NCBI GenBank assembly: GCA_009760885.1
Contig: CM019713.1
Location: 4,842,996-4,906,995, forward strand
Origin: Achatina immaculata
Taxonomy: Eukaryota > Mollusca > Gastropoda > Stylommatophora > Achatinidae
DNA length: 64,000 nucleotides
Direction: 5' to 3'
A program made the position numbers and the translations under genes. This document shows, piece after piece, positions 1-64,000 of this stretch (the first letter of the stretch is position 1; every line of letters starts with the position of its first letter). The notes under the pieces were generated by a model, which was not told where the DNA came from, made no database searches, and saw nothing but the letters and a program-made list of their open reading frames with translations.

Positions 1-285
1 AACAAAACCATATTCTTACACATATAGTTTTTAAGAGCTCGTGGAAGGTTAAAAGTTTAGGATTTAAAAGTGAAAACGAAACAAAAGATGAGCATGTACT
101 CAAGCAGTCGCCAGTTCACACATTTATGAAATACTTTTACTGATTCATTTGTTACATGACATGCCGACAGACGTTTGTGATCATGATTCGATATTCTGTA
201 ATGTCTTTGTTATATTTACTTAAATCTGTTGCTGTTAGTTCCTTGTACTATTAAAGGTCGTCTCCTTGATTTTATCAATGATTGT

Positions 286-450
286 CCCCATGGTGGTGGA
301 GTCTGCTAAAGAAGCATTGCACACCCCCTGCTTTTTAGCTGTACTCCGGGACTGAAAAAGTACCGCCATAACCCGCTCCCACGCCGATACGATGCTGTGC
401 CTCAACATCTCTACAGCATCGGCTGCAAAGAACAGTTCGCAGTTACAGGG
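286..450 (+). repeat. Dispersed repeat family E
   Basis: Shares a long consensus (GGTGGTGGAGTCTGCT, then GAAGCATTGCACACCCCC, then CATCGGCTGCAAAGAACA) with copies at 2175-2334, 18735-19090 and 28190-28512 and a short piece at 4510-4563. I do not recognise a coding region or terminal structure. Probably a short interspersed element; the longest copies are about 330 bp. Confidence 0.7.
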
Positions 451-1208
451 AATTCACACAAGTATAAATCAATGATTGTCAGGTTCCGCAACTACTGAAT
501 TCTCATGGCATGCACTAAGAATTTTGATTATCTCCCCTTTAAGGTTTCAACAACTCATAGATTTTTTTCTAGAGTTAAAACTTCTCCCAGATTTTCCTTT
601 GTTTTTCTGACCCTTCAGAACTTCAGTTGCTTTTTTTTAAAATTTAAAATGTCTCGTTCGTTGACGGGCATTGTGATCTTTAAATTCAGCTTTCAGGGCA
701 AACATCTTGAAGACATTCATCATATCATATCAAACACTTCGGATAGCAACTAGCAAGAATTCACAGCAAATAATAAATGTATTCTGAATTAATCCTTTCT
801 AGCGTACTGATTACATCACAATCGTAACTTGATTTTTAAAAACATTTGCATTACAGTGACATAAATAATTATATATTCTCATACAAAATATTTCTAAAAT
901 CATTCTTTCCACAAATGAAGAATAAGAAGAAGAAAGAAACCGAAATTACTTCTACACGAAGTTTTGTTTCTTTATACGGTGTATTTAAATATTTTAGAAA
1001 AGAGCTTCGGCTGAGTTTTGAATGCATTGTGGCCTGATCGAGTATGTTTATTTTAAAGGCTTAGTAAAATATATGTTTTTAATTTCTCAATGTTTCCTTT
1101 ATTTTTATCCTATAAATTTTAATATATTTCGCTGCATTTTTTTTCGTAGTTTGTTTTTTTTCGGCACAGTGAATAATAATTTATAGAATTCTAAATATGA
1201 AGAATTGC

Positions 1209-1535
1209 GTATATAAAATATGAAGCAGCATCGATCTTCAAGAATCTTGAGAACATATGGAATTCAAACGTTATAAGCACAAAAACCAAGTTAAGAATAT
1301 TCGATTCAAATGTAATATCCATCCTCATTTATGCATGCGAAAGCTGGAAAACAACTGAAGAAGTAGGCAAGAAATTAAACTCTTTTGAAAACAAAAGCCT
1401 AAGGAAAATACTCGGCATCAAGTGGAACGAATTCAAGAACAATGCAGAGATAAGACAGATGACTGGACAACAACCTGTCTCATGAGTGATCAAGGAAAAG
1501 AGATGGACATGCTGGTCACGTGATGAGAAGAAACC
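1209..1535 (+). mobile_element. LINE family A, 3' fragment, truncated
   Basis: Translated pieces match the C-terminal part of the family A reverse transcriptase ORF at 9741-11849 (FKNLENIW, STKTKLRLF, ACESWKTT). It begins after the 14-base sequence that is the left TSD of copy 2, and breaks off at the duplication boundary without the family's 3' end. Several stops are present. Confidence 0.85.
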
Positions 1536-1892
1536 ATTAGACAAGTCTCGAGTAAATACAAGAGATAGAACCTAAAACAACCAGGGACAGACAAAAATAA
1601 AGGCTGACAGACATTGCGGAACCTGATTTGCGAGAAATATTTATTAAACAAATGAAGAAAAAAAAAGCCCCAAACAGGAATTGAGATAGTTCATATCTGC
1701 AGCAGTGCGCGGCTGAGGCTTGGAATGCTAAAGAGAAACAAATACCTTAACCTACCAAACAACATCCGTGACTCATAAACATATTTTTGTAATTAAAAAA
1801 AAAAAGCTTGACCAGGATATTTACACAGGAAATTACGAGAACTCTATTTTTAGATTATTACGGTAGTTTTAAAATGTGAACTTGCGACTACG
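1536..1892. other. Unassigned spacer between duplication copies
   Basis: Present only once. AT-rich with an A run near 1795. I see no gene or recognised repeat in it. Confidence 0.5.
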
Positions 1893-3420
1893 AACAAAAC
1901 CATATTCTTACACATATAGTTTTTAAGAGCTCGTGGAAGGTTAAAAGTTTAGGATTTAAAAGTGAAAACGAAACAAAAGATGAGCATGTACTCAAGCAGT
2001 AGCCAGTTCACACATTTATGAAATACTTTTACTGATTCATTTGTTACATGACATGCCGACAGACGTTTGTGATCATGATTCGATATTCTGTAATGTCTTT
2101 GTTATATTTACTTAAATCTGTTGCTGTTATTTCCTTGTACTATTAAAGGTCGTCTCCTTGATTTTATCAATGATTGTCCCCATGGTGGTGGAGTCTGCTA
2201 AAGAAGCATTGCACACCCCCCTGCTTTTTAGCTGTACTCCGGGACTGAAAAAGTACCGCCATAACCAGCTCCCACGCCGATACGATGCTGTGCCTCAACA
2301 TCTCTACAGCAAAGAACAGTTCGCAGTTACAGGGAATTCACACAAGTATAAATCAATGATTGTCAGGTTCCGCAACTACTGAATTCTCATGGCATGCACT
2401 AAGAATTTTGATTATCTCCCCTTTAAGGTTTCAACAACTCATAGATTTTTTTTCTAGAGTTAAAACTTCTCCCAGATTTTCCTTTGTTTTTCTGACCCTT
2501 CAAAACTTCAGTTGCTTTTTTTTTTTAATTTAAAATGTCTCGTTCATTGATGGGCATCGTGATCTTTAAATTCAGCTTTCAGGGCAAACATCTTGAAGAC
2601 ATTCATCATATCATATCAAACACTTCGGATAGCAACTAGCAAGAATTCACAGCAAATAATAAATGTATTCTGAATTAATCCTTTCTAGCGTACTGATTAC
2701 ATCACAATCGTAACTTGATTTTTAAAAACATTTGCATTACAGTGGCATAAATAATTATATATTCTCATACAAAATATTTCCAAAATCATTCTTTCCACAA
2801 ATGAAGAATAAGAAGAAGAAAGAAACCGAAATTACTTCTACACGAAGTTTTGTTTCTTTATACGGTGTATTTAAATATTTTAGAAAAGAGCTTCGGCTGA
2901 GTTTTGAATGCATTGTGGCCTGATCGAGTATGTTTATTTTAAAGGCTTAGTAAAATATATGTTTTTAATTTCTCAATGTTTCCTTTATTTTTATCCTATA
3001 AATTTTAATATATTTCGCTGCATTTTTTTTCGTAGTTTGTTTTTTTTCGGCACAGTGAATAATAATTTATAGAATTCTAAATATGAAGAATTGCATATAT
3101 AAAATATGAAGCAGCATCGATCTTCAAGAATCTTGAGAACATATGGAATTCAAACGTTATAAGCACAAAAACCAAGTTAAGAATATTCGATTCAAATGTA
3201 ATATCCATCCTCTTTTATGCATGCGAAAGCTGGAAAACAACTGAAGAAGTAGGCAAGAAATTAAACTCTTTTGAAAACAAAAGCCTAAGGAAAATACTCG
3301 GCATCAAGTGGAACGAATTCAAGAACAATGCAGAGATAAGACAGATGACTGGACAACAACCAGTCTCATGAGTGATCAAGGAAAAGAGATGGACATGCTG
3401 GTCACGTGATGAGAAGAAAC
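1893..3420 (+). repeat. Direct duplication, copy 2
   Basis: Second copy of 1-1535. Here the LINE that ends the repeat unit continues to its natural 3' end at 3639, so copy 2 probably preserves the ancestral arrangement and copy 1 the broken one. Confidence 0.9.
2175..2334 (+). repeat. Dispersed repeat family E, second duplication copy
   Basis: Counterpart of 286-450, lacking the nine bases noted there. Confidence 0.7.
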
Positions 3421-3639
3421 GATCAGAGAATCTCAGAATAAGCTATCAAGTGGAACACAACAGGCTGAAGAAAAAGAGACAGACCGCGTGAAACTCTAAA
3501 GAGGACATTGTTTAGAGAGGCCAAATTAACAGGCACAAAATCCCTTGATGAGGTTGAAAGACTCGCCGAAGACAGGAAAAAATTGGCGAACTACCTTGCA
3601 GGCCCTATGTGACGTTTAACGGCACGGGAAGGATATAAG
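3093..3639 (+). mobile_element. LINE family A, 5'-truncated copy with TSD
   Basis: Encodes broken pieces of the family A C terminus down to the family's 3' end (TGTGACGTTTAACGGCACGG then GGATATAAG). It is flanked by AAATATGAAGAATT at 3079-3092 and again at 3640-3653, a 14-bp TSD. In-frame stops and a one-base insertion in the DRKN/WRT region make it non-functional. Confidence 0.88.
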
Positions 3640-3781
3640 AAATATGAAGAATTTCTGGATGCGGATGTTTATTCTTGGAACGCGTTTTTCATTATAAAAA
3701 TATTTAAAAGGGATTTCTGGGCGTTTTTTAAAAATACTTGGAGTTTTGTGCCGGCTTACAAAATTTCTCTCTGATATCCTG

Positions 3782-3847
<66 letters not shown>

Positions 3848-4175
3848 CAGCAGGAGCAGCAGCAGTAGTAGAAGTAGCAGTAGTAGTGGTAGCGATAGTA
3901 GTAGTTGTAATATTACTTGTAGTAGTAACAGTAGTAGTAGTAATAGTAGTAGTAAGAACAGTAGTAGTAGTAGCAGTAGTAGTGGTAGTAGTAGTAGTAT
4001 TACTTATAGTAGTAACAGTAGTAGTAGTAATAGTAGTAGTTGTGGTAACAGCAATAGTAGTAGCAGTAGTAGTGGCAGTGATAGTAGTAGTAGTAGTATT
4101 ACTTGCAGTAGTAATAGTAGTAGTAGTAATAGTAGTAGTAGTAGTAATAGTAGTAGTAGTAGTAGTAGTAGTAGA
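3782..4175 (+). repeat. (GTA)n trinucleotide microsatellite
   Basis: Nearly pure GTA repeat to about 3846, then interrupted repeats to 4175. On the minus strand it is (CTA)n and is read in the leucine frame as the 3' end of the Ly6-type exon at 4380-4004. It is also the reverse complement of the repeat at 4574-4771. Confidence 0.97.
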
Positions 4176-4380
4176 AACAGCAGGCTTGTGTAACTGGGTC
4201 CCAGTTGTGGAGCTCGGTTAAAGTCGGCAACCATCGGAGATTTCGGCAGTTTCTTGTCGTTGCAGTAATTTTTGTTCACACATGAGAAGAAGCAGGCGTG
4301 TCTGTCGCCATTTTCCACGCATCCGTCTTGTTGCATAGAATCGCCGCATCCTCTATGGATGAAGGTGGGGTCCCCCGTCA
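4004..4380 (-). CDS. Ly6/uPAR-type protein, last coding exon with poly-Leu tail
   Basis: Read on the minus strand, a pyrimidine-leaning acceptor ending CATACAG precedes the first exon base at 4380. The exon opens with TG, completing a codon split after its first base. It encodes cysteines in RGC, DGC, HAC, FSC and finally YCN, the second half of a ten-cysteine Ly6/uPAR domain, whose last cysteine is typically followed by Asn. A hydrophilic stretch (KLPKSP to PSYTS) follows, then a hydrophobic tail of about 60 residues, nearly all leucine, read from the (CTA)n side of the GTA microsatellite to a TAA at 4006-4004. Family members are secreted or GPI-anchored, and a hydrophobic C terminus fits a GPI signal, though usual tails are 15-25 residues. 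The intron phase matches the exon at 7783-7637, with cysteines totalling ten. The signal-peptide exon is not found. The Ly6 call is an inference from the cysteine pattern. Confidence 0.82.
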
Positions 4381-4509
4381 CTGTATGAAGTAAATGGAAA
4401 TATAATACGAGGTAAGTAAATTGTCAGTTTCCTTGAAAGTATTGAGGCGGTTTGTTGTTGCTGTTTTTTGTTGTTGTTGTTGTTTTGTTGCTGTTGTTCT
4501 TCTTGTTCT

Positions 4510-4563
4510 TATCTCTCTGGAATTGCGAGCTGGTGTTCTTTCGAGCCGATGCTGTGAAGGTCT
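4510..4563 (-). repeat. Dispersed repeat family E fragment
   Basis: The reverse complement reads CTTCACAGCATCGGCT then AAAGAACACCAGCTCGCA, matching the right end of the family E copies at 18735-19090 and 28190-28512. Confidence 0.65.
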
Positions 4564-4573
4564 TCTTTTTCCT

Positions 4574-4771
4574 CTACTACTACTACTACTACTAGTAGTA
4601 GTAGTACTACTACTACTACTGCTACTACTGCTACTGCTACTTCTACTACTATTACTACTACTACTACTACTACTACTACTATTACTACTACTACTACTAC
4701 TATTACTATTACTACTAGTACTATTACTACTACTACTACTACTACTAGTACTACTATTACTACTACTACTA
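4574..4771 (+). repeat. (TAC)n trinucleotide microsatellite, inverted partner of 3782-4175
   Basis: Interrupted TAC/ACT repeat with a short GTA stretch at about 4593-4606. It is in the opposite sense to the GTA array on the other side of a 0.4-kb core. Confidence 0.95.
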
Positions 4772-4924
4772 TTCCAACGTTGATCTCAATGGAACTTTGA
4801 ACATCTATTCTTGCAGTTGATGTCCCGATACAAGGAGTGGGTTACCTTAACGTTTGCTTGTGTGTAGACGTATATGCAAAAACAATCGTCCATTATAATA
4901 GATTATATTGTTCTACTGCTGTAG

Positions 4925-5246
4925 TTAAGCTTTCATTTATAAACTAGAATTTTGCCGGTATGCCTGAGAATTAAGCTTTCATTTATAAACTAGAATTTTG
5001 CCGGTATGCCTGAGAATTAAGCTTTCATTTATAAACTAGAATTTTGCCTGTATGCCTGAGAATTAAGCTTTCATTTATAAACTAGAATTTTGCCTGTATG
5101 CCTGAGAATTAAGCTTTCATTTATAAACTAGAATTTTGCCGGTATGCCTGAGAATTAAGCTTTCATTTATAAACTAGAATTTTGCCTGTATGCCTGAGAA
5201 TTAAGCTTTCATTTATAAACTAGAATTTTGCCTGTATGCCTGAGAC
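4925..5246 (+). repeat. 46-bp minisatellite, 7 copies
   Basis: Seven head-to-tail copies of a unit beginning TTAAGCTTTCATTTATAAAC and ending TATGCCTGAGAA. Copies differ mainly at one site (GCCGGTATG or GCCTGTATG). Lies in the intron of the Ly6-type gene. Confidence 0.97.
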
Positions 5247-6060
5247 AGGCAGTGGCAGAAGGTAGAGTTCTTGCCTGAACCAAGTAAGTTGCCTAGTGTT
5301 ATTTCATGATGACTATGTGGACAGTTTTGGCTGTGAAGACCTTACGACTGCGCAGTCACATTAGCACAACGATCTTTGCTTCCTACTTAGTGTGCTATGT
5401 GAACTAAGGGCGAAGTCGTTTTAAATCTTTACTTTTGGAAGAGGGATGGAGTGGGGAAGGTACAGTGGGGCATCCCAAGGAAGCAAAATCCTACCCTAGA
5501 CAAGCGAATTACGTATATTTAGAGACATAGAACAGGGAGATAAGTTTTTTTAGAGATGTAAATAAATCAGTTATATCCCTTGGAACAAACCACGTCCTCT
5601 TAGTTTTGCAGCCTTTTGTGAGAAAAGGAGACTTACACAAGGATTACAGCAGTTACCAAAATTAACAAATCATATCTGCCCAGTGTCCTATAATAACCAC
5701 GCCCATGCTGGTTCAAAGAAGCTGTTGTATTACCTAGTATACACAGTAAAGATTAACGTTTTCCTATATGTAGAAGAGTTTGCTAGAATTTAATTTTTTC
5801 TTATAATTCTCTCTATCGGAGTTCAGGAACGTAGTTTGTATTCGGCTCTTAAACGATCCTGTTGCTCGTGTTTCAAAAGAATAACAGCTCGTCAAATGAA
5901 GGAATACAGGCTCTCAGCTACAGTGACGATTACCATGTGTTTCATGGATAAACTTGTCGGTTAGATGCTTTTTTTTTTTCCACGCAAGCTAAACAGAATG
6001 ACGATTAATTTGGCTACATTATACCATCATCATCGTCATCATGATTACTGGGGTGCATTG
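5247..6060. other. Unassigned intronic stretch
   Basis: Lies between the two Ly6-type exons. No open frame of note, no recognised repeat beyond a short T run near 5970 and CATCAT near 6028. Confidence 0.5.
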
Positions 6061-6677
6061 TCTGCAGGCATATCTCGACAGCTATATAGACCACAATGGT
6101 GACACCAGAAAAGAAGTTAGAATTCGAATTGCCAAAGCAGCATTGGCCTTCAAGAATCTTGAGAACATATGGCATTCAAAAGTTATAAGCACAAAAACCA
6201 AATTAAGATTATTCAATTCAAATGTAATACCCACCCTCATTTTTGCGTGTGAAAGCTGGAAAACAACTAAAGAAATAGACAAGAAATTAGACTCTTTTAA
6301 AAACAAATGCCTAAGGAAAATACTTGATATAAAGTGAAGTGAATTAAAGAACAGTGCAGAGATCAGACAGATGAGCAAACAACAACCTCTCTCATGGTTG
6401 ATCAGAAAAAGAAGGTGGACATATGTTGGTCATGTGATGAGAAGAAAAAATCAATGAATCCCAAAACAAGCTATCAAATGGAACACAACAGGCCGAAGAA
6501 AAAGAGGTCGACCACGTGAAACTCTAAAGAGGACATTGTTAAGAGAAGCCAATTCAGTGGGCACAACATTACTTGATGAGATTGAACAACTCGCCGAAGA
6601 CAGTTCATCTTGGCGAACTACCATGCGGGCCCTATGTGATGTTTAACGGCACGGGAAGGATGTAAGATATCTGCAGG
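6061..6677 (+). mobile_element. LINE family A, 5'-truncated copy, 8-bp TSD
   Basis: The element body is about 6069-6669. It begins at a point equivalent to the YLGSYIDQ segment of the family A ORF and runs to the 3' end (TGTGATGTTTAACGGCACGG then GGATGTAAG). TCTGCAGG occurs at 6061-6068 and 6670-6677, exactly at the two homology limits. A stop after DIK and a frameshift break the ORF. The GGATGTAAG tail marks a subfamily shared with 34232-34978 and 43373-43672. It sits in the Ly6 intron, in the opposite sense. Confidence 0.85.
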
Positions 6678-7135
6678 ACAAAGTCTGTCCAGTTTCTCCA
6701 ATTCGCGTAAATAGTAAAACCTATGTCACGCTATTATGTATATAAAACCATGTCACTGATTGGTCAGCACGGTGCCTCTCTTAGGTCTGCATCGTAAGCA
6801 GCTGTGTTGGTAGCTTAATAGTGACCGGCCACGGCAACACTTTCATCTCCTCATCTGCTTGGCCGGTATGTCCAGGTAACTTTTCTCTTGAAGAACATCC
6901 TGCCTGAGTACTGAATGCAGCAAGAATGTTGCTTCACACGTGCTTACTGCATATTGAAGCTTAACTTTGCATTTAACTTCATTTTTGAAAAGTCTGTCAT
7001 AACGCCAGCACACAGCGGGCGTGCCTATGATAACAATATCCTCTAAACAAGGGGGGAAACAGGTACGGTTCCTTAAACTTGTAGTAAGAGGGAAGTAGTC
7101 TGAGAAAACAGTATAGTCTAGTGATGAATTCAAAG
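6678..7135. other. Unassigned intronic stretch with a minus-strand open frame
   Basis: A 96-codon open frame lies on the minus strand (7133-6843) with six cysteines but no family signature I recognise and no clear splice sites. It lies on the coding strand of the Ly6-type gene, between its two exons. Confidence 0.4.
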
Positions 7136-7267
7136 CAGGGAATAAAAGACAACAGATACTGAGACATATATCACACGGTCAGGGAATAAAAGACAACAGA
7201 TACTGAGACATATATCACACGGTCAGGGAATAAAAGACAACAGATACTGAGACATACATCACATGGA
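7136..7267 (+). repeat. 44-bp minisatellite, 3 copies
   Basis: Three tandem copies of a unit beginning CAGGGAATAAAAGACAACAG and ending ATATATCACACGGT; the third has ATACATCACATGGA instead. Confidence 0.96.
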
Positions 7268-7325
7268 CACAGCTGTATATATTGTTTGTTACTGATATAG
7301 TTCAGAATTTGAAATCATCGCTAGT

Positions 7326-7650
7326 AGCATCAAACAGTGACCTAGCAGCGTCAAACAGCGACATATAGACATCAAACAGAGACCTGCTATCATCATACAA
7401 GCGACCTATCAACATCAAAGACATACCAGCATCAAACAGCGACCTGGCAGCATCAAACAGCGACCTACAAACATGAAACATCGACCTGGCAGCATCAAAC
7501 AGTGACCTACAAACATGAAACATCGACCTGACAGCATCGAACAGCGACCTACAAACATGAAACATCGACCTACCAGCATCAAACAGCGACCCACAAACAT
7601 GAAGCAGCGACATACCAGCATCAAGCAATGACCTACCAACATCAAACTCG
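7326..7650 (-). repeat. 21-bp minisatellite of duplicated 5' splice sites
   Basis: On the minus strand the unit is GTAGGTC, about seven variable bases, then GATGCTG (alternating with CATGTTT), 21 bp long with roughly 14-15 units. The first unit spans the donor of the Ly6-type exon (TTG then GTAGGT at 7636). Because 21 is a multiple of three, each later GTAGGT, GTATGT or GTGGGT lies in the same phase, and the reading frame stays open through the array to 7302, encoding seven-residue repeats such as GRSLFDA and VCRSMFH. A second frame is also partly open, which is expected of a 3n repeat. Confidence 0.9.
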
Positions 7651-7783
7651 GCTGTGATGATGCACTTGGCAGAACACTTGATCCTAGTTTCTCCTCCCGA
7701 CCAGTTGGCTGGGGCTACAGCACATTCCTCTTTGCCAGCCCCTTTCAGAACGTACTGGCAAGACCAGCACATCTGCTTGCCCT
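7637..7783 (-). CDS. Ly6/uPAR-type protein, internal exon
   Basis: Read on the minus strand, an acceptor (CTATAG, with GGCTAAT as a possible branch point) precedes AGGGCAAGCAG and then MCWSCQYV. The exon encodes five cysteines in the order CWSC, EEC, IKC and AKC, the first half of a Ly6/uPAR domain, and ends AEFDV plus one base. The donor TTG/GTAGGT at 7637/7636 leaves phase 1, the phase needed by the exon at 4380, and joining them makes GTG (Val) so that AEFDV runs into VTGDPTF. A slightly later acceptor (AAGCAG, starting at the Met codon) is also possible. The product would be a small secreted or surface protein. The intron to the next exon is about 3.26 kb, with a LINE and two minisatellites. 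The first exon should lie above 7783, and I do not see it. Confidence 0.82.
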
Positions 7784-7942
7784 CTATAGATCATAATTAG
7801 CCCTTGGTGATATTGATTAAAGAGACGAAGATTGATGGATTGATAAACGGACAGATACACAGGCATAACAGACAAGACAAATATAAATGAACGAAGGCCT
7901 ATGCAAGCGATAGACTGGTAGATCAGACAGAAACAAAGGAGG

Positions 7943-7972
7943 GGGGGGGGGAGAGAGAGAGAGAGAAAGGAA
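7943..7972 (+). repeat. Poly-G followed by (GA)n
   Basis: A G run and then GAGAGA. A similar G run plus GA tract recurs at 14098-14167. Confidence 0.9.
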
Positions 7973-8134
7973 TTTAGACCGTGACATGGATACAATGACA
8001 AACATCTGGAGATTGATGGACGGATGAGCAGACAAAAAAAAAACAAGACAGACAACAGACATAAAGACAGGAACCCTGACAGACAGACATACATATAAAT
8101 GAAGAGACAGACACAGGCAGGCACGCAGACAGGC

Positions 8135-8311
<177 letters not shown>

Positions 8312-8720
8312 CAGACAATTGCAAAATTACCTACCTACGGCTATAGGAAAAAGCATTACCACAGATAAGATGAAAAGAATCAAACAAATATTCGTCTTTC
8401 TTCCATCCATTTCAAATCTTTGCTCCTGAAGAATCTAATCAACACGCGCTATAGATTCTGACCATAAAGCCTTGTACAGTTCCTCTTTATTACCACTTCT
8501 TCCACATAAAGGTATCGTATAGTCATCTTGTCTAGAGCATTGCTTGCTATGTGTTATCTTGAGCCTGCGTGGAGACAAAAAAGAACTATAGTAGTTAATA
8601 AATGCGTTTATCGGTGCAAATGAAGACGTGCTACTGGAGACCCTGTCCTGCCTTTCCAAAATGTCTCATCGAAAGCTTGAGAATTGCTAGTGCGATATAG
8701 AAAAGGGTAAAGGAAGCCAT
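8312..8720. other. Unassigned stretch
   Basis: No gene or named repeat seen. A 75-codon minus-strand frame ending near 8435 has no recognisable features. Confidence 0.4.
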
Positions 8721-8829
8721 ATGATGGCATATCTAGGAGATATAGTGTCAATATGATGCCATATCTAGGAGATAAAGTGTTAGTGTCAGTATGATGCCAC
8801 ATCTAGGAGATAAAGTGTTAGTGTCAATG
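8721..8829 (+). repeat. Short tandem repeat, about 32-38 bp, 3 copies
   Basis: Three copies of a unit with ATGATGCCATATCTAGGAGA followed by TAAAGTGTTAGTGTCA; the first copy is shorter. Confidence 0.85.
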
Positions 8830-8887
8830 TTTTCCTTGACACGTAGGTTCAGGACCAGCTGACGTGTTTCCTTCTGTTAAATCGAAT

Positions 8888-8990
8888 GTGTGGCAGGAAT
8901 GAAAAACGAGTGATGAAGGGCAGAATATAAGACGGGCCTGCGTGCCCAATTCTTTACCCTTCGAAAATAAAGATAATTGAAAATAAAGAT
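8888..8990 (+). mobile_element. LINE family H 3' end fragment
   Basis: Contains AAGGGCAGAATATAAGACGG and GCCTGCGTGCCCAATTCTT, matching the 3' non-coding end of the longer copy at 40933-41698. Ends in AATAAAGATAAT repeats. Confidence 0.75.
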
Positions 8991-9018
8991 AATTCAATTC
9001 AGTTCAATATCACTAGTA

Positions 9019-9165
9019 GTCGCTTCTGTCTCCCCGGTTCCAGAAGCAACCAAGCACCCATTTCTTCTGTGGCATTGATGGCTGGATTTGAAACCCCCCC
9101 TCACCCACGCTATGAGAAACACTGCACTAACCACTCCTCCATTCAGACCCCCCTAATGGGGCACG
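9019..9165 (-). mobile_element. Diverged tRNA-derived SINE, partial
   Basis: The minus strand aligns with the SINE at 13446-13680 over the head and middle (GTGCAGTG..., then CTCATAG..., then GGGTGC, CCAGAAG). The B box has decayed (TTTCAAATCC). Confidence 0.6.
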
Positions 9166-9253
9166 GATCGACATATTTCCTACATTGTTAGAGTCAGTTA
9201 ACAAAATAAACAAACAAACAAACAAACAAAGAATCTTCATTTTGGAGTGTTCC

Positions 9254-9481
9254 GAAAATTCAAGATATTAAGTGGAACACAACAGGCCAAAGAAAAAGAG
9301 GCAGACCGCGTGAAACTCTGAAGAGGACATTGTTAAGAGAGGCCAAATTAACAGGCATAAAATCCTTTGATGAGGTTGAAAGACTCGCCGAAGACAGGAA
9401 AAATTGGCGAACTACTTTGCGAGCCCTATGTGACGTTTAACGGCACGGGAAGGATATAAGATATAAGAAGAAAATTCAAGA
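9254..9481 (+). mobile_element. LINE family A, very short 3' copy with 12-bp TSD
   Basis: About 204 bases (9266-9469) of the extreme 3' end of family A, flanked by GAAAATTCAAGA at 9254-9265 and 9470-9481. The coding remnant reads KWNTTG, RGRPRETLKRTLL and DRKNWRTTLRALCDV to the TAA. This copy keeps the intact C terminus that the long copy at 9741-11849 has lost. Confidence 0.92.
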
Positions 9482-9720
9482 AAGTCTGCTTGAACCTACT
9501 CCTCAGCGTGAGTCGATGCCCGTGATTCGGCACCTACACCACTGAGTTGGCTGACCGCACATAAATCAACTTCATCAGCAGTTTCCTACGAATAACAGTG
9601 ACCCTACTTTAACTATTTCGCTCCAAAATTAGACTGACAGTATCGGTAGACCTTGCACACCTGTGCGAGCCAGCGCTCAGAGGAACATTTAGACAATGTG
9701 TGAGTAAAATGAGAAGCAGC
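9482..9720. other. Unassigned stretch
   Basis: No gene or recognised repeat seen. Confidence 0.4.
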
Positions 9721-11954
9721 ATATTTCTAACTATTTCTAACTAAAACTAAAATTGAAAAGTCAACACAAGAAATCAGTACACAGAAAGATAAACATCCAC
9801 AGCCTACAAGAAGAAAATACTAACATTAATTTCAATCAGGAACTTGCCAATCATTCCAAAACACCCAGTGAAGTTGAGGAGATAGGTATAGATGAGTTAT
9901 GGAATTCTTACAGCACAGCCATAATCACAGCAGCAAAAGTAAGCGCTGGATTGGAAAAACCAAATAGAAAAGCATGGATATCAGATAAAACATGGAAGTA
10001 TATACATGAAAGACAAGCAGCCAAATTAAACATGTTGAATGCAAAAGCAGATCATGAAAGAGATTCGTCAAAAGCAAAATACAAAGACATAGACAGGAAA
10101 GTAAAAAGTTCAGCTAGAAGGGATAAAAGAGAATACATAGACAATATGGCGAAAGAGGCAGAAAAAGCAGCAAAAACAGGAGACAGCAAAACTTTATATA
10201 ACATACAAAAGAGGCTAACAGGTACTATTACATCTAAAGAAAGACCAATCCTTAGCAAAACTGGAACACTATTAACATCAAATAAAGACCAAAAGCAAAG
10301 ATGGGCTGAACACTTCCAAGAAATACTCAATCGACCACACCCAAAAGAATTGTTAAACCTTGAAACTGACTTACCAGCCCCACAACTAAATGTCAATCTA
10401 GATGAAATTAAATTGCATGAAATTGAAGCAGCAGTGAATTTAATGGCTAACAACAAAGCTGCAGGTGAAGATGAAATAACAGCCGAGATGCTAAAAGCTA
10501 TCAATAGTGACAACATGAGACAACTACAGAGAATGTTTAACAAGATTTGGAAAGAAGAAAAGGTCCCTTCTAATTGGAAGAAGGGAATCATTGTTAAAAT
10601 ACCAAAAAAGGGCAACCTTAGTGACTGTAACAACTGGAGAGGAGTAACCTTAATATCAGTTGTGTCAAAAGTATTTTGCAAGGTCATTTTGAATAGACTC
10701 AAAGATATAGTGGATACTGCAATGAGAGAAGAACAAGCAGGATTTCGAAAAGGGAGAAGCTGTCTCGACCAGATCTTTACTCTCAGAATAATACTTGAAG
10801 AACATATTGAAAAGCAAAAACCATTAATACTGAATTTCATAGATTTTAAGAAGGCATTTGATAGCATACACAGAGATTCATTATGGAGAATTTTATGTCT
10901 ATATGGAATACCATCTAAAATTGTCAACATCATTAAGGACTTATACAATGGATATGGTTGTGCAGTCAAGACAGAAGAAGGGATGAGTGAATGGTTCCAG
11001 ATTGAAACAGGCGTGAAACAAGGATGTATACTGTCTCCTTTACTTTTTGGGATTACAATAGACTTCATAATGACAAAATGCTGCACAGGTAACACAGGTA
11101 TTGACTGGGTACATGGGACCCAACTAGAAGATCTTGATTTTGCTGATGACATAACTCTTATCAGTAATAATGTGAATTCCATGCAAGAAAAAACAGATAG
11201 CCTATCTTCACTGGCTAGCAAAATAGGACTTGAAATTAACAAGGACAAAACAAAAATAATGAAAATTCCCATCAATCAAAATGGAAAAATACACATAGAA
11301 GGGACAGATATTGAAGAAGTCAATCAATTTGCATACCTTGGCAGCTACATAGACCAGGATGGTGACACTAGAAAGGAAGTTAGGATCAGAATTGCAAAAG
11401 CAGCATCAATCTTCAAGAATCTTGAGAACATATGGAATTCAAAAGTTATAAGCACAAAAACCAAGTTAAGACTATTCAATTCAAATGTAATATCCACTCT
11501 CATTTATGCATGCGAAAGCTGGAAAACAACTAAAGAAATAGAAAAGAAATTAGACTCTTTTGAAAACAAATGCCTAAGGAAAATACTTGGCATCAAGTGG
11601 AATGAATTCAAGAACAATGCAGAGATAAGACAGATGACTGAACAACAACCAGTCTCATGGGTGATCAGGAAAAGGAGATGGACATATGTTGGTCACTTGA
11701 TGAGAAGAAATGATCAGAGAATCCCAAAACAAGCTATCAAGTGGAACACAACAGGCCGAAGAAAAAGGGGCAGACCGCGTGAAACTCTAAAGAGGACATT
11801 ATTAAGAGAGGCCAAGTTAACAGGCATAAAATCCTTTGAAGGAGGTTGAAAGACTCGCCAAAGACAGGAAAAATTGGCGAACTACTTTGCGAGCCCTATG
11901 TGACGTCTAACGGCACGGGAAGGATATAAGATAAGATAAGAAGATATTTCTAAC
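9721..11954 (+). mobile_element. LINE family A, longest copy, 5'-truncated
   Basis: The body is about 9732-11943, bracketed by ATATTTCTAAC at 9721-9731 and 11944-11954. The 5' end lies in the linker before the reverse transcriptase, so the endonuclease domain is absent, typical of abortive target-primed reverse transcription. The 3' end is CGGCACGGGAAGGATATAAG followed by ATAAG repeats. Nucleotide matches to the other family A copies fix the element's limits. Confidence 0.92.
9741..11849 (+). pseudogene. Non-LTR retrotransposon reverse transcriptase ORF
   Basis: About 700 codons open from the stop at 9738-9740. There is no native start (the first start-like codon is TTG at 9753). Counting from 9753, a Lys-rich linker covers residues 1-190. 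Reverse transcriptase follows: the VKIPKKGN and NWRGVTL region near 285, QAGFRKGRSCLDQ near 330, motif A FIDFKKAFD at 362-370, motif B GVKQGCILSP from 420, and motif C FADD at 463-466 with both catalytic aspartates. A LINE-specific C-terminal region has YLGSYID, YACESWKTT, RRWTYVGHLMRR and RKRGRPRETL. A one-base insertion near 11837 (GAAGGAG where other copies have GATGAG) shifts the frame and replaces the last 30 or so residues (DEVERLAEDRKN to LCDV) with EGG and a stop. The reverse transcriptase core looks intact, but without an endonuclease the copy cannot be autonomous. Confidence 0.93.
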
Positions 11955-12550
11955 CCAGCTTATATTCTTAAAATTGCAGAGTCAACTTCCTACCAAAGTT
12001 TCTCATCAAAATTTATTCCAGCACAGCGTGGGAAATTAATTCCGGAGTGACATAATTAGGAAACGTCCTCAAATGATTGCTAACTTCTTATCACGTTGCT
12101 TTTCTTTACGGTTTAGTTCAATCTATTTTACTTTGTAATAACACATTACTATCTTTTTCTTTTCTATGGCCTCGCAAAATAACTACACTTGTTAAAAAGA
12201 GAAAAAAAAAGTCCTGGCATAAATTCTTACCAGAAGTTACCGCTCTCGCAGAGATTACCATAAATGTGAAAGCACGAGATCTGACACGAATAAAATATGG
12301 CTGCTTTCACTTAAGGCCGCGTCTGACCAGAAGGGGCAGTGTTAAGTGAAGCCCGGTAAACAGGAGGCCTTGTTGTTTGTTCAAAATGGATGCTTTTGTT
12401 TATTCTTGCTTGGAGCGTGTTAACTTGTGCGCTACAAAACTGCACTTAAAATAGCGATCAGGTGGAAATAAAAATATCAACAGAGAAATAAAAGGATTCA
12501 TTAACCCCATTATAAGGACATTGTGACATCAAAGTGTGTTACTATGAAAG
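11955..12550. other. Unassigned stretch
   Basis: AT-rich; a 90-codon frame at 12077-12349 shows no family features. Nothing else seen. Confidence 0.4.
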
Positions 12551-12898
12551 TTAAACAAGGACATCTTCTTATCTTATATCCTTCTCGTGCCGTTAGACGT
12601 CACATAGGGCTCGCAAAGTAGTTCGCCAATTTTTCCTGTCTTCGGTGAGTCTTTCAACCTCATCAAAGGATTTTATGCCTGTTAACTTGGCCTCTCTTAA
12701 TAATGTTCTCTTCAGAGTTTCACGCGGTCTGCCCCTTTTTCTTCGGCCTGTTGTGTTCCACTTGATAGCTTGTTTTGGGATTCTCTGCTCATTTCTTCTC
12801 ATCAAGTGGCCAACATATGTCCATCTCCTTTTCCTGATCACCCGTGAGACTGGTTGTTGTTCAGTCATCTGTCTTATCTCTGCATTAAACAAGGACAT
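12551..12898 (-). mobile_element. LINE family A, short 3' copy with 14-bp TSD
   Basis: The body is 12565-12884 on the minus strand, flanked by TTAAACAAGGACAT at 12551-12564 and 12885-12898. It encodes an uninterrupted family A C terminus (AEIRQMTEQQPVS to ALCDV and stop). The intact frame and perfect TSD suggest one of the youngest insertions here. Confidence 0.93.
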
Positions 12899-13440
12899 AA
12901 AACACCATTTTCTATAATAAAAAGGAAACGGTTCATAATTGTATCATTATATGGCTCAGCCTGTGTATTTCTTATCAATTTATTATGCGAGTAAACCTCG
13001 ATACATGCATTTTCGATCAGTGCTAATTTCGGTTTATAGAGTCATACGCTTATACCAACCTTCATTATTTGCCCATGGAAAACGTCGACTATGAAACAAA
13101 ATATTTTAAAAACATGAAAAAAACGTAGCAGTCCTAAACTGCCCCCCCCCCTATAAAAAAAACTGCTGCCAAACCGCTTTTGCTGCGTCTTTACGCTGCC
13201 CGGAGATAATTTTGCTTCAGCAATGCAAGCGTGAAACAGCAACGTTTTCGCCATTACTGTACCTCACCATAAGTAAATAATGAGTATTTTGTACAAGTTC
13301 AATATGATTAATAGTCACTATCTTACATGCGTTTAATAACTTTACTGTAAATGAAATTTTCAGAAACCTGTACTTATATAAAAACGTGCACCACTTTTAC
13401 GAGAGCGCAAGTTCGTTTTCTGAAAGTAACGAGTGTTACC
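12899..13440. other. Unassigned stretch
   Basis: Contains a C run near 13141-13150. No gene or repeat recognised. Confidence 0.4.
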
Positions 13441-13445
13441 ACAAA

Positions 13446-13680
13446 GGTAAAGGTAACACTGTCATGCCTTAGAGGCATATGGAGTTAGTGCCCGTATTTT
13501 CCTTGACCTGGCAGGCGATGTGGTCAGCATCACCCCTGGCTGCCTTTCCTTCCCCAGCTCCAGAAGAAGTTAGGATACCCATTTCTACAGTTGAGTGACT
13601 GGGGCGCCTCCAGCAAGATTCGAACCGCCGACCTTCGCCATGAGAGACCAGTGCACTAACCACTTCGTTACTCTGATGCA
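13446..13680 (-). mobile_element. tRNA-derived SINE
   Basis: On the minus strand: A box-like AACGAAGTGGTTAG, B box GGCGGTTCGAATC (13630-13618), then a tRNA-unrelated body with GTAGAAATGGGTA, CTGGGGAAGGAAAGGC and GCCTCTAAGGCATGA, ending in CCTTTACCTTT. Same family as 26309-26565. A 70-codon frame inside it is a by-product. Confidence 0.88.
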
Positions 13681-14389
13681 TATTAACCTATAGACAAAGT
13701 AAATGAATAAAAACATAAGAAATAATGCTGGGAAAATAGCATATTGAAGAAATCACAACAGATCACATTTGTAACAACAGATGGACCGAGTTAGTATCCT
13801 AAACATGAGAATCGTGTATCTTGAAATGATAAGTTTACTGTAAAAATGCACAGCATGATTATTGGAAACACGTGGTTTAAGCAACATCCGAGAATACTGG
13901 CTACATGGAACAGCCCAGACAAAAAGACCTTTAATCAGATTCTCATTAAAGATTCCGAAATGGCTTATTAACAGCAAAAACCATGGCAGGGGATGACTGC
14001 AATAGTTGCCATGGTCCATTATATGGCAAAATAAGAGTAAAATAAAAGAAAACATGCAGAAAGATGAGAAACATCAAGACAGACTGGTAGAATAGACACG
14101 GGGGGGGGGGGAATGAGAGAGGGAGAGAGAAAGATAAAGAGAAAGGGAGGGAGAGAGAGAGAGAGAAATTAAGACGATGACATGAACTCAGAGACAGACG
14201 TCTGTAGATAGATGAATGGATGAACAAAGAAAAAAAAGGGAAAAAAAAGCAGCGAAGAACTAAAGAATAGGCACACAACTGTGGTTATGAGTAAGTACAT
14301 TCGCTGGCAAAAATACATAGCATTGATGAGCAGTGGGATATGCTACGAGATTCAATCCATCAGGAAGAGAAATAATACCTGACAGAAAG
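13681..14389. other. Unassigned stretch with a G/GA tract
   Basis: Poly-G and (GA)n at 14098-14167. The layout of G run, GA tract, GACGATGACATGAA and GAACAAAGAAAAAAAA parallels 7943-8045 and may be a diverged copy of the same repeat. Confidence 0.4.
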
Positions 14390-14898
14390 AAGCAGCAAAG
14401 AAGAGACTGGTGGCACCAGAAATACTGCAGCTCATGGATAAAAGAAGACATAAAAGAGACAAATAAAAATAAGACATGACTGACAAAGAGATAAAAAGCA
14501 AAAGCAAACAAGCCAAAGAACGACGAGCAGTCCGGGTACATCGAAGACGATCATCAACAAGATTCTAAAAGTATGCACAAAGGAATAAGTGAGCGAATAG
14601 AGACATACAAAATACAACACAGGCTACTTGAAGTCAAAGGAATGCAAAACGATAGCAGGAAAGGAGAACATTGTAGAGAGGACGACAGAACACTTTAATG
14701 AACTGTATGATGGAGCAAGACCAGACCTAAATGTCAAATTTTAAATAACTGCGATACACCACAAATAATTGAGGAGGAAGCCTTTGATGCCGTTAAACAT
14801 ATAAAGAGAGGAAAAGCTACAGGACCCGACAAAATAGATGTAGAAGTCCTTGATGAATTCGGTGTAAAAGTAATAACAAAGTTGTTGAATGACATCTA

Positions 14899-14985
14899 TA
14901 ACACTGGATATATCTGTAACACTGGATATATCTGTAACACTGGATATATCTGTAACACTGGATATATCTGCAACACTGGAATATC
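14899..14985 (+). repeat. 18-bp tandem repeat inside LINE family D
   Basis: Four exact copies of TAACACTGGATATATCTG plus a partial fifth. It keeps frame, so the reverse transcriptase remnant reads NTGYIC repeated where other copies of such elements have a single NTGYI. Confidence 0.97.
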
Positions 14986-16149
14986 AAAATTTAATGACAT
15001 ATTAAAATCTACCTTCATAGCTTTGCCAAAGAAGCCAGGAGCCAAAGAGTGTGAGGACTTTAGAACAATAAGCCTTTCACTTCATATCATAAAACTGCTA
15101 TTAGGAATTAGTGTGAGAAGTATTAGATACAAAATAAAGGTGGGAATAGGAGATGAGCAGTTTGGATTTGTAGAAGGAATGGGAACACACAATGCTATAT
15201 TTGCACTAAGAACTCTAAAAGAGAGAACTTTAGAAGTAAAGAAAGAGTTATTTACATGTTTCATTAACTACAGCAAAACATTTGATCAAATTAAACATGA
15301 CGAAATCATGAAAATGTTATAAATACTGATGGCACAAGATCCAAGAATAAGAAAAAAAAAGCGTATATTAGAATCAAGAAGCATCTATCAGGGTATATGA
15401 TAGGTAAATATCAACCAATAAAATAAGGAGTACGGCAAAGTTGTGTCCTCTCACCAGATCTTTTTTGTTTCTCCCACTGTACAGTGGAATTATCACGAGG
15501 GATATACAAATAAACAAGAATTCGAGTTGAAGGCTAGAAGGTGAATAATCAACCATACGCTGATGATAAAGAACTAAAAAACTAAAAACGGAAAGAGCCC
15601 ACAGAAATTGTTAGACAGTGACAGAAAGTGAGAAGAAACTGCTTGCCATGAGTATCAAGAAAACATAATTAATGTTCATATCACGAAAGAAAAACTCACT
15701 TAAATGCAATGTTAAGGCACAAGGAACAGCCTTAAGACAGGTGCATACATTTAAATATCTGGGGACTCGAGTAACATCAGATAGGAAATGCACCACTGAA
15801 ATCAAGAATAGAATATGCCACGACAAAACACCTTTCCAAGAAATAAGTAATATCTTGTGCAATGCATCACTATCAATGAACATCAGAAAGAAAGTTCTAA
15901 AATTCTACATTGAGCCGTCCTATGGGCGTGAGTCGTGGACAGATGGATCATGGACAACCAACAGAACAACAGACAGATTACTAGAGGAGACAGAGATGTG
16001 GTTTATTAGAAGAATGTTTATTACCATAAACAGCTATGATGACTGACAGTGAATGTTTAACAAAAGCATATATATATATAAGAACCTAATTAAATCCACA
16101 ATAAAACAACTGTCAATGATTCACTGGATATATCATCAGAAGTCAATCA

Positions 16150-16252
16150 GCCAGTCAGTCATTTGCATGTCCCTTGCGGAACTTTGCCTCCCTAACAGCT
16201 CTCCTGTAGGCCTCTCGGTTGTGAGCAGAGCAAGATGCACTGCTGCTGATGC
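16150..16252 (-). mobile_element. LINE family C, 3' end fragment nested in family D
   Basis: The minus strand gives the family C 3' end (CAAAGTTCCGCAAGGGACAT then GCAAATGACTGACTG). No clear TSD. Confidence 0.8.
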
Positions 16253-16497
16253 AATGATAAAATAGACTAGAAGAGCAGGCTTTAAACCATAAATGGGAAG
16301 ATAAATGGGAAGATAAATAGGAAGAGAGGCAGAGTAAGACCAAGAGGAAAAAGAATCATGGACAGTGTAATGCGGTGGCACAACAACAAAAATCACCGAG
16401 ATGATGAAAAATATCAAGGAGCGAGATCTGCAAGGAACCATGACTCCCACCACCTGCCGGCATGTCACCTGATAATAATAATAATGATGATAATGAT

Positions 16498-17300
16498 TGT
16501 AAAGACACGACAGGAATACCATGGTTAAGAATACAAACAATAAGAACATGGGCTGTTTTTTTTTTTAGAAACATACTGACTTTGTAGTGAACACATCAGA
16601 AATACACCGTGCACTGTCATATACATTACATCTCAAACATTGTTATGCGAAGATCATTAGCACGACAGATAATTACGCCAATGACAGATAACTATTATAC
16701 TACTGACAGATAAAATTACGTTAGTCTAAGAACGAGCCCTGGATACTAATTAAATCAACTTTTAAGTTCCAAACGTTTCATAGCCTGGTGTTCAGAGGTT
16801 CCAGATAAAGTCCTTTCTAATCGAATGGGGCCTCTGAAATGAAGTTATGAAAGTGAAACTCTTGAGCTCTGTCGGAAGGTCTAAAAACTCATCTTCAAAG
16901 AAGCCAAACTTGAACTTTCTTCCACTCTGTGCCAATTCAAACACTTCAATATAGATCTTTTTTTCCCCTTTCACTTGGGGATTCATTTGATCCTATTTTT
17001 AGCTAGCCATTATCCAATGTGCGCAGGAGACACAGGTTCATACGGTTTTGTAATCTGATAAATGATAGATCGTTATTTTTAGCATTATCCTAAAATATGT
17101 CGTTCACGTTTATCTCAGTCAACGTCTTTGTTTTTTTTTCTCTCCTAACATCTTAAACCACTGAGGTTTGCAGGGAGGGTGAAGTCTGGCAAATTGCCAC
17201 TAGTATTTATTTAATCCCTTTCTATCCAGTTTTAAGACAATAAATTCAAATTCTATATAGATTCGCATGTCTTTTAAATTAACTTTAAAATTTACTCCTT
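16498..17300. other. Unassigned stretch with one protein-like frame
   Basis: A minus-strand frame at 16986-16792 (64 codons) has a balanced, non-repetitive composition (IEVFELAQSGRKFKFGFF, then LDLPTELKS). I do not recognise it and see no convincing splice sites. The rest shows nothing. Confidence 0.4.
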
Positions 17301-17301
17301 A

Positions 17302-18320
17302 AACCGATTCATTCATTTGCATGTCCCTTGCGGAACTTTGCCTCCCTAACAGCATTCCTGTAGGCCTCTCAGTTGTGAACAAGATGACGCATCCATTTGC
17401 AGATCATCAACGGTGTCTTGCAGCCATCTTCGCTTTGGTCTTCCTCTCTTTCTTTTTCCCCTTCCAAGACGGTTTTCTCAAGATTATCAAGACGTTTAAT
17501 GTGTCCAAAATATTTAAGTTTTCTCTTTAATCCTCTTTACTGGCTAGCCTTCTTCAATATTAAGTTCTTGTAGTATGGATATATATATATATATATGGGG
17601 GGGGGGGGGTCCTGATATTTGAACTATTCTGTAGCATTTACATTCAAAGGCATTTATGGGTTTCTCAGCTGTTTTGTTAAGTGTCCAGGTCTCACAGGCA
17701 TATGTTGCGATGGGAAAGATGCATGCCTTTAAAAATCTTATTTTTGTAGTTCTGTCTGTTCCTCTCCACAGATTCTTTAGTTGTTTTACTTTCTGAAGAG
17801 CGATAGATGTCCTCCTTTTAATTTCCCTCATTGTATCTCCATTATTAGTTAGCTGTGATCCAAGATATTCAAAACTCTCCACTTCTTCCAGTTTTTCCTC
17901 ATTGATACATATTTCAGCTGCCTTGTTTGCTTTGTCAGTTGTCATCAATTTAGTTTTCTTTGCATTAAGACAGAGGTTTTGCTCTTCGCTGTTCTTATGG
18001 ACTGACATAATTAGTTTTTCCATTCCTTTTTGTGTTGTGGACAGTAATACTATGTCATCAGCATATCTAATGTCTGGTATTTCATAACCTCCAATTGTTA
18101 TGGCATAGTAATATTCTTTGTCTACATCTTCTCTAACATTCCTCATTATATTTTCAGTATACAAGTTAAATAAGTAAGGCGACAGTGTGCACCCTGACGG
18201 ACCCCTTGTTTTATGTCAAACCAAGTTGTTGTTTCATTACTTATCCTTACTGCTGTCTGCTGGTCTTGATACAGCAGTGATGTTAATTGTATCAAGTGTG
18301 CTGGAAATCCTTCAACCGAT
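17302..18320 (-). mobile_element. LINE family C, 1.0-kb 5'-truncated copy
   Basis: On the minus strand the reverse transcriptase covers motif B (VRQG, then a one-base loss that breaks the frame near 18200), motif C as YADD with DIVLLSTTQ (near 18055), and the C-terminal region (YLGSQLTNNGD, YACETWTLNK, LQELNIEEG), then the 3' end GCAAGGGACATGCAAATGAA. AACCGAT at 17302-17308 and 18314-18320 is a possible short TSD. A (TA)n plus G run at 17580-17608 interrupts the coding region. Confidence 0.87.
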
Positions 18321-18734
18321 ATAGATGCTAAATTTACTTTCTAACATTTGTGTTTCTCATAACCGTTATGTAATCCTCGGGAATTACTGTTTTACGAAAC
18401 CTGGGCACAATGTCTTGAAATATGAAAACTATACTGAGACAGTTTTATAAACGTTTTAAAAAAAGATACTTTTTGTTGTTGTTGTTTTTTTTTTGCTTTG
18501 TTTTTGTTGTTTGTTTGTTTAGTTTCTTCCTCCGTTAATGATTGTGGCAGGTGCAACCCACAACGATATGTCAGTCAAGAACAATAATAATCAGACGTGG
18601 AGATTTTCCCCGTGTCAGACATTGTTGGATCTTTTGTTTAGGATGTTCTTTTTCTTGCTACAAGTCTGACAGACAGACTTCTTAGGTCTCAAACACCGCA
18701 TTTTGGTGCATGTTTTAACTCTTTTGTTGGGAAG
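18321..18734. other. Unassigned stretch
   Basis: Holds a T-rich tract (18475-18520). A segment near 18528-18610 (TTCTTCCTCCGTTA and GTCAAGAACA) has a diverged partner at 19410-19495, on the other side of the family E copy. Confidence 0.4.
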
Positions 18735-19090
18735 GGGGGCGGTGTAGTGAAGATGCTGTCCGTCCGATGAGGCAATCAGCGACCCGCAGATGATATGCTA
18801 TCGTCAGGGTTAGCGAACCACAGCTGACCAAGACCTTGTCTCTCCATCGGTACCCCTAGTAACAGGCCTATCCTGGCTAATGGGGCAGGGATCGTCATAG
18901 TCCCCATGGTGGTGGAGTTTGCTGAAGAAGCATTGCACACCCCCCCCCCTGCTTTTTAGCCGGACTCCGGGACTGGAAAATTACACGCCATAACCCGCTC
19001 CCACGCAGATAGGATGCTGTGCCTCAACATGTTCACAGCATCGGCTGCAAAGAACACTAGCTCACAGTTACAGGGAGATAGGACACCACC
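18735..19090 (+). repeat. Dispersed repeat family E, longest copy
   Basis: Includes the left part missing from 286-450 (CGGTACCCCTAGTAACAGGC, TGGCTAATGGGGCAGG) as well as the shared core and right end. It aligns throughout with 28190-28512. Confidence 0.75.
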
Positions 19091-19535
19091 ATCACACTAC
19101 CAATTCTTTGTCGAGCCCTGGTCGAGTCTTTAAGTTCTGACTGTAGACTCGACTACATCATTAAAATGAGACTACAAGAGAGATTGTTAATCGTTTCGTT
19201 TCATTGCACATGCTTAAGTTTAAAGCGATTAATTACATGTACTCGTTAATTAGCGGATGTTTTAAAAAAATGTTAAGGGGTTGTCGGTAGTAATAATCAC
19301 TCGTTTATTATTCCCCCCAGCCCCACCCCAAATAGATCATTTTGAGAATGTTGATAGTTTTTATGGGTTTTGGTAAAATCTAAAGGAGAAAATGAGCGAA
19401 TAATTTTTGTTTAACTTCTTCCTCCGTTAGTATTTGAGGGGGTTACAACATACAGTGATAGTCAAGAACACTAATAATCGCATAAAGAAATTGTTCCTTG
19501 ATTCTTTAAGTGAGGGGTTCTTAACCTTTTTTTAA
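19091..19535. other. Unassigned stretch
   Basis: No gene seen; contains the diverged partner of 18528-18610. Confidence 0.4.
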
Positions 19536-19770
19536 CCTCAGTGAACTGCCCGATATGTCATCCTCAGTGAACTGCTCGATATGTCCTCCTCGGTAAACAA
19601 TCCTATATGTCCTCCTCAGTGAATTACCCGATATGTCCTCCTCAGTGAATTACCCTAATGTCCTCCTCAGTGAATTACCCTATATGTCCTCCTCAGTGAA
19701 TTGCCCTATATGTCCTCCTCAGTGAATTACCCTATATGTCCTCCTCAGTGAATTATCTGATATGTCCTCA
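19536..19770 (+). repeat. About 26-bp minisatellite, roughly 9 copies
   Basis: Unit ATATGTCCTCCTCAGTGAAT plus TACCCT, with diverged copies at the left (GAACTGCCCG, GAACTGCTCG). Confidence 0.93.
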
Positions 19771-19779
19771 CTATTCATA

Positions 19780-20175
19780 ATCTTCGTTCTCTAGTTGGTG
19801 ACGCCAATTTCCTGTATATCCTCTTCTATGTTGTTTCTCCATCTCTGTCTTTGCCGGTCTAAATCTTGGTCTTATTTCCCTCACCTCTTGTACATGCATC
19901 ATTTTCGGTTGTCTTTTCTCTTCCATTCTCTCTACGTGATCCAACCTCCAAAGTAATCTATTCAGTTTCGATACGTTTATAATCCTCTGTGATTTAAATA
20001 AGCTGTTCTCAGTTTTCTTTCTAGATCTCCATTCCGCACTGTTAGTATCCTTTATAAGTCGAAAGATTCTTCTTAGGATCTTGTTCTAAAAAATCTGCAT
20101 TTCCTGTAATGTTAGCTGCCCGTCGTCTGTATAAGCTTCAAATATTCCGTGCTCCAAATCTGATAATGTAGTTAT
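19780..20175 (-). mobile_element. RTE-like LINE family B, decayed 3' part
   Basis: On the minus strand, frame-shifted pieces give RIFRLIKD-like and RQRWRNNIEEDI followed by the end of the coding region, aligning with 41980-42330 of the larger copy (for example TTCATTCTTTCTACAT versus TTCCATTCTCTCTACGT). Confidence 0.7.
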
Positions 20176-20216
20176 GGTTTCAGTATGACTTCAAAAGATG
20201 TCGATAACTTGGTTAA

Positions 20217-20322
<106 letters not shown>

Positions 20323-20400
20323 AAAGAACAGTTAGGAGCAGAACATTTAAAGAAAATTATGATCTAAGAAAAAAAACATTTATTGGAATTCACATCTCCA

Positions 20401-20585
20401 TCATCTGATAGCCATACCCCCCCCCCCCCAAGGTGTCTGAAAACCCTCTTTTAAGAACCTCCATACCTCCAAGTGTCTGAAAACTCTATTTAAGAACCTC
20501 CATAACTCCAAGGTGCCTGAATACCCTATTTTAAGAACCCCCATAACTACAAGGTGTCTGAATACCCTATTTTAAGAACCGCTGC
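20401..20585 (+). repeat. About 55-bp tandem repeat, 3-4 diverged copies
   Basis: Repeats AAGGTGTCTGAATACCCTAT and TTTAAGAACC followed by TCCATAACTCC; the first copy has a C run. Confidence 0.85.
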
Positions 20586-21834
20586 TTCTTGAAGTTCAGA
20601 AACTGGTTTATAATTCTTATGGTGGAAGAGTTGTTGACACTTGCGCGGCAATACTTCCGTCCAAGGCGGCGGTGGTGCTGGACATATTTTGAAGCTGGTG
20701 GTTTGTGAATGTGTTTCTGCCAGGTTTGAGCATCAGGACTTCTCGTGTGTGTGTACTAATTTGCTGTCGCGCTCACAACTCGACAAATCAAACGAAGGTC
20801 CCATCAGACGAGGATGCAAAAACTGGATTTGAAGGAGATTGCTGTCGTATTTAGATTCTGTCCGTGTGGCTAGACAAATAGAGCAGCCTTTCGCAAGGTT
20901 TTGTACACGAGAAGAACCCAGATCTTAAGGTCTGACATGTTGGTTTGTGACAGAAGAGCAACACGGCCCTGTGGACACTTTCCTGGAGGTCCGCGAATCT
21001 TAAACACAGAGGCCGTGAATACAGAGTCGTTGAGTTGGTTTTCAGTAAAGACCAAGAGAAAGTTAAAAATATCGTTCACACTTAGGTTTCGTGTCAGATG
21101 CACGCAGGCCCAATGAGGGCGGGGGTCCAGCGGGGGTCCAGCAGATGCAAATCTTCAGGGGCTTGGATGGGTTCCTACGGAAAAGAAATAACAAAAAAAA
21201 CCAAAAAACCTCCGGAAACAGATTACTGTTTCAAGTGACAATCACTTAGTACTATTACTATTGCACTAGCAGGCATAAGTATCAAAAAGATTACAGCCCA
21301 TTAGTTTTTTTTTTTTAATCGAATGAGACAGGAGCCCCTTACTAAGTTTAGCCTAAGGGCCAGAGTGATCTGTTACCCCTTTATATTTGTTGCTCGCGAA
21401 TAGAAAGTGCTAGGAAAGTAAAGAACTCGGATTTGAAAGAGGGAAATAACTGCAATTTTTTGTTTGCGGTGGTACTGATTACAGTCCCCTCGGTTGTTGT
21501 TCATGTAAGCAGTGTAAATAGAAGGATAAAGTTTTCAAAACGCCCATTCTTGACAGTTTGTAATTTTTAAAAAAATAATTCTACAAATTTAAGCATGATG
21601 AGGTATATGAAAATGCCTTCATTATATCCCGCAATCTTTCATACACCAGAACAATGAGACTACAAATGAAGTTTTGGATGTGATTTCAATGGAAGGTTTA
21701 GAATGTAACATTTTAGCGACTTCATTAAAGTGGTTTCTTTACATTAACCATGTTTTTCTTTTTTTTTTTCACAGCCTCTATACTTCTTCTGCATAATGGA
21801 TCTGGCACTTCAAATGTTTTCTCACTGCTTGAAG
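20586..21834. other. Unassigned stretch
   Basis: Short open frames on both strands overlap each other (20641-20832, 20870-21116) with no recognised domains. No repeat identified. Confidence 0.4.
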
Positions 21835-22419
21835 TACAGGGTGTCCACAAATCATTCACCCATAACTGTCGTCCATTAAAAAAAATACAGTCAAGTGTTG
21901 TGTTAATTTATAGTAACATCGACATCAGTAATTTTCTGTGATTTTCCACTTGGATGGTGCGCCTCCTTCACTGGTGGATTAATGTTAAATATCGTAGTAA
22001 TGCACAATTCCTTGTGGCATGTGAATTGGCCGTGACGGTCGCATATCATGGCCACTCTGCCCCCCCCCCCCCCCCGGGACATAACGTCCTTCGACTTCCT
22101 CATGTGCGGTTGTATCAAGGGCACTGTCTACAGTAAGAAAGTGAAGGACTCGGTGGAGCTGAAGCAGAGGGTCAGAGAGGCTGTGGCATCAGTCACAGCG
22201 GACAGGATCCACAACGCCTGAAGACGAAGTCATCAAAAGACTTGACATTGTTTGAAGCTAACCGGCTTGTGGAAGTTTAGTGATAAAAACAACAATGTGC
22301 ATGTAAACGTCAACAGTCAACGAGTGTAATGATATGGTTTTTCTTTATGAAATACTTTTTAAAAAAATTTTTCCATATTTTGGTATATAATCTGGTGAAT
22401 AATTTACTGACACTCTGTA
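21835..22419 (+). mobile_element. Mariner-like DNA transposon remnant with TIRs
   Basis: TA dinucleotides (21835-21836 and 22418-22419) flank inverted ends: CAGGGTGTCCACAAATCATTC on the left (first 20 bases considered), and a right end whose reverse complement is CAGAGTGTCAGTAAATTATT. Inside, 22075-22220 (+) encodes a transposase C-terminal remnant: RDITSFDFLMCGCIKG (compare the DLTPxDFFLWG signature of this family) followed by VELKQRVREAVASV and an early stop. A C run sits where the preceding residues should be. At 581 bp it is an internally deleted, non-autonomous copy. Confidence 0.82.
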
Positions 22420-23289
22420 TATCATGTAATACATACAGGATGTTTCCAAAGTTCCTTTCACTTTCCGGGGCCCTTTGTACATTCCGCTAAAGGGAGAAGT
22501 ATATGTTATTTTGTGAAGACATTCTCAAATGTTTAGGCATACTTTACAGCCTATATTTCAAATGAAATGGCAATATTCCCCACCCTAAAAAAAGCAAATA
22601 ATCTGTATGTTCCAGAACGAAGATCAAACTAATCAATCAAAATACGACTAACTTCATTTCAGCACTTCTACGCTTCAAAATAACGCTGAAAGTTTCTCAG
22701 AGAAAGAAGATTTGCGGAATAAAATTATTTCCATCCTTTCTCCGAGTCAACTGAGACTTCTTTCATTGTTATTTTGCTGGTTAAGTTTAATAAGGCAAAT
22801 TGAATAATGGCCGAACCATGTTACCATTTGTTCTCCTGGGCAATCTGTAGGTGCCAATATTCCAGAAGAGCCCTCGTCATTTATGAGTCGTGACTTGACT
22901 GTCAGATAGGATTTCAGCGAGAATGAAGAACAGATATTTCTAGTACTCCTCGCTAAGTTGCTTCCAAGAAGAGCTACAATATGATTGTCCTTCTCTGCGA
23001 CTCTTGTATTCTTTGTCTGTCATATTTGCTTTCATGGTAATGCTGAATTAGTGCGTTCTTTCTCTTTTCAGTTGTCAGTCTTCCAGATAATTCTTACTCA
23101 TGAAAATCTTGTGTTCACGCTACTGCTTTTTTTTCAGGATTTCGCATAGTTCTGATGTTTAAAGTGTGCAAAATGAGGAACAAACGTGGAAAAAAGTGCT
23201 GAGATTTTTTTTTCTCCCTCACCGTATGTTTTCAAATGTTGTTGATGTTTTCGTAGCTAGCGTATTTGTTTATCCGATAAGGCAACATC
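22420..23289. other. Unassigned stretch
   Basis: A sequence at 22435 (TACAGGATGTTTCCAAAG) resembles a mariner-type terminus, but no partner was found. Otherwise nothing recognised. Confidence 0.4.
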
Positions 23290-23600
23290 AGATAATATGA
23301 GCAGCGAAGAGCTATGGCAGAAAACAAACCAACCCACAGTGAAAGAAATGATAATGAAAAGACGCTGGAGATGGATAGGACATACGCTTTGAAAGCTTAC
23401 CACTAACAAAACTAGACAGGCTCTCGCCTGCAGTCCCCGTAGTAAGAGGAAAGAAGGATGAACCTAGAAACACCTGGCCAAGGAGTCTTGAAGCAGATGG
23501 ACTACACCTGGCTATAGATAGAAGAAGCAGCCCAGGACATAAGTAAATGGAGAGCCCTTGTTGATACCCTATACCCCAAATAAGGGTGATAAAGAAGGCG
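23290..23600 (+). mobile_element. LINE family G, 3' end fragment
   Basis: Encodes EELWQKTNQPTVKEMI, then RRWRWIGHTL, then pieces of RNTWPRSLEAD, a LINE C terminus distinct from A to D. It ends near TACCCCAAATAAGGGTGATAA. Stops and a frameshift are present. Confidence 0.75.
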
Positions 23601-23701
23601 AGGAAGGAAGGAAGGAATATGTTTTCAAGACTATCTTCATGGAAATATTTCTGCTGGGGTTGTACATTTATCTTCAGTTATTGTTATTGTGTGATTTCAT
23701 T

Positions 23702-24094
23702 TGATTTCAGTCGTAAAAACAGCAAAGAGCAAAACCACTATCTTAATGCAAAGAAAACTACATTGATGAAAACTGACAAAGCAAACAAGGCAGCTGAAAT
23801 ATGTATCAATGAGGAAAAACTGGAAGAAGTGGAGCGTTTTGAATATCTTGGATCACTACTAGCTAATAATGGAGATGCAATGAGGGAAATTAAAAAGAGA
23901 ACATCTATCGCTTTTCAGAAAGTAAAACAACTAAAGAAGCTGTGGAGAGGAGCAGGCAGAAGCACAAAAATAAGATTTTTAAGGGCATGCATCTTTCCCA
24001 TAGCAACATATGCCTGTGAGACCTGGACACAGGAAATGCCTTCGAATGTAAATGCTACAGAAGAGTTCTTCAAATATCGTGGACACAAAAAAGA

Positions 24095-24155
<61 letters not shown>

Positions 24156-24453
24156 CTACAAGAGCTTAATATTGAAGAAGGCTTGCTAGTAAAGAGGATT
24201 AAAGAGAGAAAACTTAAATATTTTGGACACATTAAACGTCATGATAATCTAGAGAAGACCGTCTTGGAAGGGTACATAAAGGGAAAAAGAAAAAGAGGAA
24301 GACCAAGACGAAGATGGTTGCAAGACATCGTTGGGGATCTGCAAATGGATGCATCAGCAGCAGGCCATCTTGCTCACAACCTAGAGGCCTACAGGCGTGC
24401 TGTTTGGGAGGCAAAGTTCGGCAAGGGACATGCAAATGAATGAATGATTTCAG
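23702..24453 (+). mobile_element. LINE family C copy with 9-bp TSD
   Basis: TGATTTCAG at 23702-23710 and 24445-24453 flanks the element. The family C C-terminal region is open from 23711 to the TGA at 24441-24443 (EYLGSLLANNGDAMREIK, YACETW, LQELNIEEG, KRKRGRPRRRWLQDI, EAKFGKGHANE). A TA/TG microsatellite at 24093-24158 is read through in frame as an Ile/Tyr run, and NKTAEKHI-type residues before it are lost. The long frame starting at 23586 joins unrelated upstream sequence. Confidence 0.9.
24093..24158 (+). repeat. (TA)n microsatellite inside LINE C
   Basis: TA repeat with two TG interruptions, between the FFKYRGHKKE and LQELNIEEG codons of LINE C. Confidence 0.97.
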
Positions 24454-25001
24454 CTGAACTACTTGCTAGATATTCTTATTGAAGATTTTTAAACAAATAC
24501 TATATGAACCATTTGCGTCATTTTTCATCTGTAAACTGTATGAATCATTTGCATCGTTTTCCATTCGTTACAGATTTAACCTTTAAAATCAGCAATGCAA
24601 ATCCTTGCAGCTTTAAGAGTTTTTCCCCTTCGGAAAATCCTGTTTAAATCATTCACTTCTCTTCTTGATTCGCCATTATTTTATTTCGTATTTCTAAAAG
24701 CAACGTATGTAAACAACTTCCATCTTTTTGAAGTTTCCTCCACCGTGGCATGACTGATAAACCCAGCGTCAACGACTTGCAGATCACGGCTATTTTCAGG
24801 GTTTGCACTACCTCTTTACTCTGTCTCAGATGCCTATCAAGGCAGATAATGTGCGTCACCGCATGGAAAAGAATAGCAGAACTTTTTTTTTAACTGTTGC
24901 CCTTTAGTACAGATTTTCCTTTTCTACTATACTGCGCATTCTGTTTCTCTCTGTCTCACTGGTTTTTTCTTATTAATCATTTCTGTTGTCTTGTCTTCTA
25001 C
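24454..25001. other. Unassigned stretch
   Basis: A 68-codon minus-strand frame (24859-24653) has no recognised domain. Nothing else seen. Confidence 0.4.
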
Positions 25002-25470
25002 AGCAGCTATTCTTTTATTGTCTTTAAATCCCTACAGCAGATCTTCTTTTATTGTCTTTAACTCCTTAAAGCAGCTATTCTTTTATTGTCTTTAACTCCC
25101 TCCAGCAGCTCTTCTTGTAATTTCTTTAAGCTCCATATAGCAGCTCTTCTTTTATTGTCTTTAACCCCCTACAACAGCTCTTCTTTTATTGTCTTTAACT
25201 CCCTATAGCAGCTCTTCTTTTATTGTCTTTAACCCCCTACAACAGCTCTTCTTTTATTGTCTTTAACTCCCTATAGCAGCTCTTCTTTTAATGTCTTTAA
25301 CTCCCTACAGCAGCTCTTCTTTTAATGTCTTTAACTCCCTACAGCAGCTCTTCTTTTAATGTCTTTAACTCCCTACAACAGCTCTTCTTTTAATGTCTTT
25401 AACTCCCTACAGCAGCTCTTCTTTTAATGTCTTTAACTCCCTACAGCAGCTCTTCTTTTATTTTCTCTCA
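25002..25470 (+). repeat. 34-bp minisatellite, about 14 copies
   Basis: Unit AGCAGCTCTTCTTTTAATGT followed by CTTTAACTCCCTAC. Older copies on the left have TTATTGTC; five adjacent copies on the right share TTAATGTC, showing recent local expansion. Confidence 0.96.
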
Positions 25471-25919
25471 GCCCTACAGCAACTTTTCTTCCTCTGTCCC
25501 TGAAAGCCTTCAATCATTTCCCTTTTTATTCACGTACAATCGTCACGATAACTTTAGCTGCTTTTTAAAATGGTAAGAAATAATTTAAAACCAAGAACAG
25601 CCTCAGATCACATCTTTTTCCCGAAAGAATTTTAAAGCGCATTGGTTTAGAATATCCAGTCCATGTTTTAAATGGTGTACTTCCTGAATGACTACTCCCC
25701 ATTGACTGCAGTGGCAATTCTCAACATGTTTTGTCCCATGCGCCATTGTCACCATATATATCAGAATGCCACCCCTTTTCCAAAAGTCTATTTCAAATAT
25801 TATGGAGATAATACTGAAAGCACTTCAGCAGTTTCAGTGTCATTATGTGCTCCCAATCCGCCCCACTGTACCATTCCGAAACCTTAAAAATCCCCCTCTC
25901 CACTCCACCCCCCCCCCAC
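25471..25919. other. Unassigned stretch
   Basis: Includes a C-rich run near 25895-25920. No gene seen. Confidence 0.4.
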
Positions 25920-26105
25920 CCGGTGTGGTTTCTAGTACACTTCTTTTAGAATTGTCCACCCAGTACGGTGAGTTTCTAGTACACTTCTTTTAGAATTGTC
26001 CACCCAGTACGGTGACAGTTTCTAGTACACTTCTTTTAGAATTATCCACCCAGTACGGTGACAGTTTCTCGTACACTCTTTTTAGAATTGTCCATCTCGT
26101 ACAGT
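25920..26105 (+). repeat. About 46-bp tandem repeat, 4 copies
   Basis: Unit TTTCTAGTACACTTCTTTTA followed by GAATTGTCCACCCAGTACGG; the first two copies lack a few bases. Confidence 0.93.
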
Positions 26106-26308
26106 GAGGGCCATTAGTGCACTTCTTAGGAATTCTGTGCTCGTGTTTCATAGCTTCGGTTGATTCCAGTAAGAGATCTCCTATTCAGTATTGGACCCTG
26201 TACAGCCATTAATGTACAGTTGCATAATTAAGGTATATAATATTATATGTACTGTTATATATATATTATATATACTTTTATATATTAATACAGTTATATT
26301 ATATATTA

Positions 26309-26565
26309 GGGTGTCTAAATGGTGAAGTGGTTATTGCACTGGTCTTTCATGGCGAAGGTCGGGGGTTCGAATCCAGCCGAAGGCACCCCAGTCACCCAGC
26401 TGTAGAAATGGGTACCCGACTTCTTCTGGAGTTGGGGAAGGAAAGGCGACCAGGCGTGATACTGACCATATCACCCCTCTAGTATGCTGACAGGTCAAGG
26501 AAAATATGGGCACTAACACCATAATCTCTATGTGCCTCTAAGGCATGATAGGATTACCTTTACCT
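26309..26565 (+). mobile_element. tRNA-derived SINE, complete-looking
   Basis: A box TGGTGAAGTGG at 26320-26330 and a perfect B box GGTTCGAATCC at 26364-26374, spaced as in tRNA genes. The tRNA-unrelated body holds GTAGAAATGGGTACCC, TTCTGGAGTTGGGGAAGG and GCCTCTAAGGCATGATAGG, ending in ATTACCTTTACCT. No folded tRNA is likely. Same family as 13446-13680. Confidence 0.9.
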
Positions 26566-27366
26566 ATAATTACATAATTACATTAACAACTTAAGATATG
26601 CAGATGACACAATTCTGGTTGTTAAAAGTGAATGAGAGTTACAGGCTCTTCTGGACATCGTGGTTAGTGAAAGCAAAAGTAAAGGTCTCAGCCTGAACAA
26701 AAAGAAGACTGAAGTGATGGTAGTCTTGAAGAAAAGAATACCACCAAAATGTAGCATTAACATCGATGGCACAAATCTGAAACAAGTTGATAGATTCTCT
26801 TATTTAGGAACGATTATAACAACCGATGGGAAATGTCACAACGAAATAAAAAGAGCAGACGTGCTCAGACCAAGTCAGTATTCCAGAAAATGAGATACAT
26901 CTTGTGCAACAGATCAGTACCAATGGAAAGAAGATTCAGAGTTCTTAAATGTTACATCGAGCAAATTTTGTTTTATGCGTATGAATAAAAGAATACAGGG
27001 AGAAATGGAGGCCATGGAAATGTGGTTTATAAGAAAGATGTTGAAGGTACCATGTACAGCTAAGAAAACCAATGAAGAAGTCTTAAGAGATACTGGAGTT
27101 AAAAGCAAATTATAGCAAAGATCAGAGGCAGACAACAGAGATTTATAGGACATTTCCTGAGAAGATGAAAATTGGAACACACTCTGGCAAGTGGAAAAAC
27201 TGAGGGAAGAAGAGACAGAGGAAGACTGAGAGAGAAGTTACTGGATGGGCTGTCAGTGTGGCTAGGAAGAAAGTCACTGCTGGAGCTTAAATCACCCTAA
27301 AAGGCAGAGGATTGTGGAGAGAAATGATCGCCTACGCCACGCGGTATGGCACTGATAATTACATAA
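26566..27366 (+). mobile_element. LINE family D, 5'-truncated, 12-bp TSD
   Basis: ATAATTACATAA at 26566-26577 and 27355-27366 brackets the element, immediately after the SINE. It begins at motif C (NNLRYADDTILV), with a stop soon after. It continues through LNKKKTEVMV, INIDGTNLKQVDRFSYLGT, and EMWFIRKMLKVP, to a frameshifted C terminus, ending GGTATGGCACTG. Confidence 0.9.
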
Positions 27367-27914
27367 AACGGTCTGCAATTAAATGCACGGATTTTTGCTC
27401 GATAAAACGAATGATTTTGACAAAAAAAAAAAAAAAGGACACGTGCCTGTGACACTTTGTTGCAAGCCGAATGAAGACAACTACGGATATTGAGAACATG
27501 CCGAAACAAGATACTGATAGAACAGTATGTGCCCAGTGTTTTGACTGCTTTTCACAGTTTATAGTTTGAAATTCAGATGAAGGCAAATGTTCAGATCTTC
27601 CACCAACGTCAAAGAACGATTCAAACATTGGGAGAAAATAATGAAAATGTTTACACAATTTGATATTAGAGTAAATACTATAGGTTTTGATTATTTAGCG
27701 CTTTAGATGATGAGATTAGTGCGTGATTCTTCCTCTGTTATTTACACAGATCTGTGCAAATGGAACTCCATTAGAGTCCGGTTCGTTCTTCAATATTCCG
27801 ACGTGAGATAGGAATGGGATTTGATAGACTAGCGGTAGTCACGCAACAGCTGCGACTGGCTGGAAGAACGGAAAATCCTGCTTTTGGAATAAAATGGATT
27901 GGATTGTACTTAGC
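27367..27914. other. Unassigned stretch
   Basis: A strong-looking acceptor (TTCCTCTGTTATTTACACAG, ending 27749) precedes only 18 codons before a stop. No gene can be claimed. Confidence 0.4.
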
Positions 27915-28112
27915 AGTTCTTCAACACAAACTTGGAATCTCGGTCAGCTTACATAGAGCTATATCTGTCAGCAAAGCGGTGTCTTCAACATAAACTTGTT
28001 TCCTCGGTTCAGCTTACATAGAAGAACTATATCTGTCAGCAAAGCGATGTCTTCAATATAAACTTGGAATCTTGGTTAGCTTACATAGAACTATATCTAT
28101 CAGCAAAGGGGT
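27915..28112 (+). repeat. About 65-bp tandem repeat, 3 copies
   Basis: Each copy contains TCTTCAACATAAACTTG, CAGCTTACATAGA and CTATATCTGTCAGCAAAG. Confidence 0.9.
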
Positions 28113-28189
28113 GAGACTAAGTTTTTGTTTGTTTGTTTGTTTGTTTCATTTGTTATTCTTTTCACGCAGTTGCAACAACGCCGTCTGTT

Positions 28190-28512
28190 TTGGCAGTTAT
28201 CTACCCATAGGTGGCTTGGTGGACGACGAACTATAGCGATCCAATACTTTTCTCCACGTCTCTCTTCGTACCCCTAGTGAAAGGCCTAACCTGGCTAACG
28301 GGGCAGGAACCGCCATGGACCTCTGGGTGGGGGGGGGGGGGNTGGAGTCTGCTGAAGAAGTATTGCAAATCCCGTGCTTTTTTAGCTGCACTCGTGGACT
28401 GAAAAACAAAACAAAGCAAACATGCCCCTCTCCTTAACCCACACGATGCAATGTCTCAACGCCTTCACTGCATCGGCTGCGAAGAACACCAGCTCTTAGG
28501 TTTCGGGAGATT
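28190..28512 (+). repeat. Dispersed repeat family E
   Basis: Aligns with 18735-19090. A G run followed by one N (28342) interrupts the start of the core. Assembly is uncertain at the G run. Confidence 0.75.
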
Positions 28513-28680
28513 GAAGAAGAAAAGGTACTGCCTTCCTGCCTTTATAGCCGGTGTGTATGTGATTCATTTACGTCTGTCGTTACACCCATAATGTACGAAT
28601 GTGTTGATGGTTGATTCCTTCTCTTCTATGTTAATCATGTTCAGAAATATCCTTTAAAATAGAAGTTGTATAAAGCCTTT

Positions 28681-28696
28681 CACACACACACACAGA

Positions 28697-28743
<47 letters not shown>
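28681..28743 (+). repeat. (CA)n then (TA)n microsatellite
   Basis: CACACA followed by about 45 bases of TA repeat, at the left edge of an inverted LINE D segment. Confidence 0.95.
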
Positions 28744-29690
28744 CTGCTACTGTCTTTCTGATATTTATTTCCAGTTCCTGCTTTGAATTTCATCGTTTAT
28801 TCGCGTCACTAGATTCTGTTGGTCTTTTTGGTTTTCTGCCTTCAGCACGGTGTCATCTGTATATTCGAGGTTACTGACTGCTATTCCGCTAATGAAATTC
28901 CATGAAATATTCATATAAGTCTTCCTGTAACCCATTTTTCTGTCGTTGATCAATATTTCCTTGTAATCATATTTTAAAAATAAAGGTCTCAGCCTGAACA
29001 AAAAGAAGACTGAAGTGATGGTCATCTCAAAGAAAAGAATACCACCGAAATGTAGCATTACCATCGATGACACAAATCTGAAACAGGTTGATAGGTTCAA
29101 GTACTTATGAACGATTATAACAACTGATGGGAAATGTCACAATGAAATAAAAAGTAGACGTGCTCAGGCCAAGTCAGCATTCCAAAAAAAATGAGACTCA
29201 TTTTGTGCAACTGATCCATATCAATGGAAACAAGATTCCGAGTACTTAAATGTTACATCGAGCAAATTCTGTTTTATGGATGTGAAGCATGGTCTATGAA
29301 TAAGAGAGTACAGCGAAAAATGGTATCAATGGAAATGTGGTTTATAAGAAGGATGTTAAAGGTACCATGGACAGCCAAGAAATCCAATGAAGAAATCTTG
29401 AGAGAGGGTAGAGCTAAAAACAAATTACAGCAAAGATCAGAGGCAGACAAGAGAGATTTATAGGACATTTTCTGAGAAGAGGAAAACTGGAACACACTGT
29501 GGCACGTGGAAATACTGAGGGAAAAAGAGACAGAGGAAGACAGAGAGAGAGAGAGAGAGAGAGCTAGAAGTTACTGGATGGGCTGTTATTGTGGCTAGGA
29601 AGAAAGTAATCGGCGGATCTCATAATCAACGCAAAAGGCAGGGAATTGTGGAGAGAAATGATCGCCTACGCAATACGGCACGGCACTTAG
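28744..29690 (+). mobile_element. LINE family D with 5' inversion
   Basis: The right part (28980-29690) is on the plus strand: KGLSLNKKKTEVMVISK, then DRFKYL and a stop, CYIEQILFYGCEAW, EMWFIRRMLKVP, ending near CACGGCACTT. The left part (28744-28978) encodes, on the minus strand, the segment just before it in the protein: motif C as EYTDDTVL, preceded by ISWNFISGIAVSN and followed by QNLVTRINDEI. The two protein segments are nearly contiguous but inverted with respect to each other. The motif C Ala is replaced by Thr. No TSD was found. Confidence 0.85.
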
Positions 29691-29914
29691 AATTAGAACC
29701 ATATTTTCTGTTTGTTGGTTGATGTTTCTCTGTAAACATGAGGTTTAAGTCTGTGGGGTACATACACCATTTAAAGATGGCGAATGATGGTAACCGTAAA
29801 ATAGTCTACTATTGAGTCAAGCGGTCTTAGATTCCCTGATTACACCGAAGAAATGGAATTCTTGTCAGATTTCATCACCATCGATCCCTACCACGTTGGT
29901 AGAGATGAAATTAA

Positions 29915-29969
<55 letters not shown>

Positions 29970-32299
29970 AACAAATAATGTTTCTCAATAAAAAGTATAA
30001 AGTCAGATATTGGCCACCTCGCGCGAGCTGAATCTAACAACTATTATCTTTCTCTATTTGTTTTTCTCTATATCATCGAGTCTTTCATAGCATTTTTTTT
30101 GTTATAAGATCATTGTCTTCAGTCCATTTGTTTCCCTATCTTATCATTATATTCATCTCGTTAGCCGTTTCCTATATTGTCACTTTGCTATCGTATTTGC
30201 TATCTCTATTCCGTTAGCTGCTTTGTATTTTGTCGTTAACTTCGCTTAATTTCTTCCTTAATATCTTCTCATTATCATCACTCAGTCTCACACCTGTTCA
30301 TGATCATCAACATTCTGCGCCCTTTTCCCCAGCGAAGGAAGAATGTACCTCACCCCAGCCTGCCAACTTGCTCGTTTTCACAGTACGTCAGTGTATAACT
30401 GATAACAGCCTTCTTCCAGTACAAAATCCACTCACTGTAATGCTTTTTTACCATGTAAGACACTCTCTTCGTTTCTGAAGTCTTACAATGTCAAAAATCC
30501 ATTTCATTATTTTTGTTTTCTAAATGTAGACTGTTTAAAACCAATTTCATTAATTTGTTTCTGATGCATGCCACTTCATCGTCGACTCCACCCATGTTCT
30601 TCTCTTCTACCTCTGGTTAAACTTGTCCTCATTACTAGCTGCCTAACCTCGATAGATGAAACTCTGTAGCGTCATCTAGACACACTAAGAATCTATACAC
30701 TCAGCAAGCAGGTACATATTATGCAAAGAGAGATGCAGGTAATGTATATGTTATACCCTGATCACCGGTTGGCGGTGCTGAGAAGGTGGTCGATATCAGC
30801 GTCAAGAAGACCAGAAGTAAACAAACATTATGAAGGTTCATTTTTCCCCTTTCTATCAGTCTTTTCATTTGTTTACAGTCCCTGTGTAAGAAAGCGTCGA
30901 TTTATTTTTTGTTTTTGTTTATAACAATAACTGAAATGTTAATAGATAGAATTTTTCGCTTTAGACTGAAGTTCTGAAGCAGGCGAATTTCAGTTTTTGT
31001 GCAGCGTACACAGCATCAATTTCTGGAAGGACTTCTCTCGTGACTGATCCTGCTATTACTGTATTTGCTTTTCTGGCTACACTAGCAGCAAGACGATATT
31101 GCCAGTTCCTTCTTGCGCTTCCTTCCGTGTTCAGTTTTCTGTCTCATCCCTCGTGTCCCGCTACACATGAGTCCGCGTCATTCAGAAGTGTCCCTGTGAT
31201 GGTACATGTTACGGTTGTCAACCCCATAACGCTCTTAATAGTAACGCCTACGATAAGTATTTACATTTTGGTTGTTCAAGCTGGTCGCTTACCTGAAAGA
31301 TCGATCAGTCAGTGAAATGTACAGCACGTGACTGGCAGGGAGAAAAGGGGGCGGGGTGGGGAAGGGGTGTGGTTTAAAACCTGGACTACTGGGAAGTGTG
31401 TTAAATAGAGAACTTGATGGACGCTGACCGGTGAGGATGGTATGTTTGTCCTTGTGAGCTATGGAGTTTTCTGTAATATTTGAAAGCTTGGAACCTTGAT
31501 ATATTTCGCCCTACCCTGTTTTCTTATGATGTATCCATGAAGGTTTACTACCCGTTCAATTGCCTGATTTATAAGATGAGTGAGTTGAATCTGAGTGCTT
31601 TGACATATCACTCGATGATCCTGTCATTCATCAAGTTACCACCTTTACTATCTGTTTCACCCATTAAATGTCAAGTACGTATTATCAGCACTGGACCTAG
31701 CGAGCAGTTGCAGCTTGTGATGCCCTGGCAGCGTGTGACAGATACCCGGGTATTGTCTGAACGGAGATGATCAATTCAGGGGAGGCAGCCAATGCTGAGA
31801 AATGTGTTGTCAAAACACTGACCTTCAGCAGAGGAAATAGTCACATCTCTCCAAGTGTCCACGGTCCAAGAAATCGCGGGAGAAATCTTTCACCGAATTT
31901 TTTTAAATCAACCTCGTGACCTCCTTTCTTTCACAAATTCACAGTGTTGTTTTTTTTACGTGGGTACAGTGATACGTATTAATTCTTCTACATTTTTAAG
32001 CTTCTACTTCTGAGCACTATGATCATGGGTAGAAGCTTTAGAGGCTGTAGTTCCTCGAGTTCATTACTTTCATGTGCCACTTGATGTTTATAATTTTTAG
32101 AAGACTGGAAACAAGAAAACTAGTAAGTTTAACTGAACATCATGAAAAGAAACTGCTCCAATATGGAGGGAATGGTTTCTGACAATGGAATTCAGCATTT
32201 TATCAGGGCAAGTCAGTAAATAAGTTGGAAAATGAACTGAGGGGGGAGGGGGAATACTAAAGCGAGTACTTGTCTGAATTTTAAAAAAAATGTTTTTTG
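29691..32299. other. Largely unassigned stretch
   Basis: Contains (CT)n at 29918-29967. Short frames at 30230, 30721, 31040 and 31480 show no domains. One possible exon is listed at 30333-30454. Possibly intron or intergenic host DNA. Confidence 0.4.
30333..30454 (+). other. Possible coding exon, unrecognised
   Basis: A strong acceptor (CTGCGCCCTTTTCCCCAG) precedes 122 bases and a good donor (CCAT/GTAAGA). The open frame reads KEECTSPQPANLLVF, then VRQCITDNSLL and LFYH. No family is recognised. It would end in phase 0, the start phase of the candidate at 36177. Chance occurrence is quite possible. Confidence 0.25.
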
Positions 32300-32480
32300 G
32301 ACTTAATCGCTCTGCACTTTCAGACACTTATCCCAACGATTCACAGGTCCTTGAAAGCCAGCATCAAAGAAGGATTCTGGCTGCTGCCACATCCAACAAG
32401 TTACCTCCTTGGCAATGTCTTCACTCGTCTCTCGGAAATGGCGATTACACACGTGATTCGTCCATTACTGAATTTCTGAA
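32300..32480 (-). mobile_element. Mariner-like transposase C-terminal remnant
   Basis: The minus strand reads HFRETSEDIAKEV, then WQQPESFFDAGF, then NRWDKCLKVQSD and a stop. This resembles the C terminus of mariner-type transposases (FYxxGI...RWxKCxxxxGxY). The rest of the element and its ends are not seen. Confidence 0.6.
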
Positions 32481-33094
32481 TCCAGTTAAACTCACGGCTT
32501 TTCTTGACACACACTTTTCACTGTACACGCTGGTCTGCAGAAAACGCACAAATCCGCGCTGCTTCTCGCGAATAATACGTGCAAGTAGCACACTCGCTCT
32601 ATAAGAGCGGTTACTGTTAAATAACCGTCGCATGCTGGGACATATCTTTGGTTTTAATTTCGCGCCCGCTGGTGCTGCCATATACTGCCCAAAAATGAGC
32701 AATGAATTTTCATTTCTTCTTCTTCGTACGCCTATTGGCGATGATATGTGGTACCCTGATTTTTGCGATGCGCCTTTCGGCTGGGTACCTCCGACTTCAT
32801 CACCTCTCCTTTCTAGGGCAGACTGTGGTGCGGACCGGCCTGGCCAAAATTTTGTTTTCCAGCTTCTGGTTGCTGTACTTAAGAATTGTCAGTTGTTTTC
32901 AGTCTGTGCGGATTTGATGTTTAGTTACTGACATCCCCTCGTATATATCATCATAGAGGTCGATATAGCAAAATATTTTGAAACACATTATGACAGAGCA
33001 TCTCTGTACAGAATGAAAAGGGGAGTAAGAGCTGCCTTGTCATACCATAGAAAAATCTGGAGGATATGATGCTAGTATCCATAGTTTCCTTAAT
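32481..33094. other. Unassigned stretch
   Basis: Overlapping open frames on both strands without recognisable domains. Confidence 0.4.
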
Positions 33095-33205
33095 CTCATG
33101 GGTATGTGGTCAGCATCGTGTCTGCCCGTGTTTCCTTTCTCGGCCCAGAAGCAGACGTATACACATTTCCACAGCTGGATGGCTGTGGCGACTCATCGAC
33201 CTAGC
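33095..33205 (-). mobile_element. Diverged SINE fragment
   Basis: The minus strand aligns with the central body of 13446-13680 (GTGGAAATGTGTATACG, CTTCTGGGCC, GAAAGGAAACACGG, then ATGCTGACCACATACCC). Head and B box not recovered. Confidence 0.55.
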
Positions 33206-33497
33206 ATATGACATTAGCGCATTAATAACTGTGTCAATCAGGACATAGAGCTATACTGTTATCAGCCTCTATACTCTTGTAAGGGAATAGATAAGCACAT
33301 AGTTACCTTGGTTGGTTGGCAACCCTAAGAGTAGGAATAATGAGCCAGTTACCGGTCAGTTTTCAGAGGTGCACAATTCTGAGAGAAAATCCGTCTGTAA
33401 ATATAAAGAAAACATGATAGAAGTTTAATCGGTCGGGATTTGTAATCTGATCACGTAGGAGGCCAGCGGATCGGGGGAGTCATGATATTGTTCAAGC

Positions 33498-34220
33498 GCG
33501 AATGAGAATGTTTATTCGTCGGACGAGAACCGATGTGTGTGTAGGTTAGTATTGTTGTGCACTCTGTAATATGGATGTATGCGAGCTGTGCAGTCGACTC
33601 CTCAGAAGAGTCACGATCCACTTAGGTAAATATTTTTATTAGTGAACGGTTATGAATTTTGGTAATGAATAATCAAAACTTAGTTAAAGTAAAATTGATG
33701 TAAGATTTTTATGTTTTTTAGTGGTAATGTGGAAGCGAAGCTTATATGTGCACTTAATTTTATATTACTGATTTGTATGCATAGGTATGCCGATTAGTTA
33801 CGTTTGTTACAGTCTGAATGGAACCTAAATATTTAAGAAAATTGTAGTTATGATTTTGTTGATAACAGTATATAAACTGATAAATAACAACATGTATATA
33901 TATATATATATATATGATCCTTGTTTGATTTTACTGTGTAACAAATGATTTAACAACAATATAAGTTTAAGACTATTTGAACAAGTACTAGTATTATTGA
34001 TTGTGTTTGTTTGCTTTCATTGCTCTAGTGTGTGAATGTGTTAGTCTGTGTAATCTTTATTCCTCACGTACCTAATAAATATCAGATACCAACAACAAAA
34101 ATACGATATAACATTAATATAAATTACAGACAATTACTAGTCTTTAAAATCATATAATTCCTACACACTGAAGATATAATGATAGGGATATGAGAATACC
34201 TACAGTTTTGCCCAGGTTGA
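33498..34220. other. Unassigned part of the duplicated segment
   Basis: AT-rich with a short TA run near 33896-33914. No open frame of note; conserved only by duplication (57271-58005). Confidence 0.4.
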
Positions 34221-34989
34221 TAATCTGTTTCCAGATCTTATCTTACATCCTTCTCGTGCAGTTAAACATCACATAGGGCTCGCATGGTATTTCGCCAAGT
34301 TTTCCTGTTTTCGGCGAACTTTTCAACCTTATCAAGGGATGTTATATCCACTAAACTGGCCTGCCTTAACAATGTCCTTTTTAGAGTTTCACGTGGTCGA
34401 CCTCTTTTTCTTCGGCCTGTTGTGTCCCACTTCATAGCTTATTTTGGGATTCTCTGATTGTTTCCTCTCATCACATGACCGATATATGCTCATCTCCTTT
34501 TTCTTTTTACCAATGAGACAGGTTGTTGTTTGCTCATCTGCCTTATCTCTGCTTTGTTCTTGAATTCGTTTCACTTTATAATGCGTTTTTTCCTTATGCA
34601 TTTGTTTTCGAAAGAGTCTAATTTCTTGTCTATTTCTTTAGTTGTTTTCTAGCTTTTGCGTGCATAGATGAGGATGGAAATTACCTTTGAATTGAATAAT
34701 ATTAACATGGCTTTTTTGTGCTTATAACTTTTGAGTGTCGTATGCTCTCAAGATTCTTGAAGGTCAATGCTGCTTTTGCAACTCTAACTCTTTCCTTTCT
34801 TGTCTCAACATCCTGGTCTATGTAGCTGCGGAGGTATGCAAATTGGTGTACTTCTTCAACAGTTGTTTCATCCACATATATTTTTCTTTCTAGATTAATG
34901 AGAAGTTTCATCATTTTTGTTTTCTCATTGTTAATTTCAACTCCTATTTTGCTAGCCAGTGAAGACAGGATATCTGTTTAATCTGTTTC
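34221..34989 (-). mobile_element. LINE family A (GGATGTAAG subfamily), 11-bp TSD
   Basis: TAATCTGTTTC at 34221-34231 and 34979-34989 flanks the minus-strand element. Coding pieces run from SSLAS and NKIGV-type codons through RKIYVDETTVEEVHQFAYLRSYIDQ and KRGRPRETLK-type remnants to the 3' end, with several stops. The LINE C copy that follows abuts the TSD. Confidence 0.88.
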
Positions 34990-35690
34990 TAGGTTCATTC
35001 ATTCATTCATTCATTCATTCATTTGCATGTCCCTTGCGGAACTTTGCCTCCCTAGCAGTACTCCTATAGGCCTCTCGGTTGTGAGCAAGATGGCCTGCTG
35101 CAGATAGATCCATTTGCAGATCATCAACGATGTCTTGCAGCTATCTTCGCCTTGGTCTTCCTCTTTTTTTTCCCATTGTGTACCATTCCAAGACGGTCTT
35201 TTCTAGATTATCATGGCATTTAATGTGTCCAAAATATTTAAGGTTTCTTTGTTTAATCCTCTTTACTAGCCAGCCTTCTTCAATATTAAGTTCTTATAGT
35301 ATGGATATTTGTTTGTTTTGTGTGTGTGTGTGTCCATGATATTTGAAGAACTCTTCTGTAGCATTTCTATTCAAAGGCATTTATGTGGTTCTCAGCTGTT
35401 TTGTTAAGTGTCCAGGTTTCACAGGCATATGTTGCGATGGAAAAGATACATGCCCTTAAAGCTTTTTGAAGTTCTGTCTGTTTCTCTCCACAGATTCTTT
35501 AGTTGTTTTACTTTCTGAAGAGCGATAGATGTCCCCCTTTTATCTCCATTATTAGTTAGTAGTGATCCAATATATTCAAAACTCTCCACTTCTTCCAAAC
35601 TTTTCCTAATTGATACATATTTCAGCTGCCTTATTTGTTTTGTCAGTTGTCATCAATTTAATTTTCTTTGCATTAAGATAGAGGTTGTTT
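34990..35690 (-). mobile_element. LINE family C copy
   Basis: The minus strand starts near CNLYLNAKK-type codons at 35690 and runs to the 3' end and (ATGA)n tail at 34994-35022. Stops are scattered. A (TG)n tract at 35317-35332 occupies the site that is (TA)n in the copies at 17302-18320 and 23702-24453. Confidence 0.85.
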
Positions 35691-36176
35691 CTAAATACGC
35701 TCCGGAAAATCTACACTGTTATATTCAACAATCAACTCATTTCTATCCTATACGAAAGTTTCCATATGAAAAGCAGTAAACATTCATTAACACAGGTATG
35801 TATTTTCGAAACAAGATGACCGAATCAAAAATGGCGGCCGGAAATGTTAACCGAAAAACAATATTCACATTCAAGGTTTGCTTAGAGAGCAGGGCGATAA
35901 AGAGAAAAAAGTCAAGTTTTTAATGACTTAATGTTTACTGCTCGTCAAAATGTTACAACAGGGCAAATCGGTCCGTCAACCTTCAGTATACGAACAAGCA
36001 ACAACAACTAAACATGTAATTACAGTAATAGCAACAACAACAGCAACAACAACAACAAGAGAATTGCTGTATTTCTACCAGTTACGTCATTTATTTTCAG
36101 GCAATTATTATCAAAACTGTACTTCCATTAGCAAAAACATTTTGATACTCAATCATACTTCACACCCTCATCTCAG
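35691..36176. other. Unassigned stretch
   Basis: An ACA/ACAACA-rich stretch at 35998-36058. No gene recognised. Confidence 0.4.
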
Positions 36177-36331
36177 TATGGTTCTGCGGGAACAGGTGTC
36201 ACTGCGTTATTTTCACGGCTTGTGCAAGCAAAGAAAGACTGTCCTGATATTGAACCAAGCCAGACTGTCTATTTTGGCCCTGGAAATCAGTATTGTCAGT
36301 GCCAAATGTATAATGAAGTCTTGTTTGTGAG
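36177..36331 (+). other. Possible coding exon, unrecognised
   Basis: A pyrimidine-rich acceptor (CTTCACACCCTCATCTCAG) is followed by an open frame in phase 0: YGSAGTGVTALFSRLVQ, AKKDCPDIEPSQTVYF, GPGNQYCQCQMYNEV, then LFVR split at a donor GAG/GTTAGG. The composition is protein-like (paired cysteines, Gly/Pro turns). A longer frame in another phase (35950-36330) also crosses it but looks low-complexity. I do not recognise the family. Confidence 0.4.
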
Positions 36332-36423
36332 GTTAGGCATTTGTGAATGTAGCCCTGTGTCATACCACTGAAGCATAAATGAAAACAGTATTAGTTACCA
36401 TATTGTCTATTTTATAGGCTTTA

Positions 36424-36617
36424 TTCATTCATTCTTTTGCATGTCCCTTGCGGAATTTTGCCTCCCTAACAACACTCCTGTAGGCCTCTCGGTTGTGAGT
36501 AAGATGGCTTGCTGCTGATGCATCCATTTGCAGATCATCAACGATGTCTTGCAGCCATCTTCACTTTGGTCTTCCTCTCTGTCTTTTTCCCATTACGTAC
36601 CCTTCCAAGACGGAAGG
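36424..36617 (-). mobile_element. LINE family C, short 3' copy
   Basis: The minus strand encodes the last codons of family C (EAYRR, EAKFRKGHAKE) plus an (ATGA)n-type tail. Confidence 0.82.
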
Positions 36618-36789
36618 CCATTGAGAAATAAAAGGATTATGGTATTAATACCTATATTTCCCGTATTCAGTACCAATGAGACATAGGGGATCGATATTTG
36701 TGCCTATATTTTTTTATATTCAGTACCACAGAGCATACAGGGGACATGATATTTGTGCCTATATTGTTCTATATCCAGTACCACTGAGA

Positions 36790-37660
36790 CGTAAGGGAGA
36801 TGATGAATAGAATATGTCAAACCAAAACAACATTCGAACAAATGAGAAGCATCTTATGGAATCCATTTCTGTCACTGAACATCAGAAACAGTGTTCTAAA
36901 ATGTTACATTGAGCATGTCCTACTCAATGGGAATGAGTCATGGACAATGAACAGATCAATGCAAAGATCATTAGACGCAACAGAGATGTGAGTTTTTACA
37001 AGAGTGTTAAGAGTACCTTGGACATATAAAAAAGGAGACAACGCTCTGTTCAGAGCGGATCTCTTTCGACTCCGGTGGCGTTTCATTTCTTATAACCACC
37101 GGCAGCGGCCGGCTCTGTCTGCTCCAGCGAAGGAGAAGAAATCGAGGTTCCGACAACCAACGCACATTATATACTGCAGATCCGATACTCTTTGCGAGAG
37201 ATGGGCCAATTTCGAGACCATCGGTCGAAAACACCGTAGTACACCACCGACGCGTTAGCACGAACCTGGCTGGCTAGTCGTTTATAGGCTTCACTCGACG
37301 GACAAACCACTCGCTTCTGCATCGAACCACCTTAACTCTCGCCGTCCGGAAAGGGAGCGAAGACCTTTCTCCCCACGCACCAAACTCAAGAGCGCTTTTT
37401 CGCCATAAGTACGAAAAGTCTAACAAAAGCAAATGTAGAAAGAAAACGAACTAAATCCACAAGAAAACGATAGTCATCATGCATTGCACATACAGTGAGA
37501 AAGGAAGGGCTTGAAAACGTCACAACAACGGGAAAAACAAACGTGAAAAGAGGCAAGGGAAGCCCAAGAGAAAAAGAAATTACGGACGGCAACGCGATGG
37601 TACAACTAAAAGCCACCAACTGAGGTGATTAAAAACAAAATATCAAGGAGTATAAGAGTA
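36790..37660 (+). mobile_element. LINE family D copy with an unrelated insert
   Basis: The left part (36790-37045) encodes NRICQTKTTFEQMRSIL, CYIEHVLLNGNESWT and RVLRVPWTYKKGDN. The right part (about 37396-37660) resumes with KSLTKANVERK, EGLENVTTTGK and GKGSPREKEITDG. The intervening 0.35 kb (37046-37395) is listed separately. Confidence 0.75.
37046..37395. other. GC-rich insert of unknown origin in LINE D
   Basis: Begins ACGCTCTGTTCAGAGCGG and ends near CTCAAGAGCGCTTTTTCG. It is clearly richer in G and C than its surroundings and has a TATA-like ATTATATA at about 37167. TG...CA ends (TGTTCAGAG to CCAAACTCA) would suit a solo LTR of about 0.34 kb, but I find no TSD and no related copy. Confidence 0.45.
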
Positions 37661-39309
37661 CCTCATTTTGATGTATTTGTTCTTACTTTGATGTCAGCGA
37701 TTCTCGTTATTTCTTTTTTTCCCCTTTTTTGTTTGTTTTTTCCATTCCCTCCACTAATTCCTCTATTTTATCATTTATGCCCAACATGTTGACAGTACAT
37801 ACCTTTGAAATCGCTTTTCTTTCTGTCTCTTTGTAGTTTAGCGTTTTAGCGTCCGTTTCCTTCTTTTCTTCCTGTGTGTTCTATGAGCTGTTACGAAATC
37901 CACCGCCGGCTTGCTGGAGCAGTTGCAGTTTGAGGGCAGAATTTAACTCAGGGATTATCTCTGAGCCAGTCAAAACCCCATTATCCATTGATCTTGTGGC
38001 CATCTTTCCCAGCCTTTACAGATGAGGATTTTGTTATCCCAGAACTCCTAGAACATCTCATTCTTAGCATGAACTCTCCGCCAGCATACTGATTTATTAG
38101 TGTTTTAATATGATGAAACACGACGGGACAAGATATACAAGAAAATAAAGTCCATCTTGTCTTTTAGAAGTGAGTGTAGGAGCGAGCGGTCTGGCGCCAT
38201 AGCAAGTGAGTTAAGTGCTCGGGGCGTCACTGCGAGCCGTGACTTTCAATGGCGAATGGATTTCCCCGGTAGTAATCGGTACGGTGAATGATATTGATGT
38301 CTATGGATAATGCAGTCCGCTGTGCCCATGGAAGGTTGGTGCCGTACAGCTGCTTTAATGGCTGTGAGTGCCTCCCTACTGAGGACATTTGCTGAGACGT
38401 ACGCATTCGTTATGCCCAGGTCACTTTTCGTCGTTGTGCATGGACATGACATGGGACGGTTCATGCGGATTTCAGGGGATGTCACTGGCACAGGCGGCGG
38501 AGCATTTATGGGATATTCTCCTTTGCTGTGAGGCCCAAACCGTCAGCTCGGACCTTCCAGTCCTAAAGCAACCGCTCATCTTAGACTTATAACCTGTGCA
38601 TTTTCGTGGTCAAGCGGTTGCTCGTCCTACGTGAGTTCTGGTTTCTGTTCCCAGTAACGTCTTTCTCTCACGTCTGACGTGCTTGACGTCTTTCGAAGAA
38701 AATCCTGCATATTCTGTTGTCTTATATATATATATATAGTCAGATTTAAGCATCGATGATGATGTTGTTGTACCTTACGAAAACGCAACACATCGAAAGG
38801 TGACAAAGTGTACTACTTTTCTTGGTTTGGGATGGTACATGGTTCAATTTGCTTCATGGTGCCAGCGTAAGCTGCTGGTTTGTTGCTTGATGAAAAAAGA
38901 CGTTACTGGTAAGCTACGTCAAAAACTCTGCGTGTGATTCACCCAAACTTGTTCGCTCGTAAAAAAGCCTCAATTTATAGAAAAGGCTTCAGCTACAAAT
39001 GACAGTTCAGAAGAAATTAATTGTTACCTTCTCAGATCCAATTATCTTTAATTCGTTTATTGCATTACAGACTGCCTCAGTGGTTTCTGGCGATGCCCCT
39101 GCTGTTATCTATAGAATTTTCAATTTCATTCCTGTCTACTACACATTCTAATCACGTCAGTCCTTACAATTTCAATATGTATTAAGCAGGAAATCTTTTC
39201 TGTGCTAGTTATAAATAATAAAAACTCATATGTGGCGACTAATAAAGCGAAACTTGCTGACAAGTCTGGTAAGATGTAGATTATATATAAAATAAAATTA
39301 CTCTCTTAC
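37661..39309. other. Unassigned stretch downstream of the C1q exon
   Basis: The downstream C1q exon should lie on the minus strand at or beyond this stretch but was not recognised. 38160-38600 has open frames on both strands and a tRNA-like opening (GTGAGTTAAGTGCTCGGG) without a B box; its nature is unknown. Confidence 0.4.
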
Positions 39310-39459
39310 CACAGGAGCGGTGAAAACTCCAGTCTTGACATTATAACCTTCACCTCGGTTTAAGAACACCTTGTTGTAAACGACTTTCTCGCGATCTACC
39401 AGATTATTATCTACAGAGAGACCAGCGGAGAATGCCACCCGTTTAGCTGCGTCTGTGAG
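39310..39459 (-). CDS. C1q-domain protein, one exon (first part of the C1q domain)
   Basis: Read on the minus strand from 39459, the exon encodes LTDAAKRVAFSAGLS, then a variable DNNLVDRE, then KVVYNKVFLNRGEGYN and KTGVFTAPV. The AFSAxLS, VVYxKV, GxGYN and TGVFTAPV elements are the conserved first strands of the C1q/TNF-like jelly-roll domain. It ends exactly at a consensus donor, GTG/GTAAGAG (39310/39309), in phase 0. The proposed acceptor is CCATGTCCGAACAG, ending at 39460. Starting at the ATG at 39471 (four codons earlier) is possible but less likely. C1q-domain proteins are secreted and often act as recognition molecules; molluscs have many of them. The second part of the domain is not found, and a 40-bp satellite occupies the upstream intron. 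Whether the gene is complete elsewhere or a lone exon cannot be decided here. Confidence 0.87.
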
Positions 39460-39492
39460 CTGTTCGGACATGGAGATTGATGAAGGTTGATT

Positions 39493-40290
39493 ATTATAGC
39501 AAGACTAACAACGTGAACACTCTGGATACTATATTATAGCAAGACTAACAACGTGAACACTCTGGATACTATATTATAGCAAGACTAACAACGTGGACAC
39601 TCTGGTTACCTAGATTATAGCAAGACTAACAACATGGACACTCTGGATACTATATTATAGCAAGACTAACAACATGGACACTCTGGTTACTAGATTATAG
39701 CAAGACTAACAACATGGACACTCTGATTACTATATTATAGCAAGACTAACAACGTGAACACTCTGGTCACTATATTATAGCAAAACTAACAACATGGACA
39801 CTCTGGATACTATATTATAGCAAGACTAACAACGTGAACACTGGTTACTATATTATAGCAAGACTAACAACATGGACACTCTGGTTACTATATTATAGCA
39901 AGACTAACAACGTGAACACTCTGGTTACTATATTATAGCAAGACTAACAACATGGACACTCTGGTTACTATATTATAGCAAGACTAACAACGTGGACACT
40001 CTGGTTACTATATTATAGCAAGACTAACAACGTGAACACTCTGGATACTATATTATAGCAAGACTAACAACATGGACACTCTGATTACTATATTATAGCA
40101 AGACTAACAACGTGGACACTCTGGTTACTATATTATAGCAAGACTAACAACGTGAACACTCTGGTTACTATATTATAGCAAGACTAACAACGTGAACACT
40201 CTGGTTACTATATTATAGCAAGACTAACAACGTGAACACTCTGGATACTATATTATAGCAAGACTAACAACATGGACACTCTGGATACTG
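39493..40290 (+). repeat. 40-bp satellite, about 20 copies
   Basis: Unit TATTATAGCAAGACTAACAA followed by CGTGAACACTCTGGATAC (some GTTAC, some CATGGACAC). Variants are intermixed along the array, suggesting repeated exchange between units. It lies about 35 bp from the C1q exon. Confidence 0.97.
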
Positions 40291-40406
40291 TTTGCTTGTA
40301 GATCAAATATGTGTATGAATAAAGACAGTGTGAGTGAAAGGAAGAGAGAGAGAGAGAGAGGTGCAAGATACTTCTCTTTCAAATGAAAATGGTTGTGGAG
40401 CTACGG

Positions 40407-40481
40407 CTAGTCTTCGCTGTTGTTAGTGCTGGCAGAGAAGGCGAGGCTGACATCCTGTCCGTCCTTTCTCAAGTGATTCTT
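40407..40481 (-). other. Possible broken C1q-like exon remnant
   Basis: The minus strand has a good acceptor (TTGTTTTGTTGTTTTTAG) followed by codons KNHLRKDGQDVSLAFSAS, TNNSED and a stop. The VSLAFSAS part resembles the start of a C1q domain and lies upstream of the better exon at 39459-39310, in the same orientation. The match is short. Confidence 0.28.
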
Positions 40482-40825
40482 CTAAAAACAACAAAACAAT
40501 GACACGCCCTGGCTAATGGTACAGGTCCTGCTCAGCCTCTGCAGTGCCATAGTCCGATGAGAAATTCCTGAACCTTCAAGGGAGTTATTGTAACCCACTC
40601 TGAAACTCTCACAGTTCTTGTACTTGTATTTCCAGCAAATACTGCGTTCTGTGGCGTAACAGATAAACTGAGATTATTACGAAGAGAAAGTGCATGATTA
40701 GTATACGTATAAGATAGTTTCTAACAACCATTCTACGCAGAGATATCACTTGATGTTGATGTATGAAAAGTGAAAAGTCGTACCATGACGCAAGGTTCAT
40801 AAAATTGTCCTCTTCTTTCATCTGC

Positions 40826-40877
40826 TTCTTCCTCCTCTTCCTCCTCCTCCTTCTTCTTCTTCTTCTTCTTCTTCGTC

Positions 40878-40910
<33 letters not shown>

Positions 40911-40930
40911 TTCTTCTTCTTCTTTTTCTT
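40826..40930 (+). repeat. Pyrimidine-rich (CTC/CTT/CAT)n microsatellite
   Basis: CTC and CTT triplets, then CAT triplets, then CTT again. Confidence 0.95.
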
Positions 40931-40932
40931 CA

Positions 40933-41698
40933 TTTAGACTACTGCTCAACAGTTTGGGATAGTTGCTCAGTGTCAAATACAAAGAGGCTTTGCTCTCTCC
41001 AAAAGCGAGCAGTAAAGCTTATTAGTGACAGAGATCAAGCACAAACAACTAATCATCACAAACGTATCAAAATACTACCTCTTAAGAACAGGTTCCTCTT
41101 CAACAAAGCCAAGTTAGTACATCAAATTCTTTCACGGCATGCCCCGCCTTATCTATGGAACCTGTTTAAATTTAGCCCAAAGTGCAGCCAACGCTTGAAC
41201 AACATGTCTTCCAAAACCTAGACTTGATCTTTACAAGAAAAGCTTTAGTTATTCTGCTGCTCATCTTTGGAATACCCTCCCATCCTATATAAAAAATATA
41301 AATTATACTCCTTCCTACAACTACAAGCTTTCCCAATATCTATTTGATGTCGACTACATGCCTCCATGAATTATAAAACTTAAAAGTTATCTTAAGCTGC
41401 TCTTACAGACACCGAATACAATTAATTGTTTTCTGAATAGTCCTGAAAATTTTGTTTAGTAGATAGTCATTTATAATGTATGTAGTTACTTCTGTACTGA
41501 GTGAATGTTTAAGAGCGAAACTTAAATGTTATATTTTATTTTATGTCTCTCAGCTTCAATGTTAGTTATGTTTGTTATATGAACAGCATATTTGTAGAAT
41601 GTCTGGAATAGAGTGAAAGATGTATGATAAAGGGCAGAATGTCAGACGGGCCTGCGTGCCCAATTCTTAACCCTTTTGAAATAAAGATCAATCAATCA
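40933..41698 (+). mobile_element. LINE family H (CR1/L2-like), 3' part
   Basis: Encodes HLDYCSTVWDSCSVSN, CSLQKRAVKLISDR, LPLKNRFLFNKAKLVHQIL, APPYLWNLF and, after one stop, LDLYKKSFSYSAAHLWNTLP, matching the C-terminal region typical of CR1/L2/Jockey-like LINEs. The 3' non-coding end (GGGCCTGCGTGCCCAATTCT) ends in an ATCAATCA tail. The 5' part, with reverse transcriptase catalytic motifs, is missing. Confidence 0.8.
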
Positions 41699-41960
41699 AT
41701 CTTCTTCTTCCTCTTTCTTATTTTTCTTCTTTATCCTCCTTCTTCTTCTTCTTCCTCTTCCTCCTCCTCCTCCTTCTTCTTCTTCTTCCTCCTCTTCTTC
41801 TTCTTCTTCTGCTTCCTCCTCCTTCTTCTTCCTCCTCCTCCTCCTCCTCCTCCTCCTCCTCCTTCTTCTTCTTCTTCCTCCTCCTCCTCCTCCTTCTTCT
41901 TCTTCTTCCTCCTCCTCCTTCTTCTTCTTTCATCCTCCTCCTCCTTCTTCTTCTTCTTCA
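41699..41960 (+). repeat. (CTT)n/(CTC)n tract, tail of LINE B
   Basis: About 260 bases of CTT and CTC triplets; on the minus strand (GAA)n/(GAG)n directly following the 3' end of LINE B (GCTCAGAAAGCTGAAGAA). It is probably the element's 3' tail, greatly expanded. Confidence 0.93.
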
Positions 41961-43372
41961 GCTTTCTGAGCCATTAAGGCCCATTGCTGCAAAGTCTGTC
42001 TCCATTCCTCTATATTCCTAATCTTCTCTCTCCATTTGTTGACACCAATTTCTTTTATATCATCTTCTTTGTTGTCTTTCCATCTCTGTCTTGGTCTACC
42101 CCCCCCCCCTTTTTGGTCTTGTTTCCCTCATCACTTGTGCATACATTATTTTCGTTTGTCTGTTCTCTTTCATTCTTTCTACATGGCCCAACCAGCGTAG
42201 TCGTTTCAAGACATTTATAATTCGTTGGGATTTAAATAAGCTGTTAGTTCATTGTTTTTCTAACTCTCCACTGTTGGTATCCTTTATAGGCCCAAAGATT
42301 CTTCTTAGGGTTTTGTTCTCAAAGATCTGTAATTGTTCAACGTTCTTTGTTGTATTCCTCGTTTCTGATCCATACATAATGGCTGGTCTTATTTTAGTTT
42401 TGTAGAGATGTTACTTTGGTGTTTTGTGATAGGATTTTTAACAGGTGTTGCAAAGTGACTTATATTTTGGTCCATATCTATACTCTGCTTTTAAATTCCT
42501 CGCTTACTGTGTTGTTTTTGTTGAAGGTTGTGCCCAGGCATTTGTATACTTCTGCTTTCATAATGATCATATCTCCGACGTTTATATAATCTGGATCATT
42601 CCTCCTCTGGTCTCTTGATACCTTCATAAACTTTGTCTTATTTTGGTTAATGGTCAATACCACTTTTATTGCCACATCTCTCAGGTGTACGCAGATATTG
42701 ATGACTTCTTGTATAGTTTCCCCCACCAGGTGGATGTCATGAGCGTAACCAAGTATTATTCCTAAAGCTTGCTTGATAGTCTCACAGTATGTTCTCGCTG
42801 TATGATTTTAATCTATTTAAAACTATAATAGTATTTTGTAGCTTGTTTGTAGTAAGGATATTCCTCTGTAGTTTTCACACTTGCTCTTATTGCCTTTTTT
42901 AAATACTTGGATTAGTAATGATTCTCTCCATTCACTAGGGAATTTTTTCTTTTCTCCATATTTGTTGTATTAGTGCACATATCTGTTCATTTAGATTTAG
43001 ACCTCCTTCCTTAATCAATTCTGCAGCAATTCCATCTGAACCCGCTGCTTTGTTATTTCGTAGACGCATGGTACTGTAGATGACTTCTTCTAAGTCTGGT
43101 TCCTCTATTTCAGGTTCACAAGTCTTATTTCTTTGTATGGTAATGTGTTTATAGGATCATCACAGTTTAGTAGTTTTTCAAAATATTCTTTAGATCTGAT
43201 GCAGACTTTCACTTCATTATTTATCATGTTCCATTACTATTCTTCAAGCTCTGCAGAGATTGTTTATACCCTTGCTTTACTGTTGGCAATTCTTTATAGA
43301 ATTCCCTGCTTTTCTTATTGTGATGGCATGTCTGCAATCTCGCTTACCATTTCTTTCATATATATTATCTGA

Positions 43373-43672
43373 CTCAACAACCTGTCTCATGGGTGATCAG
43401 AAAAAGAAGATGGACATATGTAGGCCATGTGATAAGAAGAAACAATCAGAGAATACCAAAACAAGCTATCAAGTGGAGCACAACAGGCTGAAGAAAAAGA
43501 GGTCGAGCATGTGAAACACTAAAGAGGACATTGTTAAGAGAAGCCAGTTTAGTAGGCATAATATCACCTGATGAAGTTAAAAAGCTCGCCGGAAACAGGA
43601 AAACTTGGCAAACAACTATGCCAGCCCTATGTGACGTTTAACAGCAGGGGAAGGATGTAAGATGTAAGATAT
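43373..43672 (+). mobile_element. LINE family A, short 3' copy nested in LINE B
   Basis: Encodes GWSEKEDG-type pieces in broken frames, with the nucleotide match clear: CAACCTGTCTCATGGGTGAT, AAACAAGCTATCAAGTGG, and the 3' end TGTGACGTTTAACAGC then GGATGTAAGATGTAAG. LINE B coding resumes on both sides. No clean TSD (ATAT-rich on both sides). Confidence 0.85.
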
Positions 43673-44309
43673 ATGACTGCCTCTCTGCAGACTTCATCGA
43701 ACCAGTTCTTTCTTTTAGTTATGGTCTTGACAATCATGCATTCCTCCGCTATGTTCTTTATAATGGCTTTTACATTTTCCCTTCTGCCATCAATGCTTTT
43801 ATTTTTTTCATTCCTCTTGTGTGTATCTTATGGTTTAGCTCTTTTCTGAACTTTTCTTTAGTTTCTTCTCTTTTCAAAGCATCTCTATTTATTACTGAGC
43901 TTTTATTTAATTTACTGTAAAAAAGTTTCTTCAGTCTGAATTTTAGTTTAGATGCCACAAGATAGTGGTCGGTGCTGCATTCAGCCCCTCTGTAACTTCT
44001 GATCTGAAGTATGTTTGTTGTGTGCTTTGTATCAGTTAAAACGTGGTCTATTTGGCTGTATGTTGGTTTATCAGGGGATTTCCTTTTTTGTTTATGAATG
44101 TTCTTATTTTGAAAACTTGTGAGCACTGGTGGCGAGACTCTTCGAATGCCGCGCGTGGAGTGAAGCTCCTCCCGGTCAAGGAAGAAAATGCGGAAAAGAA
44201 ATAAAGGTTGCTGTGCGGCGCCGACGTGAAAAGGTAAAGGAAAGGATAAAGTGAAATGCAATCGGTATGTCCAGTAGTATTGCTGCGAGAGATACACATA
44301 CCACGGCGC

Positions 44310-44605
44310 CTCTGCTCTAGAGGCCAGCCACGTCCGAAATACACCTACACTGGTGAAATATGCCCAAACCGGCATACACTAGGGGTGAAACTTGATGGCC
44401 AAGCATGTCACGCAACTTCCGCTCTAGAGGTCGGTCAAGCCCGATATACACCCATACTGGTGAAATATGCCTAAACCGGCTCATACCAGGGGTGAAACTT
44501 GAAGGCTACGCATGTCGCGGTACCTCTGCTCTCGAGGTCGGTCACGTCCCAAACACGCCCATACTGGGATAATATGCCTAAACCGGCTCAACCCAGGAGT
44601 GTAAG
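44310..44605 (+). repeat. 107-bp tandem repeat, 3 copies, inside the retroposon
   Basis: Copies align at AGGCCAGCCACGTCC (44321), AGGTCGGTCAAGCCC (44428) and AGGTCGGTCACGTCC (44535), each followed by CATACTGGTGAAATATGCC-like sequence and a GGGGTGAAACTTGA-like stretch. Confidence 0.92.
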
Positions 44606-44720
44606 TCACTAGTGGCGAGGATTCGTCCTCCTGGACAAAAGCTCCATCCTGAAAGGTAGTGGCCACGACCACAAAATGCTGAAGTCGGAGACACTGGACC
44701 AGAGCAGTCTAGATAAGCAA

Positions 44721-44985
44721 CCACTTCTCACCCGGCGGAGATGTATGCGTATCCTAATCACGCTGAGGTTTTCCGGTGAGAAAGTCCAACACTGGACTGG
44801 ATGGGCAACCACCTCTCACCCGGCGGTGATACACAGGTATCTCAAAACACGTCGAGGTTTTCCGATGAGAAAGTCCAACTCTAGGCTGGGTGGGCTACCA
44901 CCTCTCACCCAGCGGTGATACACTGATATCCAAAACACGTCGAGGTCTTCCGGTGAGAAAGTCCAACTCTAGACTAAGCTGGTGC
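44721..44985 (+). repeat. 89-bp tandem repeat, 3 copies, inside the retroposon
   Basis: Copies align at CCACTTCTCACCC (44721) and CCACCTCTCACCC (44809, 44898), each containing CGAGGTTTTCCGGTGAGAAA-like sequence and AGTCCAAC. Confidence 0.92.
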
Positions 44986-45750
44986 AACGAAAACCACGGT
45001 GACACGCACTCCCGCTTCTGAGACCCACCAAGAATACAAGCTCAAGCCCTGCGATACTCTGAACCTCTTGTGGTCCTCTCGGGGATCTCGTGTAGTCTGC
45101 ACGGGGGGACCACGGGATTTAACGAGGACCACAGGCGTAAATTCAGTAGGATCACAGGGCGGTCTTGGTGGTAGAAGCGAATGAAGAAGAAGAAGAAGAA
45201 GAAAACTTGTGAATTCTCGTTCCATAAGCTTCTGCCATATTTATTAGCCTCCATCCATTATCATTAAATGTTTCATGCAGACTTTCTTTTCCTGTGATGT
45301 GTCCGTGTGATTCTTCCTATCCTATCTTTGCAATGAAATCTCCCAGTATTATCAGAATATCATGTTTCTCGATCTTCTCCATGACCCTCTCTAATGTGTT
45401 GTAAATTCTTTTTTGACTTCATCCTCTGTATCTTCTGTTGGTGCATGCATATTAATTATATTTCTCTTTGTTATATTTCTCTTTGTTCCCTTGATGCGGA
45501 AGCTGCTGATTCTTTCATTGGTAGCACTGAAGTTCATCACTAAGACCCAGACTTTTCTCTTGGCAGGAAAACCTGTCCCAAGTTCATGTCTTCCACTGTT
45601 AATACCTCCGTATACCAGTACCATTTCTCCTATATCTTCTCTAAGCCATCTGATTTCTTGTAATGCTGTAACATCCATGTCATACCTACTTAGTTCATTT
45701 GCTAATTCTTTAGCTGCCCCTTGTCTGTATAAGCTTCTTATATTCCATGT

Positions 45751-45765
<15 letters not shown>

Positions 45766-45794
<29 letters not shown>

Positions 45795-46490
45795 ATATAT
45801 ATGAACGTGTGTGTGTGTATGTTAGCGCATCACGCTGGAACGTCTGGACCAATTTCAACCAAACTTGGCACACACATTACTTAAAATCTGGACAGTGCAC
45901 CGTAAAAGGGGGGGGGGTTAGATCGTCCCTAGGATATCCCTTTGATCCCTAGGGGTCGGGGTGACATGTAAATATAATCGAAAATGAACGATGTTAGTGT
46001 CGAATCCATAGTTTTCGGGGTCGCTGAGATGAATAGTGACATTCCCGCTGCCGTTTAAGTCCAAGTTCAGCCTCCATTGGCATGGGGGGGGGGGGTGGGG
46101 GGCGCTAGGGTTGCATGGGATGGGGTGACATGTAAAAATAATCGAAAACCACCAATATTAGTGTCGAATGCATACTATTGGGGTCGCTGAGATGCATAGT
46201 GACACTCCCCATGCCGTTTAAGTCCAAGCTCAGCCCCAGTCAGCATGGGGTCCTAAGGTGGGAGTGGGATGTGGTGACATGTACAAATAATCGAAAAAGA
46301 CCGATATTACTGCCGAATCCATAGTTTTCGGGGTTGCTGAGATGAATAGTGGCACACGCAAGTTCAGCCTCCATCGGCAAAGGGGGGGGGGGGGTGAGAA
46401 GTGATCAAAAATAAAATGTCCATATTGCCCGAGATTAGTCTCGAATCCATAGTGTTCGGGGTCGCTAAGCTGATTGGTGACAGCCTGATG
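45766..46490 (+). repeat. (TA)n followed by about 150-165-bp diverged tandem repeat
   Basis: TA repeat to about 45802, then GTGTGTGTATGTTAGCGCAT and ACCAATTTCAACCAAACTTG. From 45955 three to four copies follow of a unit with GGTGACATGTAAA, AATCGAAAA, GAATCCATAGTTTTCGGGGT, CGCTGAGATGAATAGTGAC, TTTAAGTCCAAG and a G run. I do not recognise the family. Confidence 0.8.
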
Positions 46491-46499
46491 ACAATTAAG

Positions 46500-46640
46500 C
46501 CCACGTTTAGTCGAATAGAAGGAACAGAATTCTGTAGAACCTTCTGGAAGATTGTGGAACTGAATAGACCTCTGTAGATCCTCCTAGAAGTCTGTAGAAA
46601 TGAATTGAACGTTGTAGAACGGTCTAGAAGGTTGTGGAAA
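46500..46640 (+). repeat. Imperfect AGAA/TGTAGAA-rich short repeats
   Basis: Several GAATTGAACGTTGTAGAAC- and CTAGAAGGTTGTGGAA-like pieces in degenerate tandem order. Confidence 0.6.
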
Positions 46641-47022
46641 TGAATATAACGTTGTTGATTGGGAAAAATAAATACTCATCTGGTCTCATAATATTTTTGA
46701 CGTTCCAATGTCGCAACCCATTTTTATCCATCAAATTTCGAGGCTTCTCTATTTGTTCCGTAACACTAATCTTTTTTTTACGGTGATTGGGTCGTTTGCC
46801 CCAGGCTCCAACTCCTAATCTGGAGGACCAGGGTGCAAGTTTCGTTTTATAACAAAAATATCTATCGACCACAGCAGAACACAAGGGCATACATTTCGGA
46901 AAAGGGAATGCAAATCTCATTACTCTTAATTGAACACATGATATAATAATATTTCATTTATATTACTCTCGCAGGTATTTGCTGACATTAAATTTGTAAA
47001 GCACAAAAAAATTAATATCAGC
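46641..47022. other. Unassigned stretch
   Basis: A 98-codon minus-strand frame (46920-46624) has no recognised domain. Nothing else seen. Confidence 0.4.
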
Positions 47023-48274
47023 ATAGTAACACTTATATAGTGGATACTGCAATGAGAGAAGAACAACCAGGATTTCGAAAAGGGAGAAGCTGTCTCGACC
47101 AGATCTTTACTCTCAGAATAATACTTGAAGAACATATTGAAAAGCAGAAACCATTAATACTGAACTTCATAGATTTTAAAAAGGCATTTGATAGCATAAA
47201 CAGAGATTCATTATGGAGAATTTTAAATCTATATGGAATACCATCTAAAATTGTCAACATCATTAAGGACTTATACAATGGATATGTTTGTGCAGTCAAG
47301 ACAGAAGAAGGGATGAGTGAATGGTTCCAGATTGAAACAGGTGTGAAACAAGGATGTATACTGTCTCCTTTACTTTTTGGGATTACAATAGACTTCATAA
47401 TGAAAAAATGCTGCACAGGTAACACAGGTATTGACTGGGTACATGAGACCTAACTAGAAATCTTGATTTTGCTGATGACATAGCTCTTATCATTAGTAAT
47501 GTGAATTCCATGCAAGAAAAAACAGATAGCCTGTCTTCAATGGCTAGCAAAATAGAACTTGAAATTAACAAGGACAAAATAAAAATAATGAAAATTCCCT
47601 TTAATCAAAATGGAAAAATACACATAGAAGGGACAGATATTGAAGAAGTCAATCAATTTGCATACCTTGGCAGCTACATAGACCAGTATGGTGACACTAG
47701 AAAGGAAGTTAGGATCAGAATTTCAAAAGCAGCATCAATCTTCAAGAATCTTGAGAACATATAGAATTCAAAAGTTATAAGCACAAAAACCAAGTTAAGA
47801 CTATTCAATTCAAATGTAATATCCACCCTCATTTATGCATGAGAAAGCTGGAAAACAACCAAAGAAATAGAAAAGAAATTAGACTCTTTTGAAAACAAAT
47901 GCATAAGGAAAAAAATCGACATCAAGTGGAACGAATTTAAGAAAAATGCAGAGATAAGACAGATGACTGAACAACAAGTCTCATGGGTGATCAGGAAAAG
48001 GAGATGGACATATGTTGGTCACTTGATGAGAAGAAATGATCAGAGAATCCCAAAACAAGCTATCAAGTGGAACACAACAGGCCAAAGAAAAAGAGACAGA
48101 CCGCGTGAAACTCTGAAGAGGACATTGTTAAGAGAGGCCAAATTAACATGCATAAAATCCTTTGATGAGGTTGAAAGACTCGCTGAAGACAGGAAAAATT
48201 GGCGAACTACTTTGCGAGCCCTATGTGACGTTTAACGGCACAGGAAGGATATAAGATATAAGATAGTAACACTT
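47023..48274 (+). mobile_element. LINE family A, 1.2-kb copy with 12-bp TSD
   Basis: ATAGTAACACTT at 47023-47034 and 48263-48274 flanks 47035-48262. It begins in the reverse transcriptase (VDTAMREEQPGFRKGRSC), keeps motif A (FIDFKKAFDS) and motif B (VKQGCILSP), then shifts frame at TAACTAGAAATC (one base lost against GAAGATC) just before FADD. Trp and Cys codons are now stops near 47762 and 47842. The last part is open to ALCDV. It is very similar to 9741-11849 over its length. Confidence 0.92.
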
Positions 48275-48367
48275 TCCAACCCGAGGTTCAAAACAAAATA
48301 ACATCATCGATTCTATCTTTACATAAGCTACAATATCAGTAACATGAAACAAAATCTTTATCATTTT

Positions 48368-48420
48368 TCTCTCTCACTCTCTCTCTCTCCATCCCTCCCT
48401 CTCTCTCTCTCTCTCTCTCA
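48368..48420 (+). repeat. (CT)n microsatellite
   Basis: CTCT repeats interrupted by CCATCCCTCC. Confidence 0.95.
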
Positions 48421-48637
48421 AAAATAACAACAGACAGAAAATATGAGTGGTGTGCTGTAACAATAAACAAAAATAAGTTACTCTCCACTACTCTCAAGAC
48501 AAAAAATCTATTTTTCTGTTCTTAACTCTCGCCGTTTTCTGTCGGAATTCTTCCCCTACAACTTTTATTCTTTAAGAAAATTTATCCTTTTTTTCCTGTA
48601 AATTGATCCGGAAGAAACAGTAAATCCTAAGTTTATG

Positions 48638-49112
48638 TCATCTTCACTCATTCATTCATTTGTATGTCCCTTGCGGAACTTTGCCTCCCAAACAGCACTC
48701 CTGTAGGCCTCTCGGTTGTGAGCAAGATGGCCTGCTGCTGCTGCGTCCATTTGCAGATCGTCAACGATGTCCTGCAGCCATCTTCGTTGTGGTCTTCCTC
48801 TTTTTTTCTTTTTCCCATTATGTATCCTTCCAATACGGTCTTCTCTAAATTATCATGACGTTTAATGTGTCCAAAATATTTTAGTTTTCTCTCTTTAATC
48901 CTCTTTACTAGCCAGCCTTCTTCAATATTAAGCTCTTGTAGTATAGATATATTTGTTCTTTTTTGTGTCCACGATATTTGGAGAACTCCTCTGTAGCATT
49001 TACATTCAAAGGCATTTATGTGTTTCTCAGATGTTTTGTTAAGTGTCCACGTCTCACGGGCATATGTTACGATGGGAAAGATGCATACCCTTAAAAATCT
49101 CTCATCTTCACT
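48638..49112 (-). mobile_element. LINE family C, short copy with 11-bp TSD
   Basis: TCATCTTCACT at 48638-48648 and 49102-49112 flanks the minus-strand body. It encodes broken family C C-terminal codons from RFLRVCIFPI-type sequence to EAKFRKGHTNE-type codons, plus an (ATGA)n tail. Confidence 0.9.
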
Positions 49113-49335
49113 AATCTCAAAAAATTCCTAGAACAGCAAACTTTAAAAAAAACAAACATCTATTAATGAAAAACGAAAAGTATTCTCTGTTCTCTGTCTA
49201 AAAAACGCTTTCCTCTGTCACAAATCTACAATTAGATGACTAGTTCCGCAATTGGTCGGGCCTATTTTTCCTTCAGTAAAAAATTCAAAAGTCGCAACAA
49301 GGAACGCGAGAACATTATATCAGACAAGAAAACGG
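49113..49335. other. Unassigned stretch
   Basis: No gene or repeat recognised. Confidence 0.4.
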
Positions 49336-49339
49336 GGGA

Positions 49340-49665
49340 AGTGTAATAAAAGAAATAAAAAGAATGGATATTAACATCCTAGGAATGAGTTAAGTGAGAT
49401 GAACAGATGTAGACAGGAATGTGTAGGACAGCACACCATTCATACACTCAAGAGAGGATAAACATGAAAGAGGAGAAGGGATATTTATGAACGAGGAAGC
49501 CCCAAAAACAGTTATAGGTTATGGAATATTTCATATCGCCTTGCTATTAGTTCAGTTGAAGGGAAGACCTATAAATGTAAACGTTGTGCTAGCATATGCC
49601 CCAACAGCGGACAGTTCTGAAGTAGATATTCAAATATTTTATAATATCTTATAACAAGCTTTGAT
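49340..49665 (+). mobile_element. LINE endonuclease (APE-type) fragment
   Basis: Frames with stops read MDINILGMS, KHERGEGIFMNEEAPKTVIG, VQLKGRPINVNVVLAYAPT and SEVDIQIFYNIL. The NVVLAYAPTAD motif and the preceding ILGxSxxRWT remnant identify an APE endonuclease of the kind found in LINEs such as family D. This is the only piece of such an N-terminal domain in the window outside LINE B. Confidence 0.75.
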
Positions 49666-49840
49666 CCACACCAGATCTGACCACACACACCTGGATAAAT
49701 AAGTTATGTGGCCAGGGCCACTAAATGAAATAACTCATAACATGGCCCATTCATTCATGCAATAATAACTAACGTAATAAACTTTTTAAAAATGTGAGTT
49801 ATGTGTCTCATAATTACAAACCATGAAACGTTTGCATTTT

Positions 49841-49972
49841 CAGTTTTCTAATATGTGATCCTCGCTCTCCAGCAGGTTTACTTCAGTTTTCTAATATGTG
49901 ATCCTCACTCCCCAGCAGGTTTACTTCAGTTTTCTAATATGTGATCCTCGCTCTCCAGCAGGTTTACTTCGA
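49841..49972 (+). repeat. 43-bp tandem repeat, 3 copies
   Basis: Unit CAGTTTTCTAATATGTGATC followed by CTCGCTCTCCAGCAGGTTTACTT. Confidence 0.95.
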
Positions 49973-50069
49973 AGTTTTCCAAGAATTTGAAGACTAGACA
50001 TGCTATACTTCAGTTCTTCGGCACCTGCTTTTATGTTTTCGTATATATAAAGTCAGCAAGCTGTACAAC

Positions 50070-51346
50070 CACCCCCCCCCCCCAAGTCAGCAAGCTGTAC
50101 AAGCCCCTCCCCCTGCAGTTCAGCAAGCTGTACACCCCCCTCCCTACAGTTCAGCAAGCTGTAGAAGCCCCTCCCCAGGTCAGCAAGCTGTACAACCCCC
50201 CCCCCTTACAGTTCAGCAAGCTGTACAACCCCCCCCCCCAAGGTAAGCAAGCTGTAAAAGCCCCTCCCCAAAAAAAAAAATCAGCAAGCTGTACAAGCCC
50301 CCCAAGTCAGCAAGCTGTACAAGTCCTCCCAAGTCAGCAAGCTGTACAAGCATTCCCCCAAGTCAGCAAGCTGTAGAACCCCCCTCCCCCAAGTCAGCAA
50401 GATGTACAAGCTCCCCCTCCCCCAAGTCAGCAAGATGTACAAGCTCCCCCTCCCTCAAGTCAGCAGATGTACAAGCTCCCCCTCCCCCAAGTCAGCAAGA
50501 TGTACAAGCTCCCCCTCCCCCAAGTCAGCAAGATGTACAAGCTCCCCCCCCCCCCCGCATGTCAATAGCTGTACAAGGCCCCCCCCTCAAGTCAGCAAGC
50601 TGTACAAGCCCCCCTCCCCCAAGTCAGCAAGTTGTAGAAACGTCCAAGTCAGCAAGTTGTAGAAACGTATGAATCAGCAAGTTGTAGAAACGTCCAAGTC
50701 AGCAAGCTGTACAAGCTTCCTCTCCCCCAATCAGAAAGCTGTACAGACGTCTCAGTCAACAAGCTGTACAAGCCCTCCCACCTAAGTCAGCAAGCTGTAC
50801 AAGGCCCCCCCCCCAAGAAAGAAAACTGTACAGACGCCTCTGTACAAGCCCCCCCCCCCCAAGTCAACAAGCTGTACAAGGTCCCCAAAGAAAAAACTGT
50901 ACAGACGCCTCTGTACAAGCCCCCCCCCCCCAATTCAACAAGCTGTACAAGCCCCCCTCCCCCAAGTCAGCAAGTTGTAGAAACGTCTAAATCAGCAAGT
51001 TATAGAAATGTCCAAGTCAGCAAGATGCACAAGCTCTCCCTCCCAAGTTAGCATGTTATAGAAACGTACAAGTCAGCAAGCTGTACAAATGTCCATGTCA
51101 GCAAGCTGTAGAAACATCCAAATCAGCAAGTTATAGAAACGTCCAAGTCAGCAAGCTGTAGAAACATCCAAATCAGCAAGTTATAGAAACGTCCAAGTCA
51201 GCAAGATGTACAAACGTCCAAATCAGCAAGCTGTAGAAACGTCCATGTCAGCAACCTGTAGAAACGTCCATGTCAGCAAGCTGTACAAACGTCCAAGTCA
51301 GCAAGCTGTACAAACGTCCAAGTCAGCAAGCTGTACAAACGTCCAA
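50070..51346 (+). repeat. C-tract/TGTACAAG satellite, array 1
   Basis: Units of about 25-32 bp. One type is GTCAGCAAGCTGTACAAG plus a C tract of 4 to more than 10. A second is CAAGAAAGAAAACTGTACAG plus ACGCCTCTGTACAAG and a C tract. A third lacks the C tract (AATCAGCAAGTTGTAGAAAC plus GTCC) and dominates the right end. The minus strand carries regularly spaced G runs. Frames rich in PPPP and KLYK are by-products and break wherever tract length changes. Confidence 0.96.
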
Positions 51347-51405
51347 GTCACCAAGTTGTAAAAAATCAGTAACTGGTTTCTGGAACTGATGAAGTAAAGT
51401 CGGGC

Positions 51406-51530
51406 AGGCGTTATGCTCTGACCGGTCACACCCAAACATGTCGACATATCAAGAGAAATATGGGACCTAACACCATATCCCTTAGATACCTCATTGATAT
51501 AATGGGACCATACTTACCTTTAATTTTAAG
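51406..51530 (+). mobile_element. SINE 3' fragment
   Basis: AAATATGGGACCTAACACCA, then TAGATACCTCATTGATATAATGG-like sequence and ACTTACCTTTAATTTT, align with the 3' body of 26309-26565. Duplicated at 63050-63175. Confidence 0.65.
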
Positions 51531-51639
51531 TAACTGATACTCGCCCCCCCCCCAAAAAAAAAAGTTAAGCAACAAATGTTCGAAGGTTTTCATTTTTCAG
51601 TTTAATTTTTACAAACTGTTTTCTCATACAGATACTAGC

Positions 51640-52180
51640 AAGATAAGCAACATAGACTGTCTTGAGATGATCAGACGCCGTCTGAGTGATCTAGAAGTTG
51701 CAATTGCCTATGCCATTGGAATATTACAGGTTGGAACTTCACAGAACCGTGTTGATAGACAGCTTGTGCTCAACAGAAATGTAATGCACAGAGCCTTCGG
51801 ATGTTTTCAGGAAATTAACTGCCCTGTTTTGCTAAGGAATGGCCGACCACCTGCCACACGCAGAAAGACTTTTTTAAAAATGCATTTCGTAGAAATAGAA
51901 AGTTAGAAAACGGCCTTCATGCATCGACTTGGCTACAAGTTTCGACATTATCAAGTTGACTTTCATTCTAGAATACCCACGATCAGACCACTCTAATCAC
52001 CGTCAGAGTCGCAGCGTCTGAACTGGGCAAGACAGCACAGCAGATGGAATGCAAATCAATGGCGCCATGTTGACTTAATGACCATAGAAGTAGGATTTGA
52101 GGGGGGGGGGGGGGTTGACTTTAACGATGGTCGTCGACAGGTCTGGAGACAATCTGGATAGAGGTTTGCTGACTACGCTA
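51640..52180 (+). pseudogene. Tc1-like transposase, N-terminal half
   Basis: The frame 51667-51906 reads MIRRRLSDLEVAIAYAIG, ILQVGTSQNRVDRQL and NGRPPATRRK, the paired helix-turn-helix DNA-binding region and GRP linker of Tc1-like transposases. After a stop, KFRHYQVDFHSRIPTI, LNWARQHSRWNANQW and then DGRRQVWRQSG mark the region before and around the first catalytic Asp, whose FSDESRF motif is lost (HVDLMTIEVGF). A G run of about 12 causes a frameshift. The C-terminal half appears at 54000-54390. Confidence 0.82.
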
Positions 52181-52354
52181 TTGTAGAAAATGGCACATTG
52201 TAACAGTTTCTGGGCAAAGATAGATAATTCATCAGATAATTGTGAAAGAATTGATTTAAAAGGCTTATGGCCCATAGTTGCCAGTAATAATGTTGTCAGG
52301 TTATCTGCTCCTTTCTGTGAGCCTCTCATTTTGCACGTTTTCTTTGTGAATCAC

Positions 52355-52683
52355 GGGTGTGAGGTGATGTAAGAGAAATCTTGAAATTTCGATGCAGTTT
52401 GGGTTAGAATGTCATGAGAGCTAATAGTGGAGTATCGGCTGTGTTATCTGTTGACGAAATGTAGCCGCAGGGATTGTTCTTTATGTCACTCTGAATTTTG
52501 AGAGATATTATATGCCACTCATCTGTGCACATCATCGTTGATAATCATCATCCTGTTCCGCCTAATAAAGGCTCCATGTGTATAGAAGGAGTTCGTCTTA
52601 TGCTGCTGTTGTGCCTCGTTTGAGTAAAAGTGTTCCTGGGTGTTATTTAGTCTGAAGAGTGAATATTCTATTCAGACGATGTG
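52355..52683. other. Unassigned stretch
   Basis: No gene or repeat recognised; ends at the start of the 41-bp satellite. Confidence 0.4.
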
Positions 52684-53850
52684 TAAGAGTGTGACTTAAC
52701 TTTAGTAATATATACAGGCCGGTGTAAGAGTGTGACTTAACTTTAATAATATATACAGGCCGGTGTAAGAGTGTGACTTAACTTTAATAATATATACAGG
52801 CCGGTGTAAGAGTGTGACTTAACTTTAATAATATATACAGGCCGGTGTAAGAGTGTGACTTAACTTTAATAATATATACAGGCCGGTGTAAGAGTGTGGC
52901 TTAACTTTAATAATATATACAGGCCGGTGTAAGAGTTTGACTTAACTTTAATAATATATACAGGCCGGTGTAAGAGTGTGACTTAACTTTAGTAATCTAT
53001 ACAGGCCGGTGTAAGAGTGTGACTTAACTTTAATAATATATACAGGCCGGTGTAAGAGTGTGATTTAACTTTAGTAATCTATACAGGCCGGTGTAAGAGT
53101 GTGACTTAACTTTAATAATATATACAGGCCGGTGTAAGAGTGTGACTTAACTTTAATAATATATACAGGCCGGTGTAAGAGTGTGACTTAACTTTAGTAA
53201 TCTATACAGGCCGGTGTAAGAGTGTGACTTATCTTTAATAATATATACAGGCCGGTGTAAGAGTGTGACTTAACTTTAGTAATCTATACAGGCCGGTGTA
53301 AGAGTGTGATTTAACTTTAGTAATATATACAGGCCGGTGTAAGAGTGTGACTTAACTTTAGTAATATATACAGGCCGATGTAAGAGTGTGACTTAACTTT
53401 AGTAATATATACAGGCCGGTGTAAGAGTGTGACTTAACTTTAGTAATATATACAGGCCGATGAAGAGTGTGACTTAACTTTAGTAATATTACAGGCCGGT
53501 GTAAGAGTGTGACTTAACTTAGTATATACAGGCCGGTGTAAGAGTGTGACTTAACTTTAGTAATATATACAGGCCGATGTAAGAGTGTGACTTAACTTTA
53601 GTAATATATACAGGCCGATGGAAGAGTGTGACTTAACTTTAGTAATATATACAGGCCGATGTAAGAGTGTGACTTAACTTTAGTAATATATACAGGCCGG
53701 TGTAAGAGTGTGACTTAACTTTAGTAATATATACAGGCCGGTGTAAGAGTGTGACTTAACTTTAGTAATATATACAGGCCGATGGAAGAGTGTGACTTAA
53801 CTTTAGTAATATATACAGGCCGGTGTAAGAGTGTGACTTAATTTTAGTAG
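52684..53850 (+). repeat. 41-bp satellite, about 28-29 copies
   Basis: Unit TAAGAGTGTGACTTAACTTT followed by AGTAATATATACAGGCCGGTG. Variants TAATAAT, TAGTAATCT and CCGATG cluster in different parts of the array; a few copies are 38-40 bp. Confidence 0.97.
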
Positions 53851-53999
53851 CTCTAGTATTTCACAGTGGTAAGCAGAAATAGTTAAACAGAAATATTGAC
53901 AGTAGCAACAGTTAGTCATGCAAAGGTATTCATCTTAGCCTCACACAGATATAGTCATACACGTTTATCTTTACTGTTATAAGATACCGAAGGAACAGT

Positions 54000-54390
54000 T
54001 TGATGTCCGGGTAGTATCTTTGCAGGTGGTCGTACTGACATGCACGTCTTCAGAATGGGGATTGTGAATGTCCAAAGGTATCTGGACGAGGTCATCGGAT
54101 CCCTCATTATACTCCATACGAGCCACCTTGGTGCTCACTATTTACTGGGTACTCGTAAATTAAACAGCTGTTCCTATCTTTGTTTTAAACGACAGTGTAC
54201 CTCTACATAAGGCAAACAGTGTAAGTAAAGAGCTGGATGTCAGTAACATCATGCGTCTTCTTTAGATTCTCTTTCTCCTGACCGTAACCTTATTGAAAAG
54301 GCTTGGAACATGTTATTCATGACATTCCTGAACAACTGAAGACACTTGTTGCGTTGGAAAATGCCCTAGAAGCTAAATGGATGGCAAATG
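54000..54390 (+). pseudogene. Tc1-like transposase, C-terminal half
   Basis: Frame-shifted pieces read VNVQRYLDEVIG, then SLDSLSPDRNLIEKAWNML (compare WPSxSPDLNPIExxWDxL around the last catalytic residue), and LKTLVALENALEAKWM. It is the complementary half of 51640-52180 in the same orientation, separated by about 1.8 kb that includes the 41-bp satellite. No partner follows the duplicated N-terminal half before the window ends. Confidence 0.75.
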
Positions 54391-54502
54391 TATAAATGGA
54401 TTTCAATATGTTTGTTGTATCAGTCAGAATTCGTTATGGAACTGTATTGAGACTGCTGAAACTATTGATAATAACAGATCATTTGAGAAAGTATTTTACC
54501 AG

Positions 54503-55165
54503 TCAGTCAGTCATTTGCATGACCTTTGCGGAAATTTGCCTCCCAAACAGCTCTCCTGTAGGCCTCTCCGTTGTAAGCAAGATGCCCTGCTGCTGATGCA
54601 TCCATTTCCGGATTATCAACGATGTATTGCAGCCATCTTCGCCTTGGTCTTCCTCTCTCTCTCTCTCTCTTCCCTAATTGTATCCTTCCAAGACGGTCTT
54701 CTCCAAATTAACATGACGTTTAATACGTCCAAAATATTTTAGTTTTCTTTCTTTAATCCTCTTTACTAGCCAGCCTTCTTTAATATTCTTGTAATATGGA
54801 TAAATTTGTTCTTTTTTGTTTCCATGATATTTGAAGAACTCTTCTGTAGCATTTACATTCAAAAGTATGTGTTTCTCAGCTGTTTTATTAAGTGTCCAGT
54901 CTCACAGGCATATGTTGTGATGGAGAAAAATGCATGCCTTTAAAAATCTTATTTTTGTAGTTCTGTCTCTCTTCTCCACAGATTCTTTAGTTGTTTTACT
55001 TTCTGAAGAGCAATAGATGTCCTCCTTTTAATTTCCCTCATTGTATCTCCATTATTAGTTAGTAGTGATCCAAGATATTCAAAACTCTCCACTTTTTCCA
55101 GTTTTTCTTCATTGATACATATTTCACCTGCCTATTTGTTTTGTCAGTTTTCATCAATTTACATT
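54503..55165 (-). mobile_element. LINE family C fragment
   Basis: The minus strand encodes family C from KAEKVESFEYLGSLLTN-type codons to the 3' end; one-base losses break the frame near 54895 and 54960. (CT)n at 54652-54670 expands the codons after KRKRG. Confidence 0.85.
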
Positions 55166-55263
55166 GTTCTTTATCACTCGTAGCAAGAATAAACAGCGAG
55201 AGAAGAATGGATAGGCTTTCTTTTCTAACTACTTAAACATATGTCCATGAATCTTTAACAACA

Positions 55264-55480
55264 AAATTTTGCTATGTAATCTTTCGTGTGGCTTGTCCTT
55301 TCCAGAAGCTCCCTCTCACAGCCTCCCTGAATGCAATACGCTCGTGTGCAAGTTGACCAGCGTCCAGCAATGACATATTCCGACTTTCAACGATTTTCTG
55401 AGTCCACCCGCAGCGAAGTCGTCCCTTTTCTCTTATGACTTTCTCCACTCACCTCTCCGAGCTGTGTGTCTCTTCAATAT
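55264..55480 (-). mobile_element. LINE C-terminal remnant, family undetermined
   Basis: The minus strand reads IREKRRLRCGWTQKIVES, then LLDAGQLAHERIAFREAVRG, then SFWKGQATRK, which has the layout of a LINE C terminus but matches none of families A to D. Duplicated at 56360-56570. Confidence 0.5.
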
Positions 55481-55487
55481 GCTATTC

Positions 55488-55600
55488 AAGTATTATCTTA
55501 GAGTAATGATCTGGTCAAGGCAGTTTCTCCCTTTTCGAAATCCTGCTTGTTCTTCTCTCATTGCAGTGTCTACTATATCTTTAATTATTTTCTATCATTC
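55488..55600 (-). mobile_element. LINE family A reverse transcriptase fragment
   Basis: The minus strand reads IIKDIVDTAMREEQAGFRKG and RNCLDQIITL, matching residues 320-345 of the ORF at 9753. Duplicated at 56584-56697. Confidence 0.85.
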
Positions 55601-55602
55601 AG

Positions 55603-56698
55603 TCAGTCAGTCATTTGCATGACCTTTGCGGAAATTTGCCTCCCAAACAGCTCTCCTGTAGGCCTCTCCGTTGTAAGCAAGATGCCCTGCTGCTGATGCA
55701 TCCATTTCCGGATTATCAACGATGTATTGCAGCCATCTTCGCCTTGGTCTTCCTCTCTCTCTCTCTCTTCCCTAATTGTATCCTTCCAAGACGGTCTTCT
55801 CCAAATTAACATGACGTTTAATACGTCCAAAATATTTTAGTTTTCTTTCTTTAATCCTCTTTACTAGCCAGCCTTCTTTAATATTCTTGTAATATGGATA
55901 AATTTGTTCTTTTTTGTTTCCATGATATTTGAAGAACTCTTCTGTAGCATTTACATTCAAAAGTATGTGTTTCTCAGCTGTTTTATTAAGTGTCCAGGTC
56001 TCACAGGCATATGTTGTGATGAGAAAAATGCATGCCTTTAAAAATCTTATTTTTGTAGTTCTGTCTGCTCTTCTCCACAGATTCTTTAGTTGTTTTACTT
56101 TCTGAAGAGCAATAGATGTCCTCCTTTTAATTTCCCTCATTGTATCTCCATTATTAGTTAGTAGTGATCCAAGATATTCAAAACTCTCCACTTTTTCCAG
56201 TTTTTCTTCATTGATACATATTTCACCTGCCTATTTGTTTTGTCAGTTTTCATCAATTTACATTGTTCTTTATCACTCGTAGCAAGAATAAACAGCGAGA
56301 GAAGAATGGATAGGCTTTCTTTTCTAACTACTTAAACATATGTCCATGAATCTTTAACAACAAAATTTTGCTATGTAATCTTTCGTGTGGCTTGTCCTTT
56401 CCAGAAGCTCCCTCTCACAGCCTCCCTGAATGCAATACGCTCGTGTGCAAGTTGACCAGCGTCCAGCAATGACATATTCCGACTTTCAACGATTTTCTGA
56501 GTCCACCCGCAGCGAAGTCGTCCCTTTTCTCTTATGACTTTCTCCACTCACCTCTCCGAGCTGTTGTGTCTCTTCAATATGCTATTCAAGTATTATTCTT
56601 AGAGTAATGATCTGGTCAAGGCAGTTTCTCCCTTTTCGAAATCCTGCTTGTTCTTCTCTCATTGCAGTGTCTACTATATCTTTAATTATTTTCATATC
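55603..56698 (+). repeat. 1.1-kb tandem duplication, copy 2
   Basis: Copy of 54503-55602 with few differences; the LINE C frame is longer here (56191-55772 on the minus strand) because some indels of copy 1 are absent. It is followed directly by another, less similar LINE C fragment. Confidence 0.95.
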
Positions 56699-56699
56699 A

Positions 56700-57007
56700 T
56701 TCATTCATTCATTCATTTGCATGTCCCTTGCGGAATTTTGCCTCCCTAACAGCACTCCTGTAGGCCTCTCAGTTGTGAGCAAGATGGCCTACTGCTGATG
56801 TATCAATTTGCAGATCATCAACGATGTCTTGCAGCCATCTTCGCTTTGGTCTTCCTCTCTTTCTTTTTCCCATTATGTACCCTTCCAAGACGGTCTTCTC
56901 TAGATTACCATGACGTTTAATGTGTTCAAAATATTTAAGTTTTCTCTCTTTAACCCTCTTTACTAGCCAGCCAGCCTTCAATATTAAGTTCTTGCAGTAT
57001 GGCTACA

Positions 57008-57010
<3 letters not shown>
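56700..57010 (-). mobile_element. LINE family C, third adjacent fragment
   Basis: The minus strand encodes LVKRVKERKLKYFEHIKR, then LEKTVLEGYIMGKRKRGRP and the 3' end with an (ATGA)n tail. It breaks off at a (TA)n repeat (57010-57042), the site that is repeat-bearing in other copies. Confidence 0.87.

Positions 57011-57042
<32 letters not shown>
57010..57042 (+). repeat. (TA)n microsatellite
   Basis: TA dinucleotides at the 5' limit of the LINE C fragment. Confidence 0.95.
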
Positions 57043-57045
<3 letters not shown>

Positions 57046-57170
57046 ACTGACTGCATCATATATAACTACTACGTCATAAATGACCCAGTTTTTTCCGTTT
57101 ATTTGCTAGTATTTATCTCGTATCTTATTTTCTTCTTCTTTTTTTCACTCCACCCCCTGTAGTCTCTGTC

Positions 57171-57270
57171 NNNNNNNNNNNNNNNNNNNNNNNNNNNNNN
57201 NNNNNNNNNNNNNNNNNNNNNNNNNNNNNNNNNNNNNNNNNNNNNNNNNNNNNNNNNNNNNNNNNNNNNN
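57171..57270. other. Assembly gap, 100 N
   Basis: Exactly 100 N, the conventional length for a scaffold gap of unknown size. The duplicated segment resumes with its first base. Confidence 0.98.
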
Positions 57271-58005
57271 CGCGAATGAGAATGTTTTTTCGTCGGACGA
57301 GAACTGATATGTGTGTAGGTTAGTAATTGTTGTGCACTCGTAAGATGGATGTATGCGAGCTGTGCAGTCGACTCCTCAGAAGAGTCACGATCCACTTAGG
57401 TAAATATTTTTATTAGTGAACGGTTATGAAATTTGGTAATGAATAATCAAAACTTAGTTAAAGTAAAAATGATGTAAGATTTTTATGTTTTTTAGTGGTA
57501 ATGTGGAGCGAAGCTTATATGTGCACTTAATTTTATATTACTGATTTGTATGCATAGGTTGCCGATTAGTTACGTTTGTTACAGTCTGAATGGAACCTAA
57601 ATATTTAAGAAATTGTAGTTATGATTTTGTTGATAACAGTATACAAACTGATAAATAACACATATATATATATATATTATAATATTATATTATATATAAT
57701 GATCCTTGTTTGATTTTACTGTGTAACAAATGATTTAACAACAATATAAGTTTAAGACTATTTGAGCAAGTACTAGTATTATTGATTGTGTTTGTTTGCT
57801 TTCATTGCTCTAGTGTGTGAATGTGTTAGTCTGTGTAATCTTCATTCCTCACGTACCTAATAAATATCAGATACCAACAACAAAAATACGATATAACATT
57901 AATATAAATTACAGACAATTACTAGTCTTTAAAATCATATAATTCCTACACACTGAAGATATAATGATAGGGATATGAGAATACCTACAGTTTTGCCCAG
58001 GTTGA

Positions 58006-58774
58006 TAATCTGTTTCCAGATCTTATCTCACATCCTTCTCGTGCAGTTAAACATCACATAGGGCTCGCATGGTATTTCGCCAAGTTTTCCTGTTTTCGGC
58101 GAACTTTTCAACCTTATCAAGGGATGTTATATCCACTAAACTGGCCTGCCTTAACAATGTCCTTTTTAGAGTTTCACGTGGTCGACCTCTTTTTCTTCGG
58201 CCTGTTGTGTCCCACTTCATAGCTTATTTTGGGATTCTCTGATTGTTTCCTCTCATCACATGACCGATATATGCTCATCTCCTTTTTCTTTTTACCATTG
58301 AGACAGGTTGTTGTTTGCTCATCTGCCTTATCTCTGCTTTGTTCTTGAATTCGTTTCACTTTATAATGCGTATTTTCCTTATGCATTTGTTTTCGAAAGA
58401 GTCTAATTTCTTGTCTATTTCTTTAGTTGTTTTCTAGCTTTTGCGTGCATAAATGAGGATGGAAATTACATTTGAATTGAATAATCTTAATATGGCTTTT
58501 TTGTGCTTATAACTTTTGAGTGTCGTATGCTCTCAAGATTCTTGAAGGTCAATGCTGCTTTTGCAACTCTAATTCTTTCCTTTCTTGTCTCAACATCCTG
58601 GTCTATGTAGCTGCGGAGGTATGCAAATTGGTGTACTTCTTCAACAGTTGTTTCATCCACATATATTTTTCTTTCTAGATTAATGAGAAGTTTCATCATT
58701 TTTGTTTTCTCATTGTTAATTTCAACTCTTGTTTTGCTAGCCAGTGAAGACAGGATATCTGTTTAATCTGTTTC
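58006..58774 (-). mobile_element. LINE family A copy, duplicate of 34221-34989
   Basis: Same element and same TSD (TAATCTGTTTC at 58006-58016 and 58764-58774), so it arose by segmental duplication and not by a second insertion. Confidence 0.88.
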
Positions 58775-59074
58775 TAGGTTCATTCATTCATTCATTCATT
58801 CATTCATTCATTTGCATGTCCCTTGCGGAACTTTGCCTCCCTAGCAGTACTCCTGTAGGCCTCTCGGTTGTGAGCAAGATGGCCTGCTGCAGATAGATCC
58901 ATTTGCAGATCATCAACGATGTCTTGCAGCCATCTTCGCCTTGGTCTTCCTCTTTCTTTTTTCCCATTATGTACCATTCCAAGACGGTCTTTTCTAGATT
59001 ATAATGACATTTAATGTGTCCAAAATATTTAAGGTTTCTTTGTTTAATCCTCTTTACTAGCCAGCCTTCTTCAA
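58775..59074 (-). mobile_element. LINE family C 3' part, cut by satellite
   Basis: Same copy as 34990-35690 but stops after CAGCCTTCTTCAA, where satellite units begin. Confidence 0.87.
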
Positions 59075-62000
59075 GTACAAGCCCTCCCCCCTAAGTCAGC
59101 AAGCTGTACAAGGCCCCCCCCCCCAAGAAAAAAACTGTACAGACGCCTCTGTACAAGCCCTCCCCCCTAAGTCAGCAAGCTGTACAAGCCCCCCCCCCCC
59201 CCCAAGAAAGAAAACTGTACAGACGCCTTTGTACAAGCCCCCCCCCCCAAAGTCAGCAAGTTGTAGAATCGTCCAAATCAGCAAGTTGTAGAAACGTCTA
59301 AATCAGCAAGTTATAGAAATATCCAAGTCAGCAAGATGTACAAGCTCCCCCTCACCCCTCCCCCAAGTCAGCAAGTTGTAGAAATGTCCAAGTCAGCAAG
59401 CTGTACAAGCTTTCCCCCCCCCCCCCAAAGTCAGAAGGCTGTACAGACGTCTCACTCAACAAGCTGGACAAGCCCTACCCCTAAGTCACAAGCTGTACAA
59501 GGCCCCCCCCCCCAGCAAGAACGAAACTGTGCAGACGCCTCTGTACAACCCCCCCCCCTCCCTCCGCCAAGTCAACAAGCTGGACAAGGCCACTCCAAGA
59601 AAGAAAACTGTACAGACGCCTCTGTACAAGCCCCCCCCCCCAATCAACAAGCTGTACAAGGCCCCCCCCCCCCCAGAAGGAAAACTGTACAGAGGCCTCT
59701 GTAAAAGCCCCCCCCCCCAAAACAGGAAGCTGTACAAGTCCCCCTCCCCGCAAGTCAGCACGTTGTAGAAACGTCCAAATCAGCAAGTTGTAGAAACGTC
59801 TAAATCAGCAAGTTATAGAAATGTCCAAGTCAGCAAGATGTACAAGCTCCCCCTCCCCCCCCCAAGTCAGCAAGTTGTAGAAACGTCCAATCAGCAAGTT
59901 GTAGAAACGTCTAAATCAGCACCTATAGAATGTCCAAGTCAGCAAGATGTATAAGCTCCCCCTCCGAAGTCAGCAAGTTGTAGAACGTCCAAATCAGCAA
60001 GTTTATGAAATGTCCAAGTCAGCAAGCTGTCAAGCTTCCCCCCCCCCCAAGTCAGAAAGCTGTACAGACATCTCAGTCAACAAGCTGTACAAGCCCTCCC
60101 CCAAGTCAGCAAGCTGTACAAGGCCCCCCCCCAAGAAAGAAAACTGTACAGACGCCTCCGTGCAAGCCCCCCCCCCCCAAACAGCAAGCTGTACAAGCCC
60201 CCCCCCCCCCATGTCAGCAAGTTGTAGAAACGTCCAAATCAGCAAGTTGTAGAAACGTCTAAATCAGCAAGTTATAGATATGTCCAAGTCAGCAAGCTGT
60301 ACAAGCTCCCCCCCCCCCAAAGTCAGAAAGCTGTACAGACGTCTCACTCAACAACCTGTACAAGCCCTCCCCCCTATGTCAGCAAGCTGTACAAGGCCCC
60401 ACCCCAGAAAGAAAACTGTACAGACGCCTCTGTACAAGCCCCCCCCCCAAGTCAACAAGCTGTACAAGCCCTCCCCCCTAAGTCATCAAGCTATACAAGG
60501 CCCCCCCCCAAGAAATAAAACTGTACAGACGTCTCTGTACAACCCCCCAGTCAACAAGCTGTACAAGCCCTCCCTCTAAGTCAGCACGCTGTACAAGCCC
60601 TCCCCCAAGTCAGCAAGCTGTACAAGGCCCCCCGCCCAAGAAAGAAAACTGTACACGCCTCTGTACAAGCCCCCCCCCCAAAAAAAAAAACAACAAGCTG
60701 TACAAGCCCCCCTCCCCCATGTCAGCAAGTTGTAGAAACGTCCAATCAGCAAGTTGTAGAAACGTCTAAATCAGCAAGTTATAGAAAGTCCAAGTCAGCA
60801 AGCTGTACAAGCTTCCCCCCCCCCAAGTCAGAAAGCTGTACAGACGTCTCACTCACAGCTGTACAAGTCCTCCCCCCTAAGTCAGCAAGCTGTACAAGGC
60901 CCCCCCCCCAAGAAAGAAAACTGTACAGACGCCTCTGTGCAAGCCCCCCCCCCCCCCAAGTCAACAAGCTGTACAAGCCCTCCCCCCTAAGTCGCAAGCT
61001 GTGCAAGGCCCCCCCCCCCAAGAAAGAAAACTGTGCAGACGCCTCTGTACAACCCCCCCCCCCCTCCCTCCGCCAAGTCAACAAGCTGGACAAGGCCACT
61101 CCAAGAAAGAAAACTGTACAGACGCCTCTGTACAAGCCCCCTCCCCCAAGTCAACAAGCTGTACAAGGCCCCCCCCCCCCCCAAGAAGGAAAACTGTACA
61201 GAGGCCTCTGTAAAAGCCCCCCCCCCCAAAACAGGAAGCTGTACAAGTCCCCCTCCCCGCAAGTCAGCACGTTGTAGAAACGTCCAAATCAGCAAGTTGT
61301 AGAAACGTCTAAATCAGCAAGTTATAGAAATGTCCAAGTCAGCAAGATGTACAAGCTCCCCCTCCCCCCCCCCAAGTCAGCAAGTTGTAGAAACGTCCAA
61401 ATCAGCAAGTTGTAACGTCTAAATCAGCAACCTATAGAAATGTCCAAGTCAGCAAGATGTATAAGCTCCCCCTCCGAAGTCAGCAAGTTGTAGAAACGTC
61501 CAAATCAGCAAGTTATAGAAATGTCCAAGTCAGCAAGCTGTACAAGCTTCCCCCCCCCCCCCAAGTCAGAAAGCTGTACAGACATCTCAGTCAACAAGCT
61601 GTACAAGCCCTCCCCCCTAAGTCAGCAAGCTGTACAAGGCCCCCCCCAAGAAAGAAAACTGTACAGACGCCTCCGTGCAAGCCCCCCCCCCCAAACAGCA
61701 AGCTGTACAAGCCCCCCTCCCCCCATGTCAGCAAGTTGTAGAAACGTCCAAATCAGCAAGTTGTAGAAACGTCTAAATCAGCAAGTTATAGATATGTCCA
61801 AGTCAGCAAGCTGTACAAGCTCCCCCCCCCCAAGTCAGAAAGCTGTACAGACGTCTCACTCAACAACCTGTACAAGCCCTCCCCCCTATGTCAGCAAGCT
61901 GTACAAGGCCCCACCCCAAGAAAGAAAACTGTACAGACGCCTCTGTACAAGCCCCCCCCCAAGTCAACAAGCTGTACAAGCCCTCCCCCCTAAGTCATCA

Positions 62001-62990
62001 AGCTATACAAGGCCCCCCCCCCAAGAAATAAAACTGTACAGACGTCTCTGTACAAGCCCCCCAGTCAACAAGCTGTACAAGCCCTCCCTCTAAGTCAGCA
62101 CGCTGTACAAGCCCTCCCCCAAGTCAGCAAGCTGTACAAGGCCCCCCGCCCAAGAAAGAAAACTGTACAGACGCCTCTGTACAAGCCCCCCCCCCAAAAA
62201 AAAAACAAGCTGTACAAGCCCCCCTCCCCCATGTCAGCAAGTTGTAGAAACGTCCAAATCAGCAAGTTGTAGAAACGTCTAAATCAGCAAGTTATAGAAA
62301 TGTCCAAGTCAGCAAGCTGTACAAGCTTCCCCCCCCCCCCCCCCAAGTCAGAAAGCTGTACAGACGTCTCACTCAACAAGCTGTACAAGTCCTCCCCCCT
62401 AAGTCAGCAAGCTGTACAAGGCCCCCCCCCCAAGAAAGAAAACTGTACAGACGCCTCTGTGCAAGCCCCCCCCCCCCAAGTCAACAAGCTGTACAAGCCC
62501 TCCCCCCTAAGTCAGCAAGCTGTGCAAGGCCCCCCCCCCCCAAGAAAGAAAACTGTACAGACGCCTCTGTACAAGCCCTCCCCCCTAAGTCAGCAAGCTG
62601 TACAAGCCCCCCCCCCAGAAAGAAAACTGTACAGACGCCTCTTTACAAGCCCTCCCCCCTAAGTAAGCAAGCTGTACAAGGCCTCCCCCCAAGGAAGAAA
62701 ACTGTACAGACGCCTCTGTACAAGCCCCCCCCCCCCCCAAGTCAGCAAGCTGTACAAACGTCCAAATCAGCAAGTTGTAGAAACGTCCAAGTCAGCAAGC
62801 TGTACAAACGTCCATGTCAGCAACCTGTAGAAACGTCCAAGTCAGCAAGTTGTAGAAACGTCCAAGTCAGCAAGCTGTACAAACGTCCAAGTCAGCAAGT
62901 TGTAGAAACGTCCAAGTCAGCAAGCTGTACAAACGTCCATGTCAGCAACCTGTAGAAACGTCCAAGTCAGCAAGTTGTAGAAACGCCCAA
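59075..62990 (+). repeat. C-tract/TGTACAAG satellite, array 2, with higher-order repeat
   Basis: Same units as array 1. Blocks recur about 1.51 kb apart: GAAACTGTGCAGACG at 59523 and 61028; GATGTATAAGCTCCCC near 59946 and 61457; CACTCAACAACCTGTAC near 60345 and 61857; CATCAAGCTATACAAGG near 60484 and 61996. This indicates a higher-order repeat of about 1.51 kb, slightly over two copies. The right end consists of short units without C tracts, as in array 1. Confidence 0.95.
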
Positions 62991-64000
62991 GTCACCAAGT
63001 TGTAAAAAATCAGTAACTGGTTTCTGGAACTGATGAAGTAAAGTCGGGCAGGCGTTATGCTCTGACCGGTCACACTCAAACATGTCGATATATCAAGAGA
63101 AATATGGGACCTAACACCATATCCCTTAGATACCTCATTGATATAATGGGACCATACTTACCTTTAATTTTAAGTAACTGATACTCACCAAAAAAAAAAA
63201 AAAAATTAAGCAACAAATGTTCGAAGGTTTTCATTTTTCAGCTTAATTTTTACAAACTGTTTTCTCATACAGATACTAACAAGATAAGCAACATAGACCG
63301 TCTTGAGATGATCAGACGCCGTCTGAGTGATCTAGAAGTTGCAATTGCCTATGCCATTGGAATATTACAGGTTGGAACTTCACAGAACCGTGTTGATAGA
63401 TAGCTTGTGCTCAACAGAAATGTAATGCACAGAGCCTTCAGATGTTTTCAGGAAATTAACAACTGCCCTGTTTTGCTAAGGAATGGCCGACCACCTGCCA
63501 CACGCAGAAAGACTGTTTTTTTTAAATGCATTTCGTAGAAATAGAAAGTTAGAAAACGGCCTTCATGCAGCGACTTGGCTACAAGTTTCGACATTATTAA
63601 GTTGACTTTCATTCTAGAATACCCACGATCAGACCACTCTAATCACCGTCAGAGTCGCAGCGTCTGAACTGGGCAAGACAGCACAGCAGATGGAATGCAA
63701 ATCAATGGCGCCATGTTGACTTAATGACCATAGAAGTAGGATTTGAGGGGGGGGGGGGGGTTGACTTTAACGATGGTCGTCGACACGTCTGGAGACAATC
63801 TGGATAGAGGTTTGCTGGCTATGCTATTGTAGAAAATGGCACATTGTAACAGTTTCTGGGCAAAGATAGATAATTCATCAGATAATTGTGAAAGAATTGA
63901 TTTAAAAGGCTTATGGCCCATAGTTGCCAGTAATAATGTTGTCAGATTATCTGCTCCTTTCTATGAGCCTCTCATTTTGCACGTTTTCTTTGTGAATCAC
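62991..64000 (+). repeat. 1.0-kb duplicated segment, copy 2 (to window end)
   Basis: Counterpart of 51347-52354, with the SINE fragment (63050-63175) and the Tc1-like N-terminal half (about 63284-63830), which here carries an extra early stop (GATAGATAG). Confidence 0.93.
63284..63830 (+). pseudogene. Tc1-like transposase N-terminal half, duplicate
   Basis: Same content as 51640-52180 with an added stop in the DNA-binding domain, AACAAC inserted after the GGAAATT codons, and a longer T run. The G run is of similar length. Confidence 0.8.

Follow-up and report, generated by a model that had tools for sequence, protein, structure and literature searches.

Introns can reportedly arise from tandem arrays, where repetition of the donor together with the acceptor yields a new intron, as Zhuo et al. 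are said to have described in 2007. Competing duplicated splice donors are, to our knowledge, best known from built constructs. In human paralogs internal tandem repeats are reported to alter the exon-intron structure and can activate cryptic splice sites (PMC2812944). For Drosophila, intron sliding and near intron pairs have been described in which spacing by multiples of three lets the boundary move stepwise (PMC2891723). The intronic minisatellite VNTR6-1 of TERT, with a 38-bp unit in intron 6, is presented as a proposed length-dependent splicing switch that is linked to G-quadruplexes (PMC11830802). In the literature on splice donors in tandem repeats, covered by titles and abstract openings and outside subscription papers, we found no minisatellite built of an exon's own donor.

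Such an array is located in the window, i.e., the whole analyzed stretch of 64,000 nucleotides from Achatina immaculata (contig C3, 4842996–4906995). Tandem Repeats Finder revealed a 21-bp period with 15.5 copies at 7326–7647. Read along the minus strand from 7646 to 7326, this minisatellite (consensus TTTGATGCTGGTAGGTCGCTG) starts inside the second exon of a small Ly6-like gene with a cysteine-rich product and takes in the 5′ splice site of this exon. Alignment by hand gave 16 units, corresponding to approximately 15 extra copies in the neighbouring intron. Unit 1 (7646–7626) consists of the last 10 nt of exon 2 and the first 11 nt of intron 2. The earlier note had stated that the 21-bp unit holds the exon-end donor TTG/GTAGGT, and this is indeed the case, with 7636 as the first intron base on the minus strand. 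Units 1–10 are exactly 21 bp long, unit 11 (from 7436) has 17 bp, the next unit 22 bp and the remainder 21 bp. The two indels past 7427 sum to −3 and the frame is kept, an outcome with a chance of one in three.

The window was searched with the consensus allowing up to three mismatches. All 10 matches obtained lay within the array, compared to 0.01 expected. A search of the snail's own 1.65-Gb assembly (145 contigs) with the array query 7420–7625, in which simple repeats and very common words were skipped, returned the array itself as the sole match. A dispersed repeat that landed on the donor by chance is disfavoured, since this search gave no second match. The unit starts with TTTGAT, the Phe-Asp codons that are kept in the window gene, in a protein of Candidula unifasciata and in a paralog of the gene. 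Because the unit opens with these conserved codons, its most likely origin is a duplication of the exon-intron junction, with the exon edge as the founder. The identity to the unit two steps away (0.71–0.95) exceeds that to the adjacent unit (0.62–0.81), which points to growth of part of the array as 42-bp doublets, later than the founding. Repeats with periods of 10–500 make up 17.1% of the window bases in 34 merged arrays. Thus, contact between a minisatellite and a splice site is not unlikely per se here. The remarkable part is the founding of the array upon the splice site itself.

The gene extends on the minus strand from approximately 8410 to 4004. Exons 2 and 3 were located by reading the flanks of the array and were then confirmed with the Candidula protein. 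Exon 2 (7637–7783, 147 nt, phase 1 at both ends) encodes the first half of the cysteine-rich domain, EGKQMCWSC...CIITAEFDV, and matches the Candidula protein with 76.6% over 47 aa in tblastn. Intron 2 (4381–7636) is 3256 bp long and of phase 1. Exon 3 (4004–4380; tblastn 68.5% over 54 aa) encodes (V)TGDPTFIHRGC...CNDKKLPKSP, the second half of the domain, followed by a leucine-rich tail and a stop codon at 4004–4006. A minus-strand scan from 7783 to 64000 for an ATG, a hydrophobic core and a strong phase-1 donor was passed by a single candidate, the proposed coding part of exon 1 at 8410–8335 (hydrophobic MDGRKTNICLILFILSVVMLFPIAV, phase 1, donor TAG/GTAGGT). A tblastn search with exon 1 of the paralog gave nothing convincing, and the proposed exon 1 was absent from its matches. 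The assignment rests on its position and on its likeness to exon 1 of the paralog.

Several other features were recorded in the window. In the same intron, approximately 60 bp past the donor array, another tandem repeat (44 bp, 2.9 copies, 98% match) occupies 7136–7263. Upstream of the gene, the plus strand carries a 702-aa retrotransposon ORF at 9741–11849 with a reverse transcriptase domain (PF00078, E 1e-37). Related retrotransposon fragments were recognized by eye at 6002–6646 within intron 2 and at 9210–9440 upstream of exon 1. Likewise by eye, an in-frame 18-bp repeat of approximately five copies, encoding NTGYIC repeats, was seen at 14894–14985 of the plus strand inside a reverse-transcriptase-like frame. 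The reading frames at 57–1571 and 1949–3442 recur approximately 1.89 kb apart, suggestive of a recent tandem duplication. Both 50050–51364 and 59075–63008 hold large compound arrays that combine AAGTCAGCAAGCTGTACAAG with C-rich spacers.

In order to fix the true exon end, the gene was compared with its homologues, a check that the earlier note had named. The 136-aa partial protein of C. unifasciata showed 72% identity over 101 residues to joined exons 2 and 3 without a gap. Joining TTG/ (7637) to the acceptor at 4380 yields AEFDV-VTGDPTF, and the Candidula sequence reads AEFDS-VTGEPTF with no insertion; it was compared as protein, and its DNA may hold an array. In the paralog, which is found on another contig (C6), the exon ends at the same residue and in the same phase, AEFDT-ATGEPTF, with the donor GTATAT. 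Both homologues consequently place the exon end at 7637. A repeat scan of the first 1.5 kb of the paralog's intron, which measures 3287 bp compared to 3256 bp in the window gene, revealed no tandem array alongside the donor. Searched with the protein, the own genome showed four matches, which all fall in the window locus or the paralog locus. In protein database searches Candidula was the only relative, besides one apparently unrelated repeat ORF. The two gene copies on two contigs would fit the ancestral genome duplication that is described for Stylommatophora (PMC12328838). Over 95 codons the window gene and the paralog share 63% amino-acid identity, with dN of 0.23–0.25, dS of 0.96–2.03 and 24, 19 and 42 differences at codon positions 1, 2 and 3, respectively. 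These values point to constraint on the coding exons along one branch at least, and probably along both. A pseudogene is disfavoured by the dN/dS of approximately 0.11–0.24 between the paralogs.

Ly6/uPAR (LU) domains contain ten cysteines, with C-x2-C at the start and C-N at the end, and are encoded by two exons divided by a phase-1 intron. LU proteins possess a signal peptide and often a GPI-attachment tail. By eye, the arrangement CWSC...C...C...KC...RGC...C...C...C...CN in the window gene, the Candidula protein and the paralog fits the LU cysteine pattern. Intron 2 is of phase 1 in both the window gene and the paralog, in agreement with the LU exon split. A simple scan showed a hydrophobic exon 1 at both loci. 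The tails of the paralog (LFVVSVLLCLCMLFL) and of Candidula are ordinary hydrophobic sequences of the GPI type, and that of the window gene (4004–4183, minus strand) is a long leucine-rich, poly-leucine run read from a CTA-type trinucleotide repeat. The anchor signal of the window gene may be replaced by this microsatellite. A Pfam search up to E 10 assigned no family to the joined domain, the Candidula protein or the two full proteins, and NCBIfam gave no convincing match. A sequence search of the PDB returned nine rows with E 0.39 or worse, mostly nanobodies, and none with an alignment as query. Two models of the Candidula protein reached a mean pLDDT of 47 and 50. Foldseek with a low-confidence model placed uPAR and GPIHBP1 in the first rows (best E 0.33), but unrelated folds were interspersed among these and the further three-finger chains. 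Since the profile and PDB matches are unconvincing and the fold matches weak and mixed, Ly6-like denotes a resemblance rather than proven membership. In the two low-confidence models the junction falls into the loop of a predicted hairpin with strands 39–47 or 39–46 and 53–61. Should the protein be of the Ly6 kind, we take this loop to be the place of the second finger.

The minus strand of 7326–7650 contains GTAGGT five times, GTATGT twice and GTGGGT once. The claim that later units offer these motifs in 21-bp steps was borne out in eight of the 16 units, the real donor included, and all eight donors are in phase 1. The real 5′ splice site GTAGGT in copy 1 lies at 7631–7636. The alternative donors, likewise on the minus strand, are CTG/GTATGT at 7610–7615, TTT/GTGGGT at 7589–7594, CTG/GTAGGT at 7568–7573, three copies of TTT/GTAGGT at 7547–7552, 7505–7510 and 7463–7468, and CTG/GTATGT at 7421–7426, the last donor in step. 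Their use would add 7, 14, 21, 28, 42, 56 and 70 residues with 0, 0, 1, 1, 2, 3 and 4 cysteines, respectively. The GT is kept in all five units closest to the exon and is gone from the units starting at 7541, 7499 and 7457 and from the last five units. Each donor was scored with a general metazoan weight matrix rather than one trained on the host's own splice sites. The real donor obtained a score of 2.30, the 97.9th percentile of the 7163 GTs on both strands of the window. The donors at 7616 (+7) and 7427 (+70) scored 3.51 (98.8th percentile) and the strongest alternative, at 7574 (+21), scored 4.57 (99.4th percentile). The four TTT/GT copies remained at or below 0. Pairing with the start of U1 RNA gave duplex energies of −8.8 for the real donor and for 7574 and of −5.3 for 7616 and 7427. 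Three of the seven alternatives outscore the real donor and 7574 ties with it in U1 pairing; silence of the copies is therefore not a given. Folding of the array RNA was worse than that of 100 of 100 shuffled sequences (z +2.29). Consequently, strong structure does not conceal the copies, and masking of the donors was rejected.

Eight in-phase donors, two of which (7574 and 7616) exceed the real one by the weight matrix, might be taken for a working bank of alternative donors, from which cells or alleles pick different units and so insert 7n extra residues into the middle loop of the cysteine domain. A change in length may be tolerable in the predicted hairpin loop (mean pLDDT 50). However, four of the seven alternatives score no higher than 0, 7616 pairs worse with U1, cysteines are added from +21 onward, and Candidula and the paralog manage without the insertion. 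Furthermore, among 7997 scored candidates sharing most words, the sole other match with an SLFDA-like repeat was an apparently unrelated metagenome ORF. This 162-aa hypothetical protein on a 1011-bp JGI contig contains seven-residue SLFDAT repeats with 47% identity over 83 columns of the array frame, a likeness which is probably convergent.

The exon frame stays open through the array to a TGA at 7302–7304. That the frame is open across the array, as the earlier note had pointed out, is correct, but chance alone suffices for this: simulated neutral arrays remained open with P ~0.63 for 11 units and 0.45 for 16 units. Because the 21-bp unit offers few one-step stops in the exon frame, the open frame is uninformative and was rejected as a sign of coding. 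Relative to the consensus, units 1–11 carry 7 synonymous and 24 replacement changes and 0 stops in the exon frame, where fractions of 0.30, 0.69 and 0.01, respectively, are expected under neutrality. All 16 units together carry 14 synonymous changes, 40 replacements and 1 stop, the latter in the last, misfitting unit with the change read alone, the real frame being open to 7302. Hence no synonymous bias was found within the array in this comparison, which counts against the donor bank.

The donor position +1 is intact in nine of the 16 units and +2 in 12. Changes were counted on trees built leaving out the tested column. With 6 of 44 inferred changes +1 is the most-changed of the 21 columns, again at odds with a bank of maintained donors, which we regard as unlikely. 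Position +2 has 4 changes, and the pair takes 10 of 44, with P 0.008 under uniform change, a crude null applied to few events in dependent units. Taken at face value, this value and the lack of GT at the donor place in the distal five units would suit the view that copied donors do harm and that selection is clearing them away, with the first donor left in charge. However, columns 18 and 19, which are not splice positions, jointly carry 10 changes as well, the +1/+2 pair ranks only second of 20 neighbouring pairs in raw counts, and the five exon-adjacent units all have retained GT. Such removal thus appears quite unlikely. The column pattern speaks against the copies being maintained and lends only faint support to their removal.

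The same pattern bears on the idea that the copies serve as decoys or as a buffer, recruiting U1 snRNP near exon 2 and strengthening its definition, or replacing a mutated first donor. Five GTAGGT sites in approximately 175 bp, two of them with a U1 duplex of −8.8, are compatible with this idea, and a 5′ splice site at the 3′ end of an exon can increase recruitment of U2AF and U2 to the upstream 3′ splice site, as reported (PMC8724738). Buffering predicts kept GTs, but the GTs are among the least kept, fastest-changing positions of the unit, and the paralog manages without an array. We therefore consider decoys or a buffer very unlikely, and buffering against donor loss, as proposed in the earlier note, is disfavoured. 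The note's other proposal, that donor choice could add multiples of seven residues in the middle of the domain, is upheld as far as in-phase copies and loop position in a low-confidence model are concerned, but no line of evidence points to use or upkeep of any copy. Since the donors in the copies lack conservation and nothing can be read from the open frame, the function proposed for the array is possible but unsupported. The observation itself was correct in almost all its details.

The probable explanation, in our view, is a largely neutral minisatellite that was seeded by tandem duplication of a 21-bp segment across the edge of exon 2 and intron 2. In the founding event 10 exonic and 11 intronic bases would have been duplicated in tandem. 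The later units, which sit in the intron, appear to have grown partly as 42-bp doublets. The cell would normally use the first donor, the sole one giving a homologue-like product. The copies presumably cost little because a mis-chosen donor would insert 7n residues in frame into an interstrand loop. They would be drifting, as by-products rather than as a maintained switch, and some noise in the form of rare use of 7616 (+7) or 7574 (+21) is plausible. Little probability remains for the bolder view that the junction itself has turned minisatellite, with repeat number and donor choice setting the loop length of a surface protein in seven-residue steps. On this view the array would be an inherited dial for loop length that mutates quickly, and intron sliding would be caught midway.

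The locus provides eight naturally occurring donors that share one phase and a similar context, with the real member fixed by two homologues. It could reveal how the spliceosome selects among donors and whether repeats of a junction that stay in frame contribute to intron sliding. Exclusive use of the first donor would make it a case of a minisatellite overrunning a splice site harmlessly. Splice sites within tandem repeats are shared with the introns that Zhuo et al. (2007) reportedly described from such arrays, but here only the donor side is repeated. As in the human paralogs, where minisatellite growth changes exons and introns and paralogs differ by the repeat, the array distinguishes the window gene from its paralog; in that report, however, repeats are described as lengthening exons or introns or yielding new introns (PMC2812944), whereas here an existing junction is the unit. 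The multiple-of-three distances between splice positions resemble those of the Drosophila near intron pairs. Unlike in intron sliding as outlined there (PMC2891723), no shift is seen, and the array would amount to a reserve of in-phase positions. Finally, the unit of TERT VNTR6-1, as portrayed in that study (PMC11830802), is no copy of a splice site, whereas the array described here copies the donor.
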